Source: a virus. From it: a stretch of DNA of 38,893 nucleotides. The notes beneath the pieces are model-generated. The model made no database searches. It worked only from the letters and a program-made list of their open reading frames with translations, and was not told the origin of the DNA. The number at the start of each line of letters is the position of its first letter. The first letter of the stretch is position 1. Positions 1-38,893 of the stretch are shown here, piece by piece. The DNA lies in the IMG/VR virus record IMGVR_UViG_3300025818_000054, positions 1-38,893 of that record. One strand, written 5' to 3'. Made by a program: the position numbers and the translations under genes.

Positions 1-9
1 AGGGGAAGT
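1..9. repeat. Terminal 9-base overlap (matches 38885-38893)
   Basis: The first nine bases, AGGGGAAGT, are identical to the last nine. Collapsing them keeps the replication gene in frame. The match is best read as the residue of a circular assembly or a circularly permuted genome. A short cohesive or direct terminal repeat is the alternative; because nine is a multiple of three, both versions stay open. Confidence 0.8.
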
Positions 10-325
10 CCGCCGGCATCGCCGTCTCGACCGACCCGATGGCCTTCGGCTCCTGGGCGGGGCCGCCGCCGCCGCCCTGTCCGCGGACGTAGCGCAGGCG
101 ACAGCGGCCCGGCTCCACGTCGAGCCAGCCGGCGTTCCGCAGCATCCGCAAACGCTCGTTTACGCGCTGGCGTGAGGTCTTCAGGAAGGCGGCGAGCTGA
201 TCTTGGGTGTCGGCGCACCAGCCGTCGTCGCCGGCTCGTGCCGAGACCGCGAGCGCGACCATAACGGCCGAGTGCGGCAGCTCGGAGCCGAGCAGCTGGA
301 CGGGAACGGCGGCCAGGTGCGGCAT
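1..325 (-). CDS. Replication initiator, N-terminal part (continues at 38893)
   Basis: This is the N-terminal 108 residues of a phage replication protein whose gene is cut by the window ends. Residues about 38-80 look like a winged helix-turn-helix (QDQLAAFLKTSRQRVNERLR, then a short wing), as in phage O-type initiators that bind the origin. A glycine-rich linker follows (about 82-89). The start ATG overlaps the stop of the upstream 42-aa gene (ATGA). Joined to 38884-38520 through the shared 9 bases, the frame stays open and gives 229 aa, with a WPAVWRSWV motif near residue 144 typical of the C-terminal part of such proteins. The role is inferred from domain style; the continuity is seen directly. 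Confidence 0.75.
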   Translation of the reverse strand, partial: MPHLAAVPVQLLGSELPHSAVMVALAVSARAGDDGWCADTQDQLAAFLKTSRQRVNERLRMLRNAGWLDVEPGRCRLRYVRGQGGGGGPAQEPKAIGSVETAMPADFP

Positions 326-453
326 CAGTAGGCGGCGCCCAGCGCCTCCCGCAGCGCCGCGTTCTCCCGCTCCAGCGCGATCCCGCTCGGCAGCAGCACG
401 CCGGAGTCAGGCGCGGCAGCCGTCTGCGCGGCGAGGTTGCTCAGGTCGGTCAT
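325..453 (-). CDS. Small early protein, 42 aa
   Basis: Unrecognised 42-aa acidic, alanine-rich protein beginning MTDLSNLAAQ and ending in a predicted helix (ERENAALREALGAAY). The start has a strong ribosome-binding site, GGAGGAG about five bases upstream, and the stop overlaps the ATG of the replication initiator, so the two are probably translationally coupled. It lies 22 bases after the DUF1064 gene in the same early operon. No function can be assigned. Confidence 0.7.
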   Translation of the reverse strand: MTDLSNLAAQTAAAPDSGVLLPSGIALERENAALREALGAAY

Positions 454-475
454 GCTCTCCTCCATCATTTCGGCA

Positions 476-826
476 TCACGCCTTCACGATCTCGATTTCA
501 CGGCCGTAGATCGCCCGGAACAGCCTGGCCTTCAGCTTCCAGTCGGGCGTCACGAAACCCTTAACGTCCTCGTGGACGGTCCAGCCGCAGCGCGTGTAGA
601 CGAAATCGACCCGCATCCGGGCGATCAGCACGCCGTTGACCTCCAGCTTCACCGGGTGCTGGCGGGCGAGATTGCTTATCCGGCCGGCGCGCTGCATCAG
701 CTGCAGCTGTTCCCAGCGGGCTAGCTCTGCCTTGCTGTCGAACACGGTGCCGTCGGCGGCAGTGCGCTGCTCGCGCGGCGACACGCCGAACTTGTTCCGC
801 CGCGGTCTAGTAGCGGGCACGGCCAC
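476..826 (-). CDS. DUF1064 family, nuclease-like protein
   Basis: About 116 aa. The motifs NKFGVSPREQRT, then DGTVFDSKAELARW, then VHEDVKGFVTPDWKLKARLF match the DUF1064 family, phage proteins with a PD-(D/E)XK-like fold. The conserved E and DVKG..T...K positions resemble the nuclease core. The family is usual in phage replication/recombination modules; the DNA substrate is not known. The start is uncertain: GTG at 826 or 820, both overlapping the end of the preceding gene. It sits in the early operon between a Cys-motif protein and a 42-aa protein. Confidence 0.8.
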   Translation of the reverse strand: MAVPATRPRRNKFGVSPREQRTAADGTVFDSKAELARWEQLQLMQRAGRISNLARQHPVKLEVNGVLIARMRVDFVYTRCGWTVHEDVKGFVTPDWKLKARLFRAIYGREIEIVKA

Positions 827-1034
827 GCCACCAGTAGCGGCAGCCGGCCTGCTGCGGTGCAAACGCGGTGTGCGCCGTCGGTTTGCGCTGCGCGTCGACG
901 TGCGCCTTGGCGCAGTAGCCCTTGCCGGTGGGGGCCGCCCGGCCGTCCAGTTCGCCGACGTATTCGCCGCAGTAGCCGCAGGCTGGCTGCTCGGCGACCG
1001 GGAAGTGGGCCATCAGGCCCTTGCGCGCGTTCAC
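807..1034 (-). CDS. Small Cys-motif protein, 75 aa
   Basis: The 75-aa product carries CGYC (from the segment PACGYCGEYVGEL) and a later GYC, which suggests a small zinc-binding knuckle, though no family is recognised. The GTG start overlaps the TGA of the Cro-like gene (GTGA). The gene ends in TAG, one of few TAG stops in the genome. It is the second gene of the early operon. Confidence 0.65.
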   Translation of the reverse strand: MNARKGLMAHFPVAEQPACGYCGEYVGELDGRAAPTGKGYCAKAHVDAQRKPTAHTAFAPQQAGCRYWWRGRARY

Positions 1035-1468
1035 GCAGCGGCCCGGTCGGCGGGCTGGCGCGGCACCAGCAGCAGGTCGCAGTCGAGGGTGTCGGCCCAG
1101 GCGTCGAGGTTGTAGAGCCCCGGGTTGCGGAACCCGCTCTCCCACTTCGCCACTTGGCCTTCGGTGAAGCCGCCAGCCTGGTCGACGTCGGGCTGGGTCA
1201 GGCCCAGCTCAATGCGGCGCAGGGTCAGCTGCTCGTGCAGGCCGATGATGCGGCGTGCCTGGGTCGGATCGGAACCGATCCGCTCGCGGGCGACGCGGCG
1301 CATCGCGGCGATGATTCGAACGGTGTGCTCGTAAGTCGGCTCGTGGCCGCGCCGCCAGCCGTAGTAGGTCGCCTCCGGCACCGGCGGCTCGGCCCGGCGG
1401 CAGGCGTCCAGAACGGCCACTTTCCAGTGGCGCGAAGCCGCCTGCAGTACGCCGTAGCGATGAATCAT
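1031..1468 (-). CDS. Cro-like XRE-family regulator
   Basis: The 145-aa protein has a C-terminal XRE-type HTH: LTLRRIELGLTQPDVDQAGGFTEGQVAKWESG (about residues 80-115) is the classic five-helix pattern. The N-terminal half (YYGWRRGHEP...) may be a second, degenerate HTH. It is the first gene of the minus early operon and is divergent from the repressor across a palindromic operator, the position of cro/cII-type regulators in lambdoid phages. No good ribosome-binding site is seen before the ATG; a short leader of about 32 bases is predicted. Confidence 0.8.
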   Translation of the reverse strand: MIHRYGVLQAASRHWKVAVLDACRRAEPPVPEATYYGWRRGHEPTYEHTVRIIAAMRRVARERIGSDPTQARRIIGLHEQLTLRRIELGLTQPDVDQAGGFTEGQVAKWESGFRNPGLYNLDAWADTLDCDLLLVPRQPADRAAA

Positions 1469-1470
1469 TG

Positions 1471-1510
1471 TATCGTACCCACTAAGTGATTAACCTTAAT
1501 GGGTACGGTA
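1471..1510. promoter_or_regulatory. Long imperfect inverted repeat in the immunity region
   Basis: TATCGTACCCA (1471-1481) and TGGGTACGGTA (1500-1510) are reverse complements at 10 of 11 positions, separated by 18 AT-rich bases. The repeat lies in the leader of the Cro-like gene and just upstream of the repressor -10. It could be a second regulator-binding site, possibly Cro's, or an mRNA hairpin. The repeat is seen directly; the role is inferred. Confidence 0.6.
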
Positions 1511-1514
1511 TACT
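1509..1514 (+). promoter_or_regulatory. Probable repressor promoter -10 box
   Basis: TATACT is a near-consensus -10 on the plus strand; no good -35 is visible 16-18 bases upstream, so activation by a bound protein is possible. Transcription would start near 1520, inside O1, which favours the TTG start of the repressor at 1588 over the upstream ATG at 1486. Confidence 0.45.
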
Positions 1515-1529
1515 GCAAAAGTGCAGTAT
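1510..1529. promoter_or_regulatory. Operator O1 (perfect 8-bp palindrome arms)
   Basis: Arms ATACTGCA and TGCAGTAT are perfect reverse complements around the spacer AAAG. It lies between the divergent Cro-like and CI-like genes and overlaps both predicted promoters. An almost identical core, CTGCA-AAxG-TGCAG, recurs at 6830, which supports a specific repressor site. Confidence 0.75.
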
Positions 1530-1587
1530 TGCAACTGTTAAGAAAGGATGGGAAAGATGCGGGACACAGGCAGCCGGAGCAAACCCA

Positions 1588-2193
1588 TTGGACGTCGAAG
1601 AGGCGTCGGCGACACGGCTTCGGGCGTGGATGCGCGACGTGCTGGAGAGGACAGGCTGGTCGGCCGAGCGCTGGGGCCGCGAGGCCGGCGTGGCGCCGAC
1701 CACGATCACCCGTTTCATCGGCCGGCAGAACGCGGTGGCGCCGACTTCGCGCACCATCGCGAAGCTGGAAGCCGCCGCTCGGGTGCCGCTGAAACTGACA
1801 TCGGGCGGCATGCGCGAGCAGTCGATCCTGACCGGGCTGGAAGTGGCGCAGGCGATGACGCGCGGAGGGCCTGACGTGCTGCAGCAGACGACAGGATTGC
1901 AGAGCGGCCTGCTGTTGCTGCCGGAGGACGGCTCGATCGTGGCCCTGCGCGTCGAGACCGACGACACGCTGGGTGCCGGCATCGAGCCGGGCATGGTGGT
2001 GGTGGTCGATCTTGCCCGCAAGCCGACCTTGAAATCGCTGGTGGCGGTGCTGGTCGGTCGCCGGATTGCGGTGTACCGCTGGCACCCGGACGCCTACATG
2101 CCGGTTAGCTTCGACCTTCGGGCCGCTTTACCCCATGGCTCGGGCCAGCTCTTGGGCGTCGTGCGGCAGGCGATCCGGCAGTTCGACACCTAG
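1588..2193 (+). CDS. CI-like phage repressor
   Basis: About 201 aa from TTG 1588, which has GGAG eight bases upstream; the same frame opens at ATG 1486. The N-terminal HTH (WSAERWGREAGVAPTTITRFIG) is followed by a C-terminal domain resembling the LexA/CI S24 fold (ALRVETDDTLGAGIEPGMVVVVD...LVAVLVGRRIAVYRW). The usual GDSM catalytic serine is replaced by the DDTLGAG segment, so self-cleavage looks unlikely. It is the lone plus-strand gene between two minus operons and would maintain lysogeny through O1 and O2. Its 3' end overlaps the convergent gene at 2128. It ends in TAG. Confidence 0.8.
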   Translation: MDVEEASATRLRAWMRDVLERTGWSAERWGREAGVAPTTITRFIGRQNAVAPTSRTIAKLEAAARVPLKLTSGGMREQSILTGLEVAQAMTRGGPDVLQQTTGLQSGLLLLPEDGSIVALRVETDDTLGAGIEPGMVVVVDLARKPTLKSLVAVLVGRRIAVYRWHPDAYMPVSFDLRAALPHGSGQLLGVVRQAIRQFDT

Positions 2194-2484
2194 CAGGGTG
2201 GCGGCGCGCTGCGCCCGGGTGAGCGCGGTGCGGTAAGCGGCGTCGGCTTCCACGAAGCCGTCATGGTCGCCGCGCTGCATCTCCCACTCGCGCCACAGGC
2301 GGTGCTCGCCGGCGATCGCGTGCTGGCGCAGCATCTGCCAGCGCCAGAAATCGCGCGCCTCGCCCTGCAGCAGGGCGAGCACGGACGCGGTGCGCGGGTC
2401 TGCGGCTCGGGGGGCAAGCCAGCGGCGCACGTCGGCCGGCGTGAAGCAGTCCTCCGGCGGCTCGATGGGGTCGGTCTTGATCAT
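2128..2484 (-). CDS. Hypothetical protein, 118 aa
   Basis: Unrecognised soluble protein with a proline/acidic start (MIKTDPIEPPEDCFTPADVR) and an aromatic, charged helical middle (ARDFWRWQMLRQHAIAGEHRLWREWEM). It is the last gene of the accessory operon and runs 66 bases into the 3' end of the convergent repressor gene. Its ATG overlaps the stop of the upstream membrane protein (ATGA). Confidence 0.7.
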   Translation of the reverse strand: MIKTDPIEPPEDCFTPADVRRWLAPRAADPRTASVLALLQGEARDFWRWQMLRQHAIAGEHRLWREWEMQRGDHDGFVEADAAYRTALTRAQRAATLLGVELPDRLPHDAQELARAMG

Positions 2485-2786
2485 TGCAGGTACCGGGAAG
2501 CCTTCCACGCCAGGATCGCGACGACGATCCAGAGCGGGAAGGACAGAAAGCTGGTGACGAGCATCATGTTGATGCCCACGGTGGTCAGGCCGGCGACGAC
2601 GACGGCTGCAGCAACAGCGTAGAGGATCAGAAACCAGCCGATCCGCCGCGGCAGGTCGGCGTGCGGGGTGCGCCGCCCTGCCAGGAAGTCGCGGACGCCG
2701 GCACGGAACTCCGGCCGGCGCACGCAGGGACGGACCGCGTGGACCCACACGAGGTAGGCCACGGCGAGAAGAATGACGCCGTTCAT
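2481..2786 (-). CDS. Small membrane protein, three predicted TM segments
   Basis: The 101-aa protein has hydrophobic stretches at about residues 3-18, 48-70 and 74-93 and a basic segment between the first and second (RRPEFRAGVRDFLAGRRTP). No family is recognised. It overlaps both neighbours by four bases and belongs to a run of small membrane proteins; a role at the host membrane during early infection or lysogeny is only an inference. Confidence 0.7.
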   Translation of the reverse strand: MNGVILLAVAYLVWVHAVRPCVRRPEFRAGVRDFLAGRRTPHADLPRRIGWFLILYAVAAAVVVAGLTTVGINMMLVTSFLSFPLWIVVAILAWKASRYLQ

Positions 2787-3046
2787 CGGTGGGCCGGCGA
2801 GGTTTCACGCATTCGGTCGATGTTTCGGACAATGCGGCGCAGGACCAGCATTACGAGGCTGAGCACGGCGCCGCCAAGCATGGCGGCGGCCGCGCCGGCA
2901 TAGGTGCCGGCGAACATGGCGGCGAGGCCGAGGGTGCCGAGAATGTCAATGGCCCAGCCCCAGCGGGCCATCCGGCGCAGGCCGAGCCGGCTGCAGAGCA
3001 ACACGACGGAGACCGCGCCGACAATGCCGGTGACGATGATTTCCAT
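2783..3046 (-). CDS. Small membrane protein, 87 aa
   Basis: Hydrophobic segments lie at about residues 3-19 and 32-66, followed by a basic C-terminus (RRIVRNIDRMRETSPAHR). The ATG has a strong GGAGG six bases upstream. The length and hydrophobicity would fit a holin-like protein, but a better holin candidate lies in the late lysis cassette. No family is recognised. Confidence 0.7.
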   Translation of the reverse strand: MEIIVTGIVGAVSVVLLCSRLGLRRMARWGWAIDILGTLGLAAMFAGTYAGAAAAMLGGAVLSLVMLVLRRIVRNIDRMRETSPAHR

Positions 3047-3393
3047 CAGAACCTCCGAAAACGAGAGGGGGTAGTGGCGTCGACCACGATGTTGGCGACG
3101 TGGCCGGCGTCGAGGAACATGCGGCCGACGAGAAACAGCACGAAGACGATCGGCAGCATCACGATCGCGACCATCAGCGCGATGTGCAGGCCAATCGGGC
3201 CGAAGACCACCCACCCCTTCATGAAGTTGAGCAGCCAGCCGTTGGCATGGCGCTGGGCCATGTCGGGGTCGATCTTCCACGCCGGCATCTCCGGCAGGAA
3301 GCGGGTGCCGGCGATCTTCCGGCCCATGCGGTAGCAGGCGTGGTCGATGCGGTCGCGCCAGGCGGACCGCGGGCGAATGGCGTCGTCGATCAT
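3046..3393 (-). CDS. Membrane protein, 115 aa
   Basis: A basic N-terminal part (DRIDHACYRMGRKIAG) is followed by two hydrophobic helices (about residues 61-78 and 79-96). The stop overlaps the next gene's start (TGATG). It belongs to the accessory membrane-protein cluster. No function is recognised. Confidence 0.65.
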   Translation of the reverse strand: MIDDAIRPRSAWRDRIDHACYRMGRKIAGTRFLPEMPAWKIDPDMAQRHANGWLLNFMKGWVVFGPIGLHIALMVAIVMLPIVFVLFLVGRMFLDAGHVANIVVDATTPSRFRRF

Positions 3394-3455
3394 CTTCGAT
3401 CTTCTTCTCGGTCGGGGACGTGCGCCGCCGCCGCCACGAGGGCAGCGGCGGCCAC
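3390..3455 (-). CDS. Possible 21-aa peptide
   Basis: A GTG-initiated alanine-rich reading frame, ending REEDRR, fills the otherwise empty gap between the 63-aa gene and the membrane protein, and its stop overlaps the next ATG. The fit to the gap is the only support; no clear ribosome-binding site is seen. Confidence 0.25.
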   Translation of the reverse strand: MAAAALVAAAAHVPDREEDRR

Positions 3456-3459
3456 GGCA

Positions 3460-3651
3460 TCAGTCGGTAGACTTCGGCAGGTCGCCGGCGATCACCAGCT
3501 CTAGCGGCCCGGTTAGGCCGGCGGGCAGGTACTCGATGGTGACCCGCTCGTTGCCGTTCTTGGTCGAGAAGGCCGCGCCGATCCGCGTGCTCCAAGTGCG
3601 CTCCTGGCCGTTTTTGTCGGTGTACTTGCGCAGGTGCAGGACGTGCTTCAT
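3460..3651 (-). CDS. Hypothetical protein, 63 aa
   Basis: Small basic protein rich in beta-type sequence (MKHVLHLRKYTDKNGQERTW, then RVTIEYLPAGLTG). The ribosome-binding site AAGGAGAG belongs to the conserved end of start-associated repeat A, which precedes it directly. The family is unknown to me. Confidence 0.75.
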   Translation of the reverse strand: MKHVLHLRKYTDKNGQERTWSTRIGAAFSTKNGNERVTIEYLPAGLTGPLELVIAGDLPKSTD

Positions 3652-3660
3652 CGCTCTCTC

Positions 3661-3720
3661 CTTGGCGAGTGGACAGCCGGGAACCGCTGACCTTCGGCTC
3701 CCGGATTGCGGGGTTGTTCA
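3661..3720 (-). repeat. Start-associated stem-loop repeat, copy A
   Basis: On the minus strand: TGAACAAC, then a 9-bp stem (3704-3696 with 3685-3677, one G-U pair, loop of 10), then CACTCGCCAAGGAG leading straight to the ATG at 3651. The same order occurs at 5064-5009 and 5727-5669. It lies between the SLOG gene and the 63-aa gene. The G-U pair fits transcription from the minus strand. Confidence 0.75.
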
Positions 3721-3731
3721 GGCTTTCGTGG

Positions 3732-4958
3732 TCAGATCTCGATGTGCCAGTGGGCCAGCCCGTGGTCTCTGGCCGTGGCGATGGCGTGCTGGCTGCGGCC
3801 GTCGGCCGGGGCGTCGGCGGTGCGGATGGTAATGAGGCACCGGTTGCCCGGCGTTCTGAGCATCCGCTCGATGGCGCGGAAGCCAGCGCCGTTGCCGTCG
3901 CGCTTCCACCAGGGCTGGTGGATGACCTGCGGCGTGCCGGTCTCGCGGGCCCAGCGGGCGACGACGGCGTCGAGGCCGTCCTTGCCGCCCGAGTGCTGGA
4001 CGATGACGTCGGGATACTTCGCCCGCATCCTGTCCAGCTTGCGCCACAGCTGCTCGGCCTGGGCCGGCTTGGTGGTGGACCAGTCAACCTTGGCGCCGAC
4101 CACGGTGACCAGCGTGCCCTTCGGCACCCGCTGCTCGAGTTCGAGGAGCCGCTTGTCCTTCAGATAGGATAAGGCGTCGACGACCGACGCGGTTTGGTTC
4201 GGAAGGACGTAGGCAGACTTGCCCACGTCCAGTTCGGCCGGGCGCCCGGTGAGCGCGGTGTAGGCCGAGATGGCGGCGCCGGCGGCGGCGGCGATCCCGC
4301 CGATCGCCCGCTCGTTGGTCTCGATGGCAAACTTGGCCTCCTCGACCTGCTGGTTCGCGATCTCGGTGCCGTCGTGCTCGCGCACGGCCGCGTCCAGTGC
4401 GTCCGCCAGCCGGGTTTCCCTGGCCTTCAGCTTCCCGACCTGCCGGGTCAGTCCGTTGACGAACGATTGGAGGGCGAGCCGGCCGGCGTCCTCGCTGACC
4501 GAGCCCTGGAAGGCGGTCCAGATCTCGGTCATCGCGGAAGTGACGGCGTGCGCCACCTCGACGGGCTCGGCGTCGGGGCGGTTGTCGCGGGCCTCCTTCG
4601 AGTAGGCCGACGCCTGCTCGATCATCTCCAGCGTGCGGGCCGTCGCAGACGTGTCGCTGAGCCGCCTCATCCGCTCCCAGTAGTCGTTGATCGCGACGTC
4701 CCGGACGGTCTGCTCCGACAACCGGAATGCCGTCTCGGTGATCCGCTCGAACGTCGCGGCGACGTCCTCGGGGAAGTTGGGGCATGGCTCCAGATACTGG
4801 GCGCGGTGCTCGGCGCCGAGGTCGACGCGAGCCTTCGGGACGACGGCGGGCCGGGAGCGAGGCGGCAAGGTGAGCACGCCGGCGACGGCCGGCAGCGGGT
4901 CGGGGCTGTCTTCGAACTGCACGCAGGCGAAGTTGACGTGGACGGTGTGAGCGGTCAT
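3732..4958 (-). CDS. DUF2493 / SLOG-domain protein
   Basis: The 408-aa protein has a C-terminal SLOG-type (DUF2493, YspA/YpsA-related) domain from about residue 281: GTLVTVVGAKVD, then HSGGKDGLDAVVARWA, then ERMLRTPGNRCLITI. This Rossmann-like fold is known for binding nucleotides or their derivatives. The N-terminal 270 residues are mainly helical with a likely coiled coil (about 165-225) and are not recognised. The start is MTAHTVHVNF at 4958, with AAGGA nine bases upstream. It is the largest gene of the accessory operon and is bracketed by stem-loop repeats A and B. A role in sensing a nucleotide signal is possible but not shown. Confidence 0.75.
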   Translation of the reverse strand: MTAHTVHVNFACVQFEDSPDPLPAVAGVLTLPPRSRPAVVPKARVDLGAEHRAQYLEPCPNFPEDVAATFERITETAFRLSEQTVRDVAINDYWERMRRLSDTSATARTLEMIEQASAYSKEARDNRPDAEPVEVAHAVTSAMTEIWTAFQGSVSEDAGRLALQSFVNGLTRQVGKLKARETRLADALDAAVREHDGTEIANQQVEEAKFAIETNERAIGGIAAAAGAAISAYTALTGRPAELDVGKSAYVLPNQTASVVDALSYLKDKRLLELEQRVPKGTLVTVVGAKVDWSTTKPAQAEQLWRKLDRMRAKYPDVIVQHSGGKDGLDAVVARWARETGTPQVIHQPWWKRDGNGAGFRAIERMLRTPGNRCLITIRTADAPADGRSQHAIATARDHGLAHWHIEI

Positions 4959-5008
4959 GGTGATGATCCTTGTGAGTAGCCAGGGGTGGTTGCGACGCAA
5001 GGGCGCTG

Positions 5009-5064
5009 CTTTGGCGAGTGGCAGACGGCCGGGAAGTTGCAGCTTCCCGGCCGTCGTCGTTTCA
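5009..5064 (-). repeat. Start-associated stem-loop repeat, copy B
   Basis: A perfect 13-bp stem (5024-5036 with 5043-5055, six-base loop) begins at the stop of the 43-aa membrane gene and is followed on the minus strand by CACTCGCCAAAG. In this copy the gene start (4958) lies about 50 bases further on and has its own AAGGA. It has the same arrangement as copies A and C. Confidence 0.75.
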
Positions 5065-5193
5065 GTAGAGGAACAGGTAGGTCTCGTAGCCCAGCAGGTG
5101 GCTGACGAGCATCAGGATGCCGATGCCGCCGGCGAACAAGGCCAGCATCAAGCCAGCCAGCTGGGCGATCGTGTTGATCAGGTCGTCGTTCAT
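5062..5193 (-). CDS. Small membrane protein, 43 aa
   Basis: Starts MNDDLINTIAQLAG and continues as one long hydrophobic helix (about residues 10-35), ending GYETYLFLY. The ATG overlaps the stop of the upstream gene and has a GGGAG site. It is a single-pass membrane peptide of unknown role. Confidence 0.65.
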   Translation of the reverse strand: MNDDLINTIAQLAGLMLALFAGGIGILMLVSHLLGYETYLFLY

Positions 5194-5357
5194 GCGGCTT
5201 CTCCCAGGTTGCGGCGGATCGCCTCCGCCAGTTCGCGCTCGGTCTCGGCGAGGTCGAGCAGCAGGGTCTCCAGACGATCGGGCTCGTCGTCCTCCGCCCA
5301 GGTGTCGTAGAGCGCGGACATCTCGCGGGCGTTGCGGTCGGCGATGAACACCGGCAT
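5190..5357 (-). CDS. Small acidic protein, 55 aa
   Basis: Soluble, strongly acidic helical protein (EDDEPDRLETLLLDLAETERELAEAIRRNL) with GGGAGG upstream of ATG 5357. It sits between two small membrane genes in a tightly coupled run. A coiled-coil partner role is possible; no family is recognised. Confidence 0.7.
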   Translation of the reverse strand: MPVFIADRNAREMSALYDTWAEDDEPDRLETLLLDLAETERELAEAIRRNLGEAA

Positions 5358-5358
5358 C

Positions 5359-5487
5359 TCAGCCTCCCGCGTTCATGATCAGCTGGCCGAGGACGGCCAG
5401 CGCGATGCCGCCAGCGGAGCCAATGGTCAACCAAACGCAGAGCGTCCGGACGAGCAGCGCGATGCCGATGACGTAAGCGCGCAGCAT
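5359..5487 (-). CDS. Small membrane protein, 42 aa (paralogue of 5489-5659)
   Basis: Single hydrophobic protein starting MLRAYVIGIALLVRTLCVWL. The core RTLCVWLTIGSAG parallels RTFCVWFTIGFAG of the gene just upstream, and the DNA of both shares the same pattern over about 45 bases, so they are tandem duplicates. GGGAGG in the upstream gene's end serves as the ribosome-binding site. Confidence 0.7.
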   Translation of the reverse strand: MLRAYVIGIALLVRTLCVWLTIGSAGGIALAVLGQLIMNAGG

Positions 5488-5488
5488 C

Positions 5489-5659
5489 TCAGCCTCCCAG
5501 CAGCGTAAGCAGGAAGGCGCCAGCGAAGCCAATGGTGAACCAGACGCAGAACGTCCGGGCGAACCGCTTCAGCGCGTCCCGGCGCTGCTGCTCCAGAACG
5601 TGCAGGATCTGGTCGTGGGTGATGTTGCGGCTGATGAACTCGTAGTCGTAGCGGGTCAT
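5489..5659 (-). CDS. Small membrane protein, 56 aa
   Basis: A charged N-terminal half (RYDYEFISRNITHDQILHVL, then EQQRRDALKRFA) and a C-terminal TM helix (CVWFTIGFAGAFLLTLLGG). The start has GGAGG within the conserved tail of repeat C. It is a paralogue of the next gene, which has lost or never had the charged domain. Confidence 0.75.
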   Translation of the reverse strand: MTRYDYEFISRNITHDQILHVLEQQRRDALKRFARTFCVWFTIGFAGAFLLTLLGG

Positions 5660-5668
5660 GTGCTCCTC

Positions 5669-5727
5669 CTTGGCGAGTGATGCCCGGAAGCCGATGGCCT
5701 CCAGCTTCCGGGCGGTGGTGTTGTTCA
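5669..5727 (-). repeat. Start-associated stem-loop repeat, copy C
   Basis: On the minus strand: TGAACAAC, a perfect 10-bp stem (5713-5704 with 5691-5682, loop of 12), then CACTCGCCAAGGAGG before the ATG at 5659. The arrangement matches copies A and B; the TGA is also the stop of a 13-codon frame upstream. Confidence 0.75.
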
Positions 5728-5766
5728 GAAGCGGGGCTGTTCGTTCGGCTTGTTCAGGCATTGCAT
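5725..5766 (-). CDS. Possible 13-aa peptide MQCLNKPNEQPRF
   Basis: A 13-codon frame with an unusually strong ribosome-binding site (AAAGGAGG, six-base spacing) and a stop that forms the first element of repeat C. It may be a leader peptide or a microprotein; the site could also be a remnant of a lost gene. Confidence 0.4.
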   Translation of the reverse strand: MQCLNKPNEQPRF

Positions 5767-5796
5767 GGCTGGCCTCCTTTTCCAGTGAGCGCGGCG

Positions 5797-6345
5797 GCTG
5801 TATGCCCCTTCCGCTTGCGTTTCTCTGAGTTGAGGTCGAGACCGCTCAAGGTGACGGCCGGCCGTCCGGGGCAGCCGGGGGCGTTCCGAAGGAACGTCCG
5901 CGGCGAGGCTCGGCAACTGTTGAACGGGCAGTCTGGCGGTAGGCGACGGTGATGAGGCGCGCGGAGGCGAGCGCGTGACCGTTTGGTCGCGCGGTCGCTG
6001 AGCACGCCGACCCTGCTCCAGCCCACGGGGGCGTTCCGTTCAAGAGTTGTCGGGCCGTCCCCGGGCGAGCCGGGCGGCGCCTTGAACGGGCTCGACCGTG
6101 ACGCACATCTTCCTCGCGGAAGGGGCATACAGCAGCAGCGCAGCAGGTCAGGGGCCGGCTCGCCCGTGGCGAGAGGCCCCGGGTTACAGCGGGTGCGGCT
6201 GCCGCGCTGTCACGGGGAACGCCCGCGCAGCGGGCGTAGCCTGCGGTCCCCGGGACAGCCCATCAGCAGGGCACGCGGACGTCGGGCCGACCGGAGCCCG
6301 TGGCGAAGGGAGGCGCGTCGGCCCGCGATGCCCGTGCCCCGGGGC
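5797..6345 (+). ncRNA. Candidate large structured RNA, gene-free stretch
   Basis: No credible gene lies between about 5767 and 6356. The stretch instead holds nested helices. A perfect 18-bp pair (5797-5814 with 6116-6133) encloses a 17-bp pair with 15 matches (5911-5927 with 6037-6053) and a 9-bp hairpin at 5879-5899. Outside it lie a two-part hairpin at 6151-6180, a long arm (6206-6218 with 6247-6259, enclosing an 8-bp hairpin), and a domain closed by 6269-6275/6333-6339 and 6283-6291/6317-6325. Several mismatches become G-U pairs only if the plus strand is transcribed. Size and ornateness recall the large phage RNAs GOLLD and ROOL, but no similarity to them can be claimed. It could instead be an origin. 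Confidence 0.6.
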
Positions 6346-6356
6346 GCCGCAGGCAA

Positions 6357-6737
6357 TCAGTCGGCGGGGTTGCGCTTGCGGTCGGCATGGGCGGCACGGC
6401 GGTGGACGAACGCCCACCAGGCGGCCGCATGGGCCGGCGCCAGCTGGGCACGCCGGGCACGCCATTCGATGCCGGCCATCACGTCGCACAGCAGCCGGCC
6501 CCGGTCGGGCATGTCGCCCTGCCACCAGCGCAGCAAGATCCGCTGCTCGGCGTCGGGCTCGGCGGGCGGGGCCATGATGGTGTCCCACACCCACGTCTCG
6601 CGCTCCAGGTAGCGGCGCACGTCGGCGGGGATCGGCGGCCCGGCACGCTCCGCCCCGCGCTTCTGGGCGGCGAGGCGGATGGCGGCACGGGACTGGGCAT
6701 GCAGGATGCGGGTAAAGCCGTTGTGCTTGTCGTTCAT
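6357..6737 (-). CDS. Hypothetical protein, 126 aa
   Basis: Tryptophan-rich helical protein (ETWVWDTIMAPPAEPDAEQR, then LLRWWQGDMPDRGRLLCDVM, then AAAWWAFVHRRAAHADRKR). No family is recognised. It is the first gene of the accessory minus operon, downstream of operator O2. The leader has no clear Shine-Dalgarno before ATG 6737. Confidence 0.65.
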   Translation of the reverse strand: MNDKHNGFTRILHAQSRAAIRLAAQKRGAERAGPPIPADVRRYLERETWVWDTIMAPPAEPDAEQRILLRWWQGDMPDRGRLLCDVMAGIEWRARRAQLAPAHAAAWWAFVHRRAAHADRKRNPAD

Positions 6738-6824
6738 CGGAAAAAGTTCCAGCGACAGGAGCGAGGGGGTTGACGCCGAGCGGGTTCTCTGTCAGCGTCC
6801 CCGCGCGATCACATTACACGCAGA

Positions 6825-6840
6825 CCTGCAAACGTGCAGG
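6825..6840. promoter_or_regulatory. Operator O2, second repressor site
   Basis: CCTGCA and TGCAGG flank AACG. The 14-base core matches O1 at 13 positions. It lies about 90 bases upstream of the accessory operon and 190 bases before the terminase gene. On the minus strand it sits just upstream of a -10-like TAATGT (6816-6811), so it probably represses the accessory operon. The rest of 6738-7023 shows no gene. Confidence 0.65.
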
Positions 6841-7023
6841 ATGCGCACCCCACCTCTCCTGACCTTCAGCTTCGCACCTCCCGAGAGATACACGCCATCG
6901 GGGGCAGCGCCGCCGCCGCAAACCAGCGCCGGTGACCACGACAGTGCCTGCCTCCAGCACCGCTGCGGCGGCGGCGAAGCCCACCGTTCCATGTGAATGG
7001 CAAGAGGGGCGAGCTGCTAGTAC

Positions 7024-7500
7024 GTGAGCGGCATGGCACTCACCCAACTTCAGGAAGCGTTCTGTCAGGAGTTCGTCGCAACCGGCGGTAACCGCACGGA
7101 AGCTGCGGAACGCGCAGGCTACCAGGGCGGGCGCAACGCATGCTCGGTGGCCGGAGCGCGATTGATCACGCAGGCCAATATCCAGCAGCGCATCTTCGAG
7201 TTGACGCGCGAACGCTTTGTCGCAGACGCTCCCACGGGCCGCGCGGTGATGCTTGAACTTGCGACGACTGCGAAGTCTGAGCTCGTACGCTTCCACGCTG
7301 CCAAGGATCTGCTGGATCGTGCAGGACACCAGCCCACGCAGGTTATCGACGTGCGCAAGAGCCTGGCCCCCTCCGACGTTCAGGCCCTTGAGGATAGGGT
7401 GCGCCAGCTTGTCGCAGCCCTCGGCATCACCGCCATCGACGTGACGCCCACGGCATTACCGCAGCACTCGGACAAGACTGTCGAGAGGCCCGAAAGCTGA
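7024..7500 (+). CDS. Terminase small subunit
   Basis: The 158-aa protein begins (from GTG 7024; ATG 7033 is the alternative) with the typical small-terminase opening ALTQLQEAFCQEFVATGGNR, then TEAAERAGYQ. This is a HTH that recognises the packaging site and recruits the large subunit. It is the first gene of the late operon. Its C-terminal region (SDVQALEDRVRQLVAALGI) is helical. The family assignment rests on motif style and on the neighbouring large subunit. Confidence 0.85.
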   Translation: MSGMALTQLQEAFCQEFVATGGNRTEAAERAGYQGGRNACSVAGARLITQANIQQRIFELTRERFVADAPTGRAVMLELATTAKSELVRFHAAKDLLDRAGHQPTQVIDVRKSLAPSDVQALEDRVRQLVAALGITAIDVTPTALPQHSDKTVERPES

Positions 7501-7593
7501 GGCAGGCAGCAAAGCCGGGGGTGGGGGGAAAAAACAAGGGCGGGCGTCTGCGCGAGGACCACCCCACCCTACATTGCGCCTCGAAATCGCCGG

Positions 7594-7761
7594 CTACTTC
7601 GGCACGCAGGTGGCTTTCACGGTGCCGCTGTACTGCTCCATCCCCCGCACCTGCCTGGCGGCTTCTTCGCAGGCCTGTTGGGTGGTGAACTCCTGGGTGA
7701 CGACGTTGCGCAGGTCGGCGCTGCCGACGACGAGGACGATCAGGATCCAACTGGCTGCCAT
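7594..7761 (-). CDS. Small exported or membrane protein, antisense to the late operon
   Basis: The 55-aa protein starts MAASWILIVLVVGSADLRNV, a short hydrophobic leader, and continues QEFTTQQACEEAARQVRGM and then VKATCVPK with two cysteines. GGAGG lies seven bases before the ATG. It is the only minus-strand gene within the late block and fills the gap between the terminase genes, suggesting an independently expressed cargo gene (moron). It ends in TAG. The function is unknown. Confidence 0.65.
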   Translation of the reverse strand: MAASWILIVLVVGSADLRNVVTQEFTTQQACEEAARQVRGMEQYSGTVKATCVPK

Positions 7762-7814
7762 CTGGGTGCCTCCGGTGCATGTCGGGGTGGCTATTCCGCC
7801 GGCATCCTCCTGCC

Positions 7815-9308
7815 ATGTCCAGTCGCGAAGAGCAGCTTGCGGAGCTGCATGCGCTCATGGAGCAGCTGGCCGACGCGAAGGCGCGGCTCGGCTGCCGGGG
7901 TTACCGGCCGTTCCCGAAGCAGCAGGAGTTCCACCGTCTCGGGGCGGCGGTGCGCGAGCGGCTGTTCATCGCCGGCAACCAGCTGGGCAAGACGTTCGCG
8001 GGCGCCAACGAGGCGGCCCTGCATGCGACCGGCCTGTACCCGGAGGGCTGGGACGGGCGGCGGTTCGACCGGCCGACGGTGGGCTGGGTGACCGGGCTGT
8101 CCGGCGAGCAGACCCGTGACAACGCGCAGCGGCTGCTGCTGGGCCGCGGCCGGGACTACGGCACTGGGGCTCTGCCGTCGGATACGCTAATCGGCTCGCC
8201 TCAGCTGGCGCGCGGCGTGGCGGACGCGGTGGACTACGTGAAGGTGCGGCATGTCTCCGGCGGCACCAGCTACATCTACTTCAAGAGCTACGAGAAGGGC
8301 CGCGAGCGCATCCAGGGCGAGACGATCGACTGGGCGTGGTGCGACGAGGAGCCCGACGAGAAGACCTACACCGAGATCGTGACGCGGACGAACGCGGTCT
8401 TGGGGCCGGTGTGGATCACGTTCACGCCGCTGCTGGGCATGTCGAACGTGGTGCGCCGGTTCTTGCAGTCGCCGCCGGAGGAGCGGCAGTACCGCGGCTA
8501 CGTCACCATGACGATCGACGACGTGCCGCACCTGTCGGCGGAGCAGCGCGCGGCGATCATCGCCGGCTACCCGGAGTGGGAGCGCGACGCCCGTGCGCGC
8601 GGCGTGCCGATGCTGGGCACCGGCCGGATCTACCCGGTCGACGAGAACCGGCTGAAGTTCGACTTGTCCGACTTTCCCAAGGGGGTGCCGTCGCACTGGC
8701 CGCGCATTGCCGGCATGGACTTCGGCCACTGGGACCATCCGCTGGCGTGGGTGGCGCTAGCCTGGGACCGCGAGGCCGACACGCTCTGGCTCTACGACTG
8801 CTATCGGGAGAGCCGACTGATTGAGGCGGTGCACCAGGCGGCTGCGAAGGAGCGGCTGGGGCCGGCGTTGCCGGTGGCGTGGCCGCACGACGGCCACCAG
8901 CACGACCGCAACACCGGCGTGCCGCTGGCGACAAAATGGCGGCAGGCGGGCCTGAACATGCTGCCGGAGCATGCCCAGTGGGAGGACGGCTCGAACGGCG
9001 TGGAGCCGGGCCTGTCGATGCTGCTGGACATGATGATGACCGGCCGGTTCCGGGTGGCGGCGCACCTGAGCCAATGGTGGGAGGAGTACCGCACCTATCA
9101 CCGGGAGAGCGGCAAGGTGGTCAAGACGTCGGACGACCTGCTGGATGCGACCCGCTACGCGGTCATGATGCTGCGCTACGCCCGCGCGGTGAATGGCCGC
9201 GTCGAGGCGCCGCGTGTCATCCGTTCGCTGTCGGATGCGGCAGCAGGAGTGATGCGTGGCCTCCCCAGGCTCACGGCAACAGGGTCTCGGCCTCGGCGAC
9301 GCGATTGA
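7815..9308 (+). CDS. Terminase large subunit
   Basis: The 497-aa packaging motor has Walker A AGNQLGKT (53-60), Walker B IDWAWCDEE (171-179), a coupling motif TFTP (202-205) and an RNase H-type nuclease start GMDFG (300-304). The ATPase drives DNA into the procapsid and the nuclease cuts the concatemer. The frame is open from ATG 7779; the start at 7815 (MSSREEQ) looks closer to homologues, but neither has a good ribosome-binding site. Confidence 0.95.
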   Translation: MSSREEQLAELHALMEQLADAKARLGCRGYRPFPKQQEFHRLGAAVRERLFIAGNQLGKTFAGANEAALHATGLYPEGWDGRRFDRPTVGWVTGLSGEQTRDNAQRLLLGRGRDYGTGALPSDTLIGSPQLARGVADAVDYVKVRHVSGGTSYIYFKSYEKGRERIQGETIDWAWCDEEPDEKTYTEIVTRTNAVLGPVWITFTPLLGMSNVVRRFLQSPPEERQYRGYVTMTIDDVPHLSAEQRAAIIAGYPEWERDARARGVPMLGTGRIYPVDENRLKFDLSDFPKGVPSHWPRIAGMDFGHWDHPLAWVALAWDREADTLWLYDCYRESRLIEAVHQAAAKERLGPALPVAWPHDGHQHDRNTGVPLATKWRQAGLNMLPEHAQWEDGSNGVEPGLSMLLDMMMTGRFRVAAHLSQWWEEYRTYHRESGKVVKTSDDLLDATRYAVMMLRYARAVNGRVEAPRVIRSLSDAAAGVMRGLPRLTATGSRPRRRD

Positions 9309-10239
9309 CGGCGCGACGCATGCCTACAACCTCGTCACCGGCAAGACGTCCTCGGTCGCCTCCTGGGCCGGCGCCAACCTACTTGGCCCGATGGCCGGTT
9401 CCACTGGCGTTGCCGTCGGCCCGGCTGCCGGCCTGTTCTCGGGCGCGTCCACGACCGGCGTGCTCATGGGCGGGGCCGCCGCCGCCGCGCCGACGAGCTC
9501 TGCTGCCCTTGCGCTCACCGGCCCGCTTGGCGGCTTTGGCACGGCTGCGCTCCCCACCGCTGCGACGGGCGGTGCGGTCGGTGCGGCGGGTGCCGGCACG
9601 GCGCTGTCGGGCGGCATGGTCTCCTCCCTGGCTGCCGCGGCGCCCTATGCGGCTGCCGCTCTGTTCGCCGCCGGGGTCGCCATGAAGATGTTTGCCAAGG
9701 AGAGCGTCGGCCCGAACGCTGGCGGCCGTCTCACCCTCGACGGTGGCGATGGCTATTTCTCGATCGGCCCGGTCAACGCCGACAACGGCGGCGAGGACGC
9801 GCTGCCGTGGGTCGAGGGCCAGCTCGAATTTGCTCGCGACACCCTGAACCGCGTGATCGACGAGCGCGGCCTGAACCTGATTGGCGTCGCTACCGGTGAC
9901 CTCGACTTCTCGGTCAAAACCGGCGGCCCGGACGTTGGCACCCGCACCGGCCCCGATCTGGTGGCCGACCTGCTGCGCGACCAGCGCCTGGGCGGGCTCA
10001 CCGACGACGAGATCGCCGAAGCGATGGGCTCGCCCGGCCCGGATGCCCTGCTGGCCTCGATCGTCGGCCAGGGCGTCTTCGGCGAATTAAACCACACCAT
10101 GAGCCGTCAGGGACTGGCGGGCATCGCCGCCGCCGCATCCCTGTCGGCCCGCGCGATGGCCGACATGAAAGCGCTGCCGCCGGAGCGCGCGACGCCGTCG
10201 GTCGCCCTGCCCCGTCCCCTCGCGGAGTACCTGGCATGA
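9256..10239 (+). CDS. Ala/Gly-rich late protein, 327 aa
   Basis: The GTG start has AGGAG six bases upstream and overlaps the terminase end by 53 bases. The first 150 residues are hydrophobic and Ala/Gly-rich with predicted membrane-active helices (AAAAPYAAAALFAAGVAMKM); the C-terminal half is soluble (GGRLTLDGGDGYFSIGPVNA). The position between terminase and portal suggests a virion or head protein, but no family is recognised. Confidence 0.75.
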   Translation: MASPGSRQQGLGLGDAIDGATHAYNLVTGKTSSVASWAGANLLGPMAGSTGVAVGPAAGLFSGASTTGVLMGGAAAAAPTSSAALALTGPLGGFGTAALPTAATGGAVGAAGAGTALSGGMVSSLAAAAPYAAAALFAAGVAMKMFAKESVGPNAGGRLTLDGGDGYFSIGPVNADNGGEDALPWVEGQLEFARDTLNRVIDERGLNLIGVATGDLDFSVKTGGPDVGTRTGPDLVADLLRDQRLGGLTDDEIAEAMGSPGPDALLASIVGQGVFGELNHTMSRQGLAGIAAAASLSARAMADMKALPPERATPSVALPRPLAEYLA

Positions 10240-10403
10240 CGTTCCGCCTGCCTCTGCCCGGCCGCCGCTGGCTGGTGCTGTCGTGGATCGCGGACTACCG
10301 CGGTTCGACGCGCGGCCTGAGCCGGGGCCGCAATTGGCGTCAGCTGGTGTTCCCGCTGCTGGGGCGCCGGCACGCCGCGATGATCGCATGGTGGGGGATC
10401 TGA
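10236..10403 (+). CDS. Small basic protein, 55 aa
   Basis: Very Arg- and Trp-rich (PGRRWLVLSWIADYRGSTRG). The start overlaps the previous stop (ATGA) and the stop overlaps the portal ATG (TGATG), so it is locked into the operon. No family is recognised. Confidence 0.65.
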   Translation: MTFRLPLPGRRWLVLSWIADYRGSTRGLSRGRNWRQLVFPLLGRRHAAMIAWWGI

Positions 10404-11977
10404 TGGCGACCGACACCGACCGCCTCGTCGAACGCTACGACGAGCTGCTGATGGACCGTCAGCCGTGGCACGGCATCTGGCAGGAGATCTGCGACAACCT
10501 GATGCCGTCGAAGGCGACCATCGACACCGCCCGCGCGCCCGGCTCCCGCATCACCGACGAACGCTGGTCGAGCGCCGGCGCCCGCGCCCACGCCATGCTG
10601 GCGGCGCACTTGCAGGGCACCCTGACCTCAAAGGCGTTCCAGTGGTTCTTCCTGCGCGCCGCGGCGGCCGACGACGCCGCCAAGCAATGGCTCCAGCAGG
10701 CCGAGCGCATCGTGTTCGACGCCATTAACGCCTCGAACTTCCAAAGCCAGATGCACGAGACCTACCTGGATCTGGTCGGCCTCGGCACCGCCAGCCTGTG
10801 GGTCGAGCAGGCGCCCGGCCGGGAACCGTGGAACGGTCTGCTGTTTACCTCCTACTCGATCCACACCTACGTGTTCGAGGAGGACGCCTGGGGCCGCGCC
10901 AGTGCCTGCGCGCGCAGCATGATGCTGAACGGCCGGCAGCTGCGCCAGCGCTACCCTGACCTGCCGGCGCAGCTGAAGACGCTGATCAACAAGGAGCCGC
11001 GCCGCAAGCACGAGGTGATCCACTGGGTCTACCGGCGCGAGGAGCCAAAGGACCTGGAGAAGCCCTACGCCTCCGTCCACATCTGGAAGGAGAAGCGCCG
11101 CGTGCTGGCGGAGGCCGGCTACGACGAGTTCCCGGTGATGATCCCGCGCTGGTCGAAGACCACGACCGAGCCTTACGGCCACGGCCCCGGCGAGCTGGCC
11201 CTGCCGGAGATGCGGGTGCTCAACAAGGTCGTCGAGCTGGACCTGACGGCGGCCGCCAAGAACATCGACCCGCCGATGAAGTACCGCGCTGGCGGCATCG
11301 TCGGCGAGGAAGTCGACATGCGCTCGGGCGGCATGACCGCGGTGCAGTCGATGGACGACCTGATGCCGATCAACTCCGGCTACCAGCCGCAGATCGCGCA
11401 GCTGAAGGTGCAGGAGCTGCGCACCGCGATCCAGCAGACCTTTTTCGCCGACCAGCTGGAACTGCCGCCGTTCACCTCGCAGACCATGACGGCGACCGAG
11501 GTGCAGGTGCGCTACGAGCTGATGCAGCGCATTCTCGGGCCGACGCTGGGCCGCATCGAGACCGAGCTGCTGGCGCCGCTGGTGAGCCGGTGCTTCCGGC
11601 TGCTGCTGCGCGCCGGCCGGCTGGGCCAGCCGCCGCAGAGCCTTCAGGGCCAGGAAACCTCGATCCACTACGAGGGGCCGCTGGCCCGCGCCGAGCGCCG
11701 CGCCGAGGTCAACAAGGTGCAGGTGTTCATCCAGGGTGCTGCGCCGTTCATGCAGATCGCGCCCGAGGTCACTGACCTGATCGACGCCGACAAGGCGGTG
11801 CGGCTGCTGGCCGAGGCCGAGAACGTCGACCGGACCCTGATCCGCTCCGACGAGCAGGTGCAGGCGATCCGCACCAGCCGGCAGCAGCAGCAGGCGACAG
11901 CGCAGGGCATCGACCAGGGCAAAGCGCTGTCGGAAACCGCCCTCAACCTGAGCCGCGCGCAAGGAGTTGCCGCATGA
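10403..11977 (+). CDS. Portal (head-to-tail connector), T7-type
   Basis: The 524-aa protein of the head-to-tail connector family (T7 gp8-like) forms the portal ring at one capsid vertex. Diagnostic segments are the N-terminal RYDELLMDRQPWHGIWQEI, the LDLVGLGTASLWVEQ segment, and FPVMIPRWSKTTTEPYGHGP with the following ELALPEMRVLNKVVE. A C-terminal Gln-rich helix is also present. ATG 10388 is an alternative start. It is followed by the small Bbp19-like gene, as in related podoviruses. Confidence 0.95.
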   Translation: MATDTDRLVERYDELLMDRQPWHGIWQEICDNLMPSKATIDTARAPGSRITDERWSSAGARAHAMLAAHLQGTLTSKAFQWFFLRAAAADDAAKQWLQQAERIVFDAINASNFQSQMHETYLDLVGLGTASLWVEQAPGREPWNGLLFTSYSIHTYVFEEDAWGRASACARSMMLNGRQLRQRYPDLPAQLKTLINKEPRRKHEVIHWVYRREEPKDLEKPYASVHIWKEKRRVLAEAGYDEFPVMIPRWSKTTTEPYGHGPGELALPEMRVLNKVVELDLTAAAKNIDPPMKYRAGGIVGEEVDMRSGGMTAVQSMDDLMPINSGYQPQIAQLKVQELRTAIQQTFFADQLELPPFTSQTMTATEVQVRYELMQRILGPTLGRIETELLAPLVSRCFRLLLRAGRLGQPPQSLQGQETSIHYEGPLARAERRAEVNKVQVFIQGAAPFMQIAPEVTDLIDADKAVRLLAEAENVDRTLIRSDEQVQAIRTSRQQQQATAQGIDQGKALSETALNLSRAQGVAA

Positions 11978-12186
11978 CTGACCTGAGCAAGAACGTAAAG
12001 GCCGCGCTGTCGACGCCGGAAGGCATCGCGGTGGCGGACTACCTGCGCGACATCGTGGCCGGCGGCGTCTACGACGAGGAGCCCATGAAGATGGCCTACA
12101 ACGAGGGCCGGCGCATGCTGGCGCTGGAGCTGCTGAACCATGCCCACGCGGCGCCCATCCGCGTCATCCGCGGGGGTCGGGCGTGA
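11974..12186 (+). CDS. Bbp19-like protein, 70 aa
   Basis: The pattern STPEGIAVADYLRDI, then DEEPMKMAYNEGRRMLALEL is that of the small Bbp19 family found beside portals in temperate podoviruses (a Gly or acidic turn, then AYNEGRR). The role is unknown, perhaps head assembly. It overlaps portal and the next gene by four bases. Confidence 0.75.
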   Translation: MTDLSKNVKAALSTPEGIAVADYLRDIVAGGVYDEEPMKMAYNEGRRMLALELLNHAHAAPIRVIRGGRA

Positions 12187-12401
12187 GCGAAATGGTCCCC
12201 CTAAACCTCGACGGCCGCGACGGTGTCGACGGCGCGCTCGCTCGTCTGGAGACCGTGATCGGCGCGCTCAACGACGTGCTGGGAGAACTGCACGGCCACG
12301 GCTTCGAGTGCCGTGTCGGCAGCGATCAGGGCATGCGGCATCGCGATGGCTGGCCGGTCCCGGTCGAGGTGCAGATCGCGAAGGTCTGCCGTGGCGACTG
12401 A
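12183..12401 (+). CDS. Hypothetical late protein, 72 aa
   Basis: GTG start overlapping the previous stop. Acidic N-terminal helix (VDGALARLETVIGALNDVLG) and a short beta-rich C-terminus (HRDGWPVPVEVQIAK). No family is recognised. Confidence 0.6.
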   Translation: MSEMVPLNLDGRDGVDGALARLETVIGALNDVLGELHGHGFECRVGSDQGMRHRDGWPVPVEVQIAKVCRGD

Positions 12402-12609
12402 CGTCGAGCCCGTCGCCGCGCCGGCCGACCGCAGCGAGATCGACCGGCTGCTGCTCGAACTGTTCCGCCACGTCGAGGGCGTCAACCTCGCCGCCCGCCG
12501 GCTGAAGCCGCTGGGCGTCTCCGTCGTCTTCCCGGAAAAGACGGCCCACACCGGCGCCGACAACCCGCCGCGGCCGCTGTCCGTCGCCATCCAGGAGACC
12601 AGTCTATGA
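12391..12609 (+). CDS. Hypothetical late protein, 72 aa
   Basis: From GTG 12391, inside the end of the previous gene. A helical N-terminal half (RSEIDRLLLELFRHVEGVNL) and a proline-rich tail ending SVAIQETSL. The stop overlaps the scaffold ATG. No family is recognised. Confidence 0.6.
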   Translation: MATDVEPVAAPADRSEIDRLLLELFRHVEGVNLAARRLKPLGVSVVFPEKTAHTGADNPPRPLSVAIQETSL

Positions 12610-13349
12610 GCCTCGCCGACCATCTGCCCGACGACCTGAAGGCGTCGCCGGCCCTGAAAGACTTCAAGGACGTGGCGGGCCTTGCCAAGTCCTTCATCGA
12701 CTACCAGCGCATGGCAAACGAGCGGGTGCCGGTACCGGGCGACGACGCGCCGCAGGAAGATGTCGACCGCTTCTACAAGCGCATCGGCCGGCCCGAGAAG
12801 CCCGACGACTACGCCGTCACCGTGCCCGACGGCCACCAGGTGACCGACGAGCAGATCAAGCGGTTCCGCGAGACCGCGCACGGCGTTGGCCTGACCAAGC
12901 GTCAGGCGCAGGCGCTGCTGCGCCGGCAGCTGGAGAACATCGCGGCCGACCGGCAGGCGTCCGACCAGAAGCACCGCGAAGCGGCCGATCGCACCACCGC
13001 GGCGCTGAGGGCGGAATGGGGCGAGCACTACGAGAAGCGGCAGGGGGCCGCCGCCGCCGCGATCGAGAAGCTGGTGCCCACGGAAGCGCTGGAGGAGGCC
13101 CGCCGCCTGGCGCAGCGCGCGCCCGGCCTGTACCGCGCGCTGGCCCGGGTCGGCGAGATGCTGACCGAAGACTCAAGCGCGTTCGCCGAGGGCCGCTACG
13201 GCTCCGGCGGCGGTGGCGACTTCGATGCGCGCATCAAGCAGCTGAAGGACGACCCCAAGGGCCCGTACTGGAACCGCTCGCACCCCGACCACAAGGCGGC
13301 GGTGAAAGAGCTTGAGGGCCTTCTCCAGCAGAAGGCGCAGCGCCGGTGA
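12606..13349 (+). CDS. Capsid assembly scaffold protein
   Basis: The 247-aa product matches phage scaffolds: N-terminal LADHLPDDLKASPALKDFKD, then LAKSFIDYQRM, then VPVPGDDAPQEDVDRFYKRIGRPEKPDDY. A charged helical middle (about 95-160) and a basic C-terminus (about 205-247) would bind the capsid protein. It would be internal and lost during DNA packaging. It stands just before the capsid gene, the usual order. Confidence 0.85.
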   Translation: MSLADHLPDDLKASPALKDFKDVAGLAKSFIDYQRMANERVPVPGDDAPQEDVDRFYKRIGRPEKPDDYAVTVPDGHQVTDEQIKRFRETAHGVGLTKRQAQALLRRQLENIAADRQASDQKHREAADRTTAALRAEWGEHYEKRQGAAAAAIEKLVPTEALEEARRLAQRAPGLYRALARVGEMLTEDSSAFAEGRYGSGGGGDFDARIKQLKDDPKGPYWNRSHPDHKAAVKELEGLLQQKAQRR

Positions 13350-13534
13350 GCGACTTCACCGTGGCCCAGCGCGTGCGGCTGGAGATCGTCAAGGCAGTGG
13401 TGGCGCAGATGCCGGCGGCGCAGCTGGGCGGCGTGCGCGTCATCGTCGAGCCGCTGACCGAGTTCGTGTTGGGCGAGCAGCCGGCGGCGGCGGCGGTTCC
13501 CCCGCTCAAGATGGCCAAACGAACCACTCCCTGA
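13346..13534 (+). CDS. Hypothetical late protein, 62 aa
   Basis: GTG start overlapping the scaffold stop. N-terminal amphipathic helix (VAQRVRLEIVKAVVAQMP), then a hydrophobic segment and a basic tail. It is the last gene before the structured capsid leader. No family is recognised. Confidence 0.6.
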   Translation: MSDFTVAQRVRLEIVKAVVAQMPAAQLGGVRVIVEPLTEFVLGEQPAAAAVPPLKMAKRTTP

Positions 13535-13557
13535 CCCTGTGCATGGTGGCGGCGCTC

Positions 13558-13583
13558 CCGTAACGGCATCGTCGCCGTTACGG
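13558..13583. other. 10-bp perfect hairpin upstream of capsid
   Basis: CCGTAACGGC and GCCGTTACGG pair perfectly around ATCGTC. It has no U tract, so a simple terminator is unlikely; an mRNA processing or stability element is possible. Apart from this hairpin and the one at 13670, the 166-bp gap before the capsid gene contains nothing recognisable. Confidence 0.6.
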
Positions 13584-13669
13584 AGTGCGCTGCCTCGCGT
13601 CCGTCCCTGACGAGGCCGCCAGGCGCCGGCGAGACGGCGAAGGTGGGTCCGGGCGAACCGGAGTGCTCA

Positions 13670-13691
13670 CCGCGAAACAGTCCTTTCGCGG
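13670..13691 (+). promoter_or_regulatory. Hairpin touching the capsid ribosome-binding site
   Basis: CCGCGAAA and TTTCGCGG pair perfectly around CAGTCC. The 3' arm runs into GGGAGA, the capsid ribosome-binding site, with the ATG at 13701. It probably protects or regulates the most highly translated late message. Confidence 0.6.
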
Positions 13692-13700
13692 GAGACCCCG

Positions 13701-14603
13701 ATGACCACCATTGACATCAGTTTTGTCGAACAGTTTCGCGGCAACGTCATCCACCTAGCCCAGCAGCAAGGCTCCAAGCTGCGCCGCTACATCCGCGACG
13801 ATCCCGACTTTCTTCAGGGCAAGGCCGGCTATTTCGAACGCGTCGGCCAGACCGCGATGGCAAAGCGGACTACCCGGCACGGCGACACGCCGCTCATGGA
13901 CGTGCCGCATTCCCGGCGCCGCGTCACTATGGACGACTACGAGTGGGCGGACCTGATCGACCACCAGGACCGCATCCGCCAGCTGATCGACCCGTCGAGC
14001 GCGTACACCCGCTCTGCCATGATGGCGATGGGCCGCCAGTGGGACGACCTGATCATCGCCGCCCTGACCGGCTCGGCCTACTCGATGGACGCCGACGACG
14101 CGGCCACCGCGGTGCCGCTGCCGACGGGCCAGAAGATCGACGTCAACGACCACACCTACGACAGCGGTTCGGGCGACGTCTCGCTGACGGTGAGCAAACT
14201 GCAGAAAGCGCGGCAGATCCTCCGGGCAAACGAGGTCGATCTGGACATGGAGAAGCCGATCATCATCTGCTCGGAACTCCAGATCCAGAAGCTCCTCACC
14301 GACACCAAGATCAGCTCGGCGGACTACAACAACGTCCGTGCGCTCGTGACCGGCGAACTGAACACCTACATGGGGTTCACCTTCGTGCAGACCGAGCGGA
14401 CGCTGACCGACGCCAGCGACGACGAGCTGGTGGTCGCGTTCTGCCCGTCGGCGATCGGCCTTGCGGTCGGCGAGGAGATGTTCTTCCGCACTAGCGAGCG
14501 CGCCGACAAGTCTTACGCCCAGCAGATCTACCTGGCCTTCTCCGCCGGCGCGACCCGCGTCGAGGACGAGAAGGTCGTGCAGATCGCCTGCGACCCGAGC
14601 TGA
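13701..14603 (+). CDS. Major capsid protein
   Basis: The 300-aa protein follows the scaffold and has the style of phage capsid proteins of this podovirus group (VEQFRGNVIHLAQQQGSKLR near the N-terminus, and later LVVAFCPSAIGLAVGEEMFF). It would assemble the icosahedral shell with an HK97-type fold, which is inferred, not visible. The start is fixed by GGGAGA six bases upstream. The upstream non-coding leader with two hairpins sets it apart from its tightly packed neighbours. Confidence 0.85.
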   Translation: MTTIDISFVEQFRGNVIHLAQQQGSKLRRYIRDDPDFLQGKAGYFERVGQTAMAKRTTRHGDTPLMDVPHSRRRVTMDDYEWADLIDHQDRIRQLIDPSSAYTRSAMMAMGRQWDDLIIAALTGSAYSMDADDAATAVPLPTGQKIDVNDHTYDSGSGDVSLTVSKLQKARQILRANEVDLDMEKPIIICSELQIQKLLTDTKISSADYNNVRALVTGELNTYMGFTFVQTERTLTDASDDELVVAFCPSAIGLAVGEEMFFRTSERADKSYAQQIYLAFSAGATRVEDEKVVQIACDPS

Positions 14604-14618
14604 TGAGGAGCGCCTGAC

Positions 14619-15101
14619 ATGGCCGTGACCAACGAGAACTCCGACCAGATCGACCGGCTGGAGGCAGTCCCCTCCAAGCCCGTCAACCCGATCGACCACG
14701 CAACCCTGAAATACCTGTTTTTTGAGTTCACCCAGGGGGCCGCCGCCGGCGATGCCGGCTCGACCGCGGCGCTGGTCAAGCTGCCGCCTGGCGAGGTCCG
14801 GGTGTTCAATGACTTGAGCCGCATCTACTCCTCGGCGATGGGCTCCGGCCGGACGATGGACATCGGCCACGAGGCTTACACCGAGCAGGACGGCGACGCG
14901 GTTGCCGCCGACCCGGACGATCTGGACGCCAACGTCGATGTTTCCGCGGCGGTGGCCTTCAACATCGGCGGCACTGTCGGCACCCACGAGACCAAGGTGT
15001 TCAACAGCCGCGACGGTGTCATCCTGACCGCCCAGGTCAACGACGGCACTATGCCGGCCGCCGCCACGATCAGCGGCTACATTGTCTACGGCCACGGCTG
15101 A
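14619..15101 (+). CDS. Probable head decoration or minor virion protein
   Basis: The 160-aa, beta-rich protein follows the capsid gene with an AGGAG site eight bases before the ATG. Sequence such as VRVFNDLSRIYSSAMGSGRT and ISGYIVYGHG suggests a compact beta domain. The assignment comes from position only; no family is recognised. Confidence 0.65.
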   Translation: MAVTNENSDQIDRLEAVPSKPVNPIDHATLKYLFFEFTQGAAAGDAGSTAALVKLPPGEVRVFNDLSRIYSSAMGSGRTMDIGHEAYTEQDGDAVAADPDDLDANVDVSAAVAFNIGGTVGTHETKVFNSRDGVILTAQVNDGTMPAAATISGYIVYGHG

Positions 15102-15109
15102 GCCGCCCG

Positions 15110-15664
15110 GTGAAGCCTGACCGCTTCATCGGTATTGAGAGGGGCCGCTCCGTGGTGATTTGCGGGGCGGCCCGCTGCTTGTGGGACGATCTGGCCGGGA
15201 TCGACCTGACGCCGCATCACCTCTGCGGCGTCAACTACGTGCCGATCTGCTGGACCCGTGTGTTCGACCACTGGGCCACGGTCCACGACAGCGAGCACTG
15301 GTTCGACCGGCGCTCCATGTCGATCTACTACTGCCGCGGCGAGGCGCTGGCAAACCATTGCCGCCTGCACGGCCGGCACCGCGACGACGCCGAAGTGATC
15401 CGCTGGAACTTCCGGGACGAGGGCACGTCGTCGCTGTTCGCTACCCGCGTCATGCTAGCCCTGGGCTACGAGCGGATCATCCTGGCCGGCGTGCCGCTCG
15501 ACGGCACCGGCCATTTCTACGAGCCGCCTGGCGTCTGCCGGCCGCAGGACCAGTTCGCCGCCCGCTACACCCATCAGACCTGGGAGCAGGCGCTGCCCGA
15601 GGTGCGCGAGCGAGTGCGCTCGCTTTCCGGCTTCACCCGCGACCTGCTGGGAGCGCCCTCCTGA
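15110..15664 (+). CDS. DUF115/sialyltransferase-like protein
   Basis: The 184-aa protein opens FIGIERGRSVVICGAARCLW and continues CGVNYVPICWTRVFDHWATV and LALGYERIILAGVPLDGTGH. The glycine turn after a beta strand, the VN...D pattern and the GY..I.L.G motif resemble MptE/DUF115 and CST-I-like sialyltransferase folds, which use nucleotide substrates. It lies between head and tail genes, so it may modify a virion or surface component. The usual GxxPS turn is altered (GAARC), so activity is uncertain. GTG start. Confidence 0.55.
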   Translation: MKPDRFIGIERGRSVVICGAARCLWDDLAGIDLTPHHLCGVNYVPICWTRVFDHWATVHDSEHWFDRRSMSIYYCRGEALANHCRLHGRHRDDAEVIRWNFRDEGTSSLFATRVMLALGYERIILAGVPLDGTGHFYEPPGVCRPQDQFAARYTHQTWEQALPEVRERVRSLSGFTRDLLGAPS

Positions 15665-16239
15665 TGGCTTCCAAGGTGGACATCGCCAACGCCGCGCTTG
15701 CCTGGCTGGGCGACACCCGCATCGCCTCGCTGACCGAAGACACGGCCGCCGCCCGCGCCGTCAACGGCCGCTACGACGAGGTGCGCGACGCCTGCCTTGC
15801 CGCCGCCCCGTGGAACTTCGCCCGCCGACGCGCCAGCCTCGCCGCGCTGTCGACCGCGCCGGCCTTCGAGTATAGCTACCAGTTCACCCTGCCGACCGAT
15901 CCGTGGTGCCTGCGCGTGCTGTCGGTGGACGGCCTCTACGGCGACCAGTGGGAGGTCGAGGGCCGCACGCTGCTGTGCGACGAGGCGACGGTCAAGCTGC
16001 GCTACGTCGCCCGCATCGACAACCCCGAGACCTACTCGCCGCACTTTGTCGAGTACATGGCGGCGAAGCTGGCCGCCGCGCTTGCCTACCGGGTAACCGG
16101 CCAGATGGGCATGACCGACCGGCTGCTGCAAGCCGCCGAGCTGGCCCTGCGCGACGCGACCCGGATCGACGCTGCCGAGGGCCGCAGCCCGCGCGTGCGC
16201 GCCGACACCCTGACGCGCCAGCGCACCAACTTCGCCTGA
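15664..16239 (+). CDS. Tail tubular protein A (T7 gp11-like)
   Basis: The 191-aa protein has the hallmark opening VDIANAALAWLGDTRIASLT and CLAAAPWNFARRRASLAAL, a pattern of the adaptor ring between portal and nozzle. KLRYVARIDNPETYSPHFVE and YMAAKLAAALAYRVTG complete the family signature. It is followed directly by the tail tubular B gene, as in T7. The start overlaps the previous stop. Confidence 0.9.
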   Translation: MASKVDIANAALAWLGDTRIASLTEDTAAARAVNGRYDEVRDACLAAAPWNFARRRASLAALSTAPAFEYSYQFTLPTDPWCLRVLSVDGLYGDQWEVEGRTLLCDEATVKLRYVARIDNPETYSPHFVEYMAAKLAAALAYRVTGQMGMTDRLLQAAELALRDATRIDAAEGRSPRVRADTLTRQRTNFA

Positions 16240-16243
16240 GCCC

Positions 16244-18202
16244 ATGCGCGTCGTCCCGATCATGAACCACTTCCTCGGTGGTGAGGTGTCGCGCCGGCTG
16301 TACGGCCGCACCGACCTCGACATCTACAAGTCCAGCGCCAAGACGCTGGAAAACGTCTTCGTGCTGCCGCAGGGCGGCGTGCGCCGGCGCGACGGCACGT
16401 TGTACGTTGCCGACGCCAAGTCGACCGCCACCAAAAGCCGCCTGATTGAGTTCGAGAGCAGCTATGGCGACTGGTACATTATCGAGCTGGCGCACCAGGT
16501 GATCCGCTTCTACCGAGCGTCCGACCACACGCAGATCGTGTCGGGCACTCCGGTCGAGGTCGCCAGCCCCTACGACAGCGCCGACCTGTTCGAGCTGATG
16601 GTGGCGCAGGACCACGACGATCTCTGGATCTTCCACCGCGACTACCAGACCCGCTACCTGCACTTCGCCAGCGCGACGTCGTGGACGCTCACCCTGATGA
16701 AGCCGAACGACGGCCCCTGGATGGAGCGCAACGAGACCGCCGGCTCGACCCTGACGCTGTCGGGCGGCTCGACCTGGGCGGCCGGCGAAACCGGCCTGAC
16801 CCTGACGGCGACCGGCCACACGCCGTTCGCGTCCACCCACGTCGGCGGCCTGTGGCACCTCAAGATCGGCACCGACGAGACCTACGTCGAGGTGACGGCC
16901 TACACGTCGTCGACCGTGGTGACGGTGACGGCGCGCGCCGCGGTGCCGGCGGCGCTGCAAGCGGCGGCGGTCAGCGACTGGGCGGAGGGCGCGTGGTCGG
17001 ACTATCGCGGCTGGCCCGGCGCGGGCACGTTCTACCAGCAGCGGCTGGTGGTCGGCGGCAACGACCGCTCGCCGCACACCATCTGGGCGTCTGCGATCGG
17101 CGATCCGCTGGACCACGACGCCGGCGCGCTGGCCGACGACGCGCTCAGCTACGAGGTAAAGGCGCGGCGCCGCCAGGACGTGCGCTGGTTCGCCGTCGTC
17201 GACGGCGCGCTGGTGATGGGCTCGCAGACTTCGGAGTGGGTACTGTGCCGGCCCGACGAGGTGTTCACGCCGTCGACGGTGCGCGCCGACGAGCATACCC
17301 GGATCGGCTCGGCGCTGGTGCAGCCGCTGGAGCTGCACGACACCGTCGTGTTCGTCCACACCAACGGCCGCAACGTCTACCAGATGCGGCTCGACCGGGA
17401 CAGCCGGCAGCCGGCCTACCTGTCGAACGACCTGACCCTGTCGTTCGTGGAGCAGACCGAGGGCGGCATCGTGCAGCTGGCCCGCACGCTGGGCACCGAC
17501 CGGCAGCTGTTCGCGGTGCGCGGCGACGGCGTGCTGCTGGCCTGCCAGTGGGTGCCGGGCGTCGGCATCGCTGGCTGGACCCGCTGCACTACTGCCGGCA
17601 CGTTCGAGAGCATCGCCGTGTGCGGCTGCTCTGATGCTTGGGTGGCGGTGAAACGCACCATCGACGGCACCGTCGCCCGCTTTGTCGAGTACCTGTCGTC
17701 GTCGGCCCATGTCGATGCCGGCGTGATCGGCTCGGGCGGCCCGTTTACGACGCTGACCGGCCTCGGCCACCTGGACGGCGAGGAAGTCGACGTGCGCGCT
17801 GACCGGGCGACCCTGCCGGCGAAGACGCCGGCCTTAGGGTCGATCAGCCTCGGCGCCACCTACGACGCGGTGCAGGCCGGGCTCGGCTTCTCGTTCACGG
17901 TGACGCCGCTGCCGTTGGTGGACGGCAACCCTCGCGGAACCGGGGTGGGCCGCCGCCGCCGCACTTTCGAGGTCACGCTGCTGCTGGACGGCACGACGGC
18001 TGCCAAGGTCAACGGCCGCCCTCTGGTGCTGCGTGGTGCCACTGTGCCGATGGGTGAAGGCCCGGAGCCGTTCACCGGCGAGCACACCGTCACCATCGAG
18101 GCGAGCCACTTCGACGACGGCACGTTCACCATCTCGGGCACCGAGCCGCAGCCGTTTGGGCTGAGCGCGGTCGCCTACGTGCTCGAAACCGGAGGCGCGT
18201 GA
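16244..18202 (+). CDS. Tail tubular protein B (nozzle, T7 gp12-like)
   Basis: The 652-aa beta-rich protein starts near MNHFLGGEVSRRLYGRTDL, then IYKSSAKTLENVFVLPQGGV, the typical N-terminus of podovirus nozzle proteins. ATG 16244 and 16262 are both possible. It would form the hexameric tail nozzle below the adaptor and be the fibre attachment site. Its order after tail tubular A and before the internal core proteins supports this. Confidence 0.85.
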   Translation: MRVVPIMNHFLGGEVSRRLYGRTDLDIYKSSAKTLENVFVLPQGGVRRRDGTLYVADAKSTATKSRLIEFESSYGDWYIIELAHQVIRFYRASDHTQIVSGTPVEVASPYDSADLFELMVAQDHDDLWIFHRDYQTRYLHFASATSWTLTLMKPNDGPWMERNETAGSTLTLSGGSTWAAGETGLTLTATGHTPFASTHVGGLWHLKIGTDETYVEVTAYTSSTVVTVTARAAVPAALQAAAVSDWAEGAWSDYRGWPGAGTFYQQRLVVGGNDRSPHTIWASAIGDPLDHDAGALADDALSYEVKARRRQDVRWFAVVDGALVMGSQTSEWVLCRPDEVFTPSTVRADEHTRIGSALVQPLELHDTVVFVHTNGRNVYQMRLDRDSRQPAYLSNDLTLSFVEQTEGGIVQLARTLGTDRQLFAVRGDGVLLACQWVPGVGIAGWTRCTTAGTFESIAVCGCSDAWVAVKRTIDGTVARFVEYLSSSAHVDAGVIGSGGPFTTLTGLGHLDGEEVDVRADRATLPAKTPALGSISLGATYDAVQAGLGFSFTVTPLPLVDGNPRGTGVGRRRRTFEVTLLLDGTTAAKVNGRPLVLRGATVPMGEGPEPFTGEHTVTIEASHFDDGTFTISGTEPQPFGLSAVAYVLETGGA

Positions 18203-19590
18203 TGGCGGACTTCGGCCTGTTCTCGATCAACGACGATTATCTTGACCTGGGCGGCCAGGCGCTGGGCGGCGTCGCGGGCTATCTGGACAACCGGGCAAAG
18301 AAGGACGCGCTGGAGAGCCGCGCGCAGATCGCCCGCCTGAACGTGCAGGCGCTCGACGACACCAGGGCGACCGACGCGGAAAGCTTCGCCATCGACCTGC
18401 GGGCGCTCCGCTTCGCCCGCGACTACAACGACCGCCAGCTGGCCCGCGAGCTGGGCGTCGAGGAGACCCGCTCGTCGGTCGAGATCGACCGCATCCGCCA
18501 GGACCTGGGCGAGCGGCTGTTGGCGATTGGCGTGCGCCGGCAGACGCTCGATTTGGCTCTGGAAACGCCGGGGCTGGCGATCGAGAGCCTGACGGCCCTG
18601 AACCCCGGCGATGCCGAGCGGCTGGCGCGGGGCGAGGCGATCGACGGCTCGGTGGGCCTGCTGCAATCGCTGGAGGCCGGCCGCGTTATCCTGCAGGACG
18701 TGTTCGCGATCCAGCGCGACATGATCCGCCTGAACGAGGTATCGCAGCTCGACCAGATCGACCTCTCCCAACGCGGTGCCGACCTCGATCTGGAGCAGTT
18801 TCGTGACCGGAGCCTGACGGCGAGCCGGATCGCCGGCACCCGCTACGACCAAACCCTGCGGGAGATCGACGCCCGCCTGCTGCTGGCCGAGCGGGAGCAG
18901 GACCGGACGCGGGCGGACCTGCGGGCGCAGGCGGCGGGCCGAAACGTCGCCACGACCAGCGGCAGCGTTCGGGAAACCGTGCGCTATGCCGACGAGGAAG
19001 CGGAGATCGAGCAGGGCGTGCTGCGCGGCCAGCGCGGGCAAATGACGGCGCAACGCAACGAAGAGGAAGAGCTGACCGGCCGCGAGATCGACCGGGCGGA
19101 GCGTAGCCGCGCCCTGGCCGGCGAAGAAGCGGACGTGCAGCGGCGCTTCATCGCGAGCCGCGCCGACCTGTCGGAAGCCGAGGCGCTGCTGGGCATGCGC
19201 CGCGAGGACGTCGGGCTGCGCCGGCAGCTGAGCGACGCGCGTCTGCAGGCGGCGTCGGCGCTGCGCTCCTACGAGCGCGAGCTGGCCGAGGCGCGCTTCG
19301 AACTGGACGAGACCGTCTACCGGCTGGAGCAGCAGCAGTTCGAGAACGCCTATACGGCGGGCCTCGCCGAGATCCGTCTGGAGCTGCAGCGCCGCGTCCG
19401 CGAGGCGGAGCGTGAGGCGTCGATCCGGGAACAGCAGATGGCGGGCGCCGCGGCCGACCGTTCGGCCGACAACGTCTCGGTCACCGGCCTGCTGAACACG
19501 GGCGCCGGCATCCTCAACGCGGCGAAGACGGTGAGCAAGATCCCGACCTTCGTCGACGACGTGAGCGGCTTCCTGGGAGGTCTGCTGTAA
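18202..19590 (+). CDS. Internal virion protein (gp14 position)
   Basis: The 462-aa, almost wholly helical protein has long charged coiled-coil stretches (about residues 60-400) and a short Gly-rich C-terminus (TFVDDVSGFLGGLL). GGAGG six bases before ATG 18202 sets the start. The gene lies where T7 encodes gp14, a core protein ejected into the outer membrane, but it is much longer than gp14 and no direct family match is claimed. Confidence 0.7.
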   Translation: MADFGLFSINDDYLDLGGQALGGVAGYLDNRAKKDALESRAQIARLNVQALDDTRATDAESFAIDLRALRFARDYNDRQLARELGVEETRSSVEIDRIRQDLGERLLAIGVRRQTLDLALETPGLAIESLTALNPGDAERLARGEAIDGSVGLLQSLEAGRVILQDVFAIQRDMIRLNEVSQLDQIDLSQRGADLDLEQFRDRSLTASRIAGTRYDQTLREIDARLLLAEREQDRTRADLRAQAAGRNVATTSGSVRETVRYADEEAEIEQGVLRGQRGQMTAQRNEEEELTGREIDRAERSRALAGEEADVQRRFIASRADLSEAEALLGMRREDVGLRRQLSDARLQAASALRSYERELAEARFELDETVYRLEQQQFENAYTAGLAEIRLELQRRVREAEREASIREQQMAGAAADRSADNVSVTGLLNTGAGILNAAKTVSKIPTFVDDVSGFLGGLL

Positions 19591-22500
19591 TGGCCCTCGG
19601 TCCCCGAACCCGCGGTGCGCCGCAGCTGACGTTCCAGGGCGTCGGCGTCAACGCGCAGGCGCCGCTGATCTCGCTCAGTGCCGGACAGACCATCGACGGC
19701 CGGGCCGATGCTTTCCGGGCGCTGAGCGACAGCCTGATTGCCACCGCCGACGAGAGCCGTCGCGACGTGTTCCAGGTGGCGCGCGGCGAGATGCAGCGCC
19801 GGCTGGACGACATCTATGCCGAGGTCACGGCCGACCCGGACAAGCGCGCCGACTGGCGCCGGACGATGCAGGACCGCGGCGAAGAGGTGCTGCAGGAGAC
19901 GCTGGAAAGCTCCGGCCTCGGCGGCAGCTACGCCGAGGTGCTGCGGCTCGATCTGCGGGAGGCGTCCAGCCGGGCGCACCGGCAGTCGCAGGACGTGTCC
20001 TACCAGCTGCAGGACGAGGCGTTCCGCCGGCAACAGGCCGGCGTGGAGATGGCGGCCTACGAGGCTGCCGTGCGCACCGAACTGGAGCAGCGGCCCGACG
20101 CCTATCGGTCGTGGTCGGAGGCCTACGAGCGCCGGATCGACGCGAAGGCGCGCGAACTGGCAGAGAAGTACGGCCAGGGCAGCGAGATGCATCGCAAGAT
20201 GCTCACGCTTGACCTCGGCCGCTCGGTCGCTGTCGGCGAGAACGCCATGAGACAGCAGCAGCTTCAGGTGCGCCGGGAAGCCGAGACGGCGCAGGCCAAG
20301 GAAATGGTCGAGAACAGCCTGCTGGTGGCGGGCACCAGCGCCGGCCAGATCGGCCCGATGGCGACCCGGCTGGCGGACTTCCTCGGCACCACCAGCATCA
20401 TTGAGCCCGAGCGCAACCGCATCGTGAACGACTTTCTGGAGCGCGCCCACCAGCAGCGCATCCAGGGCTCGATGGCGCGCGACCCCATGTCGGTGACGCC
20501 GGAGGCGATCAACGCCAACCCCTACCTGTCCGGTGGCGCCAAACTGAGCCTGACGCAGACCCTTGCGGCCCTGCAGGCGCAGGCGCAAAGCCAGGGGCGG
20601 GCCGCCGCCGCCGCCCGGCTTCTGGACGTCGAGGCGCAGGAGAAGCGCGTCCTGTCTGGGATCGCGACCAGCCTGAGCGTGCAGCCGGCCGAGGCCCAGC
20701 AGGCCATCGCGATGATCGCGCAGCGGATGCGCGACCTGGCGCCGGGCCTGTCGCCCGACAGGGCGCAGCGGGTGCTGGCCCGGGCCGATGAGCTGGAAGC
20801 CGGCATCGCCAAGGCGGCGGAGACCCATTTCGCGGTGCGTGACACGCTGGCAAACGCCAACAGCCTGGAGACGTTTGACCGGCTGGCTGAGGAGTTCAAG
20901 ACGTCGCCGGCGTTCCGGTCGCCGGACTACGAGCCGTTCCGCGGCGACTTCGATGCGCTGCAGAAGAACCTGCGCCGCCAGCTGGTCCGCGAGAAGGGCG
21001 GTGCCGGCGAGATGGACTGGTTCGGCGGCCCCGACAGCGACGGCGCGGTGGAATATTGGGAAGACCGGATGACCGACCGTGTCGACGGGCGCGGCAACCC
21101 GGTTGACGTCACCCAGCCCGGCGTCGAGCGGGTGCGCTGGCTTCTGGAAGAAGCCTTCGACCAGCCGTTGCAGCCGGGCCAGCCGCTGACCGGGCGCGAC
21201 GTGCTGCTGGCGACGATCGAGAGCGCCCGGCACATCCCCGACCCGATGAAGGGCGCGCTGCGGCAGAGCATCGACACGGCGCTACGGCAGCCGCTGACGG
21301 CGGCTAGCGCGGCGCGCATCGGCGGCTACATCCGCTTTCTGCAGGACGCCTCGCAGATGGGGCCGAACGCCTGGTCGGGCGATCGCCTGCTAAGCCAGAT
21401 GCACGACATCGGGCTTGCCTTCCCGACTTTGCCGCCGGATCAGCTGGCGGCAAAGGCGCAGGCGTGGCTGAGCGCGACCGGCGGCGGCGAGCCCCGCCAG
21501 CTGGCGCTCGGCAGCGAGGCCGAGCAGCGTGAGCTGGCTGGCCAGATGATCCTCTCGACCCTGTCCGGTGTCGACAAGATTGGCCTCATCTTCCGCACGC
21601 CGGCGATTGCGGAGACCCTGATTGACACGGTGCTGGCGCGGGCGCGCTACGAAGTGAGCGTCAACCGTTTGTTGCTGCCGGCCGACGCCTCGCAGCAGGA
21701 CATCGACCGCATCGCGCTCCAGCAGGCGGCCAGCCAGATACGCCAAAACGTGGCGTTCCGCCGCATCAAGGTGCAGGGCTACGCGCTGGCCGACCGCTTC
21801 ATCATGGAGTCGCAGTCGCCGCAGTCCTACTACGGCAAGGACATCCACGGCCACGAGGACTGGGTGTGGGACGCCCTGAAGGCCGACCTGTACGCGGCCC
21901 GGTCGACCCCGGCCGACGAGCTGGCCGCCGCCGGCACGTCGCAGGCGGCGGACATGCAGTCCAAGATGGTGCGCGTGCGCGCGCAACTGACCATGACCGA
22001 GGGCGGCTGGAGCAACCTGCCGCTGTCGTTCAACTCGGTCGGCCTCGCCGCCGGCGCGATGCTGCGGGCACTCAGTCCGAACCGAAACATCGGCGCGCTC
22101 GTGCGTGGCGAGACCACGGTGGAGCCGGGCCTGTCGGAAGGCGTAGTTGCCGCCGGCACGGCGCGCGACTTCACGCTCGCCGAGGCGGTCGACATGGGCA
22201 TCGTGATGGCCGAGCCGATCCCCGGTTCCCGGGCGCCGGGCGATCCCGAGGGGCGGCCCGCCTTCCGAGTGTTCTACTACAACGAGGCCGGCGAGATGGT
22301 GGACCTGATGCCGGATGGCTATTGGGCTCCGACGCGCTCGTCCTACAAGGACTGGCTGAAAAATGGGCCGAAGCTGGCCGTCGAGACGTTCGACGCGGCA
22401 AACTACCCTGACACCCTGCAGGGCATCATGAAGGAAGACCGGGCCCGCTGGGAAGCACAGCGACGGGCGCTGGCCGACCAGCCCCCGCCGTGGCTCGATC

Positions 22501-22640
22501 CCCAAATGCAGCGCCGCGACTTCCTGCGCGAGACGCCGCCTGAAATGGACCCCAACCGTTTCCTGCGGCGCGAGCACATGGAAATCCAGACGGACCTGAA
22601 GGTCGGCGGCGCCCCCCAGAGCGGGATGACCCTGCGATGA
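19590..22640 (+). CDS. Internal core protein (gp15 position)
   Basis: The 1016-aa helical protein, rich in Ala, Arg, Glu and Gln, has many heptad-like stretches. Its position second among the three large genes before the fibre matches T7 gp15, part of the ejected DNA-translocation channel. Residues about 560-850 include globular segments (LGLIFRT-like, then SFNSVGLAAGAMLRALSPNR). The assignment is by order, size and composition. Confidence 0.7.
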   Translation: MALGPRTRGAPQLTFQGVGVNAQAPLISLSAGQTIDGRADAFRALSDSLIATADESRRDVFQVARGEMQRRLDDIYAEVTADPDKRADWRRTMQDRGEEVLQETLESSGLGGSYAEVLRLDLREASSRAHRQSQDVSYQLQDEAFRRQQAGVEMAAYEAAVRTELEQRPDAYRSWSEAYERRIDAKARELAEKYGQGSEMHRKMLTLDLGRSVAVGENAMRQQQLQVRREAETAQAKEMVENSLLVAGTSAGQIGPMATRLADFLGTTSIIEPERNRIVNDFLERAHQQRIQGSMARDPMSVTPEAINANPYLSGGAKLSLTQTLAALQAQAQSQGRAAAAARLLDVEAQEKRVLSGIATSLSVQPAEAQQAIAMIAQRMRDLAPGLSPDRAQRVLARADELEAGIAKAAETHFAVRDTLANANSLETFDRLAEEFKTSPAFRSPDYEPFRGDFDALQKNLRRQLVREKGGAGEMDWFGGPDSDGAVEYWEDRMTDRVDGRGNPVDVTQPGVERVRWLLEEAFDQPLQPGQPLTGRDVLLATIESARHIPDPMKGALRQSIDTALRQPLTAASAARIGGYIRFLQDASQMGPNAWSGDRLLSQMHDIGLAFPTLPPDQLAAKAQAWLSATGGGEPRQLALGSEAEQRELAGQMILSTLSGVDKIGLIFRTPAIAETLIDTVLARARYEVSVNRLLLPADASQQDIDRIALQQAASQIRQNVAFRRIKVQGYALADRFIMESQSPQSYYGKDIHGHEDWVWDALKADLYAARSTPADELAAAGTSQAADMQSKMVRVRAQLTMTEGGWSNLPLSFNSVGLAAGAMLRALSPNRNIGALVRGETTVEPGLSEGVVAAGTARDFTLAEAVDMGIVMAEPIPGSRAPGDPEGRPAFRVFYYNEAGEMVDLMPDGYWAPTRSSYKDWLKNGPKLAVETFDAANYPDTLQGIMKEDRARWEAQRRALADQPPPWLDPQMQRRDFLRETPPEMDPNRFLRREHMEIQTDLKVGGAPQSGMTLR

Positions 22641-25600
22641 CCCCGCGCCTCGAATTCGACTTCGGCGGCCAGGCGGCACTCGACCGCTTCCGCCTGCCCG
22701 ATCCGATCCACGTCTTCGAGTACCCGGACGGCACGGAGTTCCGGCATCTGGCGTTCGCCACAGTGATCACGACCAATACGGTCGGCGCTGCGCTGAACCG
22801 CTTCTGGCCGTTCGACATCGACGGCGACGCCACCAAGCCGTTCGAGCTGGACGAGGTGATGGGCACGCCGTTCGAGCGGTTCCTGCCGTACTTCACCGAC
22901 GTCACCAACCAGTACGAGGCGGCGAAAGTGAAGGGCCGGATCGCCCGCGAGGAGGCGTCGCGGCAGCTGCTGAAAAAGACCGGCTTCGGCATCGCCGGCC
23001 CAATGGCGCTCGCCTCCGGCACCGTGCTCGATCCGGTATTCATCTTGGGCTCGGCCTACGGCAAGACCGTCGCCAACCGCGGCTACCTGTTCACCACGAT
23101 GGCCGAGCGGCAGCTGATGCGGGAAGGCAAGCTGACCCACCAGCCGCTTGGCTTCATGCACATGGCGGCGGCGGACTACGTCACGGCGTTCGCGCAGGCA
23201 AACACCACGGCGACCATGCAGACGACCATGACCAGCGAGGAATACTGGTCGCAGATCGCGCTGATCGAAGCCGGCGGCATGGCGTTGCTGGCGCTGGGCG
23301 CGATCGGCGACGGCATCCGGCTAACGTCATCGAAGGTGATCAACCGCACGCGCGCCGATGCGACCGATGCGCTGGGCCGCCACCATGCGGCAGACCGTGC
23401 CGAAGTGGGCGGCGGCGGCGGTCCCCGCCGGGGCGTCGACGGGAGGTTCGCCAGCGGTCTCGCCCGGCGCTCCTCTCCGTACTCGGCGCAAGAGGCCCGC
23501 CCGCGCGACCGACGGGGCGCCTTCCACGGCCCGTCCTATGACATGGACGAGCCGCGCGGCATGTTCTCGCCGGACAGCCGGCGCTGGCGGCGGGACGGCC
23601 GTTCCCGGGGGCGGGCGCCGACGCAGCCGGGCGCCTCGCCGCAGCCCAGCCCGACCGGCGTCGACCCGACTGGCTGGGTGGGCGATCTGGTCGGGCGCTA
23701 CTCGCCGATCATGCGGACGCTGAACAGCGGCAGCCGGCTGGTGGCCGAGACGGCCGAGCAGCTGGCAGAGGCTGGCTTCTGGCTGCGCAAGAACCGCGGC
23801 GGCGTCGCGACCGCCCAGTCTGTCGAGACGCTGGCGAAGACTCACCGCATCCGCGTCGTCGAGGCGCTGAACGCCATGGACGAGACGTTTTTGTCCTACC
23901 GCCGGCAGCAGGCCGGGCGGGGGCCAAAGCGGGCCGACAGCCTGCGCTTCGCCGCCGGCGACCTCGCCGACCGGGCGACCGGGCGCACGCGCACGACCCT
24001 GACCCACCAGGAGTTCTACGAGGCGGTCACCGACACCATGTGGTCGGGCCGCCCGCACGCCATCGGCGAGGTGAACCAGGCGGCGACGGCCATGCGCCGG
24101 TTCTACGACGGCTACGCGGACGAGCTGATGCAGGCCGGCCTTGTCGCGGAGAAGCGCGCGGACTACGCGCCGACGCTGTACGACGTGGCGCAGCTGGCTG
24201 CTCGGCAAGATGAGTTTGTGACGCGGGTGCAGATGTGGCAGCGCGCCTACCTGCCAGCCGAGAAACAGTTGAGCGAGCCGGCGATCCGGCAGGCGATCCG
24301 GAACATCCTGCGCGACGAGCCGCCGCGCGCCGGCCCCGACAACATTGTCCGCAACCCGTTCCACGAGATCGACATCGGAATCCCGCGCACAGAGATCGCC
24401 GACTTCCTCGTCCGCGACGCGAGCGAGCTTGCCCGGCGCTACGGCCGGTCTGTGGCGGCCGATCTTGAGTTGCAGCGCAAGTTCGGCGACGTCGACATGA
24501 CCGGGCCGATGGACCGCATCAAGCGCGACTACGACGGGCGGATCGCCGCCGCCGCAACCCCGGAAGAAGCGGCGGCCCTGCGGGCTGCGCGTGACAGCGA
24601 CGTCGAGGATCTGGTGGCGATGCGCGACCTGATCCGCGGCACCTACCGGGTGGACCAGGACCCGCTGAGCCTGTCGTCGCGCGCTGCGCGCATCGGCATC
24701 GAGTGGTCGCACCTGGCGCTGATGGGCGGCGCCACGCTGGCGGCGATCCCTGATCTGGGCCGCATCGTCATGGTGAACGGCATGAAGGACACCTTCCAGG
24801 TCCTCAAGCTGATGCGGGCCGACATCGACGCCTTCCGCCGCGCCGGCGCCGAGGGGAAGCTGGCCGGCACGGCGCTGGAAATGGCGCTCAACAGCCGGGT
24901 CGCCTCGCTGGTCTACGGCGGCGACATGCCGCGCTACTACACGCCGTTCGAGCGGACCCTGGGGCAGGTCACCAACGGGTTTTTCGTCGCCAATCTGCTG
25001 AGCCCGTGGAACGCGATGATCAAGCAGTTCACGGGCATCGTCTCCGGCCACAAGCTGATCGAGGCGGTCCAGAAGATCGCCGACGGCACTATCGACGCGC
25101 AGGCCCGCACCTGGGCGGCGGCGGCCGGCATCGACGCGCGCAACGCCCGCAGCATCGCTCGGCAGCTGCAGCAGCACGGCGAAACGGTGCACGGCGTCCA
25201 CCTGCCAAACACCCACCTGTGGGACGACGTGGATGCCCAGCGCTTGTACCGCGCCGCGCTAGCGCGCGAGGTGGACAGCATCATTGTGACACCGTCTGCC
25301 GGCGAGCTGCCTCTGGCCGCGCACACGCCGCTCGGTCGCCTGCTATTCCTTTACAAGAAGTTCGCCATGTCGGCGGCCCAGCGGATCATGGTGGGTGGCC
25401 TGCAGCAGCGTGACGGCCGCGCCCTGATGGGCGCCTCCATGATGGTGTTTCTGGGCGGCATGGTGGCGAGCCTGCGCGACGAGATGCGCAGCAGCGGCAG
25501 CAACATACGGCACGCGGACGACAGCCTCTGGCTAACCGACTTCCTTGTCGAGGGCGTCGACCGCTCCGGCGTCACCGGCTGGCTGGCGGACGTCAACAAC

Positions 25601-25885
25601 GCGGTGGAGACCCTGAGCGGACGGACGCTGGGTGTCCGGCCGGCGCTTGGCGTGGGTGAAAGCTTCCCGCCCAGCTTCGACTACCAACTGGGAGCCGTGT
25701 CGCCGGTATTTGGTCTGGCGGCCCGCGCCACGGACACGCTGGCGGACATGATCTCGGGTGCATCGTCAGCGGAGGTCGCGCAGGGTGCAATGCGCCTCGT
25801 ACCTGGGCAGAACCTGCCTTATTGGGGGCTCGCTAACATGGCGCACACCAGCTCGCTGTTCACGGCCGTGCGAGACGCCCCGTGA
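22637..25885 (+). CDS. Internal core protein (gp16 position)
   Basis: The 1082-aa protein is at the T7 gp16 position, the largest ejected protein. Residues about 105-235 and 680-960 hold hydrophobic helices suited to a membrane channel (FGIAGPMALASGTVLDPVFI; LGRLLFLYKKFAMSAAQRIM). Between them, about residues 250-345, lies an Arg/Gly/Pro-rich low-complexity linker. No N-terminal lytic transglycosylase motif (E-S) of the T7 kind is visible, so peptidoglycan cleavage during entry would need another protein. Confidence 0.7.
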   Translation: MTPRLEFDFGGQAALDRFRLPDPIHVFEYPDGTEFRHLAFATVITTNTVGAALNRFWPFDIDGDATKPFELDEVMGTPFERFLPYFTDVTNQYEAAKVKGRIAREEASRQLLKKTGFGIAGPMALASGTVLDPVFILGSAYGKTVANRGYLFTTMAERQLMREGKLTHQPLGFMHMAAADYVTAFAQANTTATMQTTMTSEEYWSQIALIEAGGMALLALGAIGDGIRLTSSKVINRTRADATDALGRHHAADRAEVGGGGGPRRGVDGRFASGLARRSSPYSAQEARPRDRRGAFHGPSYDMDEPRGMFSPDSRRWRRDGRSRGRAPTQPGASPQPSPTGVDPTGWVGDLVGRYSPIMRTLNSGSRLVAETAEQLAEAGFWLRKNRGGVATAQSVETLAKTHRIRVVEALNAMDETFLSYRRQQAGRGPKRADSLRFAAGDLADRATGRTRTTLTHQEFYEAVTDTMWSGRPHAIGEVNQAATAMRRFYDGYADELMQAGLVAEKRADYAPTLYDVAQLAARQDEFVTRVQMWQRAYLPAEKQLSEPAIRQAIRNILRDEPPRAGPDNIVRNPFHEIDIGIPRTEIADFLVRDASELARRYGRSVAADLELQRKFGDVDMTGPMDRIKRDYDGRIAAAATPEEAAALRAARDSDVEDLVAMRDLIRGTYRVDQDPLSLSSRAARIGIEWSHLALMGGATLAAIPDLGRIVMVNGMKDTFQVLKLMRADIDAFRRAGAEGKLAGTALEMALNSRVASLVYGGDMPRYYTPFERTLGQVTNGFFVANLLSPWNAMIKQFTGIVSGHKLIEAVQKIADGTIDAQARTWAAAAGIDARNARSIARQLQQHGETVHGVHLPNTHLWDDVDAQRLYRAALAREVDSIIVTPSAGELPLAAHTPLGRLLFLYKKFAMSAAQRIMVGGLQQRDGRALMGASMMVFLGGMVASLRDEMRSSGSNIRHADDSLWLTDFLVEGVDRSGVTGWLADVNNAVETLSGRTLGVRPALGVGESFPPSFDYQLGAVSPVFGLAARATDTLADMISGASSAEVAQGAMRLVPGQNLPYWGLANMAHTSSLFTAVRDAP

Positions 25886-27522
25886 CCGTCTCGACCGAGA
25901 GCACCGGCCGTGTCGAGTACGCCGGCAACGGCGCGACCCTGGTGTTCGCCTACGCCTTTAAGATTTTTGCCGACGCCGACCTGGTGGTGACGCTGGTGTC
26001 GACGGCCGGCACCGGCACGGTGCAAGTGCTGGGGTCCGACTACACCGTGTCTGGCGCCGGCAATGCCGGCGGCGGCAACGTGACGATGGCGGTGGCGCCG
26101 GCCAGCGGGGCGACCCTGGTGATCGAGCGCCAGCTGGACGCGACTCAGGAGACCGACTGGACCGACACCGATTCGTTCCAGCCGTCGACCGTCGAGGACG
26201 CCGTCGACAAGCTGACCATGCTGGTGCAGGAAGACCGGCGCGACACGACGCGCTCGATGCGGCTGCCGACAACGGCGGTGGGCGACGTTTCGGTCGAGCT
26301 GCCGAACCCGGAGGCCAGCAAGTACCTCGCATGGAACGCTGACGCCGACGCCATCATCAACGCGGCCGGCTCGGCCGGCAGCGACGACGTGCCGGTGTCC
26401 ACCTTCATGGCAACGGTGCTGGACGACGAGACCGCGGCGGCGGCGCGGACCACCCTCGGGATCGTGCCGGTGTCCACTTTTATGGCGACGGTGCTGGACG
26501 ACGAGACTGCGGCGGCGGCGCGGACCACTCTCGGGCTGGCGATCGGCAGCGACGTGCAGGCCTACCACGCCAACTTGGCTGCGCTCGCGGGTCTGACGCT
26601 GGCCGCCGACAAGCTGACCTACGCGACCGGGGCGGGCGCCCTGGAGCTGGCCGACCTGACTGCGGCCGGGCGGGCGCTGCTAGACGACGCGAGCGGCACG
26701 GTGCAGCGCGGCACGCTCGGCCTGCAAAACGGCGGCGAGCTGACCATGGCTTCCGGCGCGATCACTCCGACCGCGCTTTCCCACACGGTCGACACCGAGG
26801 GTGACGCGGTCTCCGACGACCTCGACACGATCACCGCGACCAATGCCGCTGCCGGCGACATTATCACGCTGCGGGCGGTCAGCGACGCGCGCTACGTTTA
26901 CCTGACGACGGCCGGCAACATCGGCTGCCCGGCGCTGCTCCGGGAAGAAGTGCCGCTGCGGCTGCTGTGGGACGGGACAAAGTGGTGGCCGGTCGACTCA
27001 TGCGTCCTGATCGACGACCTGACCGCGTCGAACAGCGCCAGCCTGTCGTTCACCAAGGGCATCGGCAGTTCTGCCTTCTACTGCTACGACTTCCATCTGG
27101 AGTACGTTCGGCCGGTCAGCACGAGCTTTCTAGGCTTCAACATCTCGGTCGACGCGGGCGCCAACTGGCGCAACACCTCCGGCGACTACTACCGGGCCAC
27201 GATCGGGCGCGACTCCGCCGGCAACGTCATCGGCAGCGGCAGCAAGACGGAGACATTCGTCTCGGTTCACCCCTACGACCTGCCGACGACCACCGGCGTG
27301 TCCGGCGTGCTGCGGCTGCACGACCCTTTTGGCACGTCGTTGCAGCTTTTCGACTGGCTGCTGGCCGTCGCGGCGGACAACACCGGCGCCGAACTGGTCC
27401 ACATCAGCGGCTCGGCGCAGTACCGCGGCACGTCGGAGGCGATCACCGGCGTCCGGTTCAAGATGAACAGCGGCAACGTCACCGCGGGCCGCATCTACTG
27501 CTATGGGCGGAGGAAGCCGTGA
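25882..27522 (+). CDS. Tail fibre, T7 gp17-like N-terminus
   Basis: The 546-aa protein opens EYAGNGATLVFAYAFKIFAD and continues ...LVVTLVS...LGSDYTVSG...GGGNVTM, the nozzle-binding domain of podovirus fibres. A 25-residue perfect-frame tandem repeat follows (residues 170-219), then a beta-rich shaft and a C-terminal receptor-binding part (WNADADAII to ITGVRFKMNSGNVTAGRIYC). The GTG start overlaps the previous stop. Confidence 0.85.
   Translation: MTVSTESTGRVEYAGNGATLVFAYAFKIFADADLVVTLVSTAGTGTVQVLGSDYTVSGAGNAGGGNVTMAVAPASGATLVIERQLDATQETDWTDTDSFQPSTVEDAVDKLTMLVQEDRRDTTRSMRLPTTAVGDVSVELPNPEASKYLAWNADADAIINAAGSAGSDDVPVSTFMATVLDDETAAAARTTLGIVPVSTFMATVLDDETAAAARTTLGLAIGSDVQAYHANLAALAGLTLAADKLTYATGAGALELADLTAAGRALLDDASGTVQRGTLGLQNGGELTMASGAITPTALSHTVDTEGDAVSDDLDTITATNAAAGDIITLRAVSDARYVYLTTAGNIGCPALLREEVPLRLLWDGTKWWPVDSCVLIDDLTASNSASLSFTKGIGSSAFYCYDFHLEYVRPVSTSFLGFNISVDAGANWRNTSGDYYRATIGRDSAGNVIGSGSKTETFVSVHPYDLPTTTGVSGVLRLHDPFGTSLQLFDWLLAVAADNTGAELVHISGSAQYRGTSEAITGVRFKMNSGNVTAGRIYCYGRRKP
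26389..26538 (+). repeat. 75-bp tandem duplication in the tail fibre
   Basis: Two adjacent 75-base units (26389-26463, 26464-26538) encode VPVSTFMATVLDDETAAAAR followed by TTLGI or TTLGL. The copies differ only at a few third positions plus the last codon, so the duplication is recent and the reading frame was kept. Confidence 0.85.
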
Positions 27523-27863
27523 CCTACACCGCCGACGACGTAGGCGACGATCCCGGCCGGCCGCTAACTCGTGCCGAGCGCGAGACGAAAGCGGCCGAAT
27601 GGAACGCCGCGGAAGCGGCGGAGGCGGTTCGCCGCGCCGCCGAAGCCGCCGTGCGCTACCGGCGCCAGCGGGCGCTCGCCTACCGCGACGAGATGGGCGC
27701 CGAGCCCGGCAACTTCCTCAACACCATCGGCGACGTGCTTGACGAACTGCTGGGCTGGGTCGCCGCCGAGAAGGCCGCCGATCGGCTCGCCACGACCGAG
27801 GCCGTCGACGCCTTGCTTGCCAAGCGCGCGGACATCAAGCGGCGCTTTCCCAAGCCGGAGTGA
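27519..27863 (+). CDS. Hypothetical protein, 114 aa
   Basis: A GTG start with GGAGG five bases upstream, overlapping the fibre stop. An Ala/Arg/Glu-rich helix (residues about 18-52) precedes DEMGAEPGNFLNTIGDVLDE and LLGWVAAEKAADRLAT. The position after the fibre suggests a fibre chaperone or a lysis-cassette protein; neither can be supported further. Confidence 0.6.
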   Translation: MTYTADDVGDDPGRPLTRAERETKAAEWNAAEAAEAVRRAAEAAVRYRRQRALAYRDEMGAEPGNFLNTIGDVLDELLGWVAAEKAADRLATTEAVDALLAKRADIKRRFPKPE

Positions 27864-27866
27864 GCC

Positions 27867-28289
27867 ATGCAGGTCATCACCAACGCCGACCTGGAGATCG
27901 CCGCCCGCACCGTGTGGGGCGAGGCGCGCGGCGAACCGCAGGCCGCCCGCGTCGCTGTCGCCTGGGTGATCCGCAACCGCGTCGAGGCCGAGTTGGGCCA
28001 GTTCAAAAACGACATCTCGGCCGCCGACGTGTGCCTTCGTCCGTGGCAGTTCTCCTGCTGGAACGAGAACGATCCCAACCGGGTGAGGCTCCAGGAGGTC
28101 AAGTGGACCGACTCCGGCCTGCTCGGCTGCCTGGCCGCCGTCGCCACCGCCTTTTCGGCCACGAAGGACGCCGATCCCACCCAGGGAGCGAAGCACTACC
28201 ACGCCGCCGGCATTAACCCGCGCTGGGCGGCCGGCAAAATCCCCTCGGCCCGGATCGGCCGGCACGTCTTTTACAACTCGGTGGAGTGA
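27867..28289 (+). CDS. SleB-type cell wall hydrolase (endolysin)
   Basis: The 140-aa protein has the Hydrolase_2 (SleB) pattern: IAARTVWGEARGEPQAARVA with the conserved glutamate in WGEARGE (residue 19), VIRNRVEAE, and later HYHAAGINPRWAAGK. It degrades peptidoglycan at the end of infection. No signal peptide is visible, so export through the adjacent holin is expected. It is the first gene of the lysis cassette. Confidence 0.85.
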   Translation: MQVITNADLEIAARTVWGEARGEPQAARVAVAWVIRNRVEAELGQFKNDISAADVCLRPWQFSCWNENDPNRVRLQEVKWTDSGLLGCLAAVATAFSATKDADPTQGAKHYHAAGINPRWAAGKIPSARIGRHVFYNSVE

Positions 28290-28292
28290 CCG

Positions 28293-28466
28293 ATGAACCG
28301 CGAAGCCATCCTGGGCGTAGTGCGCCACGTCCTGACCACCGCCGGCGGCTACCTGGCCGGTTCCGGCACGATCGCCGCCAGCGAGATTGAGGCCGCCGCT
28401 GGCGCTTTCACCGTGATGGTCGGCGTGGTCTGGTCGATCTTCGACAAGCGCACCCGGACGGCATGA
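28293..28466 (+). CDS. Putative holin (Pam3-gp28-like)
   Basis: The 57-aa protein opens MNREAILGVVRHVLTTAGGY, has two hydrophobic segments and a charged end (WSIFDKRTRTA). This is the style of the small Pam3-gp28 holin family. The position directly after the endolysin and before the spanin pair supports a holin that opens the inner membrane. Confidence 0.75.
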   Translation: MNREAILGVVRHVLTTAGGYLAGSGTIAASEIEAAAGAFTVMVGVVWSIFDKRTRTA

Positions 28467-28669
28467 TCTGGGGGGCGCTCGCCGCCGCCGCAACGGTGAT
28501 TGCGCTGGTTGCTGTCATCGCGGCGGTGACAGTGCGCGCCATCCGGATCGAGCAGCAGTCGTCGGTCTGGAAGGGCACCGCCGATGCCGCGATGCAACGC
28601 GAGCGTGACGAAGACGGCCTGCGCGCTGATCCTGACGAGCGTGCTTGCCTCCTGCGCCGGCCTGACTGA
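28463..28669 (+). CDS. Rz-like inner-membrane spanin
   Basis: The 68-aa protein has an N-terminal TM helix (residues about 4-25) and a charged periplasmic helix. It starts within the holin stop (ATGA). The lipoprotein gene at 28584 lies partly inside it in another frame, the classic Rz/Rz1 layout. It is short for an Rz, so the call rests mainly on architecture. Confidence 0.6.
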   Translation: MIWGALAAAATVIALVAVIAAVTVRAIRIEQQSSVWKGTADAAMQRERDEDGLRADPDERACLLRRPD

Positions 28670-28850
28670 CCCGCTCTGCGCGGCGATGCGGGCCTACCAC
28701 CCCTCGCTGGCTGTCATCGCCGCGACGACAGTCGAAGAGCGGGTGGGGGGTGGCGTGACCATCACCGTCCTGCATGGCGACATGCTGGAGCGTCTGGCGG
28801 AGACGCACGCCATCGCCTTCAACGGGCGCGCCTGGAGTCGGCGCCGATGA
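28584..28850 (+). CDS. Rz1-like outer-membrane lipoprotein spanin
   Basis: The 88-aa protein has a lipoprotein signal: basic start, hydrophobic core, and lipobox LASC with the acylated cysteine near residue 24. The gene begins inside the Rz-like gene in a different frame. Rz and Rz1 together fuse the inner and outer membranes in the last step of lysis, which implies a Gram-negative host. Confidence 0.65.
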   Translation: MPRCNASVTKTACALILTSVLASCAGLTDPLCAAMRAYHPSLAVIAATTVEERVGGGVTITVLHGDMLERLAETHAIAFNGRAWSRRR

Positions 28851-29458
28851 ACTTCATCGTGCGCCTGCTGCGCCCCCGCCGGCCGCCCGAAGTCACCATC
28901 GGCGGCGAGGATCGCCCCTACATGCGCCGCTGGTGGCTGATCCCGCGCAACCGGTTTGCCAACGCCTACCTGCATCACGTCCTTCGCGACGACGACGACC
29001 GGGCGCTGCACGACCACCCGTGGCTGTCGTGCTCGATCGTGCTGGCCGGCGGCTACGTCGAGGTGATGCGGCGCGCCGACGGCTGCCTGATCCGCCGCTA
29101 CCGGCGGCCTGGCGCGTTGGTGTTCCGGCGAGCGTCGACCCCGCATCGGCTGGAGCTGCCGCGCGGCGAGTTCGACGGCGTGGCCGCGCCGAGTTGGAGC
29201 CTGTTGCTCACCGGCCCCGTGCTCCGCTCTTGGGGCTTTCGATGCCGCAAGGGCTGGATTCACTGGCGCGATTTCACGGCTGGCCCGAGCGGCGAAACGG
29301 TCGGCGCCGGGTGCGATAGGCCGACGTTCAAGCTAGGCGAGCGCGGGTGGCCGCCAACAACTCCAAGCTGGAGCGCTATTGCCGGTGAATGGCGGCGGCG
29401 GCGCTGCGCCCTCAGGCTGGTGTTGGATGGCGACCTGCAGCGATGGAGCGCCCGGTGA
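28847..29458 (+). CDS. Cupin-like protein
   Basis: The 203-aa protein has a conserved cupin-like core: LHDHPWLSCSIVLAGGYVEV, later PGALVFRRASTPHRLELP, and SWGFRCRKGWIHWRDF. Histidines in HDHPW and PHRLEL could bind a metal. Such proteins recur in phage late regions without a known role. The last 50 residues (from about GCDRPTF) look unlike the core and are rich in Trp, Arg and Pro, perhaps an extension after loss of an earlier stop. Confidence 0.65.
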   Translation: MNFIVRLLRPRRPPEVTIGGEDRPYMRRWWLIPRNRFANAYLHHVLRDDDDRALHDHPWLSCSIVLAGGYVEVMRRADGCLIRRYRRPGALVFRRASTPHRLELPRGEFDGVAAPSWSLLLTGPVLRSWGFRCRKGWIHWRDFTAGPSGETVGAGCDRPTFKLGERGWPPTTPSWSAIAGEWRRRRCALRLVLDGDLQRWSAR

Positions 29459-29793
29459 GCGACGAAGAATGGGCGCGCTCCCTGCGCGAGGATTTGCGGC
29501 TGATCGTGGTGCGGCTCAACGCCGTCTCAGACCAAGTAAGCGAGCTGAACCAGCGCCAGGCCGTCACCGCCGAGCACATCCGCCACAACAACGAGGTGAC
29601 GGCGCAGCTGCGCGCCGACGTCGAGCGTCTGCGCTCGACGGTGAGCACCTGGTCAGTCACGGTCGGCAACGGCCGGGTGGCGATGCAGGTGCTGTTCAAG
29701 GCCGCGTTCGTGGTGTGCGCCGTCGTCGCTGCGATCTGGAGCGTGCTCCAGTGGGCCGGCTTCCGGCTTCACATGCCGTGGCCGGGCCACTGA
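29455..29793 (+). CDS. XhlA-like coiled-coil membrane protein
   Basis: 112 aa from GTG 29455 (overlapping the cupin stop; ATG 29443 is possible). An N-terminal coiled coil (about residues 8-60) is followed by one C-terminal TM helix (VLFKAAFVVCAVVAAIWSVL). This is the layout of XhlA-type lysis proteins. It is the last late gene; only 17 bases separate it from the convergent HTH gene, and no terminator is visible there. Confidence 0.6.
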   Translation: MSDEEWARSLREDLRLIVVRLNAVSDQVSELNQRQAVTAEHIRHNNEVTAQLRADVERLRSTVSTWSVTVGNGRVAMQVLFKAAFVVCAVVAAIWSVLQWAGFRLHMPWPGH

Positions 29794-29810
29794 GCGGCCT
29801 CAGAACTGCA

Positions 29811-30536
29811 TCATTCTTTTGGGATCATTCCAAGCACGGTGTCGGCGATGCTTCGCAGGGGGCCCGCCGAGCCGTCCCGCCCTTTGCCGCGTCCGTTGTA
29901 CTTCGCGGTCGCCGTGCTTTTGGCCGGGCGGTTCAGGTGGGGCGGCACCTCGTAGGTGCGGGGCTTGGCTTCCGACGGCGGCTGCAACGGCTTCTCGGGC
30001 CAGGCGCCCAGGAACGCGACGCCACAGGCGGCGTAGCCCGGCGGGCAGACAGTGATCGGGACGTCGCCGATGATCCGCTGGGGCTTGGTCGCGGCCTGCG
30101 CCTTGGGGATCTGCTTCTTCTTGCGGCGCTTGCGCGGCGCGTGAGTGCCCGGCGGCAGCCGGGCGGTGTGGACAGGCCACGGCTCCGGAAACAGCGGATG
30201 GCCTTCGAGGTACAGCCGCTCGGCCATGCGGGCGACGCGCCGCGGGTCGCACCGCAGGCGCTGCCCAACGCCTGTGATTGAAAGCCCGGCATCGCGCGCC
30301 AGGGCAAGGTCTTCTGGCGTCAGCGGATCGGACGGCCTGACGCCGGGCGAGGTCTTGTACTTTAGTGTGACGAAGCGCACGTCGCCGCGCGTTCGGGCCT
30401 CGCTGATTATGTTGCCGACCGTCTTCTTGGTGACGCCGAGGATCGGCGCGATGGCCGACAGCGGCAGGCCGTCGGCGACGCCCTGGAGAATCGTCTGCAA
30501 CCGGGCCTCGCGCGCTTCTGGTCCGTGGTTCTTCAC
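29811..30536 (-). CDS. HTH DNA-binding protein next to attP
   Basis: 241 aa from GTG 30536, preceded by GGAG at seven bases; ATG 30587 is the alternative start. It has two HTH-like segments: QTILQGVADGLPLSAIAPIL, then GVTKKTVGNIISEA; and DLALARDAGLSITGVGQRLR, then RVARMAERL. A very basic stretch (APRKRRKKKQIPKAQA) suits DNA or RNA binding; the C-terminus is proline-rich. It lies beyond attP from the early operon, so in a prophage it would follow the host tRNA-Gly gene in the same direction. The target is unknown. Confidence 0.7.
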   Translation of the reverse strand: MKNHGPEAREARLQTILQGVADGLPLSAIAPILGVTKKTVGNIISEARTRGDVRFVTLKYKTSPGVRPSDPLTPEDLALARDAGLSITGVGQRLRCDPRRVARMAERLYLEGHPLFPEPWPVHTARLPPGTHAPRKRRKKKQIPKAQAATKPQRIIGDVPITVCPPGYAACGVAFLGAWPEKPLQPPSEAKPRTYEVPPHLNRPAKSTATAKYNGRGKGRDGSAGPLRSIADTVLGMIPKE

Positions 30537-30568
30537 CGGGCTGCTCCGGACTGTGCCAAAAACTTGCC

Positions 30569-30582
30569 GTGCTATTTTGCAG
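30569..30582. promoter_or_regulatory. Degenerate operator-like site
   Basis: GTGCTATTTTGCAG matches the complement of the O1 core at 11 of 14 positions, with one perfect half-site. It lies about 33 bases upstream of the HTH gene's GTG start. A weak repressor site is possible. Confidence 0.3.
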
Positions 30583-30682
30583 GACATTGACGGAAAAGAC
30601 GAAATCGGCACACGAAAAGCGGGGATCGCCGCCGCCGCCTCTTCGCGTGGCCGCCACAAGTCATTGATTTCGTGGGAACTTC

Positions 30683-30730
30683 TGGAGCGGGCGATGAGAT
30701 TCGAACTCACGACCCCAACCTTGGCAAGGT
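30683..30730 (-). other. attP core: 3' part of a tRNA-Gly(GCC) gene
   Basis: On the minus strand the 48 bases run from the anticodon stem-loop (ACCTTGCCAAGGT, anticodon GCC) through the variable loop and T arm (GAGTTCGAATCTC) to the acceptor 3' strand and an encoded CCA. The 5' half is missing. This is the usual attP form of phages that integrate in tRNA genes and restore the 3' end. A tyrosine integrase is encoded 3.4 kb away. The tRNA identity is read directly; the att role is inferred. Confidence 0.85.
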
Positions 30731-30998
30731 GATCCTCCTCAGTCATTTGCCCTTGTCCATCAACAACTTGCGGCGGCGGCGATCCGCCCTGTGTCAGAAA
30801 CCTGCCAATCAGGGCGTCTCCGGCATGTGCTTTGGGATGGGTCCGGGTCCGCCGATTGCCTCTCACATTCCCCAGTTCCCGGCCCGGGAGAGGTTTGCGA
30901 CGCGCCCGCTTCAAGACGTCTCAGGGGTCGGCGGGCGGCCGATCGGCGGTGTTCGCGAGCCCCGGCGCTCATGCGTGGAAGGTCCCGGGCCGGTTCGT
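30731..30998. other. Non-coding attP arm
   Basis: No credible gene. It contains an inverted repeat of 10 bases (CCGGCCCGGG near 30881 and CCCGGGCCGG near 30983). The short word AACTTGC occurs here and again on the other side of the core (near 30562). These might be integrase or accessory-factor sites, but nothing is decisive. Confidence 0.4.
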
Positions 30999-31511
30999 TC
31001 AGATACCGCGTTCCAGGTAGGCGATCACGTCGGCCTTGGTGACGTCGCCGAGATCCTTGTCGTAGGCAAGCTCCCAAAACGGGCTGTCGTGGCGATCGCC
31101 GCTGTAGCCCAGCCAATAGGCCAGGCTGCCTTCGTCGCCAGCTACGTTGCGCGGGATGGCGAGGTTGTCGTTGGTGACGCCGAAAGCGGCCCAGCCCGAC
31201 GCGCAGGCAGCGGTGCCGCACGCGGTGGCCGAGCACTTCAGCAGGTTGTTGATGGGGATCATATCGGCGACCTGCTCCCCGCACTCGTCGAGACACAGAT
31301 TCACGATACTGTCGCCGAAGCTGCCGCCGTTTTCGGCGATATGCTCGGTTACCTTGTAGTAGTGCTCGTCCAGCCAGCCGTCGGGGAACACCACGGCGAA
31401 AGTGTCGTGGCAGTAGTGAGTGTCGGGCACGCCGCGCAGGTAATCGGCGAGCAGCTTGCGGCGGCGGTGAAACTCGGTGGTGTCGGTCATTTGGCCGGTG
31501 GTGTCGGTCAT
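30999..31511 (-). CDS. Hypothetical protein with CGTAAC-G-A motif, 170 aa
   Basis: From ATG 31511, which has AGGAGA seven bases upstream; an upstream ATG overlapping the previous stop is the alternative. The segment SATACGTAACASGWAAFG resembles a CGT(A/V)AC..G.A motif that I recall from phage hypothetical proteins. Before it lies an acidic, Cys-containing part (VNLCLDECGEQVADMIPI). Five cysteines suggest metal or disulfide chemistry. It is the last gene of the operon before attP. Confidence 0.65.
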   Translation of the reverse strand: MTDTTGQMTDTTEFHRRRKLLADYLRGVPDTHYCHDTFAVVFPDGWLDEHYYKVTEHIAENGGSFGDSIVNLCLDECGEQVADMIPINNLLKCSATACGTAACASGWAAFGVTNDNLAIPRNVAGDEGSLAYWLGYSGDRHDSPFWELAYDKDLGDVTKADVIAYLERGI

Positions 31512-31552
31512 GCAGCGTCTCCTAAGCTGGCGCAGACAAATGTCGGGGTTCA

Positions 31553-32377
31553 TCACGACGCTTCCGCGCGGTCGAGCGGCCAGTCGGCAGGCTCCGGGTC
31601 GCCGAGCCATGCGACGAGACGGTCGATCTGCCACTGGCGTTCGGCGGCCCACACGGCGGGGCTCTCGGCTTCCCACGCGGCGCCCTTTACGGCGTCCCTT
31701 GCGGCGGCGCTCGCAGCAACGCTCGCGGCGGCCCACGAGGCGCCCCTCACGGCGGCGCCAGCGGCGTCCCACAAGGCGCCCCTCGCGGCGCCGCTCGCGG
31801 CGTCCCACGCGGCGCTCACGGCGCCCCTCGCGGCGGCGCTCGCGGCGTCCCTCGCGGCGGCGCCAGCGGCGTCCCATGCGGCGTCCCACGCGGCGTTCGC
31901 GGCGTCCCTCGCGGCGGCGCTCGCGGCGGCGCTCGCGGCTTCCCACGCGGCGTCCCACGCGGCGCTCGCGGCGGCGTTCCCGGCGCCGCGAGCGACGTCC
32001 CACGCGGCATCTCTCGCGGCGTCCCTCGCGGCGTCCCTCGCGGCGTCGTCGATCTCGCCACGGGCAAACTGCCTCGCGCCTACGATGGCGTCACGGACCC
32101 GGCTGTCTGCGGGGATGTGCTGCTCGTAGATGTGCAGCACCCGGGCGGCGCAGTCCGCCAGCCACAGCCGCAGCCGGCGCCTCACGTCGTCGTCACGGCT
32201 CGCAACCGTGCTGGCGACCCACACGAGGTCGTCAAGGGGGACACCAGCAGCGACCGCTTCTGACGCGGTCACACAACGGCCGATCCGCCAGGCCTTGCCG
32301 AGCAGTCGCGCGGCGGCGTGCTGGCGCTTCACGCACGGGCTGAGCGCCTTTAGCTCTTTGTAGGTCAGTCCGATCAT
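31553..32377 (-). CDS. Imm-5-like protein with alanine repeats
   Basis: 274 aa. Residues about 50-110 (LRLWLADCAARVLHIYEQHI, then DSRVRDAIVGARQFARGEID) match the pattern of the Imm-5-like putative immunity family. Residues about 111-240 are an alanine-rich array built on AARDAARDAAWDA-type units, predicted as a long amphipathic helix or solenoid, ending in a normal segment (ERQWQIDRLVAWLGDPEPAD). AGAGAG precedes the ATG. Family members occur in bacteria and phages; whether any gives immunity is unproven. Here it lies between DUF932 and attP, a common cargo position. Confidence 0.65.
   Translation of the reverse strand: MIGLTYKELKALSPCVKRQHAAARLLGKAWRIGRCVTASEAVAAGVPLDDLVWVASTVASRDDDVRRRLRLWLADCAARVLHIYEQHIPADSRVRDAIVGARQFARGEIDDAARDAARDAARDAAWDVARGAGNAAASAAWDAAWEAASAAASAAARDAANAAWDAAWDAAGAAARDAASAAARGAVSAAWDAASGAARGALWDAAGAAVRGASWAAASVAASAAARDAVKGAAWEAESPAVWAAERQWQIDRLVAWLGDPEPADWPLDRAEAS
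31663..32050 (-). repeat. GC-rich degenerate tandem repeat (alanine array)
   Basis: Units close to GCGGCGTCCCTC or GCGGCGCTCGCG, in multiples of three bases, encode the alanine array of the Imm-5-like protein. The frame is preserved throughout. Such an array can change length by slippage. Confidence 0.75.
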
Positions 32378-32386
32378 CTAGCTCTC

Positions 32387-32400
32387 TTGCAATTATGCAG
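32387..32400. promoter_or_regulatory. Possible weak operator upstream of the Imm-5-like gene
   Basis: TTGCA and TGCAG flank ATTA, the same half-site and spacing as O1 but with a different spacer and one arm mismatch. It lies just upstream of ATG 32377 and would allow the cargo gene separate control. Confidence 0.3.
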
Positions 32401-32429
32401 GGCGGCAGGCGCAGCGATGCCTGCCGCCC
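32400..32429 (-). terminator. 11-bp perfect stem after DUF932
   Basis: GGGCGGCAGGC and GCCTGCCGCCC pair perfectly with an eight-base loop, starting eight bases after the DUF932 stop. There is no U tract, so it may act as an attenuator or a barrier to 3' decay rather than an intrinsic terminator. Confidence 0.5.
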
Positions 32430-32436
32430 CGCCGGT

Positions 32437-33276
32437 TCAGTCGATGGTCACGAACACCGGGGTGGCGTCGATGTACTTCGCTACTTTGTCCTCGCGCACC
32501 GTCTTTGCATGCGCCGCGTTCTTCGCCGAGCGCACTGAGGCGTGCGTCGCCCATGCCGTCAGCACGTTGTAGAAGTCCCACACGGTGGCGGCGTTGGCCC
32601 GCATCGCGTCGGCGAACAGCTTGTTTTCCAGCCGCTCGTTGCCCTCGGCAAAGCCCTTGGTCAACTGCTCCATGTCGCCGTGGGTAAGCGGCACGTCGGC
32701 CCACCGGCGCATCCGCTTCGCGTTGGCGATAAAGCCCTCCGCGGACGTGACCACCGACTGCGCGATCACCGGGATCTTTTCTTCCATGTCGCCGATGTGG
32801 CGCACCCGGAAGTCGGCGGCGTCGCGGCCGATTACCGCGGTGTTGGCGCACACGAAGCGGTAGAAGCCGGCCCGGTAGCGCGCCGACAGCGAGCCGTCGT
32901 AGCTGTTGAAGGCGATGATGCGCAGGGCGATCTCGGTGCCGGCGATCTCCTCGACGTGGCCGGGAAACAAGTACTGGCGGAACGCGCGGGCGCCGTCGTG
33001 GCTGATGTCGTCGGCGACGCGCAGGTTGGTCGTGTCGAGGCCGGACTGCCGGATCGCTTCGTCGAACAGGGCGTAGACCCGCTCGTTCGGCATCAGCGCG
33101 TACTTGTCCGAGTGCACGGCGAGCACGCGGCTCTCGTCCTCGCGCACGACGGCCTGGTAGCCGTTGATGGTCTGGCCCATGCACGTCAGCGGACGCAGGC
33201 CAACCGGGAAGTACAGCGGGCTCTCGTGGTTGGCCGGCACGAAGCCGAAATCTTCCATCTGCTTGGCGTAGGTCAT
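32437..33276 (-). CDS. DUF932 protein
   Basis: 279 aa from ATG 33276, preceded by AAGGAGAA at six bases. Family traits are AVVREDESRVLAVHSDKYAL, then NERVYALFDEAI, then FNSYDGSLSARYRAGFYRFV with CANTAV and a long helical end. DUF932 proteins (plasmid and phage, sometimes called LGT or YubP-like) accompany recombination modules; the biochemical role is unknown. Here it follows the integrase group. Confidence 0.85.
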   Translation of the reverse strand: MTYAKQMEDFGFVPANHESPLYFPVGLRPLTCMGQTINGYQAVVREDESRVLAVHSDKYALMPNERVYALFDEAIRQSGLDTTNLRVADDISHDGARAFRQYLFPGHVEEIAGTEIALRIIAFNSYDGSLSARYRAGFYRFVCANTAVIGRDAADFRVRHIGDMEEKIPVIAQSVVTSAEGFIANAKRMRRWADVPLTHGDMEQLTKGFAEGNERLENKLFADAMRANAATVWDFYNVLTAWATHASVRSAKNAAHAKTVREDKVAKYIDATPVFVTID

Positions 33277-33293
33277 TGGGTTCTCCTTGGTGG

Positions 33294-33566
33294 TCAGACG
33301 TCGAGCAGCGTCCATGCAATGACGCTGTGGAACGGCACGACGGTCGGCACGCCGTCGACTTTGACGACAAAAGCGTCAGCGAGAACGGCGCAGAGAGGGC
33401 CGGTTTCAATCAGCCCCTAATTGTATTTCAGGAGTATTTCGAAGGACTGGCCGCGCGCCAGGGCGTTCTCCAGCACGATCTGCATGCTCGGCAGGCCGAT
33501 CGCGTAGCGCAGTTTCTAGCCGGGCAAGACCGACCGGAGCACGCTGTAGTGGTTGGGTTCGGTCAT
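33294..33566 (-). pseudogene. Small gene with two in-frame amber codons
   Basis: The ATG overlaps the previous stop (ATGA) and has GGGAG five bases upstream, so this is a regular operon gene start. The frame runs 90 codons to a TGA at 33294 but contains TAG at codon 17 (33518-33516) and codon 50 (33419-33417). All three segments look coding (16 aa; KLRYAIGLPSMQIVLENALA...; TGPLCAVLADAFVVKVDGVP...), with no frameshift. Either it is a decayed gene by two point changes (for example CAG to TAG), or the ambers are read through. No suppressor tRNA is seen. The family is unknown. Confidence 0.65.
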
Positions 33567-34111
33567 GCTGCTCCCTTTGGCGCCTTGCGCGCCTGGTCGA
33601 GCCGGTCGAGGCGCTTGTCCACTTCGGCCAGCAGCGTCTTGATGTCGACAACGTCCTTGCGGATCGCCTCGACCTCGGGATCGGCGCGGATCGGCCCGAA
33701 AGCCTCTTCGCGCAGGGCGGTGATCGCCGCCGCCGCCACACCAACTTCTTCGGCGATGAGCCGGTCAGATCGGCCGGCGCCGTAGCTGCCGGCGGCATCG
33801 TCAAAATACTGTTCGAGCAGACCCATCGCTTGCCGGAGCTGCCGGGGATCGAGCGGGGACGGCTGCTTCGTCGTCGCGGCCTTGGGTGCCGTCATGAAAC
33901 ACTCCGGGCAGATTGGCTTGATCGGGGCGCGGCCGCTGAACGACCAGCCCTGCCGCGCCAGTTTCTGGATGAAAACGTCGAGCGGCAGGTGCTTCGAGCC
34001 GGTGACAATGCCGTCCTCGCCGCAGGTGGCGCAGCTGGTGCGGGTGCCGACCTGCCCGGTCTGCCGGTCGATAAACGAGCGCGTTTCGAGGGAGACGCGA
34101 CGCGACGTCAT
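33563..34111 (-). CDS. Hypothetical protein with zinc-type cysteines, 182 aa
   Basis: Residues about 20-75 contain CATCGEDG and a later CPEC, a likely zinc ribbon. The C-terminal half has a HTH-like segment (RSDRLIAEEVGVAAAAITAL) and a coiled coil (DVVDIKTLLAEVDKRLDRLD). The ATG overlaps the integrase stop. A DNA-binding accessory role is plausible; no family is recognised. Confidence 0.65.
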   Translation of the reverse strand: MTSRRVSLETRSFIDRQTGQVGTRTSCATCGEDGIVTGSKHLPLDVFIQKLARQGWSFSGRAPIKPICPECFMTAPKAATTKQPSPLDPRQLRQAMGLLEQYFDDAAGSYGAGRSDRLIAEEVGVAAAAITALREEAFGPIRADPEVEAIRKDVVDIKTLLAEVDKRLDRLDQARKAPKGAA

Positions 34112-35127
34112 AACCGTTCGATCTCGCGGGCGAGAAAGTCGTCGGTCAGGTGGGCGTACCGTCTGACCATGCGGTCGTCGCGCCAGCCGCAGATCTTCTT
34201 CAGGGCCTCGGTGTGTCCTCCCTTCATCAGGAACCAGCTGGCGAAGTGGTGGCGCCAGTCGTGCACGGTGAAATCCTCGATGCCGGCTTTCTTGCAGGCG
34301 GTGGCGTGCGCCTTGGCGATCGGCGTGCCGCCGGTGACGCGGTGGTCGCGGTAGGGCTGGCCTAGCCGGTTCAGGAAGACGTGGCCGCGCGCCGGCTGCC
34401 AGGCGCAGCCATGCTGGAGCTGCATGGCCTCCAGCTCCGCGCGCACGCGGACGTGCATCGGCACGTAGCGCGGCGCCCGCGACTTGGTGTGGCGCAGCGT
34501 GATCTGGCCGCGCTCCCAGTTGACGTCGGCTAGCCGCAGCCGCAGCGCCTCGCCGATGCGGGCGCCCGAGAAGCACAGAAACACCGCCAGCGGCCGGACG
34601 TGGACAGCGTAGCTTTCCAGCAGCTTCTTCTGCTCCTTGAGGCTGAGCCAGTGCGGCGGCGGCGGTTCCGCTCTTCGGCGCGGCACCTTGAGCGCGGTGA
34701 ACGTTTGGCCGGCGCCGGCATCGTTCAGGACGGCCATGAGCGTGGACCTCCATCGGTTGACGGTGTCGTCGGCAAGGCCCGCCAGCCGGCTGCTGGCGAA
34801 GCCGCTCCAGGCGTCGGGCACCCGGTCGCAGGTAATCGGCCCGAACGCGGTCAGCAACGACTGCAGCTGCTTTAGGTCGTTGCGGTGCAGCTGTGGCCTG
34901 GAGGCCGTGTAGCGGTCTACCGCGAGCGCGAACGAGGGGACGGCGTGGCCGCCTTCCGGCCGGTGCAGCCATTCGAGGAGTTCGGCTTCGCGGCGGATGC
35001 GGACCTGCTCGGCAAGCTCGCGTCGATCCGTGCCTGTAGTCTCGCGGACACGGACGATGCGGCATCCGAGCCGGACAGTGCCTTTGAGGTGCCAGCGGGC
35101 ACCGCGCTTGACGAGGGTGAGGGGCAT
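34108..35127 (-). CDS. int: Tyrosine integrase
   Basis: The 339-aa tyrosine recombinase has an N-terminal arm-binding part, a SAM-like core-binding domain (about 65-155) and a catalytic domain with R190 (SGARIGEALRL), K215 (HTKSRAP), H289/R292 (HDWRHH), W315 (GWRDDRM) and nucleophile Y324 (RRYAHL). It would join attP (30683-30730) to a host tRNA-Gly gene. It sits inside the recombination operon rather than next to attP. The gene upstream (HTH) overlaps it by about 210 bases. Confidence 0.95.
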   Translation of the reverse strand: MPLTLVKRGARWHLKGTVRLGCRIVRVRETTGTDRRELAEQVRIRREAELLEWLHRPEGGHAVPSFALAVDRYTASRPQLHRNDLKQLQSLLTAFGPITCDRVPDAWSGFASSRLAGLADDTVNRWRSTLMAVLNDAGAGQTFTALKVPRRRAEPPPPHWLSLKEQKKLLESYAVHVRPLAVFLCFSGARIGEALRLRLADVNWERGQITLRHTKSRAPRYVPMHVRVRAELEAMQLQHGCAWQPARGHVFLNRLGQPYRDHRVTGGTPIAKAHATACKKAGIEDFTVHDWRHHFASWFLMKGGHTEALKKICGWRDDRMVRRYAHLTDDFLAREIERL

Positions 35128-35288
35128 GGCCAGTGACGGGTCTTTTCCAGGAGGAGGGCGACGGCCGCGGCGTCAAGGACGATGTCGTGGCCGATGCGAT
35201 TGTAGGGGATGGCGTGCCGGCGCACCGCTCGGCGCAGGGCGGCGCGCGGCACCTGCCAGGCTTCCGCCAGCTGGGCGAGCGGGATCAT
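34917..35288 (-). CDS. Small HTH protein, excisionase-like
   Basis: Residues 1-52 (MIPLAQLAEAWQVPRAALRR, then IPYNRIGHDIVLDAAAVALL) form a MerR/excisionase-type winged HTH like those directing integrase. The frame then continues about 70 residues as Ser/Ala-rich sequence over the integrase gene, which looks like overlap sequence rather than a domain; the functional part may be only the first 55 residues. The position directly before int supports a recombination directionality role. Confidence 0.6.
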   Translation of the reverse strand: MIPLAQLAEAWQVPRAALRRAVRRHAIPYNRIGHDIVLDAAAVALLLEKTRHWPCPSPSSSAVPAGTSKALSGSDAASSVSARLQARIDASLPSRSASAAKPNSSNGCTGRKAATPSPRSRSR

Positions 35289-35304
35289 CCCCGCAGCGTC
35301 TTTC

Positions 35305-35766
35305 TCACCACGGCACCTCGTCGTCGAGGTCGAACGAGCCGCCGCTCTGCTGCCGCGCCGCCGGGGCCAGCTGGCCCAGATCGTCGGCATCGTCGCGGGT
35401 GGCTTCGCCGCCGCCGTCCTTGCGGGCGTCGAGCAGGATGAGCTGGCTGTTGAAGCCGGAGAGCACCACCTCGGTCGCGTACTTCTCCGCGCCGTCCTTG
35501 TCCTTGTACTTGCGGGTGCGCAACTGCCCGGCGACGTAGCACTTCGAGCCCTTGCGCAGGTAGTCGGCAGCGATCTTGGCGACCGCGCCGAACACCACGA
35601 CGCGGACCCACTCGGTGCGGCTTTTGCGCTCGCCGCTGGTCTTGTCCTTCCAGTTCTCCGAGATCCCGATGCTGAGGTGGGTGATCGTTTCGCCGGCGTT
35701 GGTGTGGCGAACCTCGGGGTCGCGCCCCAGGTTGCCAATCACCTCAACGCGGTTCAAACCAGCCAT
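35305..35766 (-). CDS. ssb: Single-stranded DNA-binding protein
   Basis: The 153-aa protein has an OB fold of the SSB family: GLNRVEVIGNLGRDPEVRHT, then WVRVVVFGAVAKIAADYLRK, then GSKCYVAGQLRTRKYKDKDG. The acidic C-terminal tip DLDDEVPW corresponds to the partner-binding DDDIPF of cellular SSBs with W replacing F. It coats ssDNA during phage replication and recombination. The start overlaps the upstream gene. Confidence 0.95.
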   Translation of the reverse strand: MAGLNRVEVIGNLGRDPEVRHTNAGETITHLSIGISENWKDKTSGERKSRTEWVRVVVFGAVAKIAADYLRKGSKCYVAGQLRTRKYKDKDGAEKYATEVVLSGFNSQLILLDARKDGGGEATRDDADDLGQLAPAARQQSGGSFDLDDEVPW

Positions 35767-36058
35767 AGGCCTTCTCCATTGTCGTCATGATGTGGGCGAA
35801 GTGATCCTCGAACTGCGCTGCGAGGTGCTGGAACTGCTCGATGTCCTTCAGCTTCGAGAACGCCACGGCGAGCGCGGCGTGCAGCACCATTAGGGCGGGC
35901 TGAACGCCGTGGAGCCGGGCGGTTTCGTTGGTGAGCGCCAGCACGTCGTCGACGGCGTGCAGGAACTCGTTGCGGGCGATCTCGCCGCGCAGGGCGGGCT
36001 GCCGCGCCGCGCCGTCCAGCGCGTCGCGCAGCAGCCGGGCGACCTGATCGTCAGGCAT
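35744..36058 (-). CDS. Hypothetical protein, 104 aa
   Basis: All-helical protein (MPDDQVARLLRDALDGAARQ, then LHGVQPALMVLHAALAVAFS, then LKDIEQFQHLAAQFEDHFAH) between ERF and SSB. The ATG lies inside the ERF stop region and its end overlaps the ssb start. It may partner the recombination proteins; no family is recognised. Confidence 0.65.
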   Translation of the reverse strand: MPDDQVARLLRDALDGAARQPALRGEIARNEFLHAVDDVLALTNETARLHGVQPALMVLHAALAVAFSKLKDIEQFQHLAAQFEDHFAHIMTTMEKAYGWFEPR

Positions 36059-36815
36059 TGGGGTTGCGGGCTTCGTCGAAGTCGGCGTTGTCGCGCTTGT
36101 GCTGGACAATCGCCGCCTTGCGCTTCCGGTACTCGTGCACCAGCAGCTTGAAGCCCTGCGGGTCGTTCTCCTTGACCCCGTCGGTTGCCTCCTTGTTGCG
36201 CTCCATGTAGCCATCGAGGTCATCTATGGTCTCGCACCGGAGCATCCCGGCGATCAGCTCGATCCGTTTGGCGTCGTAGGCCGGGTTGGGCCGGACCGGC
36301 TGCGGCGGCGCCGTGGGCCGGCCGGAGGCGGCGTTGCCGTCGTCGTCGTCGGGCGCCACGCCGACCATCGCCGCCAGGGCGTAGCGCCGGCCGTAGGTAA
36401 TCGCCGAGCCGACGCCCTGGGGGTCGTCCTTGGTCGGCCGCAGCCACAGGGTGCTCTCGATGCTGGCGCCGGCCTCGTGGCCGATCACCGTGGTAATGCC
36501 GACCTTGCCGTCGTCAAACGTCGGCATCTGGATGACGCACAAACCGTTGGAAGTAAGCGCGTCGCGGCAGGCGTCGACCACCTCGGCGAGGTCGGCGTAG
36601 CGGCTCTTGAAGTGGGGGTTCTGCGACGACTTGGCGGCGTGCTCCATCGCCGCCTGCGCCTTGGCGAGCGCGGCGTACAGCGGGCCGAGGTTGATGGTGG
36701 GGGACGACGTCGGCCGGGGCGCCGGCAGCTCGCCGAACCGCTCGGGGACGTGCGGAAGAGCGCCGGTGATTGCGGCGGCGGCGGCCCCCGCGGTGCGGGG
36801 CAGGGTCTCGTTCAT
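36051..36815 (-). CDS. erf: ERF-family single-strand annealing protein
   Basis: The 254-aa protein has the ERF core: LAKAQAAMEHAAKSSQNPHF and KSRYADLAEVVDACRDALTS, then TVIGHEAGASIESTLWLRPT, then QGVGSAITYGRRYALAAMVG. It anneals complementary ssDNA, working with the exonuclease encoded two genes upstream. A charged C-terminal region (about 200-254) follows a linker. The start overlaps the previous stop (TAATG). Confidence 0.9.
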   Translation of the reverse strand: MNETLPRTAGAAAAAITGALPHVPERFGELPAPRPTSSPTINLGPLYAALAKAQAAMEHAAKSSQNPHFKSRYADLAEVVDACRDALTSNGLCVIQMPTFDDGKVGITTVIGHEAGASIESTLWLRPTKDDPQGVGSAITYGRRYALAAMVGVAPDDDDGNAASGRPTAPPQPVRPNPAYDAKRIELIAGMLRCETIDDLDGYMERNKEATDGVKENDPQGFKLLVHEYRKRKAAIVQHKRDNADFDEARNPNA

Positions 36816-37120
36816 TACTGAATTTCCTTCTTGTCGATCCCGAGGGCGTCCCAGAGGATCACCACCAGGTCGTCGGTCATTTCGGTGTAGTCTTCGGGGC
36901 GGGCGTCGACCTTCATGCCTTTGTAGTAAGACAAGGACGCGACCATGACCGCAAGCATGCACATTGGCGTGTTCTGCAGATGCGGCGCAATCTTGCCAAC
37001 GATGAAGTCGAGGATGCGCTGGGAGTGCGGGGTCACCAGGTCGATCAACTGCTTGAAGTCGGCGATTTCCTTGTAGCTGACTTCGACGTCAAACGCGGGG
37101 TCGCGCGACATGTCGGTCAT
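36815..37120 (-). CDS. Hypothetical protein, 101 aa
   Basis: Small acidic protein with a helical core (KQLIDLVTPHSQRILDFIVG, then MCMLAVMVASLSYYKGMKVD). AAGGAGG precedes the ATG, which overlaps the exonuclease stop. The location between exonuclease and ERF suggests a link to recombination; nothing more is visible. Confidence 0.65.
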   Translation of the reverse strand: MTDMSRDPAFDVEVSYKEIADFKQLIDLVTPHSQRILDFIVGKIAPHLQNTPMCMLAVMVASLSYYKGMKVDARPEDYTEMTDDLVVILWDALGIDKKEIQ

Positions 37121-38091
37121 GGAGCCTCCTTGATCCTGAGCGCGCCTTTGGCGTCGCGGGTGATCTCGATGCCGTGGCCGAACGCGTGGGCCACCACGGC
37201 GGGATTGCCGTCCTGATCGGCGGTCGTCTCGTTGACGATGGCCTTCAGTTTCTCCACTGCCTTGGCGTGCCGCTTCGCCGCCGGGCCGTCGTCCAGCCAG
37301 CTAACAGCCGCGGTGGCCCACTCGTTGTTGCCGGTCATGTCGCGCTCAATGCGCCTGGTCTTCACTTCCGTGCGGGCGACGGCGGTGTCTTCGGCGGCCA
37401 TGTCGGCGGCCATGCCGGAAGGGCGCCGGCGCTCGACTACGCGGGTCCAGAACTCCAGCTCGGCGAGGTAGAGCCGGTCCTGGTAGTCGGCGTCGGCGTA
37501 GACCACCTCCCACCAGTGGTCGGAATTGCCGACAAAGACCGAAAGCACGCAGGCCGGCAGGCCGGTGACGGCGAGGTTGTGCTGGACCTGCGGGTAATAG
37601 CTCTGGACGAAGGCGGCCTTGTCCTTGCCGGTGTACGGGTTGGTGTGCTTGGCCTCAGCCAGCCACCAGTTGCCGTCGTCGCCGACGATCAGCGCGTCGG
37701 GCCGGCACAGCCGCCAGACGTCGGCATGGTCGATGACGGTGGTCTCGTAGTATTCCGGCGCATTGCGGTCGGGCGAGAACTCGACTTGCCGGCTAAAGCC
37801 GGCGGCAATGTGCTCGAAAGAATGGGAGGAGTTAATGGCCGGAATGCCACCGCAACGGATCACGAGACTGTCCATCGCCTTCGACAGCCAGCGCAGGTTC
37901 AGGGCTTCGGTGGCAAGGCCCATCTGCACGCGCAGCACGCCGGACAGGTCCTCCGGCGTCACCGCGCCGGTCTTCTCGTCGTAGAGCCGGACCAGGTCGC
38001 CTTTCATGATGCGGGTGGCGTCCGAGCCGCCGAGGCCGCGGATGCCGTCAACCGCCGGCAGGCCGGCGAAGTCGTCCAGGGCGGCGCTCAC
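37117..38091 (-). CDS. YqaJ-type viral exonuclease
   Basis: The 324-aa protein has PD-(D/E)XK motifs: GGSDA (21-25), E62 in GLATEALNLRW, RPDALI with D132, LAEAK with E146 and K148, and YYPQVQHN (165-172). This matches the YqaJ/lambda-exonuclease group, which resects dsDNA ends 5' to 3' to feed the annealing protein. The C-terminal 100 residues are helical and family-specific. GTG start. Confidence 0.85.
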   Translation of the reverse strand: MSAALDDFAGLPAVDGIRGLGGSDATRIMKGDLVRLYDEKTGAVTPEDLSGVLRVQMGLATEALNLRWLSKAMDSLVIRCGGIPAINSSHSFEHIAAGFSRQVEFSPDRNAPEYYETTVIDHADVWRLCRPDALIVGDDGNWWLAEAKHTNPYTGKDKAAFVQSYYPQVQHNLAVTGLPACVLSVFVGNSDHWWEVVYADADYQDRLYLAELEFWTRVVERRRPSGMAADMAAEDTAVARTEVKTRRIERDMTGNNEWATAAVSWLDDGPAAKRHAKAVEKLKAIVNETTADQDGNPAVVAHAFGHGIEITRDAKGALRIKEAP

Positions 38092-38300
38092 AGGTGCGCC
38101 CTGTCGGTGGCGACCGGCTCCAGCGCCAGCGGCGCCTTGGCGAACACGGTGATGACAATGCGCCGGCCGTCGGCGCTGTCGAGGGCGACGTCGCGGATGT
38201 AGCAGTTGTCGCGGCGGCGCACCCGGCCCAGCCAGATCGCCGTGCAGCAGTGCCAGCTCAGGTCGAACGTGCGGCCGAAGTCGACAGCCGGCGGTGCCAC
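38088..38300 (-). CDS. Hypothetical protein, 70 aa
   Basis: The most likely start is GTG 38300 (V-APPAVDFGRTFDLSW); the frame opens to 38339. Beta-rich core (TAIWLGRVRRRDNCYIRDVA, then RRIVITVFAKAPL). It overlaps the gene before and the exonuclease after. No family is recognised. Confidence 0.55.
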   Translation of the reverse strand: MAPPAVDFGRTFDLSWHCCTAIWLGRVRRRDNCYIRDVALDSADGRRIVITVFAKAPLALEPVATDRAHL

Positions 38301-38728
38301 TCGCTGGCCGCCGCCCTCATCTGCGCGAGTTCCTTCCATTCAGGGTCCTCCTCTGCGCGCCGGACCCAGTCGGACGGGGTCGGGCGGGTGTAGACGTCGC
38401 GCAGCACCCGGCGGGTGGCGCGGCGGATCACGGGTTCGGGGTAGTGCGCCAGCACGGCGTAGTAGCCGCGCAGCTCAAGTTCGCCTGGCGCGTGGCCGGT
38501 GATCGACAAAAAGGCCTGCTCAACGAGCCCGCCCAGTTCGTGGACCGGGCAGGGCCGGCAAGCCGCTTCGATCTCCTCGATCAGCGCCGGCAGGTGCCGG
38601 TTCGCCTCCGCCGGCAGGTCCGGCAGGTCTCTTATCCGCCCCGAGGACGGCAGCAGCCGCGCGAGCATGCGCCAGGGCGCGCTCGTGCGGGTCGTAGGCA
38701 CCGGCAGACCGGCGACCGGCAGGGCCAT
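38258..38728 (-). CDS. Probable helicase-loader-like replication protein
   Basis: 156 aa from ATG 38728, which has AAGGAG eight bases upstream although it lies inside the initiator gene. The helical body (ANRHLPALIEEIEAACRPCP; YYAVLAHYPEPVIRRATRRV) followed by RDVYTRPTPSDWVRRAEEDP resembles small phage loader/P-type proteins, in which a PTP..... motif follows a helix bundle. The position after the initiator fits an O/P pair. The function is inferred. The 209-base overlap with the initiator is unusually long. Confidence 0.5.
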   Translation of the reverse strand: MALPVAGLPVPTTRTSAPWRMLARLLPSSGRIRDLPDLPAEANRHLPALIEEIEAACRPCPVHELGGLVEQAFLSITGHAPGELELRGYYAVLAHYPEPVIRRATRRVLRDVYTRPTPSDWVRRAEEDPEWKELAQMRAAASEWHRRLSTSAARST

Positions 38729-38893
38729 CGCGGTACTCCTTGGCGGCTCGGCCGACCCAGGACCGCCACACGGCAGGCCAGGAACGAGCGCGGGCGGTGG
38801 CGTAGTGGGAACGGCAGCGCCGGGCTTCGATGTCGAGGTCGACGCCGGGGTGGCTGGTGGCCGCTTCGCGGATCAGGTCGGCCGAGGGGAAGT
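38520..38893 (-). CDS. Replication initiator, C-terminal part (begins at 325)
   Basis: Continuation of the gene at 1-325 across the circular junction. It begins in the window as DFPSADLIREAA, runs through EARRCRSHYATARARSWPAV and WRSWVGRAAKEYRD, the DUF-type C-terminal signature of phage initiators, and ends in a Gly/Pro/Arg tail that is read over the downstream loader-like gene. The tail is probably dictated by the overlap. Confidence 0.75.
   Translation of the reverse strand, partial: FPSADLIREAATSHPGVDLDIEARRCRSHYATARARSWPAVWRSWVGRAAKEYRDGPAGRRSAGAYDPHERALAHARAAAAVLGADKRPAGPAGGGEPAPAGADRGDRSGLPALPGPRTGRAR

Follow-up and report, generated by a model that had tools for sequence, protein, structure and literature searches.

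What does a temperate phage keep between its minus-strand genes and its structural operon, in a block without any credible gene but with an unusual density of inverted repeats? The question arises from a 38.9-kb IMG/VR virus record of a temperate podovirus (about 69% GC), the whole of which was analysed and is referred to here as the window. A sequence-only reading of its positions 5797-6345 had proposed a large and ornate RNA, read from the plus strand and hence opposite to the neighboring genes, with an origin or a packaging-related fold as the alternative. Our analysis upholds the proposal of a large structured plus-strand RNA: the fold is stable, the region is non-coding, and relatives of the phage have, at the corresponding position, strongly covarying RNAs of the same architecture. 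We consider it very likely that the element is a functional structured RNA, probably one transcribed from the plus strand.

The first structural gene to follow the RNA on the plus strand is that of the small terminase subunit TerS, which is of the Terminase_2 type (7024-7500; phrog_51, E 1.5e-15; PF03592, E 3.4e-11). Beyond it, on the same strand, lie the genes of the large terminase subunit TerL (7779-9308; PF03237 and PF17289), of the portal or head-tail connector (10283-11977) and of an internal virion protein (22637-25885). The TerL protein, which carries an RNase H-like nuclease domain, served us to find and place the relatives of the phage. The minus strand encodes, at the other end of the window, an integrase (34108-35127), Erf (36051-36962) and a RecE-like exonuclease (37117-38091). 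The 3' end of the RNA is abutted by an antiparallel gene of 126 amino acids (6357-6737, minus strand), which is coding-like in its GC content by codon position (0.75/0.56/0.92) and for which family and homologue searches gave neither a family match nor a homologue. On the upstream side, and divergent from the RNA, is a small membrane-protein-like gene (5489-5659, minus strand) with a AAGGAGGAG ribosome-binding site and a GC3 of 0.91. Neither a sigma-70-like promoter nor a terminator was found at the RNA, and the 38.9 kb hold no tRNA or tmRNA gene.

The minus-strand genes upstream present some features of their own. Two adjacent small genes (5365-5660, minus strand) share a repeated stretch (ccaatggt.aacca.acgcag..cgtccgg), and are apparently the product of a tandem duplication of a small membrane-protein gene. 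Also between minus-strand genes, an inverted repeat with perfect 13-bp arms around a 6-nt loop (5024-5055; GACGGCCGGGAAG TTGCAG CTTCCCGGCCGTC) is probably a terminator-like hairpin. At the edge of the RNA (5682-5780, minus strand), an AAGGAGG is followed by a 13-codon frame (MQCLNKPNEQPRF), by a hairpin (GCCCGGAAGC/GCTTCCGGGC) and then by the next gene, a layout that looks like a leader-peptide arrangement.

The structured region reaches slightly further than the block first delimited, to about 5768-6354 (plus strand, some 590 nt, with approximate ends), an extent supported by its folding z score, by codon-position GC and by its standing as an outlier within the genome. Its core is a nested rod (5768-6159), in which 5768-5871 pairs with 6059-6159, and a domain of 3' hairpins comes after it. 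The perfect 18-bp pair that was noticed at the outset is real (5797-5814 with 6116-6133, 301 nt apart), and it belongs to a longer pair of 26-nt arms (5789-5814 with 6116-6141) that are 92% complementary. These arms lie within the two strands of the outer rod, 5768-5814 and 6116-6159, with a pair probability of 1.0 for 5800-6130. The rod continues with 5826-5871 on its 5' strand and 6059-6105 on its 3' strand, each the partner of the other in the minimum free energy (MFE) structure; even blastn aligns the two sides of the element with one another (5789-5871 against 6059-6141, 75%). Between outer and inner rod, the 5' strand bears a side hairpin (5874-5904, pair probability 1.0), which contains the predicted 9-bp hairpin 5879-5899 at a probability of about 1. 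The inner rod (5907-6056, pair probabilities 0.999-1.0) includes the second nested pair of the earlier description (5907-5928 with 6035-6056, 12 + 9 pairs including G-U), a small hairpin (6021-6032) and an apical hairpin at 5972-5993, previously placed at 5971-5994 and likewise formed with a probability of about 1.

The 3' domain (6160-6354, z -3.3) is less settled. All three of the hairpins originally proposed there (6151-6180, 6206-6259 and 6269-6339) can form, but a fold containing them together is about 10 kcal/mol worse than the MFE structure (-379.1 versus -388.8 kcal/mol), which instead pairs 6150-6159 with 5768-5778 and has hairpins at 6160-6172, 6177-6217 and 6219-6237, followed by a long stem within 6239-6354 (6239-6254 with 6338-6354). 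Because the model prefers these other pairings, and because near-equal alternatives exist, the fold of this domain is uncertain.

Is such a structure more than the composition of a GC-rich genome would give? The plus strand of 5760-6360 folds at -388.8 kcal/mol, with a z score of -9.9 against shuffled sequences, and the minus strand at z -7.6 (20 shuffles each). For the rod domain (5765-6162) the values are -10.4 on the plus and -8.3 on the minus strand, and no shuffle out of 100 reached the stability of the rod. The 3' domain by itself, on the plus strand, was more stable than every one of 200 shuffles. When the entire 38.9 kb was scanned in 400-nt segments, the region of the RNA, at z -6.7, was the sole strong outlier, the next-best value being -3.0. 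The absence of a coding frame is likewise borne out: real genes of this phage have a GC2 of about 0.5 and a GC3 of about 0.9, whereas the open reading frames over the RNA, with a GC2 of 0.65-0.83, do not have the codon-position signature of the genome. The argument that imperfect pairs become wobbles only on the plus strand holds in part. There are 15 G-U pairs in the plus-strand fold against 6 in that of the minus strand, but the excess is small when the pairing is defined blind to wobbles (G-U to A-C ratios of 6:2 in one count and of 7:5 in another). On the evidence of the window alone, the plus strand is thus favored, not proven.

Searches for the sequence itself returned little. A cmscan of the window gave no match to any Rfam family at the gathering thresholds, so that the suggested comparison with the GOLLD, ROOL and OLE models was negative; relaxing the cutoff to E <= 5 for 5600-6800 brought up a single chance match, to CRISPR-DR28, and none to GOLLD, ROOL, OLE or pRNA. 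Blastn revealed no homologue of the RNA in phages or plasmids, blastn and nhmmer across the loci of the relatives found nothing significant, and the three exact 16-mer matches in IMG/VR had no further similarity to it. Short GC-rich matches in 13 bacterial genomes were set aside, as those inspected fall in apparent coding sequence. In the literature, we found no RNA of such a type described beside a terminase. Since the DNA searches were empty, relatives were collected by means of TerL and of TerS; in 397 genomes of a single order, searching with TerL brought no useful addition. Among 2,133 segments upstream of TerL in these relatives, the two foremost folding outliers were the window and a second phage, IMGVR_UViG_3300020356_000023 (hereafter L052), with two relatives of the latter, L136 and L137, within the top seven rows. 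A blind search of the relatives' loci for self-complementary rods ranked L052 (1370-1720) first and the window fourth among all rows.

The RNA of L052 lies on the plus strand directly upstream of TerS (1320-1955, about 640 nt) and also folds better on that strand (z -9.1 versus -6.0). A further phage, L133, has the same RNA, and L136 and L137 have diverged copies of it. In L052, L136 and L137, the RNA fills the entire divergent gap between the genes, its 3' end about 40 nt before the start of TerS. The consensus energy of these three (alifold) has a z of -13.1 against column shuffles, and it is better on the plus than on the minus strand (-199.6 versus -154.3). In their alignment, 19 pairs are changed on both sides compared with 6.5 +/- 2.0 in shuffles, and 94% of the cells are paired compared with at most 45% when the partners are slid, counts that favor the structure inasmuch as it was derived from the same three sequences, a shuffle of the 3' letters being the fairer control. 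Certain G-U pairs, moreover, are invariant on one strand. Divergence is unevenly spread along the molecule: between L052 and L136, identity is 93% in the outer rod and 90% in the 3' stem-loop, and it is least in the inner rod (67%), whose apical stem in L052 is swapped for a different one in L136 and L137. Third codon positions of TerS are 64% identical, and the outer rod and the 3' part of the RNA are therefore better conserved than the synonymous positions of the adjacent gene. The compensatory changes, the conservation and the strand preference together argue that the element of this clade is a selected plus-strand RNA.

How far can this conclusion be extended to the window? The two RNAs agree in place, strand and size, and both have an outer rod, an inner rod, a 3' stem domain and, some 100 nt away from the base, a side hairpin. 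Their mountain plots correlate at 0.97, against a mean of 0.33 for random folds, none of 40 being as high; this comparison is post hoc and used ends set by hand. The same architecture, defined from L052 as an outer rod, a 5' side hairpin, an inner rod and a 3' hairpin domain, is present in the window, also on a post hoc comparison, and so is the position: the RNA is 0.67 kb upstream of a TerS of the Terminase_2 type, on the plus strand, with one antiparallel gene between them. The L052 RNA differs in that the 3' side of its rod bears additional small hairpins and in that it directly abuts TerS, and the two have no detectable sequence similarity. R1, a covariance model built on the 3' domain of L052, finds L052, L136 and L137 only; its best score in the window is 4.5 bits (E 0.77), and it matched none of the other loci either. 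What the two RNAs share is therefore the same build, and common descent would be no more than a possibility; the compensatory changes are those of the L052 clade, the searches having found no homologue of the window RNA.

Other relatives fill the same slot in different ways. In L152, which represents a third lineage, TerS is directly preceded by a non-coding leader that is structured on the plus strand (z -3.6 versus -1.3 on the minus strand) and is cut by the end of the contig. L134 and L135 are without the L052-type RNA although their TerS is 94% identical; they have there about 320 nt of other sequence, apparently non-coding and weakly structured (z -2.4). In L134 (2116-2435) this unrelated and weaker rod lies between the same two genes that flank the 640-nt RNA in L052, as if one element had been replaced by another. 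The five rows that were labelled as having the RNA (the window, L152, L052, L136 and, despite its weak element, L134) lie clustered on the TerL tree, with two changes required against 4.7 when shuffled. They belong to a group of nine rows (support 89/94) with L053, L063 and L055/L056, in which L053 and L063 are without upstream sequence and the window is on a long TerL branch of unsure placement. L055, a close neighbor in this tree, lacks an RNA of this kind ahead of TerS; just downstream of the gene, it has a structured stretch (1430-1720, z about -3.7 on both strands).

When 19 TerS leaders were ranked by regression score, no such structure was found in those more distant phages with the same type of TerS and enough upstream sequence; the leader of L062, for example, is ordinary (z -1.1). 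In L072, the region upstream of TerS (1-311), where the contig begins, is structured (z -3.3) and contains a hairpin with a perfect 18-bp arm (CCTGACGGATGACGGATC / GATCCGTCATCCGTCAGG). Several candidate rods were discarded. Those of L115 (10511-11040) and L130 (1507-1726) scored high, but lie away from TerS. The former, on a contig of a TerL-related phage, consists of 65-nt inverted repeats (86% identity) separated by about 470 nt, which may represent an insertion element or an inverted duplication; the latter includes a perfect 22-bp inverted repeat (1564-1672; GTTTGCGACGTTTGCGACGTTT) 4.4 kb upstream of TerL, with a second hairpin within it. The rod of L129 (2580-3060) reached a z of only -2.9, and L192, L195 and L178 had gene-like frames or ordinary hairpins.

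Several explanations of the locus must be weighed against each other. The RNA could form the untranslated 5' leader of TerS mRNA, acting in cis either on late transcription, by antitermination as with the HK022 put RNA, or on TerS translation. The short distance of about 40 nt to TerS and the filled divergent gap in L052, L136 and L137, the L152 structure that abuts the gene and the location of all the structural genes downstream on the same strand are as such a leader would have them. In the window, however, a purely cis-acting leader of TerS fits poorly because the coding-like minus-strand gene 6357-6737 separates the two; the nearly identical TerS of L134 does without the same RNA; and at about 600 nt the RNA greatly exceeds the size usual for put-like elements. 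We thus regard control in cis as unlikely, if worth serious consideration. The functional molecule might instead be the complementary strand, serving the early minus-strand operon as a regulatory leader with its 3' end against a ribosome-binding site. The minus strand does fold well (z -7.6, and -8.3 for the rod), and the structure is bordered by an AAGGAGG of that strand (about 5774-5780), and in L052 by a GGAG-type minus-strand site at the same edge. The plus strand is nonetheless the better one in the window and clearly so in L052 and L152, and the 15 versus 6 G-U pairs point the same way; a minus-strand leader is accordingly given a small probability.

The proximity of the terminase invites two further interpretations. 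Because the RNA adjoins it in three lineages, a role in the DNA-packaging motor similar to that of the phi29 pRNA can be envisaged, the more so as phi29-type pRNAs too are described as keeping their fold during sequence turnover (PMC12670572). Against this, no Rfam family matches, pRNA included, and the RNA measures about 590 nt rather than 174; these phages encode both terminase subunits, the large one with an RNase H-like nuclease domain, whereas the pRNA is described as peculiar to the phi29 group (PMC11476376); the slot holds a different sequence in L134, and an antiparallel gene stands between the RNA and TerS in the window. A packaging RNA is, in our judgment, improbable. The other interpretation is that of a DNA-level element, such as a pac or cos site, an origin or a transposon-like inverted repeat, which merely resembles an RNA. 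Pac or cos sites can lie at a long inverted repeat by the terminase. Here the complementarity is nested from end to end and interrupted by bulges and side hairpins; the L052 relatives maintain the pairing through compensatory changes, and G-U pairs are invariant in them on one strand. This same-strand covariation and the G-U pairs favor RNA over DNA and thus over the origin fold, and a DNA element seems to us very improbable.

On balance, then, we lean towards a fast-evolving, structural non-coding plus-strand RNA of about 590 nt in a temperate podovirus, one of a similarly built but sequence-divergent set located beside TerS. Such an RNA would arise as part of the late (terminase) transcript or just ahead of it; it might be freed by an RNase III-like cleavage in the double-stranded rod and could then act in trans during late infection, as a stable structural RNA or within an RNA-protein particle. 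The outer rod and the 3' domain would be its working part, and the inner rod a tolerant spacer. The trans-acting mode is proposed tentatively. A bolder proposal, possible if rather doubtful, is that this podovirus lineage has a fixed slot by TerS for a functional rod RNA, the sequence of which is replaced while shape, strand and place persist; this would constitute a new class tied to the terminase or to the late genes, possibly to packaging. Phages have few large structured RNAs, and even the best known of them still await a function. A family with a fixed place by the terminase, a conserved outer part and a fast-changing inner one offers a point of entry, since the neighboring gene hints at the timing and the partners of the RNA. 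Should packaging require it, a pRNA-like part would exist outside the phi29 group; if not, temperate phages would have a new class of large structural RNA.

Comparison with known systems leads to a similar position. The put RNAs of HK022 and the late leader of lambda share with it a possible place ahead of a late or long operon; the window RNA is far larger and has a gene intervening before TerS. The phi29 pRNA, of about 120-174 nt, is bound to the prohead connector and needed for DNA packaging. It too is a phage RNA positioned by packaging genes, in which the fold stays while the sequence varies; the differences are those of size, of Rfam membership and of the terminase already described. The suggestion that GOLLD and ROOL, which form RNA-only multimeric nanocages, are the closest known concept survives as a matter of kind: like them, the window RNA is several hundred nucleotides long, phage-encoded and elaborately folded, and has no protein product. 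It is, however, not GOLLD, ROOL or OLE. No Rfam match supports such an identity, and its site is beside a terminase in a window without tRNAs, whereas GOLLD and ROOL are often near tRNA islands (PMC12286853). In a prediction of nested pairs, one long rod dominates it, unlike the pseudoknotted and multi-branched GOLLD and ROOL. Reminiscent of GOLLD is also the arrangement of a more variable part 5' of a better conserved 3' one (PMC12286853). We would thus class the window RNA as a new large RNA of phages, kin in kind to the ornate RNAs and a member of none of them.
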